From contig NZ_WUAG01000001.1 of NCBI RefSeq assembly GCF_009828855.1, positions 1,736,001-1,800,000 on the forward strand: a stretch of 64,000 bases of DNA, in the 5' to 3' direction. The DNA comes from Psychromonas sp. L1A2 (GTDB lineage: Bacteria > Pseudomonadota > Gammaproteobacteria > Enterobacterales > Psychromonadaceae). A program made the translations under genes and the position numbers. Of this stretch, positions 1 through 64,000 are shown piece after piece. The number at the start of each line of letters is the position of its first letter. The first letter of the stretch is position 1. The notes beneath the pieces were generated by a model that was given only the letters and a program-made list of their open reading frames with translations, did no database searches and was not told the origin of the DNA.

Positions 1-546
1 CAGGTATTGTCTAGAGAAGTGGCCTATAGTATCCCTGTTTATATGTATATAAAGAGTTGGATCACCAGCCAAGGTTACTTATATCAAGATATTCAAATGG
101 TAAAATCACTGATGTACGTAATTTTATTATTGGTAGTTGCAGTTGCTTGTTTTAATATTGTCTCGACCTTAGTGATGGCGGTTAACGAAAAGCGTGGAGA
201 TATTGCTATCCTAAAAACAATGGGCGCTGATAAATGGTCTTTACGCGCGATCTTTATTGTTCAAGGTGCCTTTAATGGTTTAGTCGGATGTATCTTTGGT
301 GCTTTACTTGGTGTGTATTTAGCCATGAACTTAAGCAGTATTTTTAGTGTTTTTGAAGAATTATTAGGTCGTAAACTACTGTCTGGTGATATCTATTTTA
401 TTGATTACCTACCATCACAACTAGACTATCAACAAGTACTGATTATTACAGGCGTTGCTTTTGTTATGAGTGTCGTTGCAACCATCTATCCTGCTTGGAC
501 TGCAAGTAATATTGAACCGGCCAAAGAGTTAGGTTATAGCCATTAA
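1..546 (+). CDS. lolE: LolE, lipoprotein-releasing ABC transporter permease (3' part)
   Basis: The frame is open from the first base of the window, so this is the last 181 residues of a roughly 410-residue protein. LolCDE extracts mature lipoproteins from the inner membrane and passes them to LolA. The visible part has an FtsX-type fold: a membrane segment (about residues 40-60 here), a cytoplasmic loop with the GDIAILKTMGA motif that contacts the ATPase, and two further membrane segments. The sequence LSGDIYFIDYLP before the last helix is typical of LolE rather than LolC. The C-terminus ASNIEPAKEL is the usual family ending. The rest of the gene, and probably lolC and lolD, lies to the left of the window. 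Confidence 0.9.
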   Translation, partial: QVLSREVAYSIPVYMYIKSWITSQGYLYQDIQMVKSLMYVILLLVVAVACFNIVSTLVMAVNEKRGDIAILKTMGADKWSLRAIFIVQGAFNGLVGCIFGALLGVYLAMNLSSIFSVFEELLGRKLLSGDIYFIDYLPSQLDYQQVLIITGVAFVMSVVATIYPAWTASNIEPAKELGYSH

Positions 547-560
547 TCTATTGCTTTAGA

Positions 561-590
561 AATGCATAGAATATTCATGTTCTATGCATT
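561..590. terminator. 11-bp inverted repeat between convergent lolE and tesA
   Basis: AATGCATAGAA at 561-571 is the exact reverse complement of 580-590, with an 8-base loop. It sits between two convergent stop codons, which is where a bidirectional terminator would lie. No strong T-run follows on either strand, so termination is inferred from position. Confidence 0.5.
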
Positions 591-620
591 ATGCGCATTT
601 ATATTGACGAATTTATGAGC

Positions 621-1223
621 CTATTTTAACGCTCCGTTATCTTCTAATAATTCGTAAATAGCCTCTGCAACTAATCGATAACCCTGTGCATTAGGGTGAA
701 CGGCATCACTGTGAAGTGAAGGTTTCTTTAATACTTCTTTAATAATATTATTTTCTAATGGAATGTTATATTGTTCTGCAAGTTCTTGGTATTGTTTGAT
801 ATTAGGTAAGAATAGAGAGGCTTCTGGTACCGAAATAAGCACTACTTGTATATCCCTATTTTGTGCCATTTCAATCATTTGTCCTAAATTGGCTTTCATT
901 TTATCTAAACTTTGCTTTTTGAGTACATCATTACCGCCATGGCATAAAAGTAATAGTTGTGGTTGATACTTATCTAACAAAGCGCCTAATCGTTGCAATC
1001 CTTGTTTACTTTTCTCGCCACTGATCCCGGCATTGATTACTTCCATGTTTAAGAGTTGACTAAGTTGTTCTGGATAACTTAGTGCTTTAGGTGCTCCGTA
1101 TCCATAGGTTAAGCTATCTCCAAAGGCTAATATAGGTTGTTGATTATCAAGAGGGCTAAGTCGCTCAGAATCACTACAAGCAGCGAGCAATAGCATCAGG
1201 GATATACAAAGTAATTTTTTCAT
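621..1223 (-). CDS. tesA: GDSL-family esterase lipoprotein, TesA/arylesterase-like
   Basis: This 200-residue SGNH/GDSL hydrolase is related to TesA (acyl-CoA thioesterase I / lysophospholipase L1). The four family blocks are visible: GDSL with the nucleophile Ser37, the conserved Gly in NAGISGEKS, GGND near residue 97, and the Asp/His pair in SDAVHPN near residue 178. Unlike E. coli TesA, which has a normal signal peptide, this protein begins with a lipoprotein signal ending in LLLAAC (Cys16), so it is probably anchored to a membrane on the periplasmic side. Its substrate cannot be told from the sequence; ester or thioester hydrolysis is the family activity. It is convergent with lolE. Confidence 0.8.
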   Translation of the reverse strand: MKKLLCISLMLLLAACSDSERLSPLDNQQPILAFGDSLTYGYGAPKALSYPEQLSQLLNMEVINAGISGEKSKQGLQRLGALLDKYQPQLLLLCHGGNDVLKKQSLDKMKANLGQMIEMAQNRDIQVVLISVPEASLFLPNIKQYQELAEQYNIPLENNIIKEVLKKPSLHSDAVHPNAQGYRLVAEAIYELLEDNGALK

Positions 1224-1329
1224 TGATGAGTGTCTCGTAATAGTTATTTCATTCCCCTAATTGCTCATTAGGTTGGGAGGTCAGTTTCTAATAAAACTGG
1301 TATTAATAAATGAACAGCAAAATATAGGC

Positions 1330-1356
1330 AAAAAAAAGCGCACTTTACAGTACGCT
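1330..1356 (-). terminator. Probable terminator of yccA
   Basis: Read on the minus strand, an AGCG...CGCT stem with one internal mismatch is followed directly by a run of seven T. It lies about 30 bases past the yccA stop codon. Confidence 0.6.
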
Positions 1357-1387
1357 ATTTGTTATCAGTTTTTTATAAAACTAATGA

Positions 1388-2044
1388 TTAATCATCTAAA
1401 ATACCAAGAATACTTAGTAAGTGTACGAAGATGTTGAAGATATTTAGGTATAAAGAAACTGTTGCACGAATGTAGTTTGTTTCGCCACCGTTAATAATAC
1501 GGCTTGTATCAACTAAAATTAGACCAGACATGATCATAACAACAACGCTGCTGATGACTAATTGTAGCATTGGAATTTGTAAGAAGATGTTGGCGATGAT
1601 TGCAACAATCACAGCAATCATACCTGCCATTAAAAAGCCGCTCATGAATGAGAAGTCTTTACGTGTAGTTAATACATATGCAGATAAAGCAAAGAAGATA
1701 ATCGCAGTTGTGCCTAACGCTTGCATGATTAACGCAGGACCGTTTGCCATAGTTAAGTAGTGGTTCAACATATTACCAAGCGATGCTCCCATCACTCCTG
1801 TAAACATGAATACCCAGAATAACCCTTTACTAGAATCTGCCGTTTTTGAAACAACAAACAAAAGGCCAAAACCAACTAGCATTAAAACTAATGATGCTAT
1901 TGGGCCAATACCAACCATTGTCGCAATAGTTGCTGTAACAGCACTAAACGCAAGTGTCATGCCTAATAACATATACGTATTTTTTAATACTTTGTTAATT
2001 GAAACGCCAACACCTTGGGCGTTAGTGTTAATTGAAGAATTCAT
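1388..2044 (-). CDS. yccA: Bax inhibitor-1/YccA family membrane protein
   Basis: This 218-residue protein has seven hydrophobic segments and belongs to the BI-1/UPF0005 family (E. coli YccA has 219 residues). YccA binds and modulates the membrane protease FtsH; family members behave as pH-sensitive calcium leak channels. The C-terminal region ILVDTSRIINGGETNYI with its conserved Asp residues, followed by the SLYLNIFNIF helix, is the family signature. I place the start at the ATG at 2044, preceded by TGGAGT at a good distance, rather than at the upstream in-frame codon that would add 13 residues. The gene stands alone between tesA and tpiA, both on the same strand. Confidence 0.9.
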   Translation of the reverse strand: MNSSINTNAQGVGVSINKVLKNTYMLLGMTLAFSAVTATIATMVGIGPIASLVLMLVGFGLLFVVSKTADSSKGLFWVFMFTGVMGASLGNMLNHYLTMANGPALIMQALGTTAIIFFALSAYVLTTRKDFSFMSGFLMAGMIAVIVAIIANIFLQIPMLQLVISSVVVMIMSGLILVDTSRIINGGETNYIRATVSLYLNIFNIFVHLLSILGILDD

Positions 2045-2231
2045 AATGTACTCCAGTTGATGAATTATAATTAACAACATCATAACATCAGATTTTAGCT
2101 TGTGCAGTGTTTTTGTTTTAGATACTAAAATAGTTGTGATTTTTATCGGATGGTTGTGATATTGCTTGTTTTAGAAAGAGTTAGGATGACGCTAATGCTT
2201 ATAATAGGAGAGTGACTGGAAGAGTTAAAAC

Positions 2232-2258
2232 AAAAAAGGCACATAAAGTGCCTTTTAT
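2232..2258 (-). terminator. Rho-independent terminator of tpiA
   Basis: AAAAGGCAC and GTGCCTTTT form a 9-bp stem with a 5-base loop. On the minus strand it is followed by a T-run, about 20 bases past the tpiA stop. Confidence 0.8.
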
Positions 2259-2280
2259 TACGGGTATTTTATAAAAGAGC

Positions 2281-3033
2281 TTATTTAGCGCCTTCAATGA
2301 TACCTACGAATTCTTCAATGATAAGTGCTGCACCGCCCACTAAACCACCGTCGATGTCTGCTTGAGCAAATAGCTCTTTTGCACTGTTAGCTTTAACGCT
2401 GCCGCCGTAAAGAATTTGCACTTTTTCTGCAACTACTTCACTTTGTGCTTTTAGCCAATTACGGATATGTGCATGAACTTCTTGTGCTTGCTCAGATGTT
2501 GCAACTTTACCAGTACCGATTGCCCAAACTGGTTCATAAGCAATCACTGAATTTTCAAGAGCATCAATACCAGCTAGGTCAACAACTGCTTTAAGTTGAG
2601 TTTCTACAACAGCAAATGTTTTATCAGTTTCACGTTCTTCTAGTGTTTCACCAATACATAAAACAGGTACTAAACCATTTTCTTGAATTGCTACGAATTT
2701 AGCTGCAACAACAGTATCTGTTTCGTTATGGTATTGACGACGCTCAGAGTGACCTACTAAGCTGTATTTAGCGCCAAACTCTTTAACCATTACTGGTGAA
2801 GTCTCACCTGTAAATGCGCCTGCAACATTCGTGCTTACATCTTGCGCACCAAATTCAATGCTGCTGTTTGTAGTTAGGTTCGCAACTTGCTCAATGAAAA
2901 TAGCTGGCGGACACACAGCTACTTCAACGTTAGTAGCAGCGTCTGCAGCACTTTCAATGCCTTTAATTAGCGTAGAAACTGATTCTTTTGTACCGTTTAG
3001 TTTCCAGTTACCCATTACAAGAGGTGTTCTCAT
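2281..3033 (-). CDS. tpiA: Triosephosphate isomerase
   Basis: This 250-residue cytoplasmic TIM-barrel enzyme interconverts dihydroxyacetone phosphate and glyceraldehyde 3-phosphate in glycolysis. The substrate-binding GNWKLNG (residues 8-14), the catalytic His in VGHSERR, the catalytic Glu in AYEPVWAIGTG and the phosphate-binding LYGGSVK are all present. The start is the ATG at 3033, which gives the family N-terminus MRTPLVMGNWK and follows a TGGAGT ribosome-binding site. A longer in-frame extension of 25 residues has no support. The gene is monocistronic with its own terminator. Confidence 0.97.
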   Translation of the reverse strand: MRTPLVMGNWKLNGTKESVSTLIKGIESAADAATNVEVAVCPPAIFIEQVANLTTNSSIEFGAQDVSTNVAGAFTGETSPVMVKEFGAKYSLVGHSERRQYHNETDTVVAAKFVAIQENGLVPVLCIGETLEERETDKTFAVVETQLKAVVDLAGIDALENSVIAYEPVWAIGTGKVATSEQAQEVHAHIRNWLKAQSEVVAEKVQILYGGSVKANSAKELFAQADIDGGLVGGAALIIEEFVGIIEGAK

Positions 3034-3205
3034 GTTTGACTCCATTATTTTATTAAAATTGAATGCTTTTCTGATATTTTGGTAATTATAAATGACTTCA
3101 CTTACCATTACTTGATCTATCCGAGTAAATTATCTGTTATCTACTCTAAATACAAGCAAGCGTTGACTGAAAGTCTTATATTTATTGTGTTCAATCAATT
3201 ATCTA

Positions 3206-4135
3206 TTAATTTACTTCAGTAAATTGCACTGCTAGCTGTTGTTTGTAAAAATCATTGTTTAAATCTTCATCAACTGTCGATGATTGAGCAAAAGATTCTT
3301 TATCAAATGCAATATCACCACCGTCAATGATGCCGGAGTCTTTAGAGATAGATTTAAAATCAAATAAACTAGTATCTGCTAGATGAGAAGGAACGACATT
3401 TTGTATTGCAGTAAACATGGTTTCTAAACGACCAGGATATTTAACATCCCATTCATTTAACATGTCTTTGGTTAATTGACGTTGCAAATTAGGTTGAGAG
3501 CCACATAGATTGCATGGAATGATAGGGAATTGTTGTAATTTGGCAAAGACTTCAATATCTTTTTCTTTGCAGTATGCAAGAGGTCGGATAACGACATGTT
3601 CGCCATTATCTGATACCAACTTTGCTGGCATTGATTTCATTTTTCCTGCAAAGAATAGGTTCAGCATCATAGTCGCCAACATATCATCGCGGTGATGGCC
3701 TAGTGCAATTTTTGTTGCGCCTAGTTCTTTGGCTGTTTTATACAAAATACCTCTACGTAAACGAGAACAAAGGCTACATGTTGTTTTACCTGGCTCTAGT
3801 TTTTCTTTCACAATACTGTAAGTGTCTTGCTCAACTATTTTATAATCGACACCAAGTTGATCAAGGTATTCGGGTAAGATATGTTCAGGAAAACCTGGTT
3901 GTTTTTGGTCTAGATTAACGGCAATAATATCAAAATTGATCGGCGCTACTTTCTTTAATTGACCCAATATCTCCAATAAAGTGTAACTATCTTTCCCTCC
4001 GGATAAACAAACCATAATTTTATCGCCATCTTCGATCATATTATAATCTGCGATAGCTTGACCGGTTTGTCTGCGCAACACTTTATTTAATTTTTTGAGA
4101 TCGAATTGTTCTTTTTCTGAAAGTTGTTGCGTCAT
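3206..4135 (-). CDS. ttcA: tRNA 2-thiocytidine(32) synthetase TtcA
   Basis: TtcA, 309 residues, thiolates cytidine 32 in the anticodon loop of some tRNAs, using ATP and an oxygen-sensitive iron-sulfur cluster. The PP-loop SGGKDS lies at residues 45-50. The two CxxC pairs are seen in [12 protein letters not shown] and IPCNLCGSQ. The spacing and length match the E. coli enzyme. The C-terminal ~40 residues are acidic and variable. It is separated from tpiA by about 170 bases and is probably transcribed alone. Confidence 0.95.
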
Positions 4136-4345
4136 GGTAGGCCTTGTTTAGAGAGAGTAAAAACAAGGCGCATTGTATAAAAAGTGGGGAGTGGATGTAA
4201 AGAGCTGACTAATGCCAATCAGCATAAATAGCACATCTATTTTATTGTTGAAAATAATTTATCTATGCAATGTAATTAGTATTGTGTTCTATGATTTGTT
4301 TTATAAAATCAATCAAAAACCTTCATTCAATGAGTATAAATGAAT

Positions 4346-6199
4346 TTATAACTCTGTCGGACGTGCTATTAAAAACCCTTGTACGCCGTCAATGTACATC
4401 CCTTCTAGTATTTGTCTCTGTTCAGGGCTTTCTATTCCTTCTGCGATGACTTGACACTCCATTCGCTGTGCAACGTCAATGATCATACGTATAAATTGTT
4501 GGTTTGAACTATCATGTTCAAGGTCTGCAATTAAGCTTGCATCGATTTTTATATAATCTGGTTTTAATTCTTTAAATAAACTAAATGAACCGATACCTTT
4601 GCCAAAATTACAAATAATAGAGTGACTACCGACTCTTTTCAGCATATCAAAAAAGCGTTTACTAGAAGCTAAATTGCTGTCTAGTAACTTTTCTTGTATT
4701 TCGAAAAATAATGAACATGCAATATCTGGTTCTCTTAATAACAAACGTTCTAACCAAATAACGAAACTACTATTTTGTATCGCAGTGGAACTTAAATTGA
4801 TTCCCCAACGTGTATTTGGTTTGGCTTTACGTCTGTAATTAGAAATGACTTTTTCAAGAATTAACTTTTCAAGTTTGATAATAGTATCTGTTCTTTGCGC
4901 CATTGAAAAAATAGTACTCGTTGGAATAGTGTTATCATTTTCTCCAATGAATCGAGTAAATATTTCTTGGTAACCTTTCATGTTGCGGTGCACCGCTTGA
5001 ACGGGCTGCTGTAAAAAAGAAAATGAACGTTTTTCCATGATGTCCATAATCACAGTGCGCCAATACTTCTCGCCTACTTCAAATTCTTGATTGTTATTTT
5101 TACTGTCTTCAAATGCCCATGCATTCGAACCACTAATTTGTGCTTTAGCTAACGCTATATCTGTACGAGCTAATACATGTTCAGGTAATTGGTTAGATGA
5201 AATCGATGTCACACCATTAAAAGCAACACTTTCTAAATCATTGATAGATTGGTATTGATCGAATTTTACCTTTAGTTCATTACTCAATTTTTGTGCATTA
5301 GTAATGCTCATATCGTGCGCTATAATGGCAAAATCTGAACCGCTGATTCTAAATACATTTATATTTTTAAATTTGCTCGCTACTTCGCGAATGATATTGG
5401 CGATACTGAGTATATATTGATCACCTTGTTGTGAACCTCGGCTAACATTAACCGCGGATAACTCAAATATTCTTATAATAGACAGAATTGCGTGTTGTTG
5501 CTCATACTCATCGGATAAAAATTGTGTTAATTCTTTACGGAATGCATGTCGGTTACTCAACCCCGTCAAATTATCTTTGTTGGCTTGGTTGGTTAATTTA
5601 GTGATTTTTTCATCTTTTATTTTGAGCTGTATTTCAGATAGATGCTTTTTATCTTCTAAGTGTTTTGATACTGTTGTAAAAGGTGATTTTTTAGCTTTAT
5701 TATTGATAATCTCACCAACAATAGTAAGTTCAATGTATTTCAGTAATTTAAAATAAATAATATTACAGAATAAAAAGGTTAGTAATAATCCACCAAGTAT
5801 AGATAACATTGTGTATTCATATAATTGGTACAGGTTAGTGTTAGCTGCCGAATATTCAATAACTTGGTTGGTACTTTCAGATACTGCTAGTGAATCTTCT
5901 ATTGGTAATAAATTCTGGAGTAACAAGTCAATATCTGACTCATTACTAAATGTTAATGGAGATGTAAGTTGTTCATTATTTATTTTGATATGATTAAATT
6001 TACGAATATCGACTGCTTCAGTAAGCTGATTTAAAGAGGTGATATTCGCTAAAGAAGTTAATTGTTCATTTTCACTTAATAATTTCTGCTGCTCTAATAA
6101 ACTAGGATTAAACATTGCTTTAATACCTACAATTAATGCAAGTGCAATAATAATGAAAAATAGACTAGAGGCCCAAAGGCTGTGTTTGAAATTATTCAA
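4346..6199 (-). CDS. Membrane GGDEF/EAL-domain protein with degenerate active sites, CsrD-like
   Basis: This 617-residue protein has an N-terminal membrane helix (about 10-33), a periplasmic stretch, a second helix near 130-150, a GGDEF-type domain (about 205-365) and an EAL-type domain (about 380-617). The GGDEF signature is SGSDF, which should not make c-di-GMP. In the EAL domain the first Glu (YQEIFTR), INLS, FFEIQE, YIKID, AEGIE and GVQGF are recognisable, but the metal-binding Asp pair is replaced by Cys-Asn in ICNFGKG. Both domains are therefore predicted inactive. This is the pattern of CsrD, which targets the sRNAs CsrB/C to RNase E, and of sensor proteins such as LapD. CsrD-like is the best guess; the exact role is inferred. 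Confidence 0.7.
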   Translation of the reverse strand: MNNFKHSLWASSLFFIIIALALIVGIKAMFNPSLLEQQKLLSENEQLTSLANITSLNQLTEAVDIRKFNHIKINNEQLTSPLTFSNESDIDLLLQNLLPIEDSLAVSESTNQVIEYSAANTNLYQLYEYTMLSILGGLLLTFLFCNIIYFKLLKYIELTIVGEIINNKAKKSPFTTVSKHLEDKKHLSEIQLKIKDEKITKLTNQANKDNLTGLSNRHAFRKELTQFLSDEYEQQHAILSIIRIFELSAVNVSRGSQQGDQYILSIANIIREVASKFKNINVFRISGSDFAIIAHDMSITNAQKLSNELKVKFDQYQSINDLESVAFNGVTSISSNQLPEHVLARTDIALAKAQISGSNAWAFEDSKNNNQEFEVGEKYWRTVIMDIMEKRSFSFLQQPVQAVHRNMKGYQEIFTRFIGENDNTIPTSTIFSMAQRTDTIIKLEKLILEKVISNYRRKAKPNTRWGINLSSTAIQNSSFVIWLERLLLREPDIACSLFFEIQEKLLDSNLASSKRFFDMLKRVGSHSIICNFGKGIGSFSLFKELKPDYIKIDASLIADLEHDSSNQQFIRMIIDVAQRMECQVIAEGIESPEQRQILEGMYIDGVQGFLIARPTEL

Positions 6200-6471
6200 G
6201 TAGGGTGCCTCTTGGTGTGATTAGATCCTAAAGTAGTTGATTAACTATTTTGTGTTTTAGTTTTTATCAATTAACTTAGTTTATATTAACTTACTTAACT
6301 TTATCAGTATTAGTTAAGTTTTATTTTTCTTAAAATTTACAATTGGTTACAAATAAAATTTTTATTTTATTCCAATTAATAACAAACAGGTTAATCAAAG
6401 TAAAGATTGATAAGTGTAACCATAATAATAAGTAAAGTATCATTTTTTATGATTATTTTGTCAACTATAAG

Positions 6472-7251
6472 TTACTTTCTGTAATCCGGTTGATGCGTTA
6501 ATAGTAAATATTTTGTTTGTTCTTGCTGAGGATGCTCACAAATAGTTTCAGTTGAACCTTTTTCTATAATTTTACCTTGATGTAATACCATTATCTGATC
6601 ACTCATATGTTTTACTAAATGCATGTTATGAGCTACAAAAATATAGCTTGTACCCTTAATTTTCTGAATTTTAAGTAATAAATTAACGATTTTAAATCTT
6701 AGCGATATATCTAAGGTTGTTAAAATTTCATCCGCTAGGATGATATCAGGATCTAATATCATCGCACGTGCAATCGCTACTTGATGTTTTTGTACGCTTG
6801 ATAACATATTAGGAAAGAAGGCTAAGTAATCGGGTAATAAACCAACCAATTTAAGCGTTTCAATAATTTTTTGAGAGCGTTCTTTTGCATTCTTGTTGGT
6901 ATTTAGCTCTAATGGAGCGTTTAAGATTTTTCCCACGGTCATTTTAGGATTCAATGAACTGCTTGGGTCTTGGAAAATCATGCGAAGAGATAAACAACGT
7001 TGTTGAGAACTCAGTGACTCTAGTGGTTGACCTTTTATAAAAATCTCACCAGAAGTGGCTTTCAAAACACCTGCAATGGTCCTAACTAACGCACTTTTCC
7101 CTGAACCACTTTCTCCTACTATGGCTAATGTTTCTCCTGCTTCTATTGTAAAACTAACTGGACCATAGGCTACTTTTTCACGTGTAGTGAATAAACCTGA
7201 AGGTTGCTTAAAACTTTTACAAAGATTAGTGACTTTTAATAATGACGGCAT
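6472..7251 (-). CDS. sapF: Peptide ABC transporter ATP-binding protein SapF
   Basis: Last gene of sapABCDF. SapF (259 residues; E. coli 268) is one of two ATPases driving the SapBC permease, which is linked to cationic antimicrobial peptide resistance and, in E. coli, to putrescine export and potassium uptake. Walker A GESGSGKS lies at residues 46-53, the Q-loop is in MIFQDPSSSLNP, Walker B is ILADEI, and the switch His is in FVAHNM. The ABC signature is altered to LSSVQ (near residue 150) from LSGGQ, a variation also known in enterobacterial SapF. It starts two bases after the sapD stop. Confidence 0.92.
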   Translation of the reverse strand: MPSLLKVTNLCKSFKQPSGLFTTREKVAYGPVSFTIEAGETLAIVGESGSGKSALVRTIAGVLKATSGEIFIKGQPLESLSSQQRCLSLRMIFQDPSSSLNPKMTVGKILNAPLELNTNKNAKERSQKIIETLKLVGLLPDYLAFFPNMLSSVQKHQVAIARAMILDPDIILADEILTTLDISLRFKIVNLLLKIQKIKGTSYIFVAHNMHLVKHMSDQIMVLHQGKIIEKGSTETICEHPQQEQTKYLLLTHQPDYRK

Positions 7252-7253
7252 AA

Positions 7254-8264
7254 TTAGCTCAGTTTAATTGGGTAATGACAGCGAAAACTATGACCTTTTT
7301 TGATCGTTAAAGTAGGGTTTTTAACACAAATACGTTGTGCTCTAGGGCACCTCGGGCCTAATCGACAGCCTATAGGTAATTGATTTGAAGAAGGAATGTT
7401 GCCCGGTAATGTGTAAAGTTGAGCTTTATGTTCATGAATTTCTTCATTATTTATCATTGTTTTGAGCATCGCTTGAGTATAAGGGTGCATCGCTGAACCC
7501 ATAATCTGCTTATATGAACCAGACTCAACTGTTTGCCCACAATAAACTAACGTCATGTAATCAGATATACCACTTGTATTAGCAAAGTTATTACTCAAAA
7601 TTAACAACGTTGTATTGTTAAGCTGATTTAGTTTATACAGTAAACGAAATATTTGTGACTGCGTGACTGCTTCCATCGACGTTGTTGGCTCATCTGCAAT
7701 AATTAATCGAGGGTTATTTGCAATCGCCATTGCAATCATTACCTTTTGACATACGCCTTCAGATAATTGATGTGGATAACAATTTAAAACCGCCACATCA
7801 TTTTGAATACCCACTTTATGCAGTAATTCTTTAATTTGTAAACGTCTTGACGATATATGAACACGTTTTATTTTACTTAAAATACGTCTAAAGCGTTGTT
7901 GCATTGTTTTTTTTGGTAAGACTGATTCTATTTGAGTATGTATTTTTTGGCTAGGGTCTAAGTATGAGCTAGGTTCCTGAAAAATCATTGATATTTCGGT
8001 ACCGAGGATCTGACGTCGTTCTTTTTGTGATAGCTTTGATAGGTCTGTTTTACCTAAAAACATGCGATCAGCGGTAACGGTCCAGTTGCTGTTATGTAAA
8101 CCTAGTATGGCTTTAGCGATCAGTGTTTTTCCAGAACCTGATTCACCAATTAAACCATGTATAGAGCCATCGACAATATTTAATGATGCTTTATCAATAA
8201 CGCGAATTTTGCCCTGTGCTGTATCTATATCAATGCTTAAGTTTCTGATATCTAATAAAGCCAT
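7254..8264 (-). CDS. sapD: Peptide ABC transporter ATP-binding protein SapD
   Basis: This 336-residue ATPase of the Sap transporter has Walker A GESGSGKT at residues 40-47, a family-typical signature LSEGVCQK, and Walker B IIADEP. The C-terminal oligopeptide-transporter extension LPIGCRLGPRCPRAQ has a Cys motif as in E. coli SapD. The usual switch-loop His (SHD in E. coli) is replaced: the sequence reads LLILSNNF near residue 224. That suggests this subunit may be catalytically weak and that SapF supplies the active site. Its start overlaps the sapC stop by one base, so translation is probably coupled. Confidence 0.92.
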   Translation of the reverse strand: MALLDIRNLSIDIDTAQGKIRVIDKASLNIVDGSIHGLIGESGSGKTLIAKAILGLHNSNWTVTADRMFLGKTDLSKLSQKERRQILGTEISMIFQEPSSYLDPSQKIHTQIESVLPKKTMQQRFRRILSKIKRVHISSRRLQIKELLHKVGIQNDVAVLNCYPHQLSEGVCQKVMIAMAIANNPRLIIADEPTTSMEAVTQSQIFRLLYKLNQLNNTTLLILSNNFANTSGISDYMTLVYCGQTVESGSYKQIMGSAMHPYTQAMLKTMINNEEIHEHKAQLYTLPGNIPSSNQLPIGCRLGPRCPRAQRICVKNPTLTIKKGHSFRCHYPIKLS

Positions 8265-9154
8265 TACTCTTCTCCTTCAATAACAGCATGGCGAAGACCT
8301 TCTGCAAAAACATTTACAATAATGATCACGAGGAAAATAGCTAAACCAGGGAAGGTGACTAACCAAGGAGATAGGTAGATAAGTTCCATGCTATTGGCAA
8401 TTAATGAGCCTAATTCTGTTTGTGGTAATTGTGCACCAAACCCTAAAAAACCTAATGTCGCAATTTCAATAATAGACATTGTAAATAAACGGTTAAGAAT
8501 AGTAATGGTTGGCTCTAAAATGTTCGGTAAAATACCATAACGAAAGAGTCGTGTTTTTGTTGCTCCATCTAATTGCAAGGCGACAATATATTGTTTACTT
8601 AATTCTTGCTCAATAACGATATAACTGGCTCGTATAAATTGAGGTAATAGTGATAGTCCAATAGCAATTAAACAATTCGAATAACTAGGTCCAAAAATCG
8701 TGATTAAGATGAATGCGGAAAGCAAAGAGGGAATCGCTAACAGTGCATCTAATAAATGGTGTAAAACACTGGCTTTAACACCTTTAGTTAACGCTGCGCC
8801 TGCTCCGACGACCATTCCTAAAAATGCAACAAAAAAGGTGATGGTTAATGCACCACCCAAAGTGAATTGTAATCCATGAAATAAACGAGATAGAGTGTCT
8901 CTTCCTAAATCATCAGTTCCAAGTACATGATTTATATTGCCACCTTCGGCCCAATAGGGAGGCAGAAGCATACTTTCAGGATCTTGTGCTAAGGGGGAGT
9001 GAGGCATAAACCAAGGAGAGAAAATAGAAGTCATGATTAATATAATCATCAGCCACATTGCAACAACAGCAATACTTTTACCTTTAAAAATAGCCCAAAT
9101 GTAACGTAATGGAGATTGAATTTTATCTTCATTGAACCCGTTATTTATCAACAT
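8264..9154 (-). CDS. sapC: Peptide ABC transporter permease SapC
   Basis: This inner-membrane permease has 296 residues, the same length as E. coli SapC. It has an N-terminal helix (about 32-52), the OppC-type periplasmic segment with LGTDDLGRDTLSRL, and five further helices. The EAA-type loop that contacts the ATPases is in the QLDGATKTRLFRYGILPN region. Its start overlaps the end of sapB by 14 bases. Confidence 0.93.
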   Translation of the reverse strand: MLINNGFNEDKIQSPLRYIWAIFKGKSIAVVAMWLMIILIMTSIFSPWFMPHSPLAQDPESMLLPPYWAEGGNINHVLGTDDLGRDTLSRLFHGLQFTLGGALTITFFVAFLGMVVGAGAALTKGVKASVLHHLLDALLAIPSLLSAFILITIFGPSYSNCLIAIGLSLLPQFIRASYIVIEQELSKQYIVALQLDGATKTRLFRYGILPNILEPTITILNRLFTMSIIEIATLGFLGFGAQLPQTELGSLIANSMELIYLSPWLVTFPGLAIFLVIIIVNVFAEGLRHAVIEGEE

Positions 9155-10118
9155 ATAACGAACCTCTTCTTAGTGGACTAATGATAACCATAAAGACCTC
9201 TGTGGCAATACTGAACATTAAAATAAAGCCTGTGATAATAAGCATGCCAGCAGGAAGCACTAAATAATCCCCTGATTTTAAGGAAGTAAAAAGCCACTTC
9301 CCAATACCATTTAGGTTAAATACAATTTCAATGGTCATTGCAAAGGAAATAATGGTACTTAATTGTAAACGTAATTGAGGAATAATTGGTGGTAATGCAT
9401 TTTTGATTGCATGAGTAAAAACGATTTTAGTTCTTGAAAAGCCTTTAGCGTAAGCGGTTTGTATATAGTTACTGCGCATCACCATGGTCATCGAGTGACG
9501 AGTCAAGCGGACTATTTCAGCCACTAAGAAAAAAGATAAAACCAAAGCCGGTAAGATTAAATGAGCCACGCGATCAATAAATGCAAAAAAACCGTATTGT
9601 TCAGTTACTAATAAAGTATCAATTAATAAAAAACCAGAGACCACTGGGATATCATAAACTAAGCTTAAATTACCATCGACTGGTAAAATATCACCCCCTA
9701 TACTTGGTAGTAATACTGCCATAACGCCGACCCAGAAGACGGGTAATGCAAGTCCAATGATCGCAATAGTCATGATTATGTAGTCAAGCTTTGTATTTCT
9801 GAATAATCCCGCAAGTAATCCAAGTGGAATCGCCATTAGACTTGAGAATAATAAAGCAACAAAACATAGCTCTAATGTTGAAGCAAAAAAGATAAGCCCG
9901 CGTTTCAATAAACCTTGTTGATCAATAGTGGAATAACCGAAATTACCACTCAAAATCTGCCATAAATATGAAAAATATTGTAAAACAAAATTTCCTTGGG
10001 CTAATTTTTCAGTCGTATGATTAATAGTTACCGTGCGATCAATCATGAAAGCGATAATAGTTAAAATAAACGCAGTGATTAATAGTAGGTTTAAACGTCT
10101 TATTAAAAATGACAGCAT
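9141..10118 (-). CDS. sapB: Peptide ABC transporter permease SapB
   Basis: This 325-residue OppB-type permease is the partner of SapC. It shows an N-terminal helix (about 9-28), a periplasmic loop, and five more hydrophobic segments. The EAA loop is in QTAYAKGFSRTKIVFTHAIKNALPP. The C-terminus ISPLRRGS matches the SapB ending. One base separates it from the sapA stop. Confidence 0.93.
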   Translation of the reverse strand: MLSFLIRRLNLLLITAFILTIIAFMIDRTVTINHTTEKLAQGNFVLQYFSYLWQILSGNFGYSTIDQQGLLKRGLIFFASTLELCFVALLFSSLMAIPLGLLAGLFRNTKLDYIIMTIAIIGLALPVFWVGVMAVLLPSIGGDILPVDGNLSLVYDIPVVSGFLLIDTLLVTEQYGFFAFIDRVAHLILPALVLSFFLVAEIVRLTRHSMTMVMRSNYIQTAYAKGFSRTKIVFTHAIKNALPPIIPQLRLQLSTIISFAMTIEIVFNLNGIGKWLFTSLKSGDYLVLPAGMLIITGFILMFSIATEVFMVIISPLRRGSLYVDK

Positions 10119-10119
10119 A

Positions 10120-11724
10120 TTAATTCAAATCTTGTTTAATGGCATTTTGAAAATTAATACCGGTTAATGGATTCACTTCTACATTCAAAATCGATTTTGA
10201 AATAGCATCTAATCTTAAAACGTGTGCAATAGGCAGGTATGGGCGTTCCTTAAAAACTTCATCTTGAATGTGGTAATAATTCTTTATTCGTTGTGCAAAG
10301 TTAGATTCAGTTAATGATTGATCTAATAATACCTGCGTATTAATAGAACACCAATTACTACTATTACCTGTTTCTGGAGTAGAGTTACAACTTAATAAAG
10401 GTCTGAAAATACTATCAGGATCGTTAATATGGACATTTATACCAGTTAAGTAGGTATCATAATCGCCACTGTGTAATTTATTTTTTATTGCTGTTTCACT
10501 TAAATTATTGATGCTACTTTTAACGCCAATAGCAGATAAATTAGCTTGAATTAATTCAGCTGTTTTATGGAAGTTAGGGTTAAATACATCTGCCCCGTTT
10601 GGTAATAAAATACGCAATGTTTGTGTAAAGTCAAAATCTAACCTTTGTAAGGTTTGCTCTGCTTGTTCCGGGTTATACAGATCATTATCAAAACGAGGCT
10701 TTAACGCCCATGATTGTTTACTTAACAATGTTTCTGTTTGAATTGCGCTTTGGAAATAAACCGCATTTAAAATCGTTTCGGTATCTACCGCTTGAGCTAA
10801 AGCTTGTCTAACTTGCGCATCTTTTAATTTATCTTGTTTAGTATTAAATGCCCACAGTGAAATATTAGCGGTGGATTTACTATTTAAAGTGATTTTTTTA
10901 TTTTGACTGATAGTTTCCAACTGGCTGGCTGCAGGGTATGAAATTGCATCACATTCACCGGATAATAATTTGGTATAACGTTTTGTTGCACTAGGGTTAG
11001 TAAAGAAAATTAAGTTTTCAATATTGGTCATTGATTGCCAATACAATGCATTTTTTGTATAGCGGATAGTACCGTTATTATCAAAACTCTTAAATTTAAA
11101 TGGTCCAGTACCAATAGGCTGAAAGTCTATTTTTTCTGGGTGTCCTTCTTTTAATAATTGTTTACCGTATTCTTTAGAGTGAATAACTGCGTAGTGTGCA
11201 GCTAAATTAGCTAGCAAAGTTACATCTGGTTTTGATAAAACAAATTCAACAGTATGTTCATCAATTTTGTTTATTGCTGATAACAAATCAGTAAAAGGGT
11301 GGTTATAAAAATAATTAACGGCTTGATTATTAACAGTGTGATAAGGATGCATTACATCTCGCATACGATTAAAGCTGAACAATACATCGTCAGCATTTAA
11401 GAACCTTGTTGGTTTAAAGTAATCTGTATTATGAAAACTAATATTGTTACGTAATGTAAAGCGGTATCGGAGTTTATCATCACTACGTTCCCAGCTTTTT
11501 GCTAGATCAGGTACAAATTCATTGGTTTTAGAGTCAATCTTGACCAATCGGCTAAAGATTTGATGTGTTGTTGCATCTAAGCTGGCGATATCGTCACTTA
11601 TTTGAGGGTTAAATGACGCTGGCTGACTATCAGTACAATAGATAAGCGTATTTTGTGTCAGCGCTTTATTTTGGTAACAACCACTGAGGCTGGCAATTAA
11701 GAACAATAAGCATATTAAACGCAT
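10120..11724 (-). CDS. sapA: Peptide-binding protein SapA (predicted lipoprotein)
   Basis: SapA (534 residues; E. coli 547) belongs to solute-binding family 5, as do OppA and DppA, and is the first gene of the sap operon. It would capture peptides, or haem in some species, in the periplasm for SapBCDF. The first 17 residues form a lipoprotein signal ending LIASLSGC, so the mature protein should be lipid-anchored. E. coli SapA is instead a soluble periplasmic protein. The family pattern LAKSWERSDDKLRYRFTLR near residue 75 is clear. The operon promoter presumably lies in the 130-base gap before the MATE gene, which is on the same strand; I see no terminator there, so read-through is possible. 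Confidence 0.92.
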   Translation of the reverse strand: MRLICLLFLIASLSGCYQNKALTQNTLIYCTDSQPASFNPQISDDIASLDATTHQIFSRLVKIDSKTNEFVPDLAKSWERSDDKLRYRFTLRNNISFHNTDYFKPTRFLNADDVLFSFNRMRDVMHPYHTVNNQAVNYFYNHPFTDLLSAINKIDEHTVEFVLSKPDVTLLANLAAHYAVIHSKEYGKQLLKEGHPEKIDFQPIGTGPFKFKSFDNNGTIRYTKNALYWQSMTNIENLIFFTNPSATKRYTKLLSGECDAISYPAASQLETISQNKKITLNSKSTANISLWAFNTKQDKLKDAQVRQALAQAVDTETILNAVYFQSAIQTETLLSKQSWALKPRFDNDLYNPEQAEQTLQRLDFDFTQTLRILLPNGADVFNPNFHKTAELIQANLSAIGVKSSINNLSETAIKNKLHSGDYDTYLTGINVHINDPDSIFRPLLSCNSTPETGNSSNWCSINTQVLLDQSLTESNFAQRIKNYYHIQDEVFKERPYLPIAHVLRLDAISKSILNVEVNPLTGINFQNAIKQDLN

Positions 11725-11857
11725 AGTGTTTGCTATTCCATTAGGATAATAAGGTTAATTTAACATTTGATAAGCTGAAATAAAATATTAAATATCAGAA
11801 GGATAGGTTAACTCTGTTATTTAATGAAACTAACACAACAAATGCATGACAGTTGAG

Positions 11858-13186
11858 TTAATTATAATCTAATTTACGCAGTATTTGATAGCATAGCATA
11901 ATTGCAATTAAAGCAAATACAACACTACCTAATGCTTGTCCTATCAGTATTCCTTGTGCGCCATAATAATAGGCGCCAATACTTACAAATGGGATAGTAC
12001 CCAAGGACAATTTAGCGAGGTTAAGCATGCTGGCTAATTTGGGGGATCCAACATTATTCAAAAATGACATCGCGACTAAATTCATGGCGACAAAAATAAA
12101 ACTAATACTAATGTATTGGCAGAAAAATCGAATCATGATGGCAGCCCCATTCTGCGCATTAAATAATGTAACCAAATATTCTTGCAACAAAGAAAGTACT
12201 AAGGCTAATACAAACACATATTTAATAATAAAATTAAGAGATTGATTTAATGTTGTTCTGACACGTTTGAATTGTGCTGCCCCAATATTTTGGCTGATAA
12301 TTGGACCAATTGCACCGGGCATTGCAAATAACATCATAAATACAACAGGTATTAATCTACTGATAATAGCCCAACCTGCTACAAAGCTTGCCCCAAATTT
12401 AGCTATTTCATAGGTAATGTAGAGTTGGCTAAGGGGTGTTGCAATCTGTGTTAGCGAAACCGGAATAGCTACCTTAAAAATAAATCGGCTATGTTTTTTT
12501 ATATCGACTAATCCAATCCGAGTTATAAATTTGGCTTTGACCAATAAATAATATATTGCCAGTAATAACATTGTACTTTTAGCAATTAATGAAGCGAAAG
12601 CAGCCCCTTTAAGATCAAGCTCAAAATAAAAAATGAATAAAGGGTCAAGCATAATATTCACCACACCAGCAGTGATGGTGCAATACATGCCTAATTTAGC
12701 TTTACCTAGCGAACGTAATGTTGCATTTATTTGCATGCCTAGTGCAACAATGGGGGTAGCAATAAGAGTAATGTTTAAATAATCTTTTGCTGATTGTAAT
12801 TCGTTTCCCTGGGCACCTAATAACGTTAATAATGTATTAGCATTATAAAAAATAATAAAACTAACCAACAAACTAATAGCAAAGGTGATCATATAACAGG
12901 TCATTGCTGCTTGTTTAGCCTGTTGATAATGCTGTTGACCAATCAACCTTGCTACTACAACTGAGTTTGCAATCATCATGGCGATGGTTATAGAGGTGGT
13001 AAAAAACAGAATTGCAGCAGCGTATGCAATTGCTGATAAAAGGAGAGGTTGATTTAATAAACTAATAAAATAAATATCCACCAGATCAACGACAAAAAAG
13101 ACACTCAATCCAATAACATTGGTAAGTGCCATCTTTATAATATGTTCGGAGATATCGCCTTGTGTAAATTTAGCAGCTAACGACAC
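11858..13186 (-). CDS. MATE-family multidrug/cation antiporter
   Basis: This 442-residue protein has twelve predicted membrane segments in two homologous halves and belongs to the MATE (NorM/DinF) family, which exports cationic drugs or metabolites in exchange for sodium or protons. The first half carries an N-terminal VDLVDIYFIS stretch and the second half a related MFAMPGAIGPIISQNIGA region. The start is two bases after the yfhL stop, so it is probably the third gene of a trhP-yfhL-MATE transcript. I cannot name the substrate. Confidence 0.85.
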   Translation of the reverse strand: MSLAAKFTQGDISEHIIKMALTNVIGLSVFFVVDLVDIYFISLLNQPLLLSAIAYAAAILFFTTSITIAMMIANSVVVARLIGQQHYQQAKQAAMTCYMITFAISLLVSFIIFYNANTLLTLLGAQGNELQSAKDYLNITLIATPIVALGMQINATLRSLGKAKLGMYCTITAGVVNIMLDPLFIFYFELDLKGAAFASLIAKSTMLLLAIYYLLVKAKFITRIGLVDIKKHSRFIFKVAIPVSLTQIATPLSQLYITYEIAKFGASFVAGWAIISRLIPVVFMMLFAMPGAIGPIISQNIGAAQFKRVRTTLNQSLNFIIKYVFVLALVLSLLQEYLVTLFNAQNGAAIMIRFFCQYISISFIFVAMNLVAMSFLNNVGSPKLASMLNLAKLSLGTIPFVSIGAYYYGAQGILIGQALGSVVFALIAIMLCYQILRKLDYN

Positions 13187-13188
13187 AG

Positions 13189-13437
13189 TTAATTGACGTA
13201 TAAATTAGCGAATTTATCTAACAACTGTTCTTGTGATTCTTTATTGTTTGGATCAACGATAATGCAGTTAATGGGGCAAACAGCAACACAAGTAGCCTTT
13301 TCATAAAAACCCACACATTCAGTACACAAGTCTGGGTTTATTTCATATATTTCTGCACCAAAGGTGATTGCCTCATTGGGGCACTCTGGATCACACATAT
13401 CACAGTTGATGCAGCTATCTTCTATTAGCAGTGCCAT
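13189..13437 (-). CDS. yfhL: 2[4Fe-4S] ferredoxin, YfhL family
   Basis: This small ferredoxin (82 residues) has two cluster motifs, CINCDMCDPECP and CTEC...CVAVCP. The longer insert in the second motif, with Cys residues eight apart, is typical of the YfhL/Allochromatium-type low-potential ferredoxins. It sits 17 bases after trhP, an iron-sulfur tRNA hydroxylase, so it is a plausible electron donor to that enzyme; this is an inference from adjacency. Confidence 0.9.
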   Translation of the reverse strand: MALLIEDSCINCDMCDPECPNEAITFGAEIYEINPDLCTECVGFYEKATCVAVCPINCIIVDPNNKESQEQLLDKFANLYVN

Positions 13438-13454
13438 TTTATAACCAAACCATA

Positions 13455-14798
13455 TTATTTAGAATGTGGGTTACGGGTGTCGTTACCCTGAACAAGATTA
13501 CGCATTAGCAAGCCGTGGTTTAAATCAATTTCTTTTGGCACTGGAATATATAAAGTGTGGCCAGAACCTGGTGCGACATCGACTAATTCACCTTTACGGT
13601 TATGTAACTCTTCTAGTTTAAAGTTGATGTTGCCCAGTGGTGTCATTAATTCTAGTTTGTCACCCACTAAAAACTTGTTTTTAACGTTAACTTCAGCAAG
13701 CCCTTGAGCATTACGTCCCATTATTTCGCCCACAAATTGTTGTGTATCACTCACTGAATAACCAACATCGTAATTTTGATATTGATCATGTGTATGACGA
13801 CTTAAAAAGCCTTCAGTGTACCCTCGATGTGCTAAATTCTCTAAAGAGCTCATTAATGATGGATCGAAAGGGCGTCCAGCTATCGCATCATCCATTGCCT
13901 TACGATAAATTTGAGCGGTACGTGCGCAGTAATAAAAACTCTTAGTACGGCCTTCGATTTTTAAGGAATGAACTCCCATCTTCAAAAGACGTTCGACATG
14001 TTGAATAGCACGCAAATCCTTTGAGTTCATAATATAAGTGCCGTGCTCATCTTCAAATGCTGGCATATATTCACCAGGACGACCTTGTTCTTGTAATAAA
14101 AACATTTGGTCTGTTGTTTGTCCGCTGCCTAACGTAGGCTCAGCAGGCTGGATGGCGACAATATCACCCGTTTCATTTTCTTTGGCTTCATGCGCATCAT
14201 ATTTCCAACGACATGAATTAGTACAAGTACCTTGGTTTGGGTCGCGTTTATTAATATAACCAGATAATAAACAGCGTCCTGAATAAGCCATACATAATGC
14301 GCCATGTACAAAGACCTCAATTTCAATTTCAGGGCAGTGATAGCGAATGTCTTCGATTTCATCTAATGAAAGCTCACGTGATAAAATAACGCGTTCAATA
14401 CCTTGTTGATACCAAAACTTAACCGTTGCCCAATTGACAGCATTAGCCTGTACACTTAAATGAATGGGTATATCAGGAAAAACATCACGTACCATCATGA
14501 TTAATCCTGGGTCTGACATAATTAAAGCGTCTGGCTTTAAATCGACAACAGGTTTCATGTCGCGAATAAAAGTTTTTAATTTAGAGTTATGAGGCTGTAT
14601 ATTACAAACTACATACAGTTTTTTACCTTGAGCATGCGCTTCATTAATGGCAATCTGTAGTTTTTCGATATTAAATTCGTTATTTCGTACGCGTAAAGAG
14701 TAACGTGGTTGACCTGCATAAACGGCATCAGCTCCGTAAGCAAAAGCATACCGCATGTTCTTTAAAGTGCCCGCTGGCGATAATAATTCTGGTTTCAT
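13455..14798 (-). CDS. trhP: tRNA uridine-34 5-hydroxylation protein TrhP (YegQ, peptidase U32 family)
   Basis: TrhP (447 residues; E. coli YegQ 453) makes 5-hydroxyuridine at tRNA position 34, the precursor of the cmo5U wobble base, under anaerobic or general conditions. Despite the U32 'peptidase' name, the family members studied are iron-sulfur hydroxylases. The N-terminus MKPELLSPAGTLKNMRYAFA and the Cys cluster GALCMAYSGRCLLS followed by GTCTNSC, with a further Cys in FYYCAR, agree with this. It is the first gene of a minus-strand unit and is divergent from proQ across 267 bases. Confidence 0.92.
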   Translation of the reverse strand: MKPELLSPAGTLKNMRYAFAYGADAVYAGQPRYSLRVRNNEFNIEKLQIAINEAHAQGKKLYVVCNIQPHNSKLKTFIRDMKPVVDLKPDALIMSDPGLIMMVRDVFPDIPIHLSVQANAVNWATVKFWYQQGIERVILSRELSLDEIEDIRYHCPEIEIEVFVHGALCMAYSGRCLLSGYINKRDPNQGTCTNSCRWKYDAHEAKENETGDIVAIQPAEPTLGSGQTTDQMFLLQEQGRPGEYMPAFEDEHGTYIMNSKDLRAIQHVERLLKMGVHSLKIEGRTKSFYYCARTAQIYRKAMDDAIAGRPFDPSLMSSLENLAHRGYTEGFLSRHTHDQYQNYDVGYSVSDTQQFVGEIMGRNAQGLAEVNVKNKFLVGDKLELMTPLGNINFKLEELHNRKGELVDVAPGSGHTLYIPVPKEIDLNHGLLMRNLVQGNDTRNPHSK

Positions 14799-15065
14799 CT
14801 GTCTCTCTTAAGTAATAATGAAGGCGTAATATCGAAAAATTGAAGTAAATATACTACTTGTTTTTATAAAAAAGGTGTAGAAGAAGCTGATAAACCTTAA
14901 CTATTCATAATTAATATCAATAAATTGACGTGAATAGGTTCCTATGACAATAATTCGGTTCACATTTAATAAACGCAACACTATACTACCCAGTAATTTT
15001 CTTAATGATAATCAGAGATTTACTCTGGATATCTTTCAACATCGTTTTTAAATATTAGGTTTTAC

Positions 15066-15695
15066 ATGGAAATCACAGAAAAGTTTACAAATAACAAACA
15101 AATCATTGCCTTCTTAACAGAACAATTTCCGGCTTGCTTCATCGCTGGTTCAGAATCTGCAAAACCATTAAAAATTGGTGTATTCCAAGAATTAGCGGCT
15201 CGTTTAGAAAACGAACCACGTGTAAGTAAAACACAGCTTAGAGGTGCCTTACGTCAATATACGATGAGCTGGCGTTATCTTCACTGTGTTAAAGCAGGTG
15301 TTAAACGTGTTGACTTAGATGGCGTCGAAGGTGATGAAGTTTCTCAAGAACATGCTGATCACGCTCAGTTATCGTTAAAAGAAAGTAAAGAAAAAGCATT
15401 TGCTAATAAAAAGAAAACAGATGCAAATAAAGCACCAGCCCGTGCTGCTAAGAAAGTCTCTGTTCCAAGCCGTAAAAAAGAGGCTCCTAAAAAAGCAGCT
15501 AAAAAGCCTGAAATCGACTTAAGCCAATATAAAGAAGCTAATCATAATGAACTAAAAGTGGCACAGTCAGTCAAAGTTCTTTTAGGTAAATCACCTGTTT
15601 CAGCAACCGTAGTAGAAATTTTAAAAGAAGAAGTACAAGTACAACTAGACTCAGGAATGGTTGTGAAAGTTAAAGCTAAGCATTTAATCGTATAA
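15066..15695 (+). CDS. proQ: RNA chaperone ProQ
   Basis: ProQ is a global small-RNA-binding protein. The 209 residues comprise a FinO/ProQ RNA-binding domain (about 1-115, including [15 protein letters not shown]), a lysine/alanine-rich linker (about 120-150) and a C-terminal Tudor-like domain (about 160-209). The order proQ-prc with a 12-base gap is the classical gammaproteobacterial arrangement. Confidence 0.95.
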
Positions 15696-15707
15696 AAGGT
15701 CTTTTTA

Positions 15708-17702
15708 ATGAAAAAACTCTTTCGTCATGCATTAATTCTCTCTCAGTTATGTTTTGTTGGGGTGGCATTTTCCGCCGCCGATAGTATCTCCATAAAAGAT
15801 ATCCCACAGTTGAAGCAAGAATCTCAACATGCAAAAGTGGCGAAAAGAGTGAGTGACTTATTCAGTCGCTCTCATTACAAATATATTCCTTTGGATGATG
15901 AATTATCTGCCAAGGTATTTGACCGCTACATTGAACAATTAGATTTTAATAAACAAATTTTTATGCAAAGTGATATTGATGATATGAAAGAATATCAATT
16001 TACCTTTGATGATAATTTGAAATTTGGTCAATTGGATTCTATCTATTCAATTTACCAACTTAATTTAACTCGTCGCTTTGAACGTTTTAATTATGCATTA
16101 TCTTTATTAGATAATGAGATTAAGTTCGATACAGATGAAGAGTATCAATATGACCGAAGTGATGCCGTGTGGCCTAAAGACAAAGCTGAACTTGATTTGT
16201 TATGGCAGACTCGTGTTAAGTCAGATGCGCTAACATTAAAGCTGTCGGGTAAAAAATGGCCAGAAATTAAAACGTTATTAACTAAACGTTATAATTATGC
16301 ACTTAAGCATTTGACGCAAACAGAAAGTGAAGATGTTTTTCAAACCTTCATGAATGCCTATGCTTACACAATTGAACCTCATACAAGTTACTTATCTCCT
16401 CGTAATGCTGAACGTTTTAAAATGGAAATGAACCTTTCTTTGGAAGGTATTGGTGCCGTTTTACAACTTGAAGATGATTACACTGTTGTACGCAGCCTAG
16501 TACCTGGAGGTCCTGCGGATAAATCTAAACTATTGTCAAAAAATGACAAAATAATTGGTGTCGGCCAAAAAGGCGAAAAAATTGTTGATGTTGTTGGGTG
16601 GCGTTTAGATGATATCGTTGAACTGATTAAAGGGCCAAAAGGCACGACAGTGCAATTACAAATTTTATCGGGAAAAGCCGGTGATATTAATAAAGTAATC
16701 AATATTGTTCGAGAAGAAATTCATCTTGAAGATAGAGAAGCTAAATCATCAGTTGAAGTGATTGATGGTGAGAATATTGGTGTTATCACTATCCCAAGTT
16801 TCTATATTAACCTCAGTGAAGATGTTGACCGCGAATTAGCAGCATTAGCGAAAAAAGACGTTAAAGGTATTGTGATTGATTTACGTAACAATGGCGGCGG
16901 CGCATTAAGTGAAGCAACATTGTTAACGGGCTTATTCATAAAAACAGGCCCTGTTGTACAAGTAAGAGACAGTCGCCAACAAATATCAGTACAAGTTGAT
17001 GATGATGATTCCATTTCTTACGATGGTCCTTTAACCGTATTAATTAATCGTAATAGTGCATCTGCTTCTGAAATATTCGCTGCTGCACTACAAGATTACG
17101 GTCGAGCTATTATTATTGGTGAGCAAAGTTATGGTAAAGGTACTGTGCAACAACATCGTCGTATCGCTCGTTATTACGATACAAATCAAGATGCTGTAGG
17201 GTCAGTCCAATATACGATTGCAAAATTTTATCGAATTAATGGCGGAAGTACACAAAATAAAGGGGTAATTCCTGATATTACTTTCCCAACTGCGATCGAC
17301 CCTAAAGATACAGGTGAAAGTTTAGCGAAGAACGCGCTACCGTGGGATAATGTTAAATCAGCAAAATACAAAAAAGTAGATGATCTGCAAGAAAAAATAA
17401 AAGAGTTAACATTAGATCATAAGAAACGTATTAAAAACGAAATTGAATTTAGTTATTTAGCGAATGATATCAATGAATATTTACTTGAAAAAGATAAAAC
17501 GAGTATTTCATTAGTTGAAAAAGACCGTGTTGCTGAACGAGAAGCAAATGAAACTGATAACTTAAAACGAACTAACGAGCGTCTTAAACGTGCTGGACTC
17601 AAAGAAGTTAAATCATTAGATGATCTTCCTGATGATTTTGAACCTGTTGATTCATTTTTAATTGAAGCTGGCCACATCACTTTGGATTATGCCAATCTAT
17701 AG
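15708..17702 (+). CDS. prc: Tail-specific periplasmic protease Prc (Tsp)
   Basis: Prc (664 residues; E. coli 682) cleaves periplasmic proteins with non-polar C-termini, processes FtsI, and with NlpI degrades the peptidoglycan hydrolase MepS. A signal peptide covers about residues 1-23. A PDZ domain lies near 245-325 (SLEGIGAVLQLEDDYTVVRS and the following segment). The catalytic serine is Ser452 in SASASE, with Asp463 and Lys477 in SYGKGTVQ, the same numbering as the E. coli precursor. The last ~130 residues are the helical DUF3340 region. It is co-transcribed with proQ and followed by a good terminator. Confidence 0.96.
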   Translation: MKKLFRHALILSQLCFVGVAFSAADSISIKDIPQLKQESQHAKVAKRVSDLFSRSHYKYIPLDDELSAKVFDRYIEQLDFNKQIFMQSDIDDMKEYQFTFDDNLKFGQLDSIYSIYQLNLTRRFERFNYALSLLDNEIKFDTDEEYQYDRSDAVWPKDKAELDLLWQTRVKSDALTLKLSGKKWPEIKTLLTKRYNYALKHLTQTESEDVFQTFMNAYAYTIEPHTSYLSPRNAERFKMEMNLSLEGIGAVLQLEDDYTVVRSLVPGGPADKSKLLSKNDKIIGVGQKGEKIVDVVGWRLDDIVELIKGPKGTTVQLQILSGKAGDINKVINIVREEIHLEDREAKSSVEVIDGENIGVITIPSFYINLSEDVDRELAALAKKDVKGIVIDLRNNGGGALSEATLLTGLFIKTGPVVQVRDSRQQISVQVDDDDSISYDGPLTVLINRNSASASEIFAAALQDYGRAIIIGEQSYGKGTVQQHRRIARYYDTNQDAVGSVQYTIAKFYRINGGSTQNKGVIPDITFPTAIDPKDTGESLAKNALPWDNVKSAKYKKVDDLQEKIKELTLDHKKRIKNEIEFSYLANDINEYLLEKDKTSISLVEKDRVAEREANETDNLKRTNERLKRAGLKEVKSLDDLPDDFEPVDSFLIEAGHITLDYANL

Positions 17703-17723
17703 ATAATTGTTCGGTATTAAAAT

Positions 17724-17756
17724 AAAGCCGACTTCTATAGTCGGCTTTTTTATTTT
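17724..17756 (+). terminator. Rho-independent terminator of proQ-prc
   Basis: AAAGCCGACT and AGTCGGCTTT make a 10-bp stem with a 5-base loop, followed by TTTTATTTT. It ends 14 bases before the fadD start codon. Confidence 0.88.
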
Positions 17757-17770
17757 AGTAGGAATTGATT

Positions 17771-19432
17771 ATGTTTAAACCTTGGTTAGATAAATACCCA
17801 CCTGGTATTAATAGCAAAATAAACGAAAACACGTTGATCAACTTGGTTGATATGTTTGAACACTCATTCGATGAATATGCAGATCACATTGCTTTTATCA
17901 ATATGGATGAAACGTTAACTTACAGAGAATTAGAGTCACAATCCCGCGATATAGCGACTTACCTTCAACAGACCTCTCAATTATCAAAGGGTGATCGTGT
18001 TGCAGTAATGATGCCAAACCTTTTACAATACCCTATTATTCTACTCGGAATATTAAGATCAGGCTTAGTCGCTGTTAACGTAAATCCCTTATATACCGCC
18101 TCAGAATTAAAACATCAACTTAACGACTCCAGTGCTAAAGCCATATTTATCGTTTCTAATTATGCACAGACATTAGAAAGTATTGTTAAAGAGACAGACA
18201 TTGAACATGTGGTGCTAACTAAAATTGGTGATGCATTGCCATTGATGAAACGTAAATTTGTTAACTTTATCGTCGCTTACGTAAAAAAAATGGTGCCTAA
18301 ATTTAAGTTACCAAGTGCAAAGAGTTATAGGAATGCATTAAAAGAGGGCGCAAAAGGTCAATATATTCGTCCTGTTATTAACTTGGATGACATCGCATTT
18401 ATACAATATACCGGTGGCACAACTGGGTTATCTAAAGGCGCTGTAATGTCTCATCGAAATATGGCTGCAAGCCTTGCACAAGCAGATGCAGTCTTTGGCT
18501 TAACCATTGAGCAAGAAACAGAAATGATTGTTACTGCATTACCTCTTTATCATGCTTTTGCGTTAACCGTGAACTGCCTGTTCTTTATTAAAAGAGGCGC
18601 TACCAACTTACTCATTACCAATCCACGCGACTTAGATACCTTCATTAAAACCTTGAGTAAATATAGATTTACTTACTTTACTGCGCTTAATACATTGTTT
18701 AATGCGTTATTAAATCACCCTAAAATAAATACCGTTGATTTTTCTCATTTAAAAATTACGTTAGCGGGTGGGATGGCAACTCAAACAAAGGTTGCTAAGC
18801 AATGGAAAGAAGTCACAGGAAGTACAGTGATTGAAGGATATGGATTAACTGAATGTGCACCGATGGTTAGTGTTAATGCTTATAATGTCGATGTACATGA
18901 TGGGTCTATCGGGCTTCCTATGCCAGGGACTGATTTACGATTAATAAATGATAAAAATGAGATTGTCGATACCGTTAATAGTGTCGGTGAAATCGAAATT
19001 AAAGGTCCGCAAGTCATGGTCGGTTATTGGAATAGCCCTGGCGAAACCGACGATGCATTTAATGATGGTTGGTTTAAAAGTGGTGATATAGGCTTGTTTA
19101 ATGAAGATGGGCTACTGTATTTGGTTGATCGTAAAAAAGACATGATATTAGTGTCTGGTTTTAATGTTTACCCTAATGAAATAGAAGATATAGTGGTTCA
19201 ATTGGACGGAGTACTTGAAGCGGCAGTTATTGGTATTGAAGATGAAGCAACGGGAGAAAGAGTTAAATTGTTCGTTGTATTAAATGATCATAAAGTGACT
19301 GTTACAACTATTAAAACACATTGTGCTAAGTATCTAACGCGCTATAAACAGCCTAAACAAATAGAAATTGTTACCGAGTTGCCTAAAAATAATGTCGGAA
19401 AAGTATTACGTCGTTTATTAAAAGAAAGATAA
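17771..19432 (+). CDS. fadD: Long-chain fatty acid-CoA ligase FadD-like
   Basis: This 553-residue AMP-forming acyl-CoA synthetase (E. coli FadD 561) activates fatty acids for beta-oxidation at the inner membrane. The P-loop YTGGTTGLSKGA, the adenine-binding region GYGLTECAP, the A8 hinge region LVDRKKDMILVSGFNVYP and the C-terminal lysine in PKNNVGKVLRR are all present. The start is the ATG at 17771, six bases after TAGGAA; a TTG six bases upstream overlaps that site and is less likely. Other medium- or long-chain acyl-CoA synthetases of this family cannot be excluded. The gene has a separate promoter or is read through from prc, because a terminator sits just before it. Confidence 0.88.
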   Translation: MFKPWLDKYPPGINSKINENTLINLVDMFEHSFDEYADHIAFINMDETLTYRELESQSRDIATYLQQTSQLSKGDRVAVMMPNLLQYPIILLGILRSGLVAVNVNPLYTASELKHQLNDSSAKAIFIVSNYAQTLESIVKETDIEHVVLTKIGDALPLMKRKFVNFIVAYVKKMVPKFKLPSAKSYRNALKEGAKGQYIRPVINLDDIAFIQYTGGTTGLSKGAVMSHRNMAASLAQADAVFGLTIEQETEMIVTALPLYHAFALTVNCLFFIKRGATNLLITNPRDLDTFIKTLSKYRFTYFTALNTLFNALLNHPKINTVDFSHLKITLAGGMATQTKVAKQWKEVTGSTVIEGYGLTECAPMVSVNAYNVDVHDGSIGLPMPGTDLRLINDKNEIVDTVNSVGEIEIKGPQVMVGYWNSPGETDDAFNDGWFKSGDIGLFNEDGLLYLVDRKKDMILVSGFNVYPNEIEDIVVQLDGVLEAAVIGIEDEATGERVKLFVVLNDHKVTVTTIKTHCAKYLTRYKQPKQIEIVTELPKNNVGKVLRRLLKER

Positions 19433-19439
19433 GTATTTA

Positions 19440-19486
19440 ATTAAAGGACCTATATTAAGGGCTTATATTAAAGGACTATATTAAGG
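19440..19486. repeat. Two near-identical 20-21-bp direct repeats
   Basis: ATTAAAGGACCTATATTAAGG at 19440-19460 is repeated with one base missing at 19467-19486, directly after the fadD stop codon. It looks like a local slippage duplication; no function is evident. Confidence 0.7.
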
Positions 19487-19590
19487 AAAAGTGTCGTAAG
19501 AGTTAATTTGTATTGATGATAAATTAACTCTTAAAACAACTTTTTTACAGCATTAGTAATGAGCTATTCAAGATAAAATTATTCAATCTT

Positions 19591-20331
19591 TTATTGTTGA
19601 TAATAATCTATCGGTAGAATTACTAACCCGACTCCCTCAGAATTCGCATCAACAAAACTTAAATTTGTATACCAATCGCCTACATCAAAACGCTGTCCTG
19701 CTTGTTCATTGACGGTAAAGTCATGGACAAAAGCTTGATGGGTATGACCGTGTATTAAACGTTGTACTCCATGAAACTCCATTAAGCGAGTAACTTCTTG
19801 CTCTGTTACCCCCATCATATTAGTATTTTTATACACTTTTTTAGATTGACTGGCCGTGCGAATTTTCCATCCAATACGTTTACGCAACTTTAACGGTAAA
19901 CAGTTAAATATAAATTGTAATATGGGATTATGAATCACTTTGCGCATACGTTGATAGTTTTTATCGAACAAACAAAGCGTGTCGCCGTGCATAATTAATG
20001 TTTTTGTACCGTACAAATCTATTTCAGTGTGTTCAGGTAACAATGTCATTGAAGCTTGTTTTGCATAATGCTTACCGATCATAAAATCACGGTTACCGTG
20101 TATATAGAATATCTTCGCATTATTCTTTTTAGCAAAACTAGTGAGCTTTTGCGCAACTTCATCCATCAAAGGTGTATGTTCATCATCTCCGATCCATACC
20201 TCAAACATATCACCTAAAATATAAAGTGTTTCTGCATTGGTTGCTTCTTTTTCGAGAAAAGCAAAAAGGGCATCGGTTATATGACGATGATTCTCGCTGA
20301 GATGTAAATCTGCAATGAATAAAGTGCGCAT
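19591..20331 (-). CDS. lpxH: UDP-2,3-diacylglucosamine diphosphatase LpxH
   Basis: LpxH (246 residues) hydrolyses UDP-2,3-diacylglucosamine to lipid X in lipid A synthesis, at the inner face of the inner membrane. It is a dimetal phosphoesterase, and the metal-ligand motifs are intact: ADLHL (residues 7-11), GDMFEVWIGDD (about 40-50), HGNRDF, HGDTLC and HGHTH. It starts five bases after the ppiB stop; ppiB-lpxH is the same gene pair as in E. coli, facing cysS. Confidence 0.95.
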   Translation of the reverse strand: MRTLFIADLHLSENHRHITDALFAFLEKEATNAETLYILGDMFEVWIGDDEHTPLMDEVAQKLTSFAKKNNAKIFYIHGNRDFMIGKHYAKQASMTLLPEHTEIDLYGTKTLIMHGDTLCLFDKNYQRMRKVIHNPILQFIFNCLPLKLRKRIGWKIRTASQSKKVYKNTNMMGVTEQEVTRLMEFHGVQRLIHGHTHQAFVHDFTVNEQAGQRFDVGDWYTNLSFVDANSEGVGLVILPIDYYQQ

Positions 20332-20336
20332 AATAA

Positions 20337-20831
20337 CTACGCTACTGTAACGCTAGTGATAACAACATCATCTAGTGGCACATCTTGATGTACGTAATGT
20401 GCGTTACCTGTTGCAACACCTTTGATTTTATCTACTACATCTTCGCCTGCGGTTACTTTAGCAAATACACAGTAACCCCATCCATCAGTCGTTTCTGATT
20501 TAAAATCTAAGAATTTGTTATCGCCAACATTGATGAAAAATTGTGCTGAAGCTGAATGTGGTTCCATCGTACGAGCCATTGCAACAGAATACTTCACATT
20601 TGATAAACCGTTATTTGCTTCATTTTTAATTGGTTTTTGGCTATCTTTTTCTTCCATACCTGGTGCAAAACCGCCACCTTGAACCATGAAACCATCGATG
20701 ACACGGTGGAAAATGGTATTGTCGTAATGGCCACTTGTTGCATATTTAATAAAGTTAGCAACCGTTTTAGGTGCTTTTTCTTCGTTCATTTCTAATGTGA
20801 TGTCGCCAAAATTTGTATGTAAAGTAATCAT
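20337..20831 (-). CDS. ppiB: Cytoplasmic peptidyl-prolyl cis-trans isomerase B
   Basis: This cyclophilin (164 residues, no signal peptide) catalyses proline isomerisation during protein folding. The active-site motifs [14 protein letters not shown] and [13 protein letters not shown] are clear. It is the first gene of ppiB-lpxH and is divergent from cysS. The 286-base region between them carries a partial copy of the repeat element described at 20871. Confidence 0.96.
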
Positions 20832-20870
20832 TATAAAATCCTATCCTAAAAAGAGCCTTATTGTACCTTA

Positions 20871-20935
20871 ATACCAATGAAATTAAAAAGATGGTCAATC
20901 CTACCTGTTAAAATTAATCGTAATTGAGTGATGAT
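20871..20935 (+). repeat. Partial, diverged end of the 161-bp inverted-repeat element
   Basis: The sequence starts ATACCAATGAAATTAAAAAG and aligns with the end of the copy at 58113, including the inner CTGTTAAAAT (GGTTAAAAT there). The opposite end is not recognisable, so it looks like a decayed half element between ppiB and cysS. The right edge is approximate. Confidence 0.55.
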
Positions 20936-21117
20936 TTTTCAAGGGAAATCGTTAACTTTTGTCTTTCATACTTGGTTAATATTAATTTTGTAGCATAATA
21001 GTTGAGCAGTTGATGCTTTCATTTTATTTAAGCTGTTAATTCACAAATACAAAGCGTGAATTTGTTACTTTAGCAGGTTAGAATAAACCTTTTTACAGTA
21101 ATCGCATTGGATGGAAA

Positions 21118-22515
21118 ATGTTAAAAATATATAACACACTAACCCGTAGTAAAGAACAATTTAAACCCCTTGTTGAAGGCAAAGTGGGGATGTATGTGTG
21201 TGGTGTTACCATTTACGATTATTGTCATATAGGTCATGGCCGTACGTTTGTCGCTTTTGATACCGTTGCGCGTTATTTACGCTTCAGTGGATACGATTTA
21301 AATTTCATTCGTAATATCACCGATGTTGATGACAAAATAATAAAACGTGCAAATGAAAATGGTGAAACTTGCGACCAATTAACCGCTCGATTTACTGATG
21401 CAATGCATGCCGATTTTGATGCATTAAATATGATCAGACCAGATATTGAACCTCGTGTAACTGACCATATGCCTGAAGTCATAGAAATGGTAGAAGCATT
21501 GATTGCTAAAAATCATGCGTATGTTGCTGAATCGGGCGATGTACTTTTCTCTGTTTCATCTTTTCCTGAATATGGTCAATTAAGCGGACAAAATCTAGAA
21601 ATGCTACAAGCTGGATCTCGTGTTGAAGTAGAAGACAGTAAACACGATCCGCTTGATTTTGTTTTATGGAAAATGGCTAAACCTGGTGAACCAGCGTGGT
21701 CATCTCCATGGGGAGAAGGGCGTCCTGGTTGGCATATAGAATGTTCTGCAATGAATAAAAAACACTTAGGTGAAGTCTTTGATATTCATGGTGGCGGTTC
21801 GGACTTAAGCTTCCCACATCATGAAAATGAAATTGCACAGTCATGTTGTGCACATCACGGTCAATACGTTAATACTTGGATGCATTCAGGTATGGTACAA
21901 GTCGATAAAGTTAAAATGTCTAAATCTCTTAATAACTTTTTTACGATTAAAGATGTATTAGATGTGTATGACAGTGAATCAGTGCGTTATTTCTTAATCT
22001 CTGGTCATTACCGTAGCCAATTAAATTACTCTGAAGATAATTTAAAGCAAGCTAGAGCAAGCCTAGAGCGTCTGTACACTGCAATACGCGATGTTGATGT
22101 TACTGACATTACAACGTCAGATGAGACCGTTAAAGAGAGTAAGTTTTATCAAGGTTTTGTTAAAGCAATGGACGATGACTTTAATACACCTGAAGCATTG
22201 GCTGTATTGTTTGACCTTGCTAAAGAGCTTAACCGAGTTAAATCTAACGACGCAGACAAAGCAATACAGTTAGCAAGTATGTTAGTTAAATTTGCTAACG
22301 TACTGGGATTATTAACACAAAACCCCGATCAATTTTTGCAAGGTGATAGTGGCTCAGACGATCAAGCAGCTGAAATAGAAGCGTTAATCGTTCAACGTAA
22401 TACAGCAAGGGCCAATAAAGATTGGGCTAGTGCAGATGATGCACGTGATAAATTAGCGGCGTTAAATGTAGTACTTGAAGATGGTGCTAACGGCACAACT
22501 TGGCGTAAAGTTTAA
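21118..22515 (+). CDS. cysS: Cysteinyl-tRNA synthetase
   Basis: CysRS (465 residues; E. coli 461) charges tRNA-Cys. The class I motifs HIGHGRT (about residues 38-44) and KMSKS (about 267-271) are intact. The zinc ligands of the active site are visible in [14 protein letters not shown] and [11 protein letters not shown]. It is monocistronic and divergent from ppiB, and is followed by a strong terminator. Confidence 0.97.
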
Positions 22516-22591
22516 GCTTCAGCTTGAACCTGCCTAGGACACTACCAATTAAGTCCTTGCAATAAGTGACTGTAATAACGGTAAGCCTATA

Positions 22592-22619
22592 AAAAAGGAG
22601 AACAATAGTTCTCCTTTTT
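22592..22619 (+). terminator. Rho-independent terminator of cysS
   Basis: AAAAAGGAGAAC pairs with GTTCTCCTTTTT across a 4-base loop, giving a 12-bp stem ending in T residues. Confidence 0.88.
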
Positions 22620-22659
22620 ACTTTTACTTTTACTTTTAGTTTTAGCTTTAGCTTTTAAT
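22615..22659. repeat. Imperfect TTTTAC/TTTTAG hexamer run
   Basis: About seven copies of a 6-base unit (TTTTAC drifting to TTTTAG and CTTTAG) directly follow the cysS terminator hairpin. It is a low-complexity tract that could lengthen the T-rich tail of the terminator. Confidence 0.65.
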
Positions 22660-22696
22660 TTCTAATGACTACTTTCTAAGTCTCGCTTTAAACGTT

Positions 22697-22876
22697 TCAT
22701 TTATTCTGAATAGTTCGCTTATTTTTAAAGTCTGCTAATACAATTTCCAATGCTTGAATCGTTGTTTCTAGTGGTAATTCATTTTCTTCCAGTAGTTGTA
22801 TTAAATCTACTGCTAGTTTTATTTCATTAGGAGCAGCTTCTAAGCCACTTAATGTTTCTTGTTGGGTATTAGTCAT
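22697..22876 (-). CDS. rsmS: RsmS/YbaM-family small protein
   Basis: This 59-residue protein has a start ATG at 22876 and a TGA stop at 22697. The core NEIKLAVDLIQLLEENELP matches E. coli YbaM (core DDVKLAVDLIVLLEENQIP), renamed RsmS after the regulator of secondary metabolism and exoenzymes in Erwinia. Its start overlaps the end of priC by 8 bases. The pair priC-rsmS is conserved in enterobacteria, which confirms the call. Its biochemical role is not known to me beyond a pleiotropic regulatory effect. Confidence 0.88.
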   Translation of the reverse strand: MTNTQQETLSGLEAAPNEIKLAVDLIQLLEENELPLETTIQALEIVLADFKNKRTIQNK

Positions 22877-23432
22877 TATCTAATGCTTCCATTTTAAACT
22901 CTAAGGATTGTGTAAACTCATTACATTTTTGATAACGTTCTTTGAGTACGCCCACTCTGGTTTTATGTATTTCTTTGTGTGCACTCGTTGCATCTCGATA
23001 AAGGGTATTTTCTTCATCTATCATGGCTAACAACCTTTTTTCATATTGGTATTGGCGTTGTAACTGTTGGTATACTTTTTCTTGCTGTGTGGAGTAGCGT
23101 TTATACAATCCCTCTGCTTTACCTGCATCTAATTGATTAACAATATTTAATAAAGCTGAAAACTGATTAATGAACTTTTCACATTCATAGTTGATAATAG
23201 TATTACCCATCTCTTTGGTAATAACATGTGTTAAATGTTCAAAAGTGGTTTGGATTTGTTGACAGTAACCAGACAAGGTTAAACTACTCGCATTGAATAA
23301 ATGTACTTCAAAACGAAATGACTTATTTTCTGATAAAGTGATTTTATTATCCCATTCCCGACAACGTGAACTCAGCGTTTCCAGTTGTTCAAACAAAGCG
23401 TTTAAATGTTTTAAGTCTATTGACTGAACCAT
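22869..23432 (-). CDS. priC: Primosomal replication protein N'' (PriC)
   Basis: PriC (187 residues; E. coli 175) helps reload the replicative helicase at stalled forks, binding SSB and single-stranded DNA. The protein is helical and basic toward its C-terminus. The middle segment GLYKRYSTQQEKVYQQLQRQ with QYEKRLLAMI matches the family pattern (LxxYHQR-FExRLxxMI type). The call is strengthened by the overlapping rsmS gene downstream. It overlaps the end of the yfcA-like gene by 16 bases, so the three genes are probably one operon. Confidence 0.8.
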   Translation of the reverse strand: MVQSIDLKHLNALFEQLETLSSRCREWDNKITLSENKSFRFEVHLFNASSLTLSGYCQQIQTTFEHLTHVITKEMGNTIINYECEKFINQFSALLNIVNQLDAGKAEGLYKRYSTQQEKVYQQLQRQYQYEKRLLAMIDEENTLYRDATSAHKEIHKTRVGVLKERYQKCNEFTQSLEFKMEALDND

Positions 23433-24199
23433 GCATTATATCCAAGGTTAATAGCCATTATTAACACAATAATAATGAACAATGGGCGAATAAATTTAGC
23501 ACCGAAATAGATAGCTGAATGCGCGCCAATAAAAGCACCTAACATCAAACAGGCACCCATGGTTAAACCGATAAACCAATTGACTTGACCAAAGTAGATG
23601 AAAATTAACAGTGAAACAAAATTACTGGTAAAGTTCATCGCTTTCGCAATACCACTGGATAACAAAATATTCAAACGGTACAAGCGCATATTAGAAATAA
23701 CCCAAAATGCACCAGTACCTGGGCCTGATATGCCATCATAAAAACCTAAAACAAACCCTTGGATTCGTTGTTTAATTCTCAGTAAAGTATTTTGCTCGGG
23801 TAGTACTGAATTATCAATTTCTTTGACTCGACTAAATAAAGTATAAATAGCAGCCGTTAGAATAACCAAAGGTAGAAATTTATTAAGAAATGCCGTTGAA
23901 ATATAATTAACTAAAATTGTGCCACATAATGCGCCAATAAAAGTACTATAAAAACATTGTTTCCAAAATGCGGGATCAAATAATTTTTTCCTAAAATAAG
24001 TGAAAGCAGCGGTGCCTGATGCAAAGCTTGCAGATAGTTTATTTGTGCCTAGGGTTAAGTGTGGCGGTAAACCAACACTTAATAAAGTAGGAACGGTTAG
24101 CATGCCACCACCGCCTACAACGGCATCAATGAATCCTGCTGCTAGCCCTACTAATGCTAATAGCATCCAACTACTTGGATCTAATGCAAACTCAGTCAT
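23417..24199 (-). CDS. yfcA: TauE/SafE family membrane transporter, YfcA-like
   Basis: This 260-residue inner-membrane protein has about eight hydrophobic segments in two repeats. The family (TauE/SafE/TSUP) exports or imports sulfur-containing anions such as sulfite, sulfoacetate or thiosulfate. The two repeat motifs are GFIDAVVGGGGMLTVPTLL near residue 20 and GFYDGISGPGTGAFWVI near residue 152. It begins one base before the dinG stop region ends and overlaps priC. Its substrate cannot be told. Confidence 0.85.
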   Translation of the reverse strand: MTEFALDPSSWMLLALVGLAAGFIDAVVGGGGMLTVPTLLSVGLPPHLTLGTNKLSASFASGTAAFTYFRKKLFDPAFWKQCFYSTFIGALCGTILVNYISTAFLNKFLPLVILTAAIYTLFSRVKEIDNSVLPEQNTLLRIKQRIQGFVLGFYDGISGPGTGAFWVISNMRLYRLNILLSSGIAKAMNFTSNFVSLLIFIYFGQVNWFIGLTMGACLMLGAFIGAHSAIYFGAKFIRPLFIIIVLIMAINLGYNAWFSQ

Positions 24200-24200
24200 T

Positions 24201-26258
24201 TTATTTCTCTACGTTTAAAGCAAAAGGAGGAAGCGCATCAATTAAACTTTTGCCATATCGTTTGGTAATAACTCGCTTATCTAAAATAGTAATTTTTCCT
24301 GTATCTTCTTCTTTACGAATTAATCGACCGCAAGACTGTATTAATTTTTTACTGGCCTCTGGGATAGTTATTTGCATAAAGGGATTACCTCCTTTTGAGG
24401 TTATCCATTCTGCGTGTGCTTCTTCGACGGGTGAGTCTGGGACAGCAAAGGGCAATTTAGTAATCATTAGGTTGGTTAGGTAATGGCCAGGAAGATCTAA
24501 ACCTTCAGCTAAACTACCTGTACCAAATAAGATACTGGTTAATCCTTGATCACAGTTCTTTTTATGCGTTGTGATCATTTTAGTACGGGATGTTTCACCT
24601 TGTACTAACAAAGACGTTGGAAACTTTCGACGTAACTTGTCAGCGGCTAAGTTCATTTGCCAATAAGAAGCAAATAACACTAAATTACCGGCTTTGTCTT
24701 CCACACGTTGGGCAATATTATCGATTAATTCATTATCGAACCCTTTCTCTGTTGGGTCGTACTTCATTTTCGCCACATTTAATGAGATAGCAGGGTAGTC
24801 AAATGGCGACTTTAAGCGTAAGTATTGAGTGCCATCATTGTTTTTTAAACCGGCTTGACGCATAAAGTAATCAAAACTGTTTAATGAGGTTAACGTTGCA
24901 GAGCATAAAATAACGCCAGCGGCTTGTGACCAGAGCATATATTCTAATAAACCACCCACTTCTAATGGGCTAGCACAGAGTGTAAATCCATCATTTTCGT
25001 TATTTATCCATGCAGCAATAGGCGCTTGATTTGTTGCGCGGTCTTTTAATAACATTTTCCATAATGCAGCCAGATTTTCTAAGCGTTGAATATAAAACCC
25101 AGTTTCAATTAAAATGGGTTCAGCATCTGATAACTTAATGCTAGCATCTTTTAATTCTTCAGACGTAATATTAGATAACTTATTAACCGCACTTAAACAT
25201 TTCTTAGTTTCTTCTTTTAAACTAATTAACGCATTAACAATTGGTTGTGGTACTTCACCCATCGAAAAACGGTATTGGTTTGATTTATTGTAATTAGGAG
25301 GATTATTCCTAAAGTATAACTCGATACTTTTTAAGTCATTAACCATTTCGTTAGCACTTTCTAGCATATTAATACCTGGCGTGATGGTCGTTTGACGGTG
25401 TACTACGCGATTAACATGGGTGCTAACTTGTTTAATTTTTTTCAGCCAATCCTGACTGGTTTTAATATTGACATTAGCACTTGAAAAATCACGTGAAATT
25501 TTTGGTAAATGATGTGCTTCGTCTAATACGTAAAAACAAGCATCTGGATCGGGTAAAATAACGCCGCCACCTAATTCTAAATCCGCTAACAATAAAGCAT
25601 GGTTAACCACAATAACGTCTGCTTTGTTGATGTTATCTCGAGCGCGATGAAAAGGGCATTGTCGGTGATTTGCTAATGCTTTTTTACAACTGTGTTTATC
25701 TGAAATGATTTGTTGCCAAATACGTCGAGGAATAGGTGTAGGCCAACTATCTTGATCGCCATTCCATTTTCCATCTAAATAAGCATTTTTTAATTTAGCT
25801 AATAATTCACTATCACCGATTTGTGGTTTTTCAGTAAAAAGTAGCGTTTGTTCAGGATCGTTAGCTTGTAGGTTTAGTAATTTATGTTCACAACAATAAC
25901 GTTGCCTGCCTTTTGCGAGCGTAAAGGTAAATTTATAATCGCTATGCTGAAGAAAGAAAGGAAGTTCTTTACTAATTAGCTGTTCTTGTAATGTAACGGT
26001 AGCCGTTGAAATAACAAGTTTTTTATTGAGTCGTAATGCGACAGGTAAACCCGCTAATATATAAGCCAAAGACTTACCGATACCTGTTCCAGCTTCCGCG
26101 ACTAAAATTCGACGTGACTTATCATAGTTACCCGCTAATACTTTTGCTATTTCGGCAACTAAATAGTTTTGAGCTTTACGCGCTTTAAATTGCGGTAATG
26201 CTTGAGTTATAAGCTCATAATTAGTGCGAATTTCTTTTTTTAGTGAGTCTGAAAGCAT
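24201..26258 (-). CDS. dinG: ATP-dependent DNA helicase DinG
   Basis: DinG is an XPD-like 5'-3' superfamily 2 helicase with an iron-sulfur cluster that resolves R-loops and damaged replication intermediates. Visible motifs: Walker A AEAGTGIGKS (about residues 53-62), the cluster Cys residues (one in RYCCEHK, then the group in HSCKKALANHRQCPFH), DEAHHLP (helicase motif II) and the C-terminal QSCGRLIRKEED. I start it at the ATG at 26258 (685 residues) because this aligns with the E. coli N-terminus; an upstream ATG at 26282 adds eight residues. It runs with yfcA-priC-rsmS on the minus strand. Confidence 0.93.
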   Translation of the reverse strand: MLSDSLKKEIRTNYELITQALPQFKARKAQNYLVAEIAKVLAGNYDKSRRILVAEAGTGIGKSLAYILAGLPVALRLNKKLVISTATVTLQEQLISKELPFFLQHSDYKFTFTLAKGRQRYCCEHKLLNLQANDPEQTLLFTEKPQIGDSELLAKLKNAYLDGKWNGDQDSWPTPIPRRIWQQIISDKHSCKKALANHRQCPFHRARDNINKADVIVVNHALLLADLELGGGVILPDPDACFYVLDEAHHLPKISRDFSSANVNIKTSQDWLKKIKQVSTHVNRVVHRQTTITPGINMLESANEMVNDLKSIELYFRNNPPNYNKSNQYRFSMGEVPQPIVNALISLKEETKKCLSAVNKLSNITSEELKDASIKLSDAEPILIETGFYIQRLENLAALWKMLLKDRATNQAPIAAWINNENDGFTLCASPLEVGGLLEYMLWSQAAGVILCSATLTSLNSFDYFMRQAGLKNNDGTQYLRLKSPFDYPAISLNVAKMKYDPTEKGFDNELIDNIAQRVEDKAGNLVLFASYWQMNLAADKLRRKFPTSLLVQGETSRTKMITTHKKNCDQGLTSILFGTGSLAEGLDLPGHYLTNLMITKLPFAVPDSPVEEAHAEWITSKGGNPFMQITIPEASKKLIQSCGRLIRKEEDTGKITILDKRVITKRYGKSLIDALPPFALNVEK

Positions 26259-26420
26259 AAATTTTTTGTGTTCTCGGTGCATTAACAAGCAGAGTAGTAA
26301 ACTAACAAAAGCAAAAAACCTTTATTTCGGAAGTTTACCAAAATAAAGGTTATTTATCTGCGACAATATCGCTATATGTTATTTCATAAAACAGATTTAC
26401 TGTTTCATGTTGAGCATTTA

Positions 26421-27056
26421 TTACTTAGGTTGTTCTAAGAATAAAACGGCCGCTTCAACACGAGACTTAATCGCTAATTTTTTAAGTAAGCTTTTAACAT
26501 GTACTTTTACAGTGCCTTCTGAAATATTGAGATTTTCAGAAATTTCTTTGTTGCTTAACCCGCGTGAAATTTCTTCCATAATTTGGTTTTCACGACGCGT
26601 TAATGTGGCTATTTTTTCTCTGATATTATTTTCTTGATCCAAACAGTCTAGGTACTGTGTTAGGCCTTCACTTACCACTAATTTACCTTGCTGAATACGG
26701 TGCAAGCTTTCAAGTAAAATTTCAGGATCGGTATCTTTTAATAAATAACCGTCCGCGCCTTGATTAACTAAGGAAATAACATCTTGTTTCGCATCAGATA
26801 CAGTTAAGATAACAATTTTACTAGTAATACCATCATTACGTAACGCTTTAAGCGTTTCTAAACCGGAAACGGCTTTCATGTTTAAATCTAATAACACCAT
26901 GTCTGGATGTTGCTTCTTCACCATACTGACAGCTTCAATGCCATTGGTTGCTTCATCGATAACAACAAAGTTCGGATCAATACTTAATAGTTGTGTAATG
27001 CCTTTACGCATAAGGGGATGGTCATCAACAACAATAACGGTAGATACATTGCTCAT
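26421..27056 (-). CDS. narP: Nitrate/nitrite response regulator, NarP-like
   Basis: This 211-residue regulator has an N-terminal receiver domain (about 1-120) and a C-terminal LuxR-type helix-turn-helix (about 145-205). The acidic pair is DD in VVVDDHPL, the phosphoacceptor is Asp in LLDLNM, and the conserved Thr and Lys appear in ILTVSDA and YLLKDTD. The DNA-binding part reads TRRENQIMEEISRGLSNKEI. It resembles E. coli NarP more than NarL. AAAGGA precedes the ATG. It lies 107 bases after the sensor gene, with moaA and nap genes beyond, so it probably controls nitrate respiration. Confidence 0.9.
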   Translation of the reverse strand: MSNVSTVIVVDDHPLMRKGITQLLSIDPNFVVIDEATNGIEAVSMVKKQHPDMVLLDLNMKAVSGLETLKALRNDGITSKIVILTVSDAKQDVISLVNQGADGYLLKDTDPEILLESLHRIQQGKLVVSEGLTQYLDCLDQENNIREKIATLTRRENQIMEEISRGLSNKEISENLNISEGTVKVHVKSLLKKLAIKSRVEAAVLFLEQPK

Positions 27057-27163
27057 TTGTGATTCCTTTACTGGGTGATAGTTAAATTACATATACTGCT
27101 TAGTATTAATGTAAATTAAAAGTAATAATAAAAGTGAAATATAAATGATTTTTTGGTAAAAAG

Positions 27164-28864
27164 CTAAATTTCAAATATAAGTTTGATTTCTGTACCAATG
27201 GGTAAGTTTTTGATTTCTAATACACCATTAAGTTCATTTGCGCGTTGATTCATAATTTCTATGCCATAGTGATTCTCTTTACCAGGCTTTTCTTCTATTC
27301 CTACGCCATCATCGCAAATAGTAATGATAACTTTTTGTGTGATAAGTTTTTGGTCTATAACCACACAATTAACAACAATATTGTCACAATTTGCATGTTT
27401 CATCGCATTTATTATGGCTTCTCTTATTATTTGTAACAAATGTATGTGTTGATTAGCATGAGTTTGGAAATTAGATTCAAACAAACCCAACTGAATTTTT
27501 GCCGTCGTTTGCTTTTGTAACTGAGATATCATAATTAATACCGCTTCTTTAAAATCAGATACGCTAATATTTAATCTAAAAGTAGATAATAAAGAACGAA
27601 GCTGTACATAAGCATCTGTGACGGCTTCTTTAATATTACTAACTGAACTTTTAATTTGTTCACTGTCTGTATTTGAATCGATTTGACGATTTAAAACAGT
27701 GCATTGAATTTTAAGAAAAGACAGTGCTTGTGCAATAGAGTCATGAAGTTCACGAGCAATAACCCCACGTTCATCCATCAATAATAACTTCTGTTCTTGT
27801 AAACTATATTCTTCTTGATATAAAGCGCGAGCAAGCAAACTACTAAAGCTAACAATAATCGAGGTATTTTCATCTGTTGATACCGTTTGAATATAATTTA
27901 AATAACCATAAGGTTCGCCATTGATAATGATAGGGATACGTTTACAATTTTTATCATCAGTTGCACAGCCATAATCACTGTCTATCTGGACGCCATTAAC
28001 TAACTCTAAACACAACTTGGTTAAAGTAGTCTGTTTTGCTAAAGCATTTAATGCTTCTATGATAATAGGGTGTGTTAATTTAACCGTACTTAATTTTTGG
28101 GAAATATTGAATAGAAATTGAATGCTTTCATTGGCACTTTCTAATTCTGTTTTTTTATCAAATACTTTCTTTTGCATTGCAGCAATTAAAGATTCAAGTT
28201 CGGCTGACATGCTTTTTAAACCAGTGGACAATACTCCAATTTCATTACTATGATCTAAAAACTCAACATTAAAATGGTGGTTAGAAATTGAACTGACATT
28301 GTCTTCTAGTTGGTTTAATGGCGTAACAATATAGCGCCTACAATAAACTAATAAAAATAATGAGATAAGTAATATAAACAAAAATACAACTATTTCAGAA
28401 ATGAAGATAACTGAAGCTTCTTTCTCTAATAAAATATTATATTGTTGAACTGCTAACATAATATTACCAACTAATAGTGCCAGTTTTGCAGATAACTGTT
28501 GGTCAGAAAGTTCTGGAAATTTTTCTTGAAGGGTTAACAACTCAAATTTCAAGTCTGTATTTGCTGTATAGATATGGCTAACATCAAAGAATTTATTTTC
28601 TAATAATTTATTAGCAAGAGTAGGAGAAAATTTATTAAATGAAACAACAATAGCCTCTCTATCAAGCTTCTTTGCATTGATAAAACTTTGAGCTTCATTT
28701 TTAAGCACAACTAAGTTTTTAATTGCCTCTCTATTAATATTTTGACTATGAGTTGTGGTCAGAAAAATAAAGATATGAGACCCTGATATTATCAATATCA
28801 GTAAAGCGATTGTTGTAATCACCTTAGTAATAGAAAGTGAATGAAATAGTAGATTAATTTTCAT
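27164..28864 (-). CDS. narQ: NarQ-like nitrate/nitrite sensor histidine kinase
   Basis: It has 566 residues, the same length as E. coli NarQ. The order is a membrane helix (about 13-33), a periplasmic four-helix domain, a second helix (about 150-172), HAMP (about 173-225), a signalling helix and central Cys-containing module, then the HisKA_3 dimerisation domain with the phospho-His in VIARELHDSIAQAL and an ATPase domain with NAMKHA and CDDGVGI. The N-terminal periplasmic helix reads SQNINREAIKNLVVLKNEAQ. It lacks the GSLRMQSY core of the P-box whose Arg binds nitrate in NarX/NarQ, so the ligand may differ or binding has changed. It is transcribed with narP and divergent from moaA. Confidence 0.85.
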   Translation of the reverse strand: MKINLLFHSLSITKVITTIALLILIISGSHIFIFLTTTHSQNINREAIKNLVVLKNEAQSFINAKKLDREAIVVSFNKFSPTLANKLLENKFFDVSHIYTANTDLKFELLTLQEKFPELSDQQLSAKLALLVGNIMLAVQQYNILLEKEASVIFISEIVVFLFILLISLFLLVYCRRYIVTPLNQLEDNVSSISNHHFNVEFLDHSNEIGVLSTGLKSMSAELESLIAAMQKKVFDKKTELESANESIQFLFNISQKLSTVKLTHPIIIEALNALAKQTTLTKLCLELVNGVQIDSDYGCATDDKNCKRIPIIINGEPYGYLNYIQTVSTDENTSIIVSFSSLLARALYQEEYSLQEQKLLLMDERGVIARELHDSIAQALSFLKIQCTVLNRQIDSNTDSEQIKSSVSNIKEAVTDAYVQLRSLLSTFRLNISVSDFKEAVLIMISQLQKQTTAKIQLGLFESNFQTHANQHIHLLQIIREAIINAMKHANCDNIVVNCVVIDQKLITQKVIITICDDGVGIEEKPGKENHYGIEIMNQRANELNGVLEIKNLPIGTEIKLIFEI

Positions 28865-28940
28865 AAATAGTTAAGAATAATGATTAACATGTTGATTGAG
28901 TTTCCTTTAAAAGGAGGTTTAAGTCATTTATATTTAATTT

Positions 28941-29071
28941 AGCTCCGAGCATATATCGCTAACTTTAACATATTATTTTAAATATGCGATGTATGCCGCT
29001 TAACTTACAACTAGTTAAGAAGGGTAAACCTAGAAATGGGTTTGCCTCCCGTGTTTGGAAAGGAACTGACC
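28941..29071 (+). promoter_or_regulatory. Molybdenum-cofactor (Moco) riboswitch in the moaA leader
   Basis: The leader before moaA carries the family's conserved blocks. It opens with AGCTCCGAGC. A 10-bp stem forms between CATATATCGC (28950-28959) and GCGATGTATG (28986-28995), with one G-U pair. An 8-bp stem GGTAAACC/GGTTTGCC encloses a loop TAGAAATG. It is followed by CTCCCGTGTTTGGAAAGGA, closely like the E. coli moaA leader. The final AAAGGA (29059-29064) is the moaA ribosome-binding site, so cofactor binding could hide it. The in-frame ATG at 29036 lies in the hairpin loop and is not a start codon. Confidence 0.85.
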
Positions 29072-30049
29072 ATGCAATTAATAGATAAGTATCATCGAAA
29101 ATTTGAATACTTACGTTTATCAATTACTGATGAATGTAACTTCAAATGTAATTATTGTTTACCAGATGGCTACCAACGTACTCATCAAAAACAATTTCTA
29201 TCACAAAATGAAATACAAAACCTCATTAATGCTTTTGCGGAACTAGGCACAAGTAAAGTAAGAATTACAGGAGGAGAACCAAGTTTACGAAAAGATTTTC
29301 CCAATATCATCGAGCAGATAGCCACTACTGACGGTATTAAAAAGGTAGTCACTACAACCAATGGGTTTAATTTAAGTAAACATGCAGAGCATTGGTTTGA
29401 AGCTGGATTAAGCGCTATTAACGTGAGCATCGATAGCCTAGATGCTAATACTTTTAACCTTATAACCGGTAAAAATATTTTTCACAAAGTAATGGAAGGT
29501 GTCGATGCCTGTATTAGCGCTGGTTTTGAACAAGTCAAAGTGAATAGTGTATTAATGAAAGGGTTAAATGATAATGACCTGAGTACATTTTTAGCCTGGA
29601 TAAAACAACAACCAATACAACTCCGATTTATTGAGTTAATGCAGACAGACGATAATGCCGAGTTTTTTAATCGTTATCATTTATCAGGTCAAAGCATTAA
29701 AGATGTATTGTTAAGTCAACAATGGGTTCAAAAAAAACGTCATGCCAATGATGGCCCTGCAGAGGTGTTTTCCCATCCTGATTATTTAGGTGAAATTGGT
29801 TTAATCATGCCTTATAGTAAAGATTTCTGTGATAATTGTAATCGATTACGCGTTTCTGCTGTTGGACGATTACACCTTTGTTTATTTGGGGAAGATGGTG
29901 TTGATCTTCGTCATTTGTTACAAAATAGTGCGGATAAAGTTGAATTAAAATCAACCATTTTAGCCGCTTTAAAAGAAAAAAAATCCTCTCATTTTCTTGA
30001 TTTAGGCTTAACTGGCGGTACCCCTCACTTAGCATCTATTGGCGGTTAG
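29072..30049 (+). CDS. moaA: GTP 3',8-cyclase MoaA
   Basis: MoaA (325 residues from this start) is a radical-SAM enzyme that with MoaC converts GTP to cyclic pyranopterin phosphate, the first step of molybdenum cofactor synthesis. The SAM cluster is CNFKCNYC (about residues 20-27), the second cluster is CDNCNRLR with a later Cys (LHLCLF) near the C-terminus, and the protein ends in GG, which is needed for activity. The start at 29072 follows AAAGGA by seven bases and matches the family N-terminus (RKFEYLRLSITDECN). A Moco riboswitch precedes it. Confidence 0.96.
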   Translation: MQLIDKYHRKFEYLRLSITDECNFKCNYCLPDGYQRTHQKQFLSQNEIQNLINAFAELGTSKVRITGGEPSLRKDFPNIIEQIATTDGIKKVVTTTNGFNLSKHAEHWFEAGLSAINVSIDSLDANTFNLITGKNIFHKVMEGVDACISAGFEQVKVNSVLMKGLNDNDLSTFLAWIKQQPIQLRFIELMQTDDNAEFFNRYHLSGQSIKDVLLSQQWVQKKRHANDGPAEVFSHPDYLGEIGLIMPYSKDFCDNCNRLRVSAVGRLHLCLFGEDGVDLRHLLQNSADKVELKSTILAALKEKKSSHFLDLGLTGGTPHLASIGG

Positions 30050-30070
30050 TTACTCATTTGCTTATAAATT

Positions 30071-30086
30071 CTCCGCTTTTGCGGAG
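30071..30086 (+). terminator. Short hairpin after moaA
   Basis: CTCCGC-TTTT-GCGGAG forms a 6-bp GC-rich stem 20 bases past the moaA stop. There is no T-run after it, so it may be a weak terminator or attenuator before the nap promoter. Confidence 0.45.
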
Positions 30087-30112
30087 GATGTCTAAAAACC
30101 TCATAAATTCTG

Positions 30113-30126
30113 TTGATCCAAATCAA
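30113..30126 (+). promoter_or_regulatory. FNR-binding site of the nap operon
   Basis: TTGATCCAAATCAA is a perfect match to the FNR consensus TTGAT-N4-ATCAA. An AT-rich -10-like hexamer (TAAAAA, 30151-30156) would place the transcript start near 30162, about 42 bases from the site centre, which is the usual spacing for activation. It suggests anaerobic induction of napFDABC. Confidence 0.8.
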
Positions 30127-30216
30127 GCAACATTCAATCAGCCTCACTTCTAAAAATAGTTCTGCTACAGTTACACTTATCTTATTTTACATTAATTTAA
30201 CATTTATTTTATACCT

Positions 30217-30693
30217 ATGGTTGATATACAAAAACGTAATTTATTTCGTCGAAAATCTGAGCTTATCATTAATAATTTAATGCCTTGGATTGATGATAAA
30301 CAACAATTTTTAGATAACTGCACTCAATGTAAAAGCTGCATAACAAATTGCCCTGAAAATATTATTGTTAAAGGAGATGGCGGTTTTCCTGTGATTGATT
30401 TTTCATTGGGAGAGTGCACCTTTTGTGGCAAATGTGCTGAAAGTTGTCAGGAAGATGTTTTTGTAGCAACAACTCAGCAAGCTTGGCATAAAAAAGCAGT
30501 GATAAGTCATGCCTGTTTAGCATTTGAGAATGTTTATTGCAGAAGTTGCGGGGAAAGCTGCCCGGCGGAAGCGTTAAGTTTTCAAATTGGCATTAATGCC
30601 GTTCCAGAAATAAATTTAGATAAATGTAATGGTTGTGGAGCCTGCTTTTCACCTTGTCCAACCAGTGCAATTAGCATTGAGGAAAATAGATGA
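30217..30693 (+). CDS. napF: Periplasmic nitrate reductase ferredoxin-type protein NapF
   Basis: This 158-residue cytoplasmic protein has four cysteine clusters for [4Fe-4S] centres: CTQCKSCITNCP, CTFCGKCAESC, the looser CRSCGESCP, and CNGCGACFSPCP. NapF is thought to interact with NapA and take part in its maturation before export. First gene of napFDABC, about 90 bases after a perfect FNR site. The start codon has no clear ribosome-binding site. Confidence 0.93.
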   Translation: MVDIQKRNLFRRKSELIINNLMPWIDDKQQFLDNCTQCKSCITNCPENIIVKGDGGFPVIDFSLGECTFCGKCAESCQEDVFVATTQQAWHKKAVISHACLAFENVYCRSCGESCPAEALSFQIGINAVPEINLDKCNGCGACFSPCPTSAISIEENR

Positions 30694-30728
30694 GAAAAGT
30701 AGGTGAAGAAAGTCGATAAGGAAAGTAG

Positions 30729-31004
30729 ATGAGAACAGATGAATTACACATATCGAGCTTAATTGTACATGTGAGGCCTGAAAAAATATTGGATCTTAAA
30801 GCTTGTATCCAAGAGTCACCACAAGCGGAGTTGGTAACAGTCACTGAAAAAGGCAAAGCCATAGTGGTGATAGAAGCTGCAAACCAACGAGAAATAATGA
30901 AGTGTATTGACAATATTAATGACATAGACGGCGTTGTACATACGAGTCTTGTTTACCATGAGTTTGAACAATCTACGCAAAACAACAGCGAGGAAGGACA
31001 ATGA
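30729..31004 (+). CDS. napD: NapD, Tat chaperone for NapA
   Basis: This 91-residue cytoplasmic protein has a ferredoxin-like fold and binds the twin-arginine signal of NapA until cofactor insertion is complete. [11 protein letters not shown] near the N-terminus and the later segment [15 protein letters not shown] fit the family. Its end overlaps the napA start by four bases (ATGA), so the two are translationally coupled. Confidence 0.92.
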
Positions 31005-33496
31005 AATTTACTAGACGTGAGTTTATGAAAGCACAAGCAGTGGCGGCTGCTGCAACGGCTGCAGGTATTGCATTACCTGTTTCTGCGAGCAATATCATTG
31101 CCAGTAAAGATGCCACTAAAATTAAATGGGACAAAGCGCCTTGTCGTTTTTGTGGTACAGGTTGTGGTGTTTTAGTCGGAACACAAAATGGTAAAGTGGT
31201 TGCTACACAGGGAGACCCTGAAGCACCAGTGAATAGAGGCTTGAACTGTGTAAAAGGCTATTTCCTTTCTAAAATAATGTACGGTAAAGATCGTTTAACT
31301 ACACCATTACTACGTATGACCAATGGTGTATATGATAAAGAAGGTGAGTTTGAACCAATCTCTTGGGATGCTGCTTTTGAGATCATGGCTGAAAAATTTA
31401 AAGACGCTTTAAAAAAGAAAGGGCCAACGTCAGTAGGTATGTTTGGTTCGGGTCAATGGACCGTAATGGAAGGTTATGCAGCGAGTAAATTATTAAAAGC
31501 AGGTTTTCGTAGTAATAATTTAGATCCTAATGCACGTCATTGCATGGCGTCTGCCGTAGGTGGGTTTATGCGTACCTTTGGTATTGATGAGCCAATGGGT
31601 TGTTATGATGATCTTGAAAATGCCGATGCCTTTGTATTATGGGGATCAAATATGGCGGAGATGCACCCGATTCTATGGTCGCGTTTAACTGATCGTCGTT
31701 TAAGCAACCCTGATGTGAGTGTGCATGTGTTGTCTACTTATACGCATCGTTCTTTTGAACTTGCAGATAACGGCATGATATTTACGCCTCAAACTGATTT
31801 AGCAATCCTGAATTTTATTGCAAATTATATTATTCAAAATGATGCAGTCGATAAAGACTTCATTAAAAAGCATATTAACTTCCGTAAAGGGACAACAGAT
31901 ATTGGTTATGGCTTACGTCCAACTAACCCATTACAAGCGGCGGCTAAAAATCCAGATTCTGGCGCATCTACGCCAATGTCATTTGAAGAGTTTGCTGATT
32001 ATGTCTCTGAGTTTGATGTTGAGTATGCTGAGAAAATGTCAGGAGTATCAGCTGATAAATTAATTAGACTGGCAAAAATATACGCCGATCCAAACATCAA
32101 AGTAACGTCATACTGGACGATGGGTTTTAACCAACATACTCGTGGTGTATGGGCTAACAACTTAATGTACAACGTGCATTTATTAACAGGCAAAATATCG
32201 AAACCTGGGTCTGGTCCATTTTCTCTAACGGGTCAACCGTCTGCCTGTGGTACTGCTCGTGAAGTGGGTACGTTCTCGCACCGTTTACCGGCTGATTTAG
32301 TTGTTAATAATCCTAAGCATCGTGCTATAGCAGAAAAAATATGGAAATTACCAGAAGGGACTATTCCTGCAAAACCTGGATACCATGCTGTGTTACAAAA
32401 CCGCATGTTAAAAGATGGCAAATTGAATGCTTACTGGGTGATGTGTAATAACAATGTACAAGCAGCTGCCAATATTAATGAAGAAGTTATACCGGGCTAC
32501 AGAAATCCAGAAAACTTCATCGTGGTCTCTGACCCTTATCCAACGGTAACAGCACAACTAGGTGACCTTATTTTACCGACCGCAATGTGGGTTGAAAAAG
32601 AGGGGGCTTACGGTAATGCCGAACGTCGTACACAAGTATGGCATCAACAAGTTAAAGCCCCTGAAGGCGCGCAGTCTGACTTATGGCAAATGATGGAGTT
32701 TGCAAAACGCTTCAAGATTGAAGAGGTTTGGAGCGAAGACTTGATCGCTAAAATGCCAGAAGTGAAAGGCAAAACCATGTACGACGTACTGTATCGAAAT
32801 GGTCATGTTGATGCGTTTAGCTTAGATGAAATTAAAGATGATCAATTAAATGATGATGCACGTCATTTTGGCTTTTACGTTCACAAAGGTTTATTCGAAG
32901 AGTATGCAAGTTTTGGTCGAGGTCATGGTCATGATCTAGCACCTTATGATAGATATCACGAAGAACGTGGCTTACGTTGGCCTGTAGTGGATGGTAAAGA
33001 AACACAATGGCGTTTCAGAGAAGGTTCTGACCCTTATGTAGAAAAAGGAACAGGTTATCAGTTTTATGGGCATGCTGATAAAAAAGCGGTTATTTTTGCT
33101 TTACCTTATGAGCCACCAGCTGAGTCGCCAGACGAAGAATATAACCTATGGTTAAGCACTGGGCGTGTACTTGAGCATTGGCATTCAGGTTCTATGACTC
33201 GACGTGTACCTGAACTGTATAAAGCTTTTCCAGATGCAGTGGTGTTTATGCATCCAGATGATGCTCAGCAACGTGGTTTGCGCCGCGGTGATGAAATTGT
33301 AATGGCTTCAAGACGTGGAGAATTAACCTCTCGTGTTGAAACTCGTGGACGTAATCGTCCACCTAAAGGTTTAGTGTTTATGCCTTGGTTTGATGCAAAA
33401 CAGTTAACAAACAAGATAACGCTTGATGCAACTGATCCGCTATCAAAACAAACTGATTATAAAAAATGTGCCGTTAAAATCACAAAAAAAGCCTAA
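31001..33496 (+). CDS. napA: Periplasmic nitrate reductase catalytic subunit NapA
   Basis: NapA (831 residues) reduces nitrate to nitrite in the periplasm, with a Mo-bis-MGD cofactor and one [4Fe-4S] cluster. The Tat signal RREFMKA covers residues 5-11, followed by an alanine-rich hydrophobic segment. The cluster ligands are [10 protein letters not shown] and, further on, LNCVKGY. The molybdenum-ligand cysteine lies in NARHCMAS. The C-terminal MGD-binding region includes [17 protein letters not shown]. It is coupled to napD and followed after 118 bases by napB. Confidence 0.97.
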
Positions 33497-33614
33497 TTAA
33501 ATGCGGCATTTGTAATGTCGCTTAATTAAACGATTCAGCACTTATTTAAATTTAGCGCACTTTGTTATAGCTGATAACTTATTCATATCAGTTGTAACAA
33601 AATGGAGAAAGAGT

Positions 33615-34082
33615 ATGAAAAAAATATTAACAGCGATTTTCACTGCATCTATCATCGCATTTTCTTCACCTACTGTGTTTAGCGCAGAGGAGATTGTTTT
33701 GACTAATAATGGCGGCGTACCTTCATTACGTGGTTTAGTCGAAATTTCAGATGTAAATAAAGCAGAAGCTTTAAAAAAAGTACCCCGTGAGCAGCATTTG
33801 ATTGATCGAAACTATGTGCAACAACCACCATTAATTCCTCACTCCATTCGAGGTTATCAGGTCAATTTGAACGCCAACAAATGTTTGTCATGCCACAGTT
33901 TTAAAAATGCCGGTGCAATGGGCGCAACTAAAGTGAGCGTCACACATTTTATTACTCGTGAAGGTACAACATTGTCAGATGTGTCACCTCGTCGTTACTT
34001 CTGCTTACAGTGTCACGTAACACAAGCAGATGCTAAACCGTTAGTAGATAATTCATTTACCCCGGTTGATTCATTACGCTAA
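33615..34082 (+). CDS. napB: NapB, dihaem cytochrome c subunit of nitrate reductase
   Basis: NapB (155 residues) passes electrons from NapC to NapA in the periplasm. It has a signal peptide (about 1-23) and two haem motifs, CLSCH and CLQCH. Distal His ligands are likely among the conserved His residues such as in IPHSIRGY. It sits between napA and napC. The 118-base gap after napA has no gene. Confidence 0.95.
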   Translation: MKKILTAIFTASIIAFSSPTVFSAEEIVLTNNGGVPSLRGLVEISDVNKAEALKKVPREQHLIDRNYVQQPPLIPHSIRGYQVNLNANKCLSCHSFKNAGAMGATKVSVTHFITREGTTLSDVSPRRYFCLQCHVTQADAKPLVDNSFTPVDSLR

Positions 34083-34097
34083 GCAGGAGCACAAAAT

Positions 34098-34676
34098 ATG
34101 CTTAAACTATTAAAGCGTTTATGGGTGATTATGAAGTCACCTTCAACAGCCTCGTTTGGCTTTATTCTAGTGATCGGGTTTTTAGGTGGGATCATCTTTT
34201 GGGGTGGATTTAATACCGGGATGGAAGCGACTAATACAGAAGCGTTTTGTTCAGGTTGTCATGCACCTATCGTAAAAGAAATTCGTGAAACGATTCACTA
34301 TTCTAATCGGTCAGGAGTACGTGCTATTTGTTCTGATTGTCATGTACCACATAAATGGACTGATAAAATTGTACGTAAAGTACAAGCATCAAAAGAGTTG
34401 TTCGCATTTGCAATGGGGACAATCGATACTGATGAGAAATTTAAAGCACGCCGCGCCCATTTAGCAAATCGTGAATGGCAACGAATGAAAGAAAATAATT
34501 CACAAGAATGTCGTAATTGTCATCAATTTGAATATATGGACTTCAGTGAACAAGGTAAACGTAGTGTAAGCCAGCATTCAACAGCGCTTGCCTCTGGAGA
34601 TAAAACCTGCGTAGATTGCCACAAAGGAATTGCACATCAACTACCTGATATGAAAGGTATTGAAGGCTGGCAGTAA
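34098..34676 (+). CDS. napC: NapC, membrane-anchored tetrahaem quinol dehydrogenase
   Basis: NapC (192 residues) oxidises quinol at the inner membrane and reduces NapB. One N-terminal membrane helix (about 16-38) anchors a periplasmic domain with four haem motifs: CSGCH, CSDCH, CRNCH and CVDCH. It belongs to the NapC/NirT family. Since there are no napG or napH genes here, NapC should be the only quinol donor in this operon. It is followed by a good terminator. Confidence 0.95.
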   Translation: MLKLLKRLWVIMKSPSTASFGFILVIGFLGGIIFWGGFNTGMEATNTEAFCSGCHAPIVKEIRETIHYSNRSGVRAICSDCHVPHKWTDKIVRKVQASKELFAFAMGTIDTDEKFKARRAHLANREWQRMKENNSQECRNCHQFEYMDFSEQGKRSVSQHSTALASGDKTCVDCHKGIAHQLPDMKGIEGWQ

Positions 34677-34765
34677 AGTATGTTTTTAAAGTAATGGTTT
34701 GTTAATCTTATTAAAATAATGACTATCATTATTTACATTTTCAATAAACTGCGTACTAAAATAAT

Positions 34766-34793
34766 AAAAAAGGGGCTAATCGCTCCTTTTTTA
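34766..34793 (+). terminator. Rho-independent terminator of napFDABC
   Basis: AAAAAAGGGGC pairs with GCTCCTTTTTT (one G-U pair) around a 5-base loop, ending in the T-run, about 90 bases past the napC stop. Confidence 0.85.
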
Positions 34794-34908
34794 TTGTATA
34801 AAGCTAACTAAACTGGCAAATTAATCACACTATTTACATCAACTTTTGCAGTTTAAAAGAAAGAGTTGATATTAATTCATTGAATTTTAAAAGTAATAAG
34901 GTGAGCAT

Positions 34909-35520
34909 GTGAAAATTGCAGGCGTTGTTTTAGCAGGTGGACAGTCCTTACGGATGGGGCAAGATAAAGCGATGCTAACTATTGAGCAACGTACCTTATT
35001 AGAGCGAAGTGTTAACTTATTACAAAATGTCGGATTTGAAGATTGCTTCGTGAGTGGGCATTATGATGATTTTGATTGTATTATTGATCAACAAGCTGGT
35101 TTAGGACCTATTGCAGGGATCGAAGCTTGTGCTAAGCAACTTTATCGTCATTACGATGCAATATTTATTATCCCTGTTGATATGCCATTATTAGCGATAC
35201 AAGATTGTCGTAATTTATTGCAGTATTTTCTTACCTTGAATACGACAAATGATAAATTAACTATACCGCCAGGTGTTTACTATCAACAAACAACCTTTCC
35301 AATGTTACTAACATTAAACGAGCCATTGCTAGATTATTTAGCAGAGGTTGTCACTACAACACATAAAAAACATCGTTCTTTATATCGTTTGCTTGAAACA
35401 CTTAATATAAAAGGGTTTAATCAAAAAGAAACTGATGCATTTAGATTTGAAAATACCAATACGCCCGAACAATGGCAACACTGTTTATCGATGTTACGGG
35501 TGATGAAACAATCAAAGTAA
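34909..35520 (+). CDS. mobA: Molybdenum cofactor guanylyltransferase MobA
   Basis: MobA (203 residues) adds GMP to Mo-molybdopterin to form MGD, the form needed by NapA. The GTP-binding motif LAGGQSLRMGQDKAML near residues 8-23 and the metal-binding VDMP near residue 90 are present. The start is GTG at 34909, supported by an upstream AAGGTGAG and the lack of other good codons. It leads the cluster mobA-moaB-moaC-moaD-moaE, with 48 bases to moaB. Confidence 0.92.
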   Translation: MKIAGVVLAGGQSLRMGQDKAMLTIEQRTLLERSVNLLQNVGFEDCFVSGHYDDFDCIIDQQAGLGPIAGIEACAKQLYRHYDAIFIIPVDMPLLAIQDCRNLLQYFLTLNTTNDKLTIPPGVYYQQTTFPMLLTLNEPLLDYLAEVVTTTHKKHRSLYRLLETLNIKGFNQKETDAFRFENTNTPEQWQHCLSMLRVMKQSK

Positions 35521-35568
35521 AAAAGACAAATAAAACCGGTACTTTAGAACCAGATCAAAAGGATTAAT

Positions 35569-36087
35569 ATGAGTCATTTATCAACCCAAGAATTTACTGC
35601 TGCCAATATTGCAGTGTTAACTGTTTCCGATACACGTAATGAAACGACTGATACATCAGGTGGATATTTAGTTGAAGCATTAACCACTGCTGGCCATCAA
35701 TTAGTCGACAAGCAAATTGTTATTGATGACCCTTATAAAATTCGAGCTGTCGTTTCACAGTGGATTGCAGATGAAAAAATTGAAGTTGTATTAATCACTG
35801 GTGGAACTGGTTTTACAGCCCGTGATACAACACCTGAAGCCGTGTCTGTGTTATTTGATAAACAAGTAGAAGGATTTGGCGAATTATTCCGTGCGGTTTC
35901 TTATCAAGAAATTGGATCTTCAACGATCCAAAGTCGTGCATTAGCAGGTTTTGCTAATAACACTGTGATCTTTTGTATGCCTGGTTCGACTGGTGCTTGT
36001 AAAACAGCTTGGACTAAAATAATTGAAGAGCAAATCAACGCTCAACATAAGCCATGCAACTTTATGCCGCACCTAGGAGCTAAATAA
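35569..36087 (+). CDS. moaB: Molybdopterin adenylyltransferase-like protein MoaB
   Basis: MoaB (172 residues) has the MogA/MoaB fold, which adenylylates molybdopterin before molybdenum insertion; in E. coli the role of MoaB is not settled. Conserved motifs are [29 protein letters not shown] and [12 protein letters not shown]. It overlaps the moaC start by one base (TAATG), consistent with an operon. Confidence 0.95.
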
Positions 36088-36569
36088 TGTCTGCTACTTT
36101 TACCCATATTAACCAAGATGGCAAAGCTAATATGGTGGATGTAACAGCAAAAGAAGTGACGGTCCGTCAAGCTATTGCTGAAGCCTATGTCGATATGTCA
36201 GCAGAAACCTTAGCGTTAATTGTTAATGGTCAACATCATAAAGGTGACGTATTTGCCACTGCTCGCATTGCAGGTATCATGGCCGCTAAAAAAACATCAG
36301 ACATTATTCCATTATGTCACCCTCTGGCATTAACAAAAGTCGAAGTAAATATCACCGCAGAAACAGAAAACAATAGAGTGCGTATTGAAAGTCTTTGTAA
36401 GTTGTCGGGGAAGACGGGCGTCGAGATGGAAGCCTTAACCGCGGCATCGGTCGCTGCATTAACTATTTATGATATGTGTAAAGCGATTCAAAAAGACATG
36501 GTGATTTCTTCAGTTAAGCTGCTAGAAAAAACAGGTGGAAAATCAGGTCACTTCAAAGCAGTTGAATAA
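36087..36569 (+). CDS. moaC: Cyclic pyranopterin monophosphate synthase MoaC
   Basis: MoaC (160 residues) works after MoaA to form cyclic pyranopterin monophosphate. The conserved motifs [38 protein letters not shown] and the lysine-rich segment KTGGKSG are complete. It lies between moaB (one-base overlap) and moaD (nine-base gap). Confidence 0.97.
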
Positions 36570-36578
36570 GGTTATTAA

Positions 36579-36827
36579 ATGATTAAAGTACTTTTTTTTG
36601 CAAAACTGAGTGAACAACTCGGTTGTCGAGAACTACAGGTTGAAGTGACTGCTGCTGAAGATACCGATCAACTATTTAAATACTTGATCGGACACAAAGC
36701 TGAATGGAGCAATATTTTAACGTCACAGCTTTGTTTGAAAGCCGTTAATCAAGCAATGGTTAACGATAATGTGTTATTAAAAGACGGTGACGAAGTTGCT
36801 TATTTCCCACCTGTAACAGGCGGATAA
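36579..36827 (+). CDS. moaD: Molybdopterin synthase sulfur carrier subunit MoaD
   Basis: MoaD (82 residues) is the ubiquitin-like small subunit of molybdopterin synthase. It ends in PPVTGG; the C-terminal Gly-Gly is the site that carries sulfur as a thiocarboxylate. MoaE starts at the next base. Confidence 0.95.
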   Translation: MIKVLFFAKLSEQLGCRELQVEVTAAEDTDQLFKYLIGHKAEWSNILTSQLCLKAVNQAMVNDNVLLKDGDEVAYFPPVTGG

Positions 36828-37280
36828 ATGATCAGTGTTCAAGAACAAGATTTTAATCAGCAAGAAGAATACGACCGCTTAAAATGTAAAACATCAATTG
36901 GAGCGATTGTGACCTTTACAGGCTTAGTTCGTGATGTGAACAATGGTCAAAGTGTCAGTGATTTATCGTTAGAGCATTATCCTGGTATGACTGAAAAGTG
37001 CTTAGTCGATATTGTGGAACAAGCAAAACGACGTTGGAATATTATTGAATCGACGGTGATTCATCGTGTAGGACAATTAACTATTTCAGATCAAATTGTA
37101 TTTGTTGGTATTGCCAGCCAACATCGTGGTGATGCGTTTGCTGCTTGTGAATTCATAATGGACTACTTAAAAACACAAGCGCCATTTTGGAAGAAAGAGA
37201 CCATGGCGGATGGTCAAACTCAGTGGGTAGATGCTCGCGAAGTCGACCAAGATGCGTTGTCTAAATGGGTTGAGAAGTAA
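36828..37280 (+). CDS. moaE: Molybdopterin synthase catalytic subunit MoaE
   Basis: MoaE (150 residues) joins two sulfur atoms from MoaD to cyclic pyranopterin phosphate. Family motifs GAIVTFTGLVRD, LEHYPGM, HRVGQLTI, and the catalytic lysine region PFWKKE are present. It is the last gene of mobA-moaBCDE. Confidence 0.96.
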   Translation: MISVQEQDFNQQEEYDRLKCKTSIGAIVTFTGLVRDVNNGQSVSDLSLEHYPGMTEKCLVDIVEQAKRRWNIIESTVIHRVGQLTISDQIVFVGIASQHRGDAFAACEFIMDYLKTQAPFWKKETMADGQTQWVDAREVDQDALSKWVEK

Positions 37281-37314
37281 AAAAGTATACTACTTAAATC
37301 TAACATTAAGTTGA

Positions 37315-37390
37315 TGACTTGGTGGTGCGCTCTAGTGGTGTCGCTTAGTGGTGCTTTTTAGTTGCACTTTTTAGTGGCGCCGCTTAGTTT
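37315..37390. repeat. Degenerate TAGTGGTG-rich tract between moaE and modA
   Basis: The unit TAGTGGTG or TAGTTGCA/TAGTGGCG with pyrimidine-rich spacers (GCTTTT, CGCT) recurs about five times. The 289-base gap has no gene, no clear terminator and no obvious ModE site; the tract is the only structure I see. Confidence 0.5.
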
Positions 37391-37569
37391 TTTCGTCTAT
37401 TTGGTGTTATGAGGTATTTTCATTCTACGGTATTATTGACAGTATTATTGTTGCACTAGCGGTGTAGTATTGGTTTTATGTCTTTGATTATATTTACATT
37501 AAAACATAGTTTTCTTTATCTCTTTATTTCAACCGTTTTTAGGCATTGCCATGAAGGTTATTAGTATTA

Positions 37570-38289
37570 ATGAATAAATACCTCTGTATTATTATTTTTA
37601 TGTTCACTGGTTTAGTGAGTCTGCAAAGTCATGCGGCTTTAAATGTTGCAGTCGCTAGCAACTTTAAATTACAGGCATTAGATATTGGACAACAATTTTC
37701 CGATAAATACGCTATCGACGTTAATATCTCTAGCGCCTCAACAGGCACGTTGTACCAACAAATATTACGTGGCGCTCCCTTTGATCTATTTTTATCGGCA
37801 GATCAAAAGCATGTCGATTTATTAAAAGCAGAAAGTAAAACAACACAACAAGATTTTGTTTATGCACAAGGTCGTTTAGTATATTGGCAACCCAACGCTT
37901 CAAGTAACCCAACAATTGAGGATTTCATGGCGTATAAAGGGAGACTTGCCATTGCCAATCCTAAGTTCGCTCCTTATGGTATTGCCGCACAACAATCTCT
38001 GGAATTTACACATAAATGGCAATCTCTGCAGTACATACAAGGTAATAACATCAATCAAGCCTATCAATTTGTAGAGTCTAAAAATGTTACAGCAGGGTTA
38101 GTATCGTATGCCGCAGTACTGCAAAAAAATCAGACGCATTATTTACTAATACCCACTGCATGGCATCAGCCATTAATACAATCAGGTATCGTGCTTAATG
38201 ATAAAAAGTTAAAAGAAGCGAATTTATTTCGTGATTTTTTACTGTCCACTGAAGTACAACAACAGATTAAATCTCAGGGTTATAATTAA
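37570..38289 (+). CDS. modA: Molybdate-binding periplasmic protein ModA
   Basis: ModA (239 residues) binds molybdate or tungstate. A signal peptide ends near residue 22 (SHAALNVAVASNF). Oxyanion-binding motifs typical of ModA are visible: ASNF, SASTGTLYQQI and LFLSADQKHVD. Its stop overlaps the modB start by one base. The start has a weak AAGG 13-16 bases upstream. Confidence 0.93.
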   Translation: MNKYLCIIIFMFTGLVSLQSHAALNVAVASNFKLQALDIGQQFSDKYAIDVNISSASTGTLYQQILRGAPFDLFLSADQKHVDLLKAESKTTQQDFVYAQGRLVYWQPNASSNPTIEDFMAYKGRLAIANPKFAPYGIAAQQSLEFTHKWQSLQYIQGNNINQAYQFVESKNVTAGLVSYAAVLQKNQTHYLLIPTAWHQPLIQSGIVLNDKKLKEANLFRDFLLSTEVQQQIKSQGYN

Positions 38290-38975
38290 TGCTAACCTCG
38301 GGAGATTACCAGGCTATTTGGCTAACCCTTAAGTTAGCGAGTTTGACTACGTTATTACTGATGATCATTGCTCCTCCTTTGGCGTGGTGGTTAGCGCGTA
38401 GCCAAACAAAAATACGTCCGCTAATAGAATCGCTTGTGGCCTTACCTTTAGTGTTACCACCGACTGTTTTAGGCTTTTACTTATTAATCGCTTTTTCTCC
38501 TGAGCACTTTTTAGGCCAATGGTGGTTGAGTTTCAACGACACTTCATTGGCATTTTCATTTACCGGTTTAGTGATTGCTTCAGTGATCTATTCATTACCC
38601 TTTGTTGTCCAACCTTTACAAAGTGCTTTTGTGCATTTAGACAAAAGCTATTTAGAAGTCAGTGCAACACTTGGCTATGGAAAGTATGAACGGTTATACA
38701 AAATAATATTTCCAATGTTATTACCTAGTTTTATTATTGCTGGTGCATTAGGTTTTGCACATACCATTGGCGAATTTGGTGTGGTGTTGATGATTGGCGG
38801 TAACATTCCTGGGGAGACCCAAGTGTTATCTATTCTTTTGTTTGATCATGTTGAATCTCTGCAATACAGTTCAGCGCATCAACTCTCTTTTATATTATTG
38901 GCCTTTTCAATCTCCTTGCTGGTGGTGATATATGGCTTCCTGCAAAAGCGTCAACAGCGGGTGTTAAATGCTTAA
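38289..38975 (+). CDS. modB: Molybdate ABC transporter permease ModB
   Basis: ModB (228 residues) is an inner-membrane permease with about five or six hydrophobic segments. The cytoplasmic loop LEVSATLGYGKYERLYKIIFPML is the EAA motif for the ATPase ModC. It overlaps modC by 8 bases. Confidence 0.94.
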   Translation: MLTSGDYQAIWLTLKLASLTTLLLMIIAPPLAWWLARSQTKIRPLIESLVALPLVLPPTVLGFYLLIAFSPEHFLGQWWLSFNDTSLAFSFTGLVIASVIYSLPFVVQPLQSAFVHLDKSYLEVSATLGYGKYERLYKIIFPMLLPSFIIAGALGFAHTIGEFGVVLMIGGNIPGETQVLSILLFDHVESLQYSSAHQLSFILLAFSISLLVVIYGFLQKRQQRVLNA

Positions 38976-40047
38976 ATTTAATATTCAAAAATCCTTTAAA
39001 GGGCAAGACAAACACAGTAAAAAATTACACTTTAAAGGTGAAGTTGACTTATCGGGAGTATGTACGATCTTTGGTGATTCTGGCGCAGGTAAAACGACGT
39101 TTTTACGTTGTTTAATCGGATTAGAAAGCTGCACGGGTAATATTACCTTTCAAGGGCAACAGTGGTTAGGATCTGATGCTAATAACAAAGTCCATACGTT
39201 AGCAGTAGAAGATCGAAATATCGGTGTTGTATTTCAAGAACCCAGGTTATTCCCGCATTTAAATGTGCAACAAAACTTAGAATTGGCAGTACGCAAAGCA
39301 AAAAGTTGTACTTTTACCATTAACCATTTAGCAGAAAAGTTAGGCTTTACAGATCTTTTATCACATCAAACAACACAATTATCAGGAGGTCAAAAACAAC
39401 GTATTGCTATTGCTCGTGCGTTATTGACTAATCCACAACTATTAGTAATGGATGAACCTCTTTCGTCGTTAGATGTTAATAGTAAACAACTATTGTTACT
39501 GTTTTTAAAACAGATAAGCGAACAAATACCTATCCTTTATATAACCCATTCAGAACATGAGCTGTTTTATCTTAGTAAACAGATGTTGTTGGTTAATGAT
39601 GGCGAAGTTGAAGCGATCGGTGAGCCACAGAAGCTATTTTTAGATAGTCATCTATCGTTGATAAAGTTTGCGCAACAAGGCTTAATTTTAACGGTATTAG
39701 TGAAAGAATATGATCAACAAGAAGCGTTGATAAAAGGGTGCTTAGACGGTCAAACATTGTATGTTTCCGCAGAACAAGCACCTACCACATCGCAAATACA
39801 AGTGAAAATAAACAGTCGCGATGTGATTGTTGCGCTCCAGCCTATTGAAGGTAGTTCGTTATTAAACTGCTTATTAGCACAAATAGTCGACTATTCACAG
39901 GACAACCAAAAAGCAGTGGTCTTAACCTTAAAAGTACAATCACAATGTATTTATGCTTACATTACATTGCGTTCATTCAATAAACTTAAACTCACTGTTG
40001 GAAGTCGTGTTTATGCCCATGTTAAAACCATGAGCATTATTAATTAA
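38968..40047 (+). CDS. modC: Molybdate ABC transporter ATPase ModC
   Basis: ModC (359 residues) has Walker A GDSGAGKT (about residues 37-44), Q-loop VFQEPRLFPH, signature LSGGQKQRIAIARAL, Walker B LLVMDEP and switch His in ITHSEHE. The last ~100 residues (from about 275) form a molybdate-sensing MOP-like domain. It is convergent with ubiV, 53 bases away. Confidence 0.95.
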   Translation: MLKFNIQKSFKGQDKHSKKLHFKGEVDLSGVCTIFGDSGAGKTTFLRCLIGLESCTGNITFQGQQWLGSDANNKVHTLAVEDRNIGVVFQEPRLFPHLNVQQNLELAVRKAKSCTFTINHLAEKLGFTDLLSHQTTQLSGGQKQRIAIARALLTNPQLLVMDEPLSSLDVNSKQLLLLFLKQISEQIPILYITHSEHELFYLSKQMLLVNDGEVEAIGEPQKLFLDSHLSLIKFAQQGLILTVLVKEYDQQEALIKGCLDGQTLYVSAEQAPTTSQIQVKINSRDVIVALQPIEGSSLLNCLLAQIVDYSQDNQKAVVLTLKVQSQCIYAYITLRSFNKLKLTVGSRVYAHVKTMSIIN

Positions 40048-40100
40048 CGAATAATTTTGCTTACCAATATTTTGCCAATGTTCTGCCAATTAAATTAGTA

Positions 40101-40979
40101 CTAACCTTGCAAAGAAAGGCCTGCAATTTGATGCCAATAACCATTACATTGTAAATTATTGTGCTTAACATATTGCTCTACACCTAATATACGTTGTTTG
40201 AATTGTTGTAATGTCGTTAAGCTGTCAATTGAACTTGGGCTAACACGCGCCACATCCACTAAACCTCTCATACTTTCAATGTCATTGAGTAAGTTGTAAC
40301 AATAACCAGATTGGGTTTGTATGCCATTAAGTACAAATACTTGTTGGCCTTCTTGAGTGCTAGTGGCTCTTCCCTGTGGGTATTTGATACAGCATAGTTC
40401 ACAATCATCTTTGGCTTTATTTTCAGACCTTGCGGTAAAACAACGCGCGGAATAGGCTAAGGGCAAATGCCCATGTGCAAAAACTTCGACTTCGAATTGA
40501 CCTCGTATGCCCATTTTTTCGGCATCAGTTAATGCTTTCTCTAGCCAGTCGCGAGAAAGTTCAACGGGCATCACCCAACGGTGCATACCTTGATTTACAA
40601 ATAACTTAAGCGTGTGCGCGTTATAACAATTAATAGCAGGGCCACAAACAAAAGGTACTTTCTTTTCTGATAATAGTTGAATACCGCCAATATCATTGGC
40701 TTCTACGGACATCTCTCCATTTTCACAAAGTTGTTTTAATACTTTGATTTCTGATGGTGCTTCTAATAAGGCCATGCTCGACAAAACGATCTCTTTGCCT
40801 TGGTGATTGAGCTCTTTAGCTAAATTTATCCAATCACGCGCTTTCAATTCCCGGCGTTTACTACAGACCGTTTCGCCTAAATAAATAATATCAGCATCGC
40901 TACTCATCGCTTGTTGATAAAAGTCTTCGGTTGTTTGTTTTGGCCAATAATATAACAAAGGCCCTAATGATAATTTCAT
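40101..40979 (-). CDS. ubiV: UbiV, oxygen-independent ubiquinone hydroxylation protein
   Basis: UbiV (292 residues; E. coli YhbV) forms a complex with UbiU for the O2-independent hydroxylations of ubiquinone synthesis. It is of the U32 'peptidase' family and carries a [4Fe-4S] cluster. Cys39 in GETVCSKRRE aligns with E. coli Cys39, and the remaining ligands fit AYSARC and DDCELCCIKYP. It follows ubiU by 36 bases on the same strand. Confidence 0.93.
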   Translation of the reverse strand: MKLSLGPLLYYWPKQTTEDFYQQAMSSDADIIYLGETVCSKRRELKARDWINLAKELNHQGKEIVLSSMALLEAPSEIKVLKQLCENGEMSVEANDIGGIQLLSEKKVPFVCGPAINCYNAHTLKLFVNQGMHRWVMPVELSRDWLEKALTDAEKMGIRGQFEVEVFAHGHLPLAYSARCFTARSENKAKDDCELCCIKYPQGRATSTQEGQQVFVLNGIQTQSGYCYNLLNDIESMRGLVDVARVSPSSIDSLTTLQQFKQRILGVEQYVKHNNLQCNGYWHQIAGLSLQG

Positions 40980-41015
40980 ATTTGCTCCTAACTTTGATGC
41001 GTTAAAATAGGGCGG

Positions 41016-42029
41016 CTATTGCCAATCACGGTGATAAGCACCTAAGGTTGTTTGGCTGCCTTCTGATACATTCGCTAACACGTCATCCCAATCAGCTTCG
41101 ACTTTATAATCTGTTGGTGAGTGTTTATAGTTATCAATGGCTGCACGCCATACTTTGGTTATTTGTTCCACATAAGCAGGGCTGCGTTGACGACCTTCAA
41201 TTTTGACTGATTTGACGTTCGCCATAAATAATTCAGGCAATATAGATAACGTATTTAAACTGGTGGGTTCTTCAAGTGCGTGATAAAGGGCTTTTTCTTC
41301 ATTATCAATGTTGTCTACGGTAAATTTACCTTTACATAAGGTAGGGTAGCCGGCTTTTTCATTTGGCTGGTAACGATCGATTAAAATGTCATTTAAACGG
41401 GACTCTAAGCCTTTGTCTGTTTCTTGCCAACGAACATATTTAGCTGGCGAGCAAGCACCAACCGTATTGGGGGATTCGCCTGTAAAGTAAGAAGACAAAT
41501 AACATCGGCCTTCAGCCATAATACATAAACTACCAAAAGCAAAAACTTCTAAATCAACTGAGGTATTACGTGATAGTTGTTTTACTTGATGTAATGATAA
41601 GACTCTAGGTAAAACGACTCGTTTAACATTAAAGTTCTTTTGATAAAAATCGATAGCAGCAGTGTTAGTAGCGGAAGCTTGAACCGATAAATGTAACTCC
41701 AAATCAGGGTATTTATTAGCGGCATAATCAAGTGTGGCAATATCAGCAATAATGGCTGCACTCGCCCCTAAATCAACACATTTATCAACGGCATTAAACC
41801 ATCTCTTTTCTTCACCTGGGTGAGCGAATGTATTAATGGCTACGTGTAAGTGTTTATTGTGATCTCTTACATATTGAGCACCTTTTGCTAGCTTTTTATC
41901 ATTAAAATTTAATCCTGCAAAATGGCGTGCGTTAGTATCATCTTTTAATCCTACATAGACGGCATCTGCACCACAATCAATGGCCATTTTTAATGCGGGT
42001 AAACTGCCTGCTGGACATAATAATTCCAT
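41016..42029 (-). CDS. ubiU: UbiU, oxygen-independent ubiquinone hydroxylation protein
   Basis: UbiU (337 residues; E. coli YhbU 331) is the partner of UbiV. The N-terminus MELLCPAGSLPALKMAIDCGADAVYVG and Cys residues in GSLCIMAEGRCYLS, VGACSPAK and TLCKGKF fit the four cluster ligands. It is divergent from ubiT across 209 bases that carry an FNR-type site. Confidence 0.94.
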   Translation of the reverse strand: MELLCPAGSLPALKMAIDCGADAVYVGLKDDTNARHFAGLNFNDKKLAKGAQYVRDHNKHLHVAINTFAHPGEEKRWFNAVDKCVDLGASAAIIADIATLDYAANKYPDLELHLSVQASATNTAAIDFYQKNFNVKRVVLPRVLSLHQVKQLSRNTSVDLEVFAFGSLCIMAEGRCYLSSYFTGESPNTVGACSPAKYVRWQETDKGLESRLNDILIDRYQPNEKAGYPTLCKGKFTVDNIDNEEKALYHALEEPTSLNTLSILPELFMANVKSVKIEGRQRSPAYVEQITKVWRAAIDNYKHSPTDYKVEADWDDVLANVSEGSQTTLGAYHRDWQ

Positions 42030-42157
42030 ACAATAACTCCAAATTTATTAATGGCCGTTATTGTAAAAAATTATCTAAACTGTTTATTGATGTAGGGCAT
42101 GCAACTCTTATTCATCATGATATTTAAAGAAAATAAACGTTAATAATGGAATGTATG

Positions 42158-42198
42158 TTGATTTAAACCAAGTTGTGAATTTTTCGAGTGCTTATAAT
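42158..42198 (+). promoter_or_regulatory. FNR-type class II promoter of ubiT
   Basis: TTGATTTAAACCAA (42158-42171) has one mismatch to the FNR consensus. A perfect -10 box TATAAT follows at 42193-42198, so transcription would begin near 42205, about 41 bases from the site centre. No -35 box is needed in that architecture. In E. coli the ubiU-ubiV and ubiT promoters are FNR-activated, which agrees. Confidence 0.75.
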
Positions 42199-42238
42199 TT
42201 GTTTTATATTTAAACACATGATTATCCAAAGGAAGACT

Positions 42239-42775
42239 ATGCTGATCTCATTACGGAATAAGATACTGCAAAATCTGGTGGTCACTACGCCTAAGTTATT
42301 AGCGATACCCAGTCAATTTGTTCCATTTAGTGTGCAACAAAAATGTTTGCACTCAATCATAAGCAGTATTTTTAAAGAGGCGATTGAAGACGGAGATCTC
42401 GCTTTTTTAGAAGGGAAATGGTTAAAAGTGACAGTAACTGATTTAAAGCTAACGTGGTTTATCAGTTTTGACCAACATATTATCGTTAAAGATAAAACGA
42501 CGCATACTGATGTGTCATTCAGTGCGACGATGAATGATCTTATTTTAGTTGCTGGGCGCAAAGAAGATCCAGATACGTTGTTTTTTCAACGACGTTTAAA
42601 CATACAAGGCGATACAGAATTAGGCTTAGAAGTTAAAAATCTATTGGATAATATTGAGTTTGATCAGTTATCACCATTAATTGAAAAGATGATCGTAACA
42701 TTGTCTGATTTAGTGAAAATAGGGGTAACGAAACAAGCTTTGCCAAATACAGAAGCACTCAATATTAAAATTTGA
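42239..42775 (+). CDS. ubiT: UbiT, anaerobic ubiquinone synthesis accessory factor (SCP2 domain)
   Basis: UbiT (178 residues; E. coli YhbT 174) is an SCP2-type lipid-binding protein needed for O2-independent ubiquinone synthesis. The central segment WLKVTVTDLKLTWFISFD and the later DPDTLFFQRRLNIQGDTELGL are characteristic. The start is the ATG at 42239, preceded by AAAGGAAG at a good distance; an upstream in-frame ATG at 42188 lies inside the promoter leader and has no ribosome-binding site. Confidence 0.93.
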   Translation: MLISLRNKILQNLVVTTPKLLAIPSQFVPFSVQQKCLHSIISSIFKEAIEDGDLAFLEGKWLKVTVTDLKLTWFISFDQHIIVKDKTTHTDVSFSATMNDLILVAGRKEDPDTLFFQRRLNIQGDTELGLEVKNLLDNIEFDQLSPLIEKMIVTLSDLVKIGVTKQALPNTEALNIKI

Positions 42776-42780
42776 TAGCA

Positions 42781-42941
42781 ATCCCAATCTAAGTAATTAT
42801 CTCGTCATTTATGCTTGTTAAAATGAATGCTAGCTTCGTTGTTGATTTTGTAATGAGAATACCTAGTTACTGCAATCAACGCCTTGCAGCATCCATTTTC
42901 CCTAACCCCTAAATAGGCAGTTTATTTAATCAGATTGGTAT
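42781..42941. repeat. 161-bp inverted-repeat element, diverged copy
   Basis: It is exactly 161 bp, the same length as the copies at 46950 and 58113. Ends are ATCCCAATC and GATTGGTAT, and internal blocks match in order (CTTGTTAAAAT, CGTTGTTGATTTTG, GAGAATACCTA, GCAATCAACGCCTT). It lies four bases after the ubiT stop. It is clearly older than the other two copies. Confidence 0.75.
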
Positions 42942-43033
42942 AATAATAGTCTGTCGGTTAAAACAAAGTATCTTTTAGAGGCATAGCGCTATAGGCTTAG
43001 CACTTTACATTTTAATTAATACATTGTGGATGA

Positions 43034-43336
43034 ATGACTGACTCTAACCCTATAGCAATAAAAGAAGTAAATAGTCCTGACCTAACCTGTGCTAAATGCA
43101 ATGCAGCATGTTGCCAGTTAGAAGTTATGCTAATCACGGATACTGGTGTTCCTGAACAGTATATCGAACATGATCAGTGGGGCGGTGAAACCATGAAACG
43201 TTTAGATGATGGCTGGTGTATCTGTGTCGACCGAGATACAAAGCTCTGCACTATCTATGAAAATAGACCTTGGGTGTGTCGAATATTTGAAATGGGCTCT
43301 TACGAATGTAGTGTTGAATTTGTGGCAGCTAAATAG
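43034..43336 (+). CDS. YkgJ-like cysteine-cluster protein
   Basis: This 100-residue protein of the YkgJ/UPF0153 family has a Cys-rich domain thought to bind zinc or iron. The N-terminal cluster CAKCNAACC, then CICVDRDTKLCTIYENRPWVCRIFEMGSYEC (seen as further Cys pairs), is the family pattern. Its function is unknown. It is on its own between the 161-bp element and the convergent epd gene. Confidence 0.85.
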   Translation: MTDSNPIAIKEVNSPDLTCAKCNAACCQLEVMLITDTGVPEQYIEHDQWGGETMKRLDDGWCICVDRDTKLCTIYENRPWVCRIFEMGSYECSVEFVAAK

Positions 43337-43393
43337 AAGGCATTGAGTGCGAATAAGACTTAAACGTGTATCAATAACGTTATAAATTTATGC

Positions 43394-43430
43394 AGCTTAG
43401 GATTTTTCGATTATTAATCAACCCTAAGCT
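43394..43430. terminator. 8-bp inverted repeat between convergent ykgJ-like and epd genes
   Basis: AGCTTAGG (43394-43401) and CCTAAGCT (43423-43430) flank a 21-base loop rich in T and A. It lies between two convergent stops, so a bidirectional terminator is plausible, although the loop is long and no clean T-run follows. Confidence 0.35.
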
Positions 43431-43477
43431 ACACCAACTTCATGACTTCACCAATGCCATAAAGACCAATCTGAAAC

Positions 43478-44497
43478 TTACTGCTCTGATAATTTCTTTA
43501 AGTGTAAGCAAGTATCTAATAAACGATTAGCAAAGCCCCATTCATTATCGCACCACACTAATAGTTTAACTAAATTACCATCACTGACGCGCGTTTGAGT
43601 CCCATCGATAATACAAGAGCGCGGATCATGATTAAAATCCACTGATACTAGTGGTGCTTCCGTATAACCTAAAATGCCTTTTAATTCACCTTCTGCCATT
43701 TGCTTTAAACATTGGTTTATATCAGCAATTGAAACACTTTTATCGACCGTAATACTCAGGTCCATTGCTGTGACATTAATCGTTGGAACACGTACTGCGA
43801 TTGCTTCAAACTTATTAGCAAACTTAGGTAATATTCGCTCTATACCCGCGGCTAATTTTGTATCAACGGGGATAATTGATTGGCTTGCTGCACGTGTTCT
43901 ACGTAAATCATGGTGATAAGAGTCGATTACCGGTTGATCATTCATGGCTGAATGAATAGTGGTAATTGTGCCGCACTTAATACTGAAGGCGGCATCTAAA
44001 ATCGCAATCACAGGCACAATACAATTAGTTGTACAGGATGCGCCGGAAATATATTTTTCTTGGCCAGTTAATTGTTGATGATTAACACCATAAACAACCG
44101 TAGCATCAACATCTTGATCAGCTGGGTGTGAAAAGATAACTTTCTTAGCGCCTGCCAACAAATGCGCATCGGCATCAACTTTTGAACCAAAGATACCCGT
44201 ACAATCGATAACAATATCAATATCCAGTGCTTGCCAAGGTAATTCACTGATTTCTTTATAAGCGAGTAATTGAATTGGATGCTGCTCAATAATAAGTAAG
44301 TCATGGTTTTGTGTTACTTCAAAAGGAAAGCGTCCATGCGTTGAGTCATATTGAGTGAGGTGACAAATCGCCTCAGGCGTCGCTAGCTCATTGATCGCGA
44401 CTATATCGATTTGTGTTTGATGATGACCTTCAAATAGTGCTCTTACAACACTACGTCCAATACGCCCATAACCATTTATTGCAATTCGAAGTGCCAT
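43478..44497 (-). CDS. epd: D-erythrose-4-phosphate dehydrogenase
   Basis: Epd (339 residues, same as E. coli) oxidises erythrose 4-phosphate to 4-phosphoerythronate, the first step of pyridoxal phosphate synthesis. The GAPDH fold is clear: NAD motif INGYGRIGR (about residues 6-14) and catalytic Cys in [10 protein letters not shown]. Epd-specific signs are [24 protein letters not shown]-type sequence and [11 protein letters not shown]. The ATG at 44497 matches the E. coli start; an upstream extension of 16 residues is unlikely. Unlike E. coli, pgk and fba do not follow. Confidence 0.95.
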
Positions 44498-44964
44498 TAA
44501 CATCCCACATAAAAAAGGTAAAAAAGTATTGTAATGCCAAAACAATTAATTATCTATCATTTAGCTTAGTATAAAGCAGTGCTGATATATTAATGACAAA
44601 ACCTAATTAGATAATCATAACAATGAGTTACTTGCATTAATTACTTTATCAGGAAAATAGTTAAAGTCAGCAGAAACGTGATGATTTTTATGACCCTGTT
44701 GAGTTATTCAGATTCAACTAGAGAATGATTATTATGTTGTTAGACGTTAGTGCTTCACCTTTGTTTTGTTGAATTTAAGGCTTTGCATCTCAATATGTTG
44801 ACTCATTAAAGTTAAATAAAGACATCATGACAAAAGATCGTTGTTTAAGTTCTCTTATAAAGGGTCTTTTTACACTGATTTCAGGTAAATATGAGTTAAT
44901 TGATAATGTTCCACTGAAATGTGATATTGATTTTGCTATCATGTTTTACCGACATATGTTTGTT
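44498..44964. other. Intergenic region between epd and the 214-bp repeat
   Basis: About 470 bases, AT-rich, with no recognisable gene. A 53-codon open frame from 44827 to 44988 runs into the repeat element, has no ribosome-binding site and no family resemblance, so I do not call it. The epd promoter should lie at the left end. Confidence 0.6.
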
Positions 44965-45178
44965 ATACCAACTATATTAAATAAGTGATTTAAATTTTGT
45001 GTGGGAACAATGGCTTAATTTAAGATGTAAATTGAGGCCTTTCGACGATTAACGTCTGTCGGGGGAGTTAACCAAAAAAGGCTAATGCTTTAACGGTTGC
45101 TCCTTTTGCGAAACTTACAATGAAGAAAACAGTCATTTTAACCAAGAAAACAGATCAGTTAATTAGTGTGATTGGTAT
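44965..45178. repeat. 214-bp relative of the inverted-repeat element
   Basis: Left end ATACCAACTATATTAAATAAGTGAT and right end ATTAGTGTGATTGGTAT are imperfect inverted repeats like those of the 161-bp copies. The right half aligns with the copy at 46950 (CTTACAATGAAGAAAACAG..., then ATTTTAACCA and GATCAG). The centre is different and longer by about 53 bp. It ends 60 bases before the BCCT gene and may contain part of its promoter. Confidence 0.7.
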
Positions 45179-45238
45179 TATTATGAATTCGGTCAAATGG
45201 ATTAACAATGAAGAGCGGTTTGCTCTAAATGAGGAATG

Positions 45239-46819
45239 ATGAGTTTAAATAAAGATAAGTACAGTATAGATAATACCGATTACACTGTAGGTCAGGATAA
45301 TGTTCAAAAATGGGGATTTGATGTTCACAATCCTGTTTTTGGGTTTAGTGCAGGCTTCATTGCACTGTTTTTAATTGCAATCATGTTAGTTGATCCTGAA
45401 GTTTCAAAAGCAGCATTAGACGGTTTAAAATGGCAAATTATTGGTATGTTTGATGGACTATTTATGTGGTCTGCTAATATATTTGTTATTTTCTGTTTAG
45501 CGTTAGTAGTGTCTCCATTTGGTAAAATTCGCCTTGGTGGTGATGACGCTAAAAGTGACTACTCAACCATGTCATGGATAGCAATGTTATTTGCTGCTGG
45601 TATGGGTATTGGTCTTATGTTTTGGGGGGTTGCAGAACCTGTTGCTTACTTCACTGGTTGGTATGAAACACCATTGAACGTAACACCTAATACACCTGAA
45701 GCGGCTAAATTAGCATTAGGCGCAACTATGTTCCATTGGGGTTTACATCCTTGGGCCATTTACGGTGTGGTTGCATTGTCATTAGCCTTTTTTGCTTATA
45801 ACAAAGGTTTACCACTTTCAATGCGTTCTGTGTTCTATCCTATTCTTGGTGATCGTACATGGGGTTGGCCTGGTCATGTTGTTGATATCTTTGCTGTTAT
45901 CGCAACCTTGTTTGGACTTGCAACGTCTTTAGGTCTTGGTGCACAACAAGCTGCAAGTGGCTTCCATCATGTATTTGGTATTGATGATGGCTTATTAACG
46001 CAAATCATTATTATTGTTGTCGTCACACTGTTAGCCGTTGTGTCGGTTGTACGTGGTATAGATGGTGGTGTTAAAGTCATCAGTAACATTAATATGTTAC
46101 TAGCGATTGTATTAATTGTTTTTGTTGCATTAGTGACAATGGCTGTTTCAATGGGCACTATCCCTACTACTGTGATGGGGTATATTGAAAATATTATCCC
46201 GCTGAGTAACCCGATTGGTCGTGAAGATGAAGCTTGGATGCACGGTTGGACTGTGTTCTATTGGGCTTGGTGGATTTCATGGTCTCCTTTCGTAGGTATG
46301 TTCATTGCACGTGTTTCACGTGGTCGTACAGTTCGTGAGTTCCTGATTGCCGTATTGATTATTCCAACAGTGGTAACGATTCTTTGGATGTCAGTGTTTG
46401 GTGGTGTCGCGATTGATCAAATCATTAATAACGTTGGTGAGCTAGGTGCAAACGGGTTAACTGAAGTACCACTTGCGATGTTCCAAATGTTTGACCAATT
46501 ACCATTTGGTAACATTCTTTCACTATTAGCAGTCGTCTTAGTATTGGTATTCTTTATTACCTCTTCTGACTCTGGCTCACTAGTTATCGATAGTATTACT
46601 GCTGGTGGTAAAGTTGATGCGCCAGTGCCACAACGTATTTTCTGGGCATTAATTGAAGGTGCTATTGCAATCGCATTGCTTTGGGTTGGCGGAACAAACG
46701 CTATTCAGGCACTACAAGCAGGAGCTATCTCAACGGCATTACCATTCACTATTATTCTGTTAATAATGTGTGTGAGCTTGCTGATGGGTATGCGTACTGA
46801 AAAACATAATAAAAACTAG
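45239..46819 (+). CDS. BCCT-family betaine/choline/carnitine transporter
   Basis: This 526-residue inner-membrane protein has about twelve segments and belongs to the BCCT family (BetP, BetT, CaiT), which take up trimethylammonium osmolytes. The first signature AAGMGIGLMFWGVAEP (about residues 120-135) has the GMGIG form seen in sodium-coupled members. The tryptophan-rich TM8 segment FYWAWWISWSPFVGMFIARVSRGRTVREF is complete. There is no long C-terminal osmosensing tail as in BetP. Of two adjacent ATGs, the second at 45239 is better spaced from GAGGA. It is monocistronic. Betaine, choline or DMSP are all possible substrates. Confidence 0.92.
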   Translation: MSLNKDKYSIDNTDYTVGQDNVQKWGFDVHNPVFGFSAGFIALFLIAIMLVDPEVSKAALDGLKWQIIGMFDGLFMWSANIFVIFCLALVVSPFGKIRLGGDDAKSDYSTMSWIAMLFAAGMGIGLMFWGVAEPVAYFTGWYETPLNVTPNTPEAAKLALGATMFHWGLHPWAIYGVVALSLAFFAYNKGLPLSMRSVFYPILGDRTWGWPGHVVDIFAVIATLFGLATSLGLGAQQAASGFHHVFGIDDGLLTQIIIIVVVTLLAVVSVVRGIDGGVKVISNINMLLAIVLIVFVALVTMAVSMGTIPTTVMGYIENIIPLSNPIGREDEAWMHGWTVFYWAWWISWSPFVGMFIARVSRGRTVREFLIAVLIIPTVVTILWMSVFGGVAIDQIINNVGELGANGLTEVPLAMFQMFDQLPFGNILSLLAVVLVLVFFITSSDSGSLVIDSITAGGKVDAPVPQRIFWALIEGAIAIALLWVGGTNAIQALQAGAISTALPFTIILLIMCVSLLMGMRTEKHNKN

Positions 46820-46873
46820 TTTGGCTGTTACTTTCAAGTATTAGCTTACAATATTAGTTATATTCGTTGTATT

Positions 46874-46909
46874 AAAGCGGAATCATTAAAAGTGATTCCG
46901 CTTTTTTTA
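46874..46909 (+). terminator. Rho-independent terminator of the BCCT gene
   Basis: AAAGCGGAATCA pairs with TGATTCCGCTTT over 12 bp, with a 7-base loop and a run of seven T. Confidence 0.9.
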
Positions 46910-46949
46910 TGGCTAATGCTTTAGTTATAAAAGTGACAATAGGGGATTT

Positions 46950-47110
46950 ATACCAATGGAATTAAATAAGTGATCATAGATTGCGCAGGAAAAATTAACA
47001 CTAATAAGGCGTGAGTTGTAGGAGATAGTTGTTCTCACTTCAAAACTCACAACGCAGTTAGGGGGGATTTTAACCAGCAAGAATGATCATCTTATTAATT
47101 TTGTTGGTAT
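46950..47110. repeat. 161-bp inverted-repeat (MITE-like) element, copy A1
   Basis: Its ends ATACCAATGGAATTAAATAAG and the inverse of ATTAATTTTGTTGGTAT are imperfect inverted repeats of about 27 bp extending to TGATCA. The copy at 58113-58273 is nearly identical in reverse orientation and has the same length. No coding capacity. The lack of a transposase suggests mobilisation in trans. Confidence 0.85.
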
Positions 47111-47389
47111 TAGTCTTACAAAAATTGAGTGATTAAATTTAGCTCTATTAAGATTTTTAGTTGAAACCCATAAATCAAAGAGTGATGAACTGAAGGGGGA
47201 TTCAAAATTGAGATTATTTATTGGCAGGTTTGTTGATGATCTTTACTTTAACGAGTTTTATTATGGGGACTCTTTGCTTGTGCTTCCTTCTTACGATATT
47301 TCACCTTTATACCCATCACACAGGCTTTAAAGTATTACCTTATCGCAATTTACAATAAGGTAAATAGTACATTCAGTACGATTAAAAGC
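47111..47389. other. Intergenic region downstream of the exonuclease gene
   Basis: No gene recognised. A 9-bp inverted repeat (TTACCTTAT at 47335, ATAAGGTAA at 47355) with an 11-base loop lies about 27 bases past the exonuclease stop codon and may act as its terminator; there is no long T-run. Confidence 0.5.
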
Positions 47390-48106
47390 TTATAACCATA
47401 AGTTTTTAATCGGTGTTTCAGGACTGTAATAATAACTAACTTGAGCTTGTAATAACTCTGCTGTCGCAATAGCGTCGGTTAATGCGTCATGTGGTTGATA
47501 ACCCGGTAAATTATAACGTAGACGACTATTCCCTAGACGAATGGAGCCAGGTTTCTTACCTTTTAACCAATTAAAAAAGCCTTGTATTTGTTTATTCTGA
47601 ATTTCTGCTTCAATTTGCATCGTATCAACGACGGGGAAGATAATGCCTTCATTAATTAAAGCACGTAAATTTAAATCTAAAAAATCACGTTCGATATTAC
47701 GATAATGTACCACCACAACCTTACCGGTTAATTCATCAAGTAACTGGTTTAAAATACGTCGTAAATCTGGTGCACCTTTCAAGTCAGAATGAGTAATACC
47801 ATGGATAATTACTGATTCTTCCTCAAGATTATCCTGTGGGTTTACATACCATTTTTTGGCTCGACTGCAGAAAATTCTGTCTAAAGTAAAAGGCACTAAA
47901 CCAATGCTAATAATACTATTTTGTTTAGGGTCTAAACCTGTTGTTTCAAAATCTAAAGCAACAAATTCTACGTCTTTTAATAGAGCATCATCATGATAAG
48001 TACCTGCTTTATAAAAGGTCTTAAGTCGTGAATCTTTACAATGTTGTGCTTGTAATTGTAAATAAGCATGCCAATTTAAGATTTTTTTATTAGTGAAATT
48101 ATGCAT
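47390..48106 (-). CDS. DnaQ-like 3'-5' exonuclease
   Basis: This 238-residue protein is of the DEDDh family, like DNA polymerase III epsilon. Catalytic motifs: VALDFETTGLD (ExoI, near residue 50), HYRNIERDFLDLN (ExoII) and HDALTDAIAT (ExoIII). The first ~45 residues are an extra helical part seen in standalone homologues. It follows the cNMP/CBS gene by eight bases. That pair recurs in marine gammaproteobacteria, often near acetate or solute transport genes, from recall only. Its substrate is not known. Confidence 0.88.
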   Translation of the reverse strand: MHNFTNKKILNWHAYLQLQAQHCKDSRLKTFYKAGTYHDDALLKDVEFVALDFETTGLDPKQNSIISIGLVPFTLDRIFCSRAKKWYVNPQDNLEEESVIIHGITHSDLKGAPDLRRILNQLLDELTGKVVVVHYRNIERDFLDLNLRALINEGIIFPVVDTMQIEAEIQNKQIQGFFNWLKGKKPGSIRLGNSRLRYNLPGYQPHDALTDAIATAELLQAQVSYYYSPETPIKNLWL

Positions 48107-48114
48107 CTATAACC

Positions 48115-49992
48115 TTAAAACTTGTTTGCTGTGTAACGATATTTTAAAAAGTTTTGAGCATTGCTTAATACTAAAAATGCATCCTTAAGATTACGTCTTT
48201 CAAGGTCAGACATATTCTCTGGTTCAATATTATTATCAGGCTCAATATCGGACTCAACATCCAATGATTGGTGGCGTAAACGCACTAAAGAGATGAGCTC
48301 CATTGCATGCCTTAAATCTGCACCTTTAGACTTAGGTAATATGCCAGCTTCAATAATATCCTCTAATCGATCAAAGGAGTTTTGAGATTGAGATCCAATC
48401 GCTAAAGCATGAACACGGATAAGATCGGCAAGTGGGGCGGTACCACGACGTTTAAGATTAATAGAATTGTTATGTCGACCATCGTTCTCCATTACAAAAT
48501 CTTTAAAGAAACCTAATGGTGGTTTTCTATTTAGCGCGTTACGTGCCATACATGCTAAAAATCGATTATTCTTTTTTGCACGACGTAATATAAAGGCATT
48601 AAGTTGTTCAGCCCACTTAACTCGGCCGTATACACCGGTTAAATCAAAGAATATATTACAATTTAACAATGCTTTAGGATTAGGGTTATCAATCCAATCG
48701 GTGAAGCAGGTTTCCCACTGTATTTGCGTTTTACGGTATTCTGGATTGGTTGCCATAATTTCGCCAGTACAATAAACATAACCACAGGCATCTAAACCAT
48801 CACATACAAAATGAGATAGTTTTTCAAAGTACTCTCCATGTAACTTTTGATCATAACTATTATCTAAAATGAGACCATTATCTTGGTCTGTTACTAATAG
48901 TTGCTCATCACGAGCCATTGAACCGAGCGCCAAAAAGCAATAAGGGATAGGAGGCGGGCCAAACTTCTCTTCTGCTAATTCTAATAAACGTTGTTTAAAG
49001 CTGCGTCCAATCTCAGACATCGCTCGTCCCACCATATGAGAGTTAGCATCTTCATTGACCATACGTACAAAACAATCTTTTAATTGAACCGACAGTTGGG
49101 CCAGGTCTTCTGTACTTTGTTGCTGAAAAATACTGCTTACAAACAACAAGCTATTTTGAGATTCATAACGAATAATGTCAGAGACTTCAATTAAACCAAT
49201 TGGTCGCTTATTTTTCATAATCGGTAAATGGTGTACGTTATGACGTAACATCAACAACATCGCTTCAAAGATATAAGCATTATGATCTAATGACATTAGC
49301 TCAGTAGACATCACTTCGGATACCGGTGTTTCAACACTTAAACCTGATGCAATCACTTTTGCACAAAGGTCATGTTCGGTAATTAAACCAACAAAGCTAA
49401 AGCCTTCTTCTTCATCAATACTCGTGTCTTTAATCAGCGCTGCTGAGTGGCTTTCTTCCGCCATGATTTTTGCAACAGATTGAATACTGCTATCGCTAGG
49501 TAATATTAGCGGCTCTCTCGTTAATAATGTTTTAACTTTAGAGGTTGTTAGTGCGTTGGCATTATCGCTTTTATTTTCTACTGCTTGTTTCAGTCGGGTA
49601 CTATCTTCTGCTTCTACAAAGTCAGCAAAATTTTCAAAACGATCACATAAATCGTAAAATACCGATCCAGGAATACAATATAAAAGCGTATCTTTGGTGG
49701 TTTTTGCAGGGAAACGAACTTTATTACTGGTTAATAAGCCCATTTGTCCAAATAATTTACCTTGATCTAAACGGTTATAAAGATTGCCATTTCGTCTATA
49801 AATTTCAACTACACCACTGCGAATCATATACAGCTCATTAATATCATCTTTAAAGTCAATAATATTAGTGTCAGAGCGGTAATAAGATATTTCAACACTG
49901 CGTACAACATCTATTAATGCTTCTTCAGGAAGCTCATCAAAAGGGGCGTATTGGCTGATAAAATCTTGGATTTCTAATAGTTCAACTTCCAT
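48115..49992 (-). CDS. cNMP-binding / CBS / DUF294 putative nucleotidyltransferase
   Basis: This 625-residue cytoplasmic protein has a cyclic-nucleotide-binding-type domain (about 5-125), two CBS domains (about 155-285), a DUF294 nucleotidyltransferase-like domain with GSMARDEQLLVTDQDNGLIL near residue 365, and a C-terminal DUF294_C helical domain (about 480-620). The GS...D.D pattern is the one that binds metal and nucleotide in this superfamily, related to the GlnD uridylyltransferase core. It is probably a signal-responsive enzyme. The start is taken as ATG at 49992 (MEVELLEIQDF); no ribosome-binding site is strong, and an upstream extension of 16 residues is possible. It is in an operon with the exonuclease. 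Confidence 0.85.
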   Translation of the reverse strand: MEVELLEIQDFISQYAPFDELPEEALIDVVRSVEISYYRSDTNIIDFKDDINELYMIRSGVVEIYRRNGNLYNRLDQGKLFGQMGLLTSNKVRFPAKTTKDTLLYCIPGSVFYDLCDRFENFADFVEAEDSTRLKQAVENKSDNANALTTSKVKTLLTREPLILPSDSSIQSVAKIMAEESHSAALIKDTSIDEEEGFSFVGLITEHDLCAKVIASGLSVETPVSEVMSTELMSLDHNAYIFEAMLLMLRHNVHHLPIMKNKRPIGLIEVSDIIRYESQNSLLFVSSIFQQQSTEDLAQLSVQLKDCFVRMVNEDANSHMVGRAMSEIGRSFKQRLLELAEEKFGPPPIPYCFLALGSMARDEQLLVTDQDNGLILDNSYDQKLHGEYFEKLSHFVCDGLDACGYVYCTGEIMATNPEYRKTQIQWETCFTDWIDNPNPKALLNCNIFFDLTGVYGRVKWAEQLNAFILRRAKKNNRFLACMARNALNRKPPLGFFKDFVMENDGRHNNSINLKRRGTAPLADLIRVHALAIGSQSQNSFDRLEDIIEAGILPKSKGADLRHAMELISLVRLRHQSLDVESDIEPDNNIEPENMSDLERRNLKDAFLVLSNAQNFLKYRYTANKF

Positions 49993-50040
49993 GAGGAGCT
50001 CGATATATAGGTGGGTAGATAATGATCTGATATTACACAA

Positions 50041-50366
50041 CTTCTATTGACTATGTTAGTCGAGAATTAATAAATGTAGTCATTTTATCAGCTGTTCAGT
50101 ACATAAGTTAATAGCAAAAAGGTTATGTATAAAATCAATGTATTTGTTACTTGTATTTTACTCTCTAAATTTATAATCGTCTAAATAAAAGCTTATTTTT
50201 AACCTTTGAATTTAAATTTCCAATCATTTATTTCATGCCTCTATTTATATTCATAACTAGCAATAAATGAACAATTAAAGTGCGTTTTTTAACCTTTTTG
50301 CTCTTTTGCAGTGCGTTACGCTGATGACAAAGCCAGTAAAACTAGGCATATGAGATTGGCATTGTT
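50041..50366. other. Intergenic region with the divergent promoters of the cNMP/CBS and ABC genes
   Basis: No gene or repeat recognised. The divergent genes start at 49992 and 50460. The right end carries the GCTAGC operator array. Confidence 0.6.
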
Positions 50367-50420
50367 ATTGCTAGCTATTATCTTGTGATTGCTAGCAATA
50401 GTTCGTTTTTAGCTAGCAGT
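50367..50420. promoter_or_regulatory. Three GCTAGC operator-like sites exactly 21 bp apart
   Basis: GCTAGC centres lie at 50372.5, 50393.5 and 50414.5. The middle one is a perfect 12-bp palindrome, ATTGCTAGCAAT (50388-50399); the others read ATTGCTAGCTAT and TTAGCTAGCAGT. A 21-bp period is two DNA turns, so dimers would bind one face of the helix. The array ends 40 bases before the ABC operon start codon. The likely ligand is the GntR protein at 56819, as similar sites precede its gene. Confidence 0.65.
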
Positions 50421-50459
50421 GTGGGTTTTGTCTTAGCAATGAAAGGGAAGAGGTAATTT

Positions 50460-51644
50460 ATGAATTTATCAATCATTAATAAAGCGTTAAAAAAAGGATT
50501 TTATATCAGCATTTATAGTGTCTTCACTATGGGCGCCGTCACTGTTCAAGCTGTTGAGCCTATTAAAGTTGGTTTAGTAGCCGCTTTATCAGGCCAATCT
50601 GCGAAGTCAGGAGAAGCAATTACTCGTGGACTTACTATTGCAATAGATGAAATTAATGAAGCTGGTGGCGTATTGGGTCGTCCAATAGAGTTAATACGAC
50701 GTGATGATGAGAGTAATCCATCTAAAGGATTGTTGGCATCAAGAGAATTGATTCAAAGGGAAAAAGTCTCGGTACTATTTGGTGGGTTAGATACTCCAGT
50801 TTCATTGGCAATTGTACCGGTAATTAACCAATTAAAAATACCGTTTATGGGTGTGTGGGCTGCGGGTACTCCTATTACCAAAAATGGGGCAAAAGATAAT
50901 TATGCCTTTCGTGTTTCTGCGGTAGATGAAGTGGTTGATGAGGCTTTAGTTCAATATAGCGTTGATAAGTATGCGATGAAAAAGCCAGGCATGATTTTAA
51001 TTAATAATCCTTGGGGTGAGTCAAATGAAAAAGGATTAAAGCAAGCACTGTCATCACGTGGTATTGAATACACAGGAATTGAAAGAATTGAGTCAAGCGA
51101 TCTTGATGTTATTCCGCAATTAAGCCGATTAAAAGAAAAAGGGACAGATACATTATTTATGGTCGCTAATGTTGCCCCTTCTGCACAAGTTGTTAAATCA
51201 CTTGAACGAATGGGTTGGGATGTTCCAGTTGTTTCACATTGGGGACCCGCTGGAGGTCGTTTTGGTGAATTAGCAGGGCCAACTGCAGATCGTGTGCATT
51301 TCATTCAAACCTTTACTTTTACTGATACACAAAGCGGTAAAAGTGGTGAAATATTTAAAAAATTACAAGTTAAGTTTCCTGAAATTAAATCTATAGCTGA
51401 TGTTACGCCTGCGGTTGGTATCGCTAATGCTTATGATGCAATGCATTTAACGGCTTTAGCGATTGAAAAAGCGGGAAGTACTAAAGGTAAAGATATTCGT
51501 AATGGATATTATGCTATTGGCGAATATGACGGTTTGATTAAAAACTATAACAAACCTTTTGATAAAGATCAGCATGACGCGATTGGTGCAAATGATTATC
51601 TATTTACACATTTTGTAGATAACCAAATAGTACCAGTTAAGTAA
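50460..51644 (+). CDS. Liv-type ABC transporter substrate-binding protein
   Basis: This 394-residue periplasmic binding protein (signal peptide to about residue 32, TVQAVEPIK) is of the type I fold used by branched-chain amino acid, amide and urea transporters. The segment VGLVAALSGQSAKSGEAITRG is typical, and the central region has NNPWGESNEKG and PQLSRLKEKGTD. It starts an operon with two permease genes, two ATPase domains and an amidohydrolase; three GCTAGC sites precede it. GGGAAGAGG lies at a good distance from the ATG. The substrate is not identifiable, and branched-chain amino acids should not be assumed. Confidence 0.88.
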   Translation: MNLSIINKALKKGFYISIYSVFTMGAVTVQAVEPIKVGLVAALSGQSAKSGEAITRGLTIAIDEINEAGGVLGRPIELIRRDDESNPSKGLLASRELIQREKVSVLFGGLDTPVSLAIVPVINQLKIPFMGVWAAGTPITKNGAKDNYAFRVSAVDEVVDEALVQYSVDKYAMKKPGMILINNPWGESNEKGLKQALSSRGIEYTGIERIESSDLDVIPQLSRLKEKGTDTLFMVANVAPSAQVVKSLERMGWDVPVVSHWGPAGGRFGELAGPTADRVHFIQTFTFTDTQSGKSGEIFKKLQVKFPEIKSIADVTPAVGIANAYDAMHLTALAIEKAGSTKGKDIRNGYYAIGEYDGLIKNYNKPFDKDQHDAIGANDYLFTHFVDNQIVPVK

Positions 51645-51689
51645 TTTTATAAATCAGCAGGGACGCTATTTATATATTTAGGAGAAGTT

Positions 51690-52559
51690 ATGTTATCAGC
51701 CGCTATTATCACAGGCTTAGGGCTAGGCAGCATGTATGCCCTGTTAGCTTTAGGTTTTCATATAACCTATATCGTTAGTAAAACCGTTAATTTTGCTCAA
51801 GGTAGTGCAATGATGGTTGGTGCTGTTGTGGCATACACTTTTTGCATTACATGGGGCTTCCCATACTGGGTTGCCTTTTTTATCACACTCATTATTTGCG
51901 CTATTTATGGACTCGCTATTGAACGATTTTTAGTTCGCCCTTTTGCGAGTAAAGGCTCTGAAGCGTGGTTAATGGCGACGGTAGCGGGTGGAATATTAGT
52001 GGATAATTTAGCATTGTTTTCATTTGGTAAAGAGCCTCGTCAATTTGTCAGTGAATTTGCCGGTTTAAATGTAGATATCTTTAACGGTAATATTTCTGCA
52101 CTACAAATCATTATTCCATTAGTTGGTGTCGCTATTACGGTTTCTTTGGTCTTAGTTGGTAAATACACTCGCCTTGGTAAAGTGTTACAAGCATGTGTTC
52201 AAAATCCCCAATCAGCACAATTAATGGGCATCAATGTGAGTCGTGTGGTGGCGATTAGCTTTGCCATTTCAACGGTATTTGCAGCCATTTCCGGCATCTT
52301 AATCGCGCCTTTATTCGCAGTGCATTCAGACATGGGAACCTTGTTTGGATTAAAAGCATTTGCAGTGGCAATACTCGGTGGGATTGCTAGCGCATACGGT
52401 GTGTTTATGGCTGGATTAATATTTGGGCTACTTGAAGCAATTATTACTATTTATTTTGGTTCAGCTTTCACTCAAATTATAACTTTTTCATTGGTAATTG
52501 TGGCTCTGGCAATAAAACCGAATGGATTATTTGGTAAGAATCAGGAGGTCAAAGTATGA
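51690..52559 (+). CDS. Liv-type ABC transporter permease, LivH-like
   Basis: This 289-residue inner-membrane permease has about eight hydrophobic segments. Typical motifs: GLGLGSMYALLALGFHITY (N-terminus) and KYTRLGKVLQACVQNPQSAQLMGINVSRV (ATPase-contact region). A second typical segment is LGGIASAYGVFMAGLIFGLLE. It overlaps the next gene by four bases. Confidence 0.92.
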   Translation: MLSAAIITGLGLGSMYALLALGFHITYIVSKTVNFAQGSAMMVGAVVAYTFCITWGFPYWVAFFITLIICAIYGLAIERFLVRPFASKGSEAWLMATVAGGILVDNLALFSFGKEPRQFVSEFAGLNVDIFNGNISALQIIIPLVGVAITVSLVLVGKYTRLGKVLQACVQNPQSAQLMGINVSRVVAISFAISTVFAAISGILIAPLFAVHSDMGTLFGLKAFAVAILGGIASAYGVFMAGLIFGLLEAIITIYFGSAFTQIITFSLVIVALAIKPNGLFGKNQEVKV

Positions 52560-55039
52560 ATATGGCCAACAACAGATCGCTAGCATTTCTTGGGCTACTG
52601 ACTCTCATAAATTTTACGTTATGTTTTCTTTTAGATAGTTATTCATTACTTGTTTTTACTCTCTGTGTATTAACAGCACTAGTTGGTATTGGACTTAATA
52701 TTTTAATGGGCTTGAGCGGACAAATCAGCTTTGGGCATATCGCTTTTTATGCCATTGGTGCCTATGTTAGCGCGTTATTATTGATGAATGGTGTGCCCTT
52801 TATATTAGCCATACTGATGGCCGCATTTTGCTGTGGTTTGGTAGGGGCTCTCCTGGCGATACCTGCCATGCGAGTCAGTGGTCCTTATTTAGCCATGATC
52901 ACTATTGCGTTTGCCTTTGTTGTGCATCATGGACTGATTGAATGGCGTGGTTTGACTGGTGGTGGTAACGGTTTAATGGGGATCCCAATGCCTATGCTCG
53001 GTGAAATGGATCCTAACCAATTATTAGCCATCATCGCTACCTTTGCATTGAGTATTTGTTTAGTTATTTATGCTTACCTTTATAACAGTGGTTGGGGTAA
53101 AGCAATGAGATCAGTGAAAGCAAGTCCTATTGCAGCTGGTTCGTTGGGTTTCAATCCTGTTCAAACTAAAACATTAGCATTTGCATTATCGGCTTGTTTC
53201 GCAGGGTTAGCGGGTTCAATTGTACCTCCACTGATGATGTTCATTAGCCCTAGTACGTTTCCATTCTCTCAATCAATTTTATTTGTATTAGTGGTTATTA
53301 TTGGTGGGACCAGCACCTTATGGGGGCCAATTTTAGGGGCCATAATTGTTGTTCTACTTCCAGAGGTGTTATCGCCGTTAGCTGAGTATAGATTATTGAT
53401 TTTTGCAGTATTGTTATTAATTGTTTTATGGGGAGCTCCGAGAGGTATTTTAGGAGAAATAGAAAGGAGGTTCGCACGTTATAAAAAAGAATTACCGCCA
53501 AAATCAGTTAACAGAGATTTAATCGGACAATTTTATGACCGAGCGGGTAACGGCCTAAAAGCCCTAAAAGTGGAAAATATTGGTATTCAGTTTGGTGGCG
53601 TTAAAGCCGCTCAAAACGTCAGCTTTGAAGCTGAATTAGGGAAAGTAACCAGCATTATTGGTCCTAATGGCGCAGGTAAAACCACCGTATTAAATATGAT
53701 CAGTGGTTTTTATAAACCCAATCAAGGAAGTATCGAACTGTTCGAACAATTAGCAGGTAAAAGTGCATATCAAGTAGCACGTTGTGGCGTCGCAAGAACA
53801 TATCAAACAAGTCAATTATTTGATGATATGTCGGTATTAGAAAACTTATTATCGGCAATGCAAAAAGGTCAACTAGGACATCCATTCTTTTCAAGTAAAC
53901 CTGGGCAGAAAGAGCTGGCTTTGAACTTGTTATCACTGGTGGGTTACAAAGGAGGGATACATACGCCGACACAAGACTTGCCTCATGTGGATCGTCGTAT
54001 TGTTGAGATTGCAAGATCATTAGCAACGTGCCCTTGGGTTTTACTATTAGATGAACCAGCAGCAGGTTTAAGCCGTCAAGATACAGATAAGTTGTCCGCG
54101 TTATTAAAGACGATAGCTAGCTTTGGTATCGCCGTGATACTTGTGGAGCATGATATGCAATTAGTGATGAATGTGAGTGATAAAATTCTAGTGTTAGATG
54201 CAGGTAAACCCATTGCCATGGGAGACCCTAGTGATATTCGACAAAATGAAAAAGTGATCGCTGCTTATTTAGGTGGAACAAGCTATCAAGCAAGTCCAAG
54301 ACAAAAGGCTTGGAAAGCAAAAAGACAAGCGGTGTTATTTACTAAAAATTTAACGATAGATTATGGCGCTTCACCGGTTGTTGAAGGTGTTAACATTGAA
54401 GTTAATCCAGGGGAACTTGTTGCAATATTAGGGGCTAATGGCGCAGGTAAAAGTAGTATTTTACAAGCTTTAGCTGGCTTAAAACGACCTATTCAAGGAA
54501 GCATTGGATTACATGATGAATACATACAAGATCTCAATGCAAATGATATCGCTAAAAAAGGATTAGCATTAGTTCCTGAGGGGCGGCAGTTATTTGGAGA
54601 GTTGTCGGTTAAAGATAACTTATTGATTGGTGCATATTCAAGGTCTGATCAAGTCGATGAAGAACAAGAATTAAACGATATCTTAACGCGTTTCCCTAGA
54701 CTCAACGACCGAATTGATAGTCCCGCTGGTCTTCTGTCCGGTGGAGAGCAACAAATGGTGGCTGTAGGTCGAGCATTAATGGCAAAGCCAAGCATATTAT
54801 TACTTGATGAACCTTCTTTAGGGTTATCTCCCGCGATGATTGGCGAATTATATGATGCCTTGGCAGACTTACGAGATGACGGTGTAACTATTCTATTAGT
54901 TGATCAAATGGCAAATTTAGCGTTACAAGTTGCAGACAGAGCTTACGTGTTAGAAACAGGTCAAGTAGTGAAATCGGGTACAGCAGAGCAGTTGTTATCT
55001 GATCCTAAGTTAGAAGAAGCTTATATGGGGGTGAATTAA
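52556..55039 (+). CDS. Fused Liv-type ABC transporter: permease (LivM) plus two ATPases (LivG and LivF)
   Basis: This 827-residue protein joins three subunits in one frame. Residues about 1-300 are a LivM-like permease with ALVGIGLNILMGLSGQISFGH and GKAMRSVKASPIAAGSLGFN. Residues about 335-585 are a LivG-like ATPase: Walker A GPNGAGKTT near 369, Walker B WVLLLDEPAAGL, and an altered signature LPHVDRRIVEIARSL instead of LSGGQ. Residues about 595-827 are a LivF-like ATPase: Walker A GANGAGKSS near 626, signature LSGGEQQ near 728 and Walker B LLLDEPSLGLSP near 752. There are no signs of a frameshift. Fusion of LivM to LivG is known; the three-way fusion is rarer, from recall. It overlaps the amidohydrolase gene by one base. 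Confidence 0.9.
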   Translation: MNMANNRSLAFLGLLTLINFTLCFLLDSYSLLVFTLCVLTALVGIGLNILMGLSGQISFGHIAFYAIGAYVSALLLMNGVPFILAILMAAFCCGLVGALLAIPAMRVSGPYLAMITIAFAFVVHHGLIEWRGLTGGGNGLMGIPMPMLGEMDPNQLLAIIATFALSICLVIYAYLYNSGWGKAMRSVKASPIAAGSLGFNPVQTKTLAFALSACFAGLAGSIVPPLMMFISPSTFPFSQSILFVLVVIIGGTSTLWGPILGAIIVVLLPEVLSPLAEYRLLIFAVLLLIVLWGAPRGILGEIERRFARYKKELPPKSVNRDLIGQFYDRAGNGLKALKVENIGIQFGGVKAAQNVSFEAELGKVTSIIGPNGAGKTTVLNMISGFYKPNQGSIELFEQLAGKSAYQVARCGVARTYQTSQLFDDMSVLENLLSAMQKGQLGHPFFSSKPGQKELALNLLSLVGYKGGIHTPTQDLPHVDRRIVEIARSLATCPWVLLLDEPAAGLSRQDTDKLSALLKTIASFGIAVILVEHDMQLVMNVSDKILVLDAGKPIAMGDPSDIRQNEKVIAAYLGGTSYQASPRQKAWKAKRQAVLFTKNLTIDYGASPVVEGVNIEVNPGELVAILGANGAGKSSILQALAGLKRPIQGSIGLHDEYIQDLNANDIAKKGLALVPEGRQLFGELSVKDNLLIGAYSRSDQVDEEQELNDILTRFPRLNDRIDSPAGLLSGGEQQMVAVGRALMAKPSILLLDEPSLGLSPAMIGELYDALADLRDDGVTILLVDQMANLALQVADRAYVLETGQVVKSGTAEQLLSDPKLEEAYMGVN

Positions 55040-56283
55040 TGATTATCGATACTATCATTATTAATTGTTTGCTTGAGGGCAAAGAAGAATTAAGTTGTGT
55101 ATTTATTGAAAAGGGTAAATTTGTAAAATTTTTAGACCAAAGCAGTTTATTATCGTCGCAATTAAACAATGTTAAAGTCATTGATGCTAAAGGGTTGTTG
55201 ATGTTACCCCCTTTAGTAGAGACTCATGTACATTTAGATAAAGCCTGTATATTTTCTCGTTGTGAGTTACATCAAGGCACGTTATCTGAAGCTATCGAAC
55301 AGACAGCCAATGCAAAAGCCAATTTTAGTTATGACGATGTTTATAACCGAGGAAAGAAAGTCATAGAAAAAGCAATCAAACAAGGGACAAGTTACATGCG
55401 AACCCATGTAGAAATTGACCCTGTTATTGGTTTAACTGGTTTTCGAGCTATTCAGCAGTTAAAAAAAGATTATGCTTGGGGGATAACGTTATCATTATGC
55501 GTATTCCCTCAAGAAGGGTTACATAACAACGCGGGTACCTATGAGTTATTAGAGCAGGCCTTGCAATTGGGCGCAGATTTGTTGGGAGGATGCCCTTACA
55601 CTGATAGCTTGCCGGAAAAACAAATTGAAACACTTTTTGAACTCGCTGTTAAATATGACGTAGATTTAGACTTTCATTTAGATTTCGATCTCGATATTCG
55701 ACACATGTTATTACCCCATGTAATAGAAATGACGATAAAACATCATTATCAGCAACGAGTGACTGTGGGTCATGTGACAAAATTATCTACATTACCAATG
55801 GATCAATTATTAATTATTGCGGAAAGAATGTCTTCAGCTGGCGTTCATTTAACGGCTTTGCCAAGTACTGACTTGTTTCTTATGGGAAGAGAATTTGACC
55901 ATAATATTCCAAGAGGTGTCGCGCCATTAATGCCGTTAAGTAAAGCCGGGGTAAATTGCTCTATTTCAAGTAATAATATCGAAAATCCATTTACTCCTTA
56001 TGGTGATTGTTCACAAGTAAGACAAGCTAATCTATTTGCAAACATTGCGCAGTTAGCGACTAAAAATGAGTTAGTACAATGCTTAGATTGGGTTTCTTCT
56101 GATTCTGCAAAATTAATGGGAATTGAACATTATGGTATTGCACTTAATATGTCTGCGGATGCTATTTTTTTCCCCGTTAGTGATCGTGCTGAAATAATTG
56201 CGACCATTCAATCTCCGAGTTTAGGTATTAAAAATGGAAAGGTCACCTTTTCGCGTAATGATGCAACTCTTTATCCACCTTAA
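55039..56283 (+). CDS. Amidohydrolase, cytosine-deaminase-like
   Basis: This 414-residue cytoplasmic enzyme is of the metal-dependent amidohydrolase superfamily, closest to the CodA branch. Metal ligands are likely His in VETHVHLDK (about residues 61-69), His in DFHLDFD (about 213-219) and His in VGHVTKL (about 246). The Asp expected in the GHDD/GTDD position of cytosine deaminase is replaced by SSNN (SISSNNIENPF), followed by TPYGD. This is either a subfamily feature or a change of chemistry. It is the last gene of the ABC operon, so the imported compound is probably its substrate. A nitrogen-containing cyclic amide is a reasonable guess. Confidence 0.8.
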   Translation: MIIDTIIINCLLEGKEELSCVFIEKGKFVKFLDQSSLLSSQLNNVKVIDAKGLLMLPPLVETHVHLDKACIFSRCELHQGTLSEAIEQTANAKANFSYDDVYNRGKKVIEKAIKQGTSYMRTHVEIDPVIGLTGFRAIQQLKKDYAWGITLSLCVFPQEGLHNNAGTYELLEQALQLGADLLGGCPYTDSLPEKQIETLFELAVKYDVDLDFHLDFDLDIRHMLLPHVIEMTIKHHYQQRVTVGHVTKLSTLPMDQLLIIAERMSSAGVHLTALPSTDLFLMGREFDHNIPRGVAPLMPLSKAGVNCSISSNNIENPFTPYGDCSQVRQANLFANIAQLATKNELVQCLDWVSSDSAKLMGIEHYGIALNMSADAIFFPVSDRAEIIATIQSPSLGIKNGKVTFSRNDATLYPP

Positions 56284-56326
56284 TAGGCCGTCATTTATTG
56301 TTAGCGTCTAGAATATGAACATGTTG

Positions 56327-56451
56327 ATACTTTTTATATTTAATTCTACGGCTGACGATAACGAAGTTAATCTTCGAAAGACCTTAATTCACGCCTTAAA
56401 CTAAGTTATTTTAACAAGTAAAATAGATCAGTTAAGTAGTGTGATGGGTAT
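56327..56451. repeat. 125-bp decayed relative of the inverted-repeat element
   Basis: The right half matches the copy at 44965 (ATTTTAACAAGTAAAATAGATCAGTTAAGTAGTGTGATGGGTAT against ATTTTAACCAAGAAAACAGATCAGTTAATTAGTGTGATTGGTAT, split here for length). The left end ATACTTTTTATATTTAAT is weak. The left boundary is uncertain. Confidence 0.6.
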
Positions 56452-56778
56452 TACCTTTATGTCTAGAATCTGTTTATCTCACGACTTGCTGATTTTTACA
56501 TCTTGATAGGTGATGTGTATATACCTGACATAGAGGTAAATGACCTAAAATGCTTGGCGTGACTTATTGGACCAACTATTTATTTGACTTTAAATTTATC
56601 ATTCTATTTTGTTGATACTTAAACGTCCCCAGTTATGATGTATTTGGCTAGGGAGGCGTAATCATTTTTGTTTATAGTCGTGAATACTGTAATACCATGA
56701 AATATAATCATTTTAATCTCTAGTTTAGTGATATTACTTTTGATTTCATTAACCACATTGCAGTATTATATTTTATAG
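56452..56778. other. Intergenic region upstream of the GntR gene
   Basis: About 330 bases of AT-rich sequence with no recognisable gene. It should contain the regulator's promoter. A GGCTAGGG motif occurs at 56647, but only the pair at 56780-56797 looks like the operator sites found elsewhere. Confidence 0.5.
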
Positions 56779-56798
56779 CGCTAGCAATATAGCTAGGT
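56779..56798. promoter_or_regulatory. GCTAGC/GCTAGG sites in front of the GntR gene
   Basis: A GCTAGC site centred at 56782.5 (GCGCTAGCAAT) and a GCTAGG site centred at 56794.5 lie 12 bp apart, just 22 bases before the regulator's ATG. This position would suit autorepression. They resemble the 21-bp-spaced arrays at 50367 and 58327. Confidence 0.5.
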
Positions 56799-56818
56799 AT
56801 TGAGGATGTATTAATAAA

Positions 56819-57523
56819 ATGACAAAAACAGCAACTAAAGCATCGACTAACAAACAGCAAGAAATACAACGAATTATTAGTAAGCTTTCTAAAGCAGTTG
56901 CTCAACATAAATTAAAACCAGGTCAACGTTTAGTGGAAGCACAAATTGTTGAAGCTTTGAATGCTAACCGAAATCATGTGCAATCAGCACTACAACGATT
57001 AGCACTTCAACATATTGTTACTATCGAACCTAACAGAGGGTCGTTTGTTGCTCAGCCAAGCGCACAAGAAGCTAGAGAAATATTTGCTGCAAGACGTGTG
57101 GTTGAACGTGGGATTATAGAAAATATTACTCAACAAACAATACAAGATAACTGGCAAAAAATTGAACTTCATATGGAAAGCGAGCAACAAGTTACTCAAG
57201 GGAATGATAGACGAGCGATTGTTAGTACCTTGAGTCATTACCATAAGTTATTAGCTGAAATGTGCGGTAATACAGTATTAAAAGAAATGTTTGAAAATCT
57301 AATGGTACGCAGTTCGCTTATCGTTGCCTTGTATCAACATAATGATGTTCCTTCTTGTCAACATAATGAACATCAAGATATTATTGATGCACTAAAAGAA
57401 GGAAATCAAGCATTAGCAGCAAAAGTCATGCTACAACATTTACAACATTTAGAGTCTGAATTAGTGCTAGACAATACACAAAGTACTGCGACTGACTTAG
57501 TAATGGCCTTAAAAGAGTTATAA
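56819..57523 (+). CDS. GntR-family transcriptional regulator, FCD (FadR-like) subfamily
   Basis: This 234-residue regulator has an N-terminal winged helix-turn-helix (about 14-80; QRLVEAQIVEALNANRNHVQSALQRL, with the wing VTIEPNRGSFVAQPS) and an all-helical FCD ligand-binding domain (about 88-220). The conserved metal-binding pattern is seen in HYHKLLAEMCGN and HNEHQDIIDALKEGN. FCD regulators usually respond to small carboxylates or amides. It lies after the ABC-amidohydrolase operon, and GCTAGC sites precede its gene and two other units, so it is probably the local regulator. The ATG at 56819 has GAGG about 14 bases upstream, a weak fit. Confidence 0.88.
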   Translation: MTKTATKASTNKQQEIQRIISKLSKAVAQHKLKPGQRLVEAQIVEALNANRNHVQSALQRLALQHIVTIEPNRGSFVAQPSAQEAREIFAARRVVERGIIENITQQTIQDNWQKIELHMESEQQVTQGNDRRAIVSTLSHYHKLLAEMCGNTVLKEMFENLMVRSSLIVALYQHNDVPSCQHNEHQDIIDALKEGNQALAAKVMLQHLQHLESELVLDNTQSTATDLVMALKEL

Positions 57524-57569
57524 CGACTAATTAAACCCAGAAACGACTGATTTTTTAAAAAAAACAGAT

Positions 57570-57607
57570 ACTTACGTTTATATTGCTCGTTGAATGTAAG
57601 CGTAAGT
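57570..57607. terminator. 11-bp inverted repeat between convergent GntR and SnoaL-like genes
   Basis: ACTTACGTTTA pairs with the inverse TAAGCGTAAGT (one G-U pair), loop about 16 bases. It lies between two convergent stops and may terminate both; no T-run follows. Confidence 0.4.
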
Positions 57608-57667
57608 TATCTAAATATTTTAATCGTTATAACCAACAATAATAATAGTTCATTGGCTATTTAATTT

Positions 57668-58072
57668 TCACTCAGCTTCTCGATTTATTTCTGGTGTTAG
57701 AATCCATTCAGCACTGTCATTAAGCACATCCATTTTTGTTATTTTACCCTGACGAACTTCAAAACGATCAGTGTAACGATTACCATTAAATGGTGTACCA
57801 TCTTGCCATTGGCCATATAAAAAACCTATTGAATAAACCACACAATGATCTTCTTTTTGCATTGCATCATATTGTTTTATGGATTTTTTAACCCATTCAT
57901 AACGACTTTTATTAAATGCTGTTATTTGTTGTGCATTAGCCATTTCACGGCGACCTGTAAAGATGATTTTTACATCATCGTCCATGTAGGTTGCAGCAAG
58001 TTCAGGGTTAGGCTCCATTGAAGCTTCAAGGAACTTACTTACAAGGTCGATTGCCTTTTCTAACTCAGTCAT
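57668..58072 (-). CDS. NTF2/SnoaL-like small protein
   Basis: This 134-residue cytoplasmic protein has a helix-strand cone fold pattern: an N-terminal helix (ELEKAIDLVSKFLEASM), a YMDDDVKIIFTG strand, and the strand FEVRQGKITKMDVLND with the C-terminus. It resembles NTF2-like/SnoaL-like enzymes and binding proteins, which include ketosteroid isomerase and many unknown activities. The function is unknown. It lies at the edge of the ABC-amidohydrolase-GntR locus; GCTAGC sites lie 250-290 bases upstream, so I suspect it belongs to the same regulon. Confidence 0.75.
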   Translation of the reverse strand: MTELEKAIDLVSKFLEASMEPNPELAATYMDDDVKIIFTGRREMANAQQITAFNKSRYEWVKKSIKQYDAMQKEDHCVVYSIGFLYGQWQDGTPFNGNRYTDRFEVRQGKITKMDVLNDSAEWILTPEINREAE

Positions 58073-58112
58073 TTTAATTCCTTTTAAGGTTATTTGAATA
58101 TTACTATGTCTT

Positions 58113-58273
58113 ATACCAAAAGAATTAATAAGGTGATCATTCTTGCTGGTTAAAATCCTCCCTAACTGCGTTGTGAGTTTTGAAGTGAGAACAACTATCT
58201 CCTACAACTCACGCCTTATTAGTGTTAATTTTTCCTGCGCAATCTCTGAGCACTTATTTAATTCCATTGGTAT
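58113..58273. repeat. 161-bp inverted-repeat (MITE-like) element, copy A2
   Basis: It is nearly identical to the reverse complement of 46950-47110 (same 161 bp; only a handful of differences, such as AGATTG/GCAGGAAAAATTAACACTAATAAGG conserved). Ends are ATACCAAAAGAATTAATAAG and ATTTAATTCCATTGGTAT. It sits between the SnoaL-like gene (start 58072) and a pair of GCTAGC sites at 58327-58359. Confidence 0.88.
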
Positions 58274-58326
58274 TATCGGTCATCTAATATGATACATAAA
58301 TAAGTGTTTCAATTAATGTTAACAGG

Positions 58327-58359
58327 ATTGCTAGCAATTGCAATCTGATAGCTAGCTAT
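58327..58359. promoter_or_regulatory. Two GCTAGC operator-like sites 21 bp apart
   Basis: ATTGCTAGCAAT (centre 58332.5, identical 12-bp palindrome to that at 50388) and GATAGCTAGCTATT (centre 58353.5). The spacing equals that of the array at 50367. Without the 161-bp repeat between, they would lie about 90-130 bases upstream of the SnoaL-like gene. Confidence 0.6.
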
Positions 58360-59305
58360 TTTTTGGAGGGGGTAAAGTTAGATTTTTGTATAGATTTTTG
58401 TATAGTATTTTGTCTTGTAATTTATCAATAGTTAACCGTTGTTTTTTATTAATCATTCAGTTTTTATCTCCTTAGCCTCAATTCTGATTAATGAAAGCGC
58501 AATTATATTTAAAATCATAAGGTACTATTTTTTACTAATCAGTGTCGTTAGTTCTGCTTAGCTCAAGGCGAATTATTGAAGCAATAAAGTGTATATATAT
58601 TGGGTGAGGTATTGGTTGTGGATTTTAACCAATAACATGCTAAAAACATCAACCTGTTTAGATCGGTATGTATGATGCAGGCATAACTTGGATTTGATGA
58701 GGGGTTAATGTGTAAAGGCTGGTTTATATCGATATAACCATAATCTTGAAACTGTCATTAATTTAGTAAAAAACTCAACCCAGTCATAATGATGTGTAAG
58801 TTTGTTACTATATTAATTATTAATTCAGTCAAAATTTAAACCTATCCCCAAAACCATAATGAATGTTGGCATTAAGTGTTAGTCATTTCTCAATAGAAAA
58901 TCCATATTCACAATGATGAATTATTTCTATTCGTCGTAGTCTAATAAATTAGTAGCCAAATAAACTTGGTAATAACCTTAAAAGCCGATTTAAGACAAGG
59001 CAGATTCAAGGTTGAATCGTATCGTAATCAATGGATCTTAATGTGAAAGATCACCTATCTTCAATCGAAACTTAATCTCAAATTCTAATATTAATCATTA
59101 ATACGACTTATAGATTTTAGAGGCGTATTTTTTTGCATTTATTTGTTATCAAAAAGATAATTTATTGTCTTTGAGATAATGAATTAACTAATCATTATGA
59201 TAATAGGCAAAATGTCGATTAACTAACCTATTGATATACCTGTCTATATTTCATGGCACGACTTGTGCAATCTATTAAATAGTTAGACTAGAAAGGAGAG
59301 GCACT
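58360..59305. other. Long intergenic region before fpr
   Basis: About 950 bases, very AT-rich, with no coding frame, repeat or hairpin that I recognise. The fpr promoter should lie near the right end; AAGGAGAGG at 59292-59300 is a good ribosome-binding site. An undetected small RNA or leader gene cannot be excluded. Confidence 0.5.
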
Positions 59306-60079
59306 ATGCTCCAACCTTATATCGGATTCAATCAAGCAGTCGTTACAAAACGTATCGATTGGACAGAGAACTTGTTTTCCTTACGCGTAAAAGCACCATT
59401 GATAAATTATACGGCCGGACAGTTCGTTAAGCTGGCTCAGTACGATGAACACCAGCAACTTATTCGTCGTGCTTATTCGATTGTTAATCATCCAATCGAC
59501 CATAAAGCGACAGGGGAGTTGGAATTTTTAATTGTCACGGATCCCGATGGTCTACTGACTCCAAGTTTACACATGCTGGCTGTAGGTGATGAGTTATTAG
59601 TAGGCCATGAACCTGCTGGCTTTATGACCCTAGATGAAGTGCCTGAATATACACGTATTTTGTGGCTATTGAGCACGGGAACGGCGATAGGTCCTTATTT
59701 AGCAATGTTAAATGATAAGTCTATTGAACAGAGATTCGACAAAGTTGTATTAGTGAATGCAGCTAGATTTGAGGCAGAGTTGAGTTATCAAAAAGAAATT
59801 GAACAACTTAAACTGCATTATCAAGAGAGGTTAGTTTATGTACGAATTGTTTCTAGAGAACCGGTCAGCGGAGCTTTGTCAGGAAGAATACCAATGCTGC
59901 TCAAAAGTGGAGCTTTACAAAAAGCCGCTGGTGTTCCATTGGAAAGTAGTCATAGTTTTGTGTATTTATGCGGCAATCCCAATATGGTTCGGGATAGCAG
60001 CGATAGCTTGATTGAACTCGGTTTTAGTAAACATTTAAGGCGTAAACCAGGTCACTTTAGCAGTGAAAATTACTGGTAA
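59306..60079 (+). CDS. fpr: Ferredoxin/flavodoxin-NADP+ reductase
   Basis: Fpr (257 residues; E. coli 248) moves electrons between NADPH and ferredoxin or flavodoxin. FAD-binding motif RRAYSIVN (about residues 53-60), the NADP-binding STGTAIGPY (about 117-125) and the C-terminal CGNPNMVRD are intact; the last residue is Trp, as in E. coli Fpr (NYW/HYW). The ribosome-binding site AAGGAGAGG is strong. In E. coli fpr is under SoxS control; I see no clear SoxS box. Confidence 0.95.
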   Translation: MLQPYIGFNQAVVTKRIDWTENLFSLRVKAPLINYTAGQFVKLAQYDEHQQLIRRAYSIVNHPIDHKATGELEFLIVTDPDGLLTPSLHMLAVGDELLVGHEPAGFMTLDEVPEYTRILWLLSTGTAIGPYLAMLNDKSIEQRFDKVVLVNAARFEAELSYQKEIEQLKLHYQERLVYVRIVSREPVSGALSGRIPMLLKSGALQKAAGVPLESSHSFVYLCGNPNMVRDSSDSLIELGFSKHLRRKPGHFSSENYW

Positions 60080-60095
60080 CTATTAACAGTCTAAA

Positions 60096-60129
60096 ATTAG
60101 TAATAGTCCAACATTAGTAATAGACCAAC
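60096..60129. repeat. Tandem duplicated 17-bp unit
   Basis: ATTAGTAATAGTCCAAC and ATTAGTAATAGACCAAC follow one another with one mismatch, just after the fpr stop; a third partial copy (CTATTAATAG) follows. No function is evident. Confidence 0.75.
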
Positions 60130-60191
60130 GCTATTAATAGTTATTTGGCATCATTATTCATCATGAATAAGTATAGGTATAGGAGTATATT

Positions 60192-60527
60192 ATGAGTCAT
60201 TTAAGAATCCCCAAAGAGTGGACTATCCAACGTTCAACTCCTTTTTTTACTAAAGAGAACGTCCCAGCAGATCTACTCAGTCATCATTGCACTGCGAAAG
60301 ACGTGTTTGGTCAACTTTGTGTCATGGAAGGGACCGTTACTTATTATGGTTTTGCAGATGCTAAAGCAACAGAACCCGAGGTAAAAGTGATTATCAATGC
60401 AGGGGAGTTTGCAACCAGCCCATCTGAATATTGGCACCGTGTAGAACTCAGCGATGATGCACAATTCAACCTAAACTTCTGGTCAGATGCCGATAAACGC
60501 AACGACAAAATGTTTAAAACTAAGTAA
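60192..60527 (+). CDS. YeaR/TehB-like domain protein (DUF1971)
   Basis: This 111-residue cytoplasmic protein of the cupin-like DUF1971 family resembles E. coli YeaR and the N-terminal domain of TehB. Matching stretches are RSTPFFTKENVPADLL, VMEGTVTYYGFAD and WHRVELSDDAQFNLNFW. E. coli yeaR is induced by nitrate and nitric oxide; its biochemical role is unknown. It is 112 bases after fpr and is followed by a terminator. Confidence 0.85.
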   Translation: MSHLRIPKEWTIQRSTPFFTKENVPADLLSHHCTAKDVFGQLCVMEGTVTYYGFADAKATEPEVKVIINAGEFATSPSEYWHRVELSDDAQFNLNFWSDADKRNDKMFKTK

Positions 60528-60569
60528 CCATTTTTATTATAATCTCGTCATTTTTTTATTATTAAATGA

Positions 60570-60594
60570 ATACCTCACCCAGTGGGGTATTTTT
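60570..60594 (+). terminator. Rho-independent terminator of the YeaR-like gene
   Basis: ATACCTCAC and GTGGGGTAT form a 9-bp stem (one G-U pair) with a CCA loop, followed by TTTTT. Confidence 0.8.
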
Positions 60595-60604
60595 AATATT
60601 GATT

Positions 60605-60643
60605 AACAATCCAACAATCCAACAATCCAACAATCCAACAATC
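60605..60643. repeat. 8-bp tandem repeat AACAATCC, about 4.9 copies
   Basis: Four perfect AACAATCC units (60605-60636) are followed by AACAATC. It lies at the left edge of the open frame that contains the nuclease-like gene. An 8-bp unit would cause frameshifts if copy number changes. Confidence 0.9.
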
Positions 60644-61362
60644 ATGACAACATACCGCAACTGACTGAAAGACCAATCTTTAAACTTGGTCATTACAGTG
60701 TTCAGTTACCTTGGATGATGGCTAGGCAGTTAACCAGCGTAAATGTGATAAATACACTACGTCGCTTTGCAAATAAGCGAGCAGAGCTAAAAAGCGAAAC
60801 AAGCAGAATAGAAACAAGCTTAGGTGCGCAATTTAAAAAAAGAGGATTTACAGTTATTGTAGGTTATGAGCCAAAGAGAACTGATACCTTTAACCCTGGT
60901 GAAATAGACTTAATTTGTGTACTAGATAGCACCGTACTTGTTATTGAAGTCAAATCGACTTATCGAAGAACGAGTAAAAGAGAAGCGATACGCTATAAGC
61001 ATTCCACCTTAAGAAAAGCGGGTCAGCAAATAAAAAGAAAAACCGAAGCCGTGAATAGTTTGCTAGAAACGGATGAGAGCTTTCGGGCGTTTCTCGGTAT
61101 TAAAAGTTCAATGGATTGTCACGTAATAGGGTGGATAGCAGACACCAGCCTCGAATATGATCACAAGTACTTTAATGGGTATTTGAAAGTATCCGTTGAA
61201 GAGTTGCATATTGCCTTAAGAGATGAAGCTGAAATGCTGGTGGATTTTATGGCGTTGGATGAAAGCAAAGTAAAACATAATGAACTGACAACATTATATC
61301 CGCAGAGCTTCTCTGTAAGGGAATTCATAAAAGTGGTTCAAGAAAGTAACGTATGGAGCTGA
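60607..61362 (+). pseudogene. Nuclease-like (PD-D/ExK) gene with probable 5' truncation
   Basis: The frame is open from 60607. The first ATG is at 60715, which would give 215 residues, but codons before it encode plausible protein (LTERPIFKLGHYSVQLPW), which resembles inner parts of larger nuclease-related proteins. There is no ribosome-binding site at the ATG. The core GEIDLICVLDSTVLVIEVKST gives D and ExK of a restriction-type or NERD nuclease near residues 61-79 counted from that ATG. The 5' part seems to have been lost, with the break at the AACAATCC tandem repeat. It may still be expressed from 60715. It lies in a small accessory segment with yjjJ and an integrase remnant. Confidence 0.6.
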
Positions 61363-61489
61363 ACAATAATTACTTTGATATAAATAAATATATAGATTAC
61401 GATAGTGACTTGTTTTTCTCTTCATAATTTACCTTTAAATTGCCAGTTAACTACTAATAGCGGGCATTCATAGGCTCAGGGTTCTCATC

Positions 61490-62815
61490 ATGGTTGACCG
61501 TTTAATTACATATTTTAGAATGTCTGGGCTTGTTTCTATTGCTGAATTAGCTGATTTTTTCAAGGTTAGCCCTTCTACAATGACGAGAAGGTTATCTTTG
61601 TACATAGAAGAGGGGAAAGTAGTACGTTTAGGTTTAGGGAAAAATACTAAATATGCCTATTTGAGAAAAATTGCAGATATTGAACAACCAGTAGTAGTAC
61701 GTGAAGTTGATGAAAATGCGAAAGTATCAATCACAGGGAAATTGTGGGTAACACATTCAGGAACGATCTTAGAAAGAGACGATTCAATCATTGAATATGA
61801 TGATCTACCTTGGTATTTTTCTGATTTAAAACCCCAGGGGTTTATTGGTCGCATGATTGCCAATAATGTTAGCGCTAAAATTAACGTACCTGCTAAACCA
61901 GAACAATGGAAAAGCGATGATTTACTTCGTTATCTTGTTCATTTTTCCTATGATTCATCGGGAAATTTTGAGCTGTATTCTAAGCTCTCTGCAGCAAAAG
62001 AATTCAACGTAAATGATCTAAAAACGTCTGTAAGGCTTGAGAACTATGATAAATATGTCATCGATTTAGCGAAAGGCGCCAATTTAGGGAGTTCTGCAGG
62101 TGGTGAACAACCTAAATTTCACAGCCGTTTTCGCAATGGGAATGAATGTGGCATTAGTTTAGTTAAATATTCCCCGACAATTAACATTAATAATCCTGTT
62201 GCATTGAGAATTAAAGATTTATTGGTCTGTGAACATATCGCATTATCTATCTTGGGCAATTACAATGGGCATGCCGCTAAGACTGAATTGTTAATTAGTG
62301 AGGAAAGGGCATATTTGGAAGTTCAACGCTTTGATCGTCTAGTTGTAAATGGCAACGAAGGGCAAGTTGGGATGGTGTCATTAGAAACTGCAATTGCTGA
62401 ATTTGTTGGATACGTTGGCGACTGGGTTGAAGCTGGAACGGAGCTTAATAGAGAAGGGTTATTGAGTGATGAAGATATGAAGCTACTGAATACTTGGTTA
62501 GCTTATAGTCGCTTTATTGGTAATAGTGACACGCATAATGGGAATGTTTCATTATTTTTAAAAGATCTAAAACTTGCTGGTTTAACACCTGCCTATGATA
62601 TTTTGCCGATGTTATATATGCCTACCAAAGGAGACCTTCCTGAACCTGATATTAGCGTCAAGAAACCGAAAAATATTGATGAAGAGAGTTGGCTTGTTGG
62701 TAGAAATCTAGGTTTAGCGTTTTGGGGTGAAGTAAAAAATGAAGAACGTATCTCTGTTGAATTTAGAGAGAACGCAGATAAGTGGATTTCATATATTAAT
62801 GCAATGGAACATTAA
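61490..62815 (+). CDS. yjjJ: HipA-like serine/threonine kinase, YjjJ (HipH)
   Basis: This 441-residue protein (E. coli YjjJ 443) is a stand-alone HipA homologue. It starts with a winged helix-turn-helix (about 10-60, AELADFFKVSPSTMTRRLSLY) in place of a separate HipB antitoxin, followed by a HipA-type kinase. Kinase motifs: SSAGGEQPKF near residue 200, RFIGNSDTHNGN near 343 (catalytic Asp) and AYDILPML near 370. No hipB gene is next to it. E. coli YjjJ is reported to be toxic when overproduced. A strong terminator follows. Confidence 0.88.
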   Translation: MVDRLITYFRMSGLVSIAELADFFKVSPSTMTRRLSLYIEEGKVVRLGLGKNTKYAYLRKIADIEQPVVVREVDENAKVSITGKLWVTHSGTILERDDSIIEYDDLPWYFSDLKPQGFIGRMIANNVSAKINVPAKPEQWKSDDLLRYLVHFSYDSSGNFELYSKLSAAKEFNVNDLKTSVRLENYDKYVIDLAKGANLGSSAGGEQPKFHSRFRNGNECGISLVKYSPTININNPVALRIKDLLVCEHIALSILGNYNGHAAKTELLISEERAYLEVQRFDRLVVNGNEGQVGMVSLETAIAEFVGYVGDWVEAGTELNREGLLSDEDMKLLNTWLAYSRFIGNSDTHNGNVSLFLKDLKLAGLTPAYDILPMLYMPTKGDLPEPDISVKKPKNIDEESWLVGRNLGLAFWGEVKNEERISVEFRENADKWISYINAMEH

Positions 62816-62828
62816 ACATTAAACCAAC

Positions 62829-62861
62829 AACCCTAAGGCACACTTTGTGCCTTAGGGTTTT
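62829..62861 (+). terminator. Terminator of yjjJ
   Basis: AACCCTAAGGCACA and its perfect inverse (14-bp stem, 3-base loop) followed by a short TTTT. It lies 13 bases past the yjjJ stop. Confidence 0.8.
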
Positions 62862-62889
62862 GTGCAGTTGGTGGAAATAATCCAGAAGG

Positions 62890-63003
62890 CTAAATCTCCA
62901 ACTCAACAAAGTCTTTATTAACATCATCTTTAGTAATTCCGATATACCGAAGCGTTACAATCTTAGATAAAGAACCAAACATATTCATAATACAATCTTG
63001 AAT
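62890..63003 (-). pseudogene. C-terminal remnant of a tyrosine-recombinase integrase
   Basis: On the minus strand a 37-codon open fragment ends at a stop at 62890 and is cut by an in-frame stop at 63004-63006. It reads CIMNMFGSLSKIVTLRYIGI, then TKDDVNKDF. The TLRYIGI pattern is the end of phage-type tyrosine recombinases, with the nucleophile Tyr. The rest of the gene is missing. It lies 160 bases from a tRNA gene, the usual target of such enzymes, and marks a decayed island. Confidence 0.7.
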
Positions 63004-63042
63004 TCAAGTGATAAGTGCAATCGTTTATGCGAATTTAGGAAT

Positions 63043-63095
63043 TATATTAAATAACTGATTTTAAAAATAGGACAGTTAATTAGTGTGGTTGGTAT
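63043..63095. repeat. Internally deleted copy of the inverted-repeat element
   Basis: TATATTAAATAACTGATTTT at the left and AGTTAATTAGTGTGGTTGGTAT at the right (split here as AGTTAATTAG and TGTGGTTGGTAT) match the two ends of the element at 44965; the middle is missing. It lies between the integrase remnant and tRNA-Val. Confidence 0.6.
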
Positions 63096-63122
63096 TATTT
63101 ATTATGTACAATTTTTGGATAT

Positions 63123-63150
63123 AAAAAAGCCCACATTAAGTGGGCTCTTT
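63123..63150 (-). terminator. Terminator of the tRNA-Val gene
   Basis: On the minus strand GAGCCCAC-TTAAT-GTGGGCTTTTTT forms a 7- or 8-bp stem followed by T, about 10 bases past the tRNA. Confidence 0.85.
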
Positions 63151-63160
63151 TATTATAATT

Positions 63161-63236
63161 TGGTGCTCGCTACTGGACTTGAACCAGTGACCTACGCCAT
63201 GTCATGGCGGCACTCTACCAACTGAGTTAAGCGAGC
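63161..63236 (-). tRNA. tRNA-Val (anticodon GAC)
   Basis: 76 nt including encoded CCA. Acceptor stem GCUCGCU/AGCGAGC, D arm ACUC/GAGU with loop AGUUGGUA, T arm ACUGG/CCAGU with UUCAAGU loop. The anticodon arm is CCGCC-AUGACAU-GGCGU, anticodon GAC. Two odd points: position 27-43 is C-U, and position 32 is A instead of a pyrimidine, so that the arm is part of a GCCATGACATGGC palindrome. Identification as Val rests on the anticodon. Confidence 0.9.
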
Positions 63237-63353
63237 TTATATAGAAGCTGTTGAAAGCGAAGTGATTTTGCTGCATATCGATGACGCTGTCAATAAAACT
63301 TTACTAACATTAGTTTGTTTGATGTATTTTTGTGCACTGTGGAGTTTGAATGC

Positions 63354-64000
63354 TTATTTATGCTCCGTTTTTTGCAGTTTTGCGGCTTCTTGTTTGGTAC
63401 GTTCGATTAATTTTGGGACTTCAGAAACAAGTTGTTCATAAAAACGGTTTAATTTTTTATAAAATACGGCCATTAATAGTACACCAGCGATGAATGCTAA
63501 AATAAGTAATAGCCCTAAGATAGATAAACCACGTTCTTGATAGTTTTGGATTAAGCTTAATATACGATCTTGCTCTAATGTCACTCGTATATAACCAATC
63601 TTAGTGTCCTCAGAATATAATTCGGCAATATAAGGGATCACGCCTTCTGCATCATCGCTTTCTTTATCGCCAAGTTTTAAGAGTACCGGTAAAGGTAATG
63701 TTTCTTTTGATTGATACATGATTTTGCCGAACTCGTCATAAATAGTGGCATCTCTTACTATTGGATCACCACTTAGGTCATCAATAAGTAACTGTAAGTC
63801 TTTTTCTTTCTTTTGAGAGAGGTAACGAGATGCTTCAGCGGCGGCTAAATTGGTTAAAGAGTAAGAGAATTTTTCGGTTTGTTGATAACGCACAGCGTTA
63901 GATTCATTTTCTAAACTAATGAATTGATAAGCAATAACAGCAAATAATACTAATATAGCTAATATTTGTAATGTACGTGTAAACCAAAAAAACTTATTAC
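63354..64000 (-). CDS. Smp/YtjB-like membrane protein (5' end beyond window)
   Basis: The frame stays open to the window edge, so it is partial: 215 codons are visible. A membrane helix lies near the visible N-terminus (TLQILAILVLFAVIAY), then a periplasmic domain with the YDEFGKIMYQSKE and IGYIRVTLEQDRI segments, a second helix (LGLLLILAFIAGVLLMAVFY) and a charged C-terminal tail. This layout and these motifs match the Smp/YtjB (AhpA) family, whose function is unknown. A GTG at 63893 is in frame but lies after the first helix and is not the likely start. Confidence 0.75.
   Translation of the reverse strand, partial: NKFFWFTRTLQILAILVLFAVIAYQFISLENESNAVRYQQTEKFSYSLTNLAAAEASRYLSQKKEKDLQLLIDDLSGDPIVRDATIYDEFGKIMYQSKETLPLPVLLKLGDKESDDAEGVIPYIAELYSEDTKIGYIRVTLEQDRILSLIQNYQERGLSILGLLLILAFIAGVLLMAVFYKKLNRFYEQLVSEVPKLIERTKQEAAKLQKTEHK

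Follow-up and report, generated by a model that had tools for sequence, protein, structure and literature searches.

Comparison of the locus with its relatives suggests that a nutrient-uptake operon of Psychromonas sp. L1A2 is probably under the control of a GntR-family repressor, which would act through paired GCTAGC-centred sites spaced 21 bp apart, the first of which overlaps a sigma-54-like promoter. The window, meaning the whole stretch of 64,000 nucleotides that was analysed, carries this operon together with the regulator gene and a SnoaL-like gene. We consider it likely that the GntR/FCD protein encoded at 56819 represses both the operon and the SnoaL-like gene, with paired dimers that would block the sigma-54 polymerase until a ligand releases them. 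The genes of the locus are as follows:

50460 to 51644, + strand, periplasmic binding protein, first gene of the operon (Peripla_BP_6, Pfam 177.6 bits)
51690 to 52559, + strand, branched-chain-type ABC permease (BPD_transp_2, 121.1 bits)
52556 to 55039, + strand, fusion protein of 827 aa with a permease and two ATPase domains (Pfam)
55039 to 56283, + strand, amidohydrolase related to cytosine deaminase (phmmer, cytosine deaminase chains, best E 2.1e-47)
56819 to 57523, + strand, GntR/FCD regulator of VanR type, the proposed repressor (FCD, PF07729, 67.5 bits, cut-off 24.3; GntR, PF00392, 42.1 bits, cut-off 27)
57668 to 58072, - strand, SnoaL/NTF2-like protein of 134 aa (SnoaL/NTF2 match below Pfam's cut-off; closest solved relative 9mua, named tautomerase)

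Among solved structures, cytosine deaminase was the closest to the amidohydrolase, and judging by its enzymes, the operon would have a ring nitrogen compound as its substrate. The searches gave no substrate name, and the structures 9mua and 9mup yielded no relevant paper. The HpxW/HpxZ proteins of allantoin breakdown may, we presume, have a link to the locus.

Scanning of the window placed the GCTAGC hexamers of the locus at 50370, 50391, 50412, 56780, 58330 and 58351 (first base), in agreement with the centres given in an earlier sequence-only reading, and the palindrome ATTGCTAGCAAT was indeed identical at 50388 and 58327, as that reading had claimed. The predicted operators, given without strand, are:

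50368 to 50377, predicted operator O1, TTGCTAGCTA, whose TTGC is common to O1 and the -12 element
50389 to 50398, predicted operator O2, TTGCTAGCAA, 21 bp from O1
50410 to 50419, predicted operator O3, TAGCTAGCAG, 21 bp from O2
58328 to 58337, predicted operator TTGCTAGCAA, 5' of the SnoaL-like gene (GCTAGC scan and pairs of relatives)
58349 to 58358, predicted operator TAGCTAGCTA, 21 bp from the preceding operator

The window holds 18 copies of GCTAGC compared to 8.93 expected, a number reached in none of 100 shuffles. In the complete genome of 4.34 Mb, GCTAGC-N15-GCTAGC was found at three places, every one of them in this locus; of pairs with any gap from 0 to 30 there are six genome-wide, and a gap of 15 occurs only in the three locus pairs. 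The sequence-only reading would have been undermined by 21-bp pairs being common throughout the genome, and this was not what the scan revealed. Across the order, at least one such 21-bp GCTAGC pair is present somewhere in 68 of 394 genomes and at least three in 8 of 394 (counted by eye), so that the clustering and conservation are unusual, and not the bare pattern itself. When up to two mismatches were allowed, TTGCTAGCAA was not enriched in the window (50 matches, 48.7 expected), and occurrences of TTGCTAGCWA are scattered over the genome.

Within the order, 12 of the 394 genomes, its own among them, encode a match to the regulator with an E value of 1e-40 or better, and the sample of relatives consisted of the best 80 of 127 GntR-relative loci from named genomes (1.44 Mb). 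These best 80 of 127 loci contain 76 GCTAGC pairs at 7-30 bp, compared to 1.42 expected, and the pairs are distributed over 59 loci; no other of the 64 six-base palindromes is paired as strongly, the runner-up having a ratio of about 7. The spacing peaks at 21 bp (61 pairs) and 22 bp (10 pairs), which together account for 71 of the 76 pairs, and 13 other palindromes counted in the same way gave one pair at 21/22 bp, from one palindrome. The orthologous-locus scan that the sequence-only reading had called for thus recovered the spacing, and the pair proved to be conserved at GntR-relative loci. Families with the pair include Vibrionaceae, Alteromonadaceae, Saccharospirillaceae, Marinobacteraceae, Pseudomonadaceae, Halomonadaceae, and Yersiniaceae, and many of the 80 loci come from close Pseudomonas relatives, so that they do not represent 80 independent events. 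The counts in relatives concern pairs of sites. In 20 whole genomes picked from the 80, pairs were present in 16, and all 18 of the 18 places lie within the GntR locus. This whole-genome search is a better control than the 27 loci of more distant GntR-type proteins (96 kb), in which no pair was found and where the flanks on either side of the gene are limited to 1.5 kb, since with such a flank the pair was visible in only 3 of 80 test loci. Judged from this comparison of sequences, the paired element is conserved and looks like a real regulatory element.

Among the 63 operon-bearing loci, 57 carry the exact 21/22-bp pair, compared to 1 of the 17 loci that lack the operon. The amidohydrolase was absent (E 1e-60) from 15 of the 17 genomes whose GntR locus lacks the operon, and in the remaining two it lies on another contig, where a 21-bp pair was found on that same contig. 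The pairs thus follow the operon, yet the GntR gene is present in all 80 loci, as would be expected if another regulator, encoded elsewhere, bound the GCTAGC sites and the adjoining GntR gene were a bystander. We regard this as improbable, because three GntR relatives with 37-39% identity and the helix ANRNHV or ANRNHI, located in another gene setting, have exact copies of TTGCTAGCAA nearby. Four such copies occur in 60 kb of GC-rich DNA, where about 0.03 would be expected, and all four fall between called frames, one of them 183 bp from an amidohydrolase relative and another in the gap that separates the regulator from the adjacent gene. Recognition of TTGCTAGCAA by the regulator finds its strongest support, at the level of sequence, in these copies. 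Also against a bystander, the operon relative whose 16-kb contig lacks this GntR gene is also devoid of GCTAGC on that contig (one case), and a palindrome of 10 bp in which position 3 is G agrees with what is described for Atu1419, a VanR-type regulator (PMC7797058).

Counting against recognition of TTGCTAGCAA by the regulator, no clear GCTAGC sites were found near 15 GntR orthologues (Rahnella and others) that have the helix ANRNHVQ and lie in other gene contexts. Among more distant relatives, the loci L044 and L049 had no good site and L050 had a weak one only. An alternative site resembling TTGCCAGCAA was considered for the operon-less loci (group B) and rejected, being weak, limited to few loci and inconsistent.

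Further analysis of the region upstream of the binding-protein gene revealed a sigma-54-like promoter beneath the first site, which had gone unnoticed in the sequence-only reading and which changes the mechanism:

50357 to 50372, + strand, sigma-54-like promoter TGGCATTGTTATTGCT (-24 GG, -12 GC), of the form TGGCA-N6-TTGC

Sigma-54 promoters have GG at -24 and GC at -12 with a fixed spacing, and TGGCATTGTTATTGCT carries both dinucleotides at that spacing, matching 10 of 12 positions of the consensus. The + strand of the window has no second TGGCA-N6-TTGC, rpoN is present in the genome, and transcription would be predicted to start near 50383. The binding-protein gene was matched in 57 loci, of which 56 were analysed after one too-partial match was dropped. 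Upstream of this gene, TGG[CA][AC]-N6-TTGC was found in 52 of the 56 loci, compared to 0.27% in mononucleotide shuffles, and the distal GCTAGC begins on the G of the -12 TTGC in 51 of the 56.

In the reading preferred here, the GntR/FCD protein would repress two neighbouring units, the transporter-amidohydrolase operon and the SnoaL-like gene, each dimer sitting on the 10-bp palindrome TTGCTAGCAA. Two dimers, and here up to three, would lie on the same face of the DNA, the spacing of 21 bp corresponding to two helix turns, and side by side they would probably be cooperative, with a half-site between them. With O1 carrying the -12 TTGC and O2 at about +7 to +16 of the predicted transporter promoter, the bound repressor would exclude sigma-54 RNA polymerase, and release would follow binding of a pathway ligand, for which an N-heterocycle or one of its breakdown products is the probable candidate. 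An enhancer-binding activator, for which NtrC is the obvious candidate, would bring in a nitrogen or carbon signal. It is highly improbable that the GntR protein is instead an activator, since sites on the -12 element and downstream of the presumed start suit blocking, or that it loops the DNA between window regions 8 kb apart, for which a parallel exists in the VanR-type Atu1419, a tetramer able to form a loop between two palindromes separated by 190 bp (PMC7797058).

The relation between the pair and the promoter was resolved at a GGT-like gene, which was looked for in the window and not found there, and which was matched in 48 loci of relatives. With one partial match dropped, a looser sigma-54 form was found at the promoter of this gene in 42 of 47 loci (0.65% in shuffles). 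Its operators (GYTARC) have offsets from the -12 GC of 5/27, 9/31, 7/28, 8/30, 0/22, and similar values; for 38 of the 42 loci the first site lies 5-9 bp past the -12 GC, and all 39 two-site loci have a spacing of 21 or 22. The pair therefore slides relative to the -12 element while its spacing remains constant, which indicates that the spacing belongs to the operator. The notion that the repeats are a mere by-product of the promoter, consisting of the -12 TTGC and a chance or structural copy, accords with the coincidence of the first site and the -12 element upstream of the binding-protein gene, but it is largely refuted by these sliding pairs and is scarcely credible also in view of the SnoaL-side pair of the window, which has no -24 element. 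For the preferred reading too, the lack of a -24 element at this pair and its distance of about 255 bp from the SnoaL-like gene count as contrary evidence.

The motif GCAC-N7-GTGC, an NtrC-like site, was present in 11 of 42 intergenic regions, a raw count that is too low to name the activator. Another motif, GCGCC-N7-GGCGC, had been suspected in Pseudomonas and was dropped, as it occurred in 1 of 42.

The fine structure of the element was analysed with 51 oriented pairs from relatives (55 including four window readings), 13 of which had spacers that were distinct enough to be counted separately. Among these 13 pairs the TGG of the -24 element was invariant, and the spacer showed A19 in 13 and T15 in 11. 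These bases form a T(G/A)CAA element, which follows the corresponding half-site of O1 at 11 bp and precedes the one in O2 at 10 bp, the half-sites being about one helix turn apart. In the window, the mid-spacer half-site has a weak form between O1 and O2 and none between O2 and O3, which counts against the preferred reading, and on the SnoaL side it corresponds to the following element:

58338 to 58343, - strand, central TTGCAA between the SnoaL-side operators, at the mid-spacer half-site position and read toward the SnoaL-like gene

A VanR-type subclass with an ANRNH(V/I) helix may recognize TTGCTAGCAA as a new operator made up of arrayed half-sites at intervals of one helix turn, and at the transporter promoter its TTGC would be contested with sigma-54; we offer this tentatively, as a reading with slightly less than an even chance of being right.

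The Pfam matches place the regulator in the GntR superfamily, FCD subfamily. In its fold model (mean pLDDT 89), residues 82 to 213 are folded into six main helices, with a break at 111 in the second; the model thus shows the six-helix effector domain of the VanR group with no extra helix of the FadR type. The best structural matches of the model include 2hs5 and 4p9f, both of which are listed as VanR members in PMC7797058. Residue R51 is invariant in 40 sequences and, when aligned by eye, is the counterpart of Arg45 of Atu1419 in the recognition helix. Also invariant in 40 sequences are H142, H185, and H207, an arrangement that would suit a metal site. Compared to TKGT/ACMA, the operator consensus of the GntR superfamily (PMC4494728), the sequence TTGC-TA-GCAA keeps the G and C and replaces the T and A. 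According to the same source, NanR and BioR also depart from this consensus, and some GntR operators are accompanied by further half-sites at 7-12 nt.

A GntR-superfamily local repressor over a sigma-54 site has a precedent in HutC of Pseudomonas, whose footprint overlaps the sigma-54 target site of hutU (PMC12977541); the operon there serves a nitrogen substrate and is activated by NtrC and CbrB (PMC8871633). HutC differs in belonging to the HutC subfamily and in recognizing TGTA-N2-TACA, whereas here an FCD protein would be combined with TTGCTAGCAA in pairs 21 bp apart. Atu1419 shares the VanR-type FCD fold and a palindrome of 10 bp whose G at position 3 is read by the conserved Arg45, but its site ATGTATACAT retains the GT/AC signature and its palindromes are 190 bp apart; the available sections of PMC7797058 contain no link to sigma-54. 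NanR of E. coli is likewise a GntR-type regulator on closely spaced repeats, bound cooperatively by several dimers (PMC8012715), but these are GGTATA repeats and the cooperativity comes from a long N-terminal extension, unlike the whole palindromes two turns apart described here. In the open-licence literature, covered mostly as titles and the openings of abstracts, no description of this operator or regulon was found. The element is new in its parts and their combination and ordinary in principle, repression of a sigma-54 promoter by a GntR protein having a precedent already. For an unassigned transport/amidohydrolase operon of several gammaproteobacterial families, the comparison supplies an operator together with its likely regulator and a sigma-54-like promoter. 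If the reading is true, the known FCD operators would extend past the GT/AC signature, and the constant spacing of 21 bp opens both cooperative binding and competition with sigma-54 to direct testing.

The sequence-only reading had assigned three units to the GntR protein, of which the transporter operon and the SnoaL-like gene are well supported by the comparison, with weaker support for the regulator's own gene. The site in question consists of hexamers starting at 56780 and 56792, as had been claimed:

56778 to 56799, strand not specified, GCTAGC and GCTAGG spaced by 12 bp, possible autoregulatory site 5' of the GntR gene

Taken alone this pair is weak, with three window matches at up to two mismatches compared to 0.89 expected, and three were reached in 9 of 100 shuffles. 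With up to one mismatch, 2 of 80 loci (Vibrio L054 and Colwellia L122) have a 12-bp pair ahead of the GntR gene, and 20 of 80 have at least one GCTAGC no more than 150 bp upstream of it, so that autoregulation appears possible and not general. Similar 12-bp pairs precede the GntR gene in Vibrio (L043 and L054) and Colwellia (L045 and L122), and exact 12-bp pairs lie elsewhere than before the GntR gene in L056 and L057. A single rule for the 12-bp and 21-bp layouts was considered and not demonstrated, there being two exact 12-bp pairs in 80 loci.

As a separate observation, the related form GCTARC-N15/16-GCTAGC was found at five further places in four genomes that lack the amidohydrolase (L185, L186, L187, L189, and L191), and these places are overlain by open frames of 78-269 codons.

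Related palindrome layouts were found at two other loci with GntR relatives, namely upstream of a SnoaL-like gene (L047:9440-9477), where the spacing is 22 bp and one site is degenerate, and upstream of another transport operon (L048:4795-4852), where the spacing is 42 bp. At a third such locus (L044:9621-17970), genes for xanthine dehydrogenase and guanine deaminase lie near the GntR orthologue, and no GCTAGC sites were found there.

The transporter gene at 52556-55039 (+) encodes a protein of 827 amino acids, a fusion of a permease and two ABC ATPase domains, and the frame cluster to which it belongs is represented in 56 loci, counting the window. A second sigma-54-like motif, TGGCACGACTTGTGCA (59254-59269, +), which matches 11 of 12 positions of the sigma-54 consensus, is located 37 bp upstream of an oxidoreductase (FAD/NAD-binding) gene at 59306. 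In addition, a short intergenic tandem repeat of AACAATCC units was read by eye at 60605-60645.
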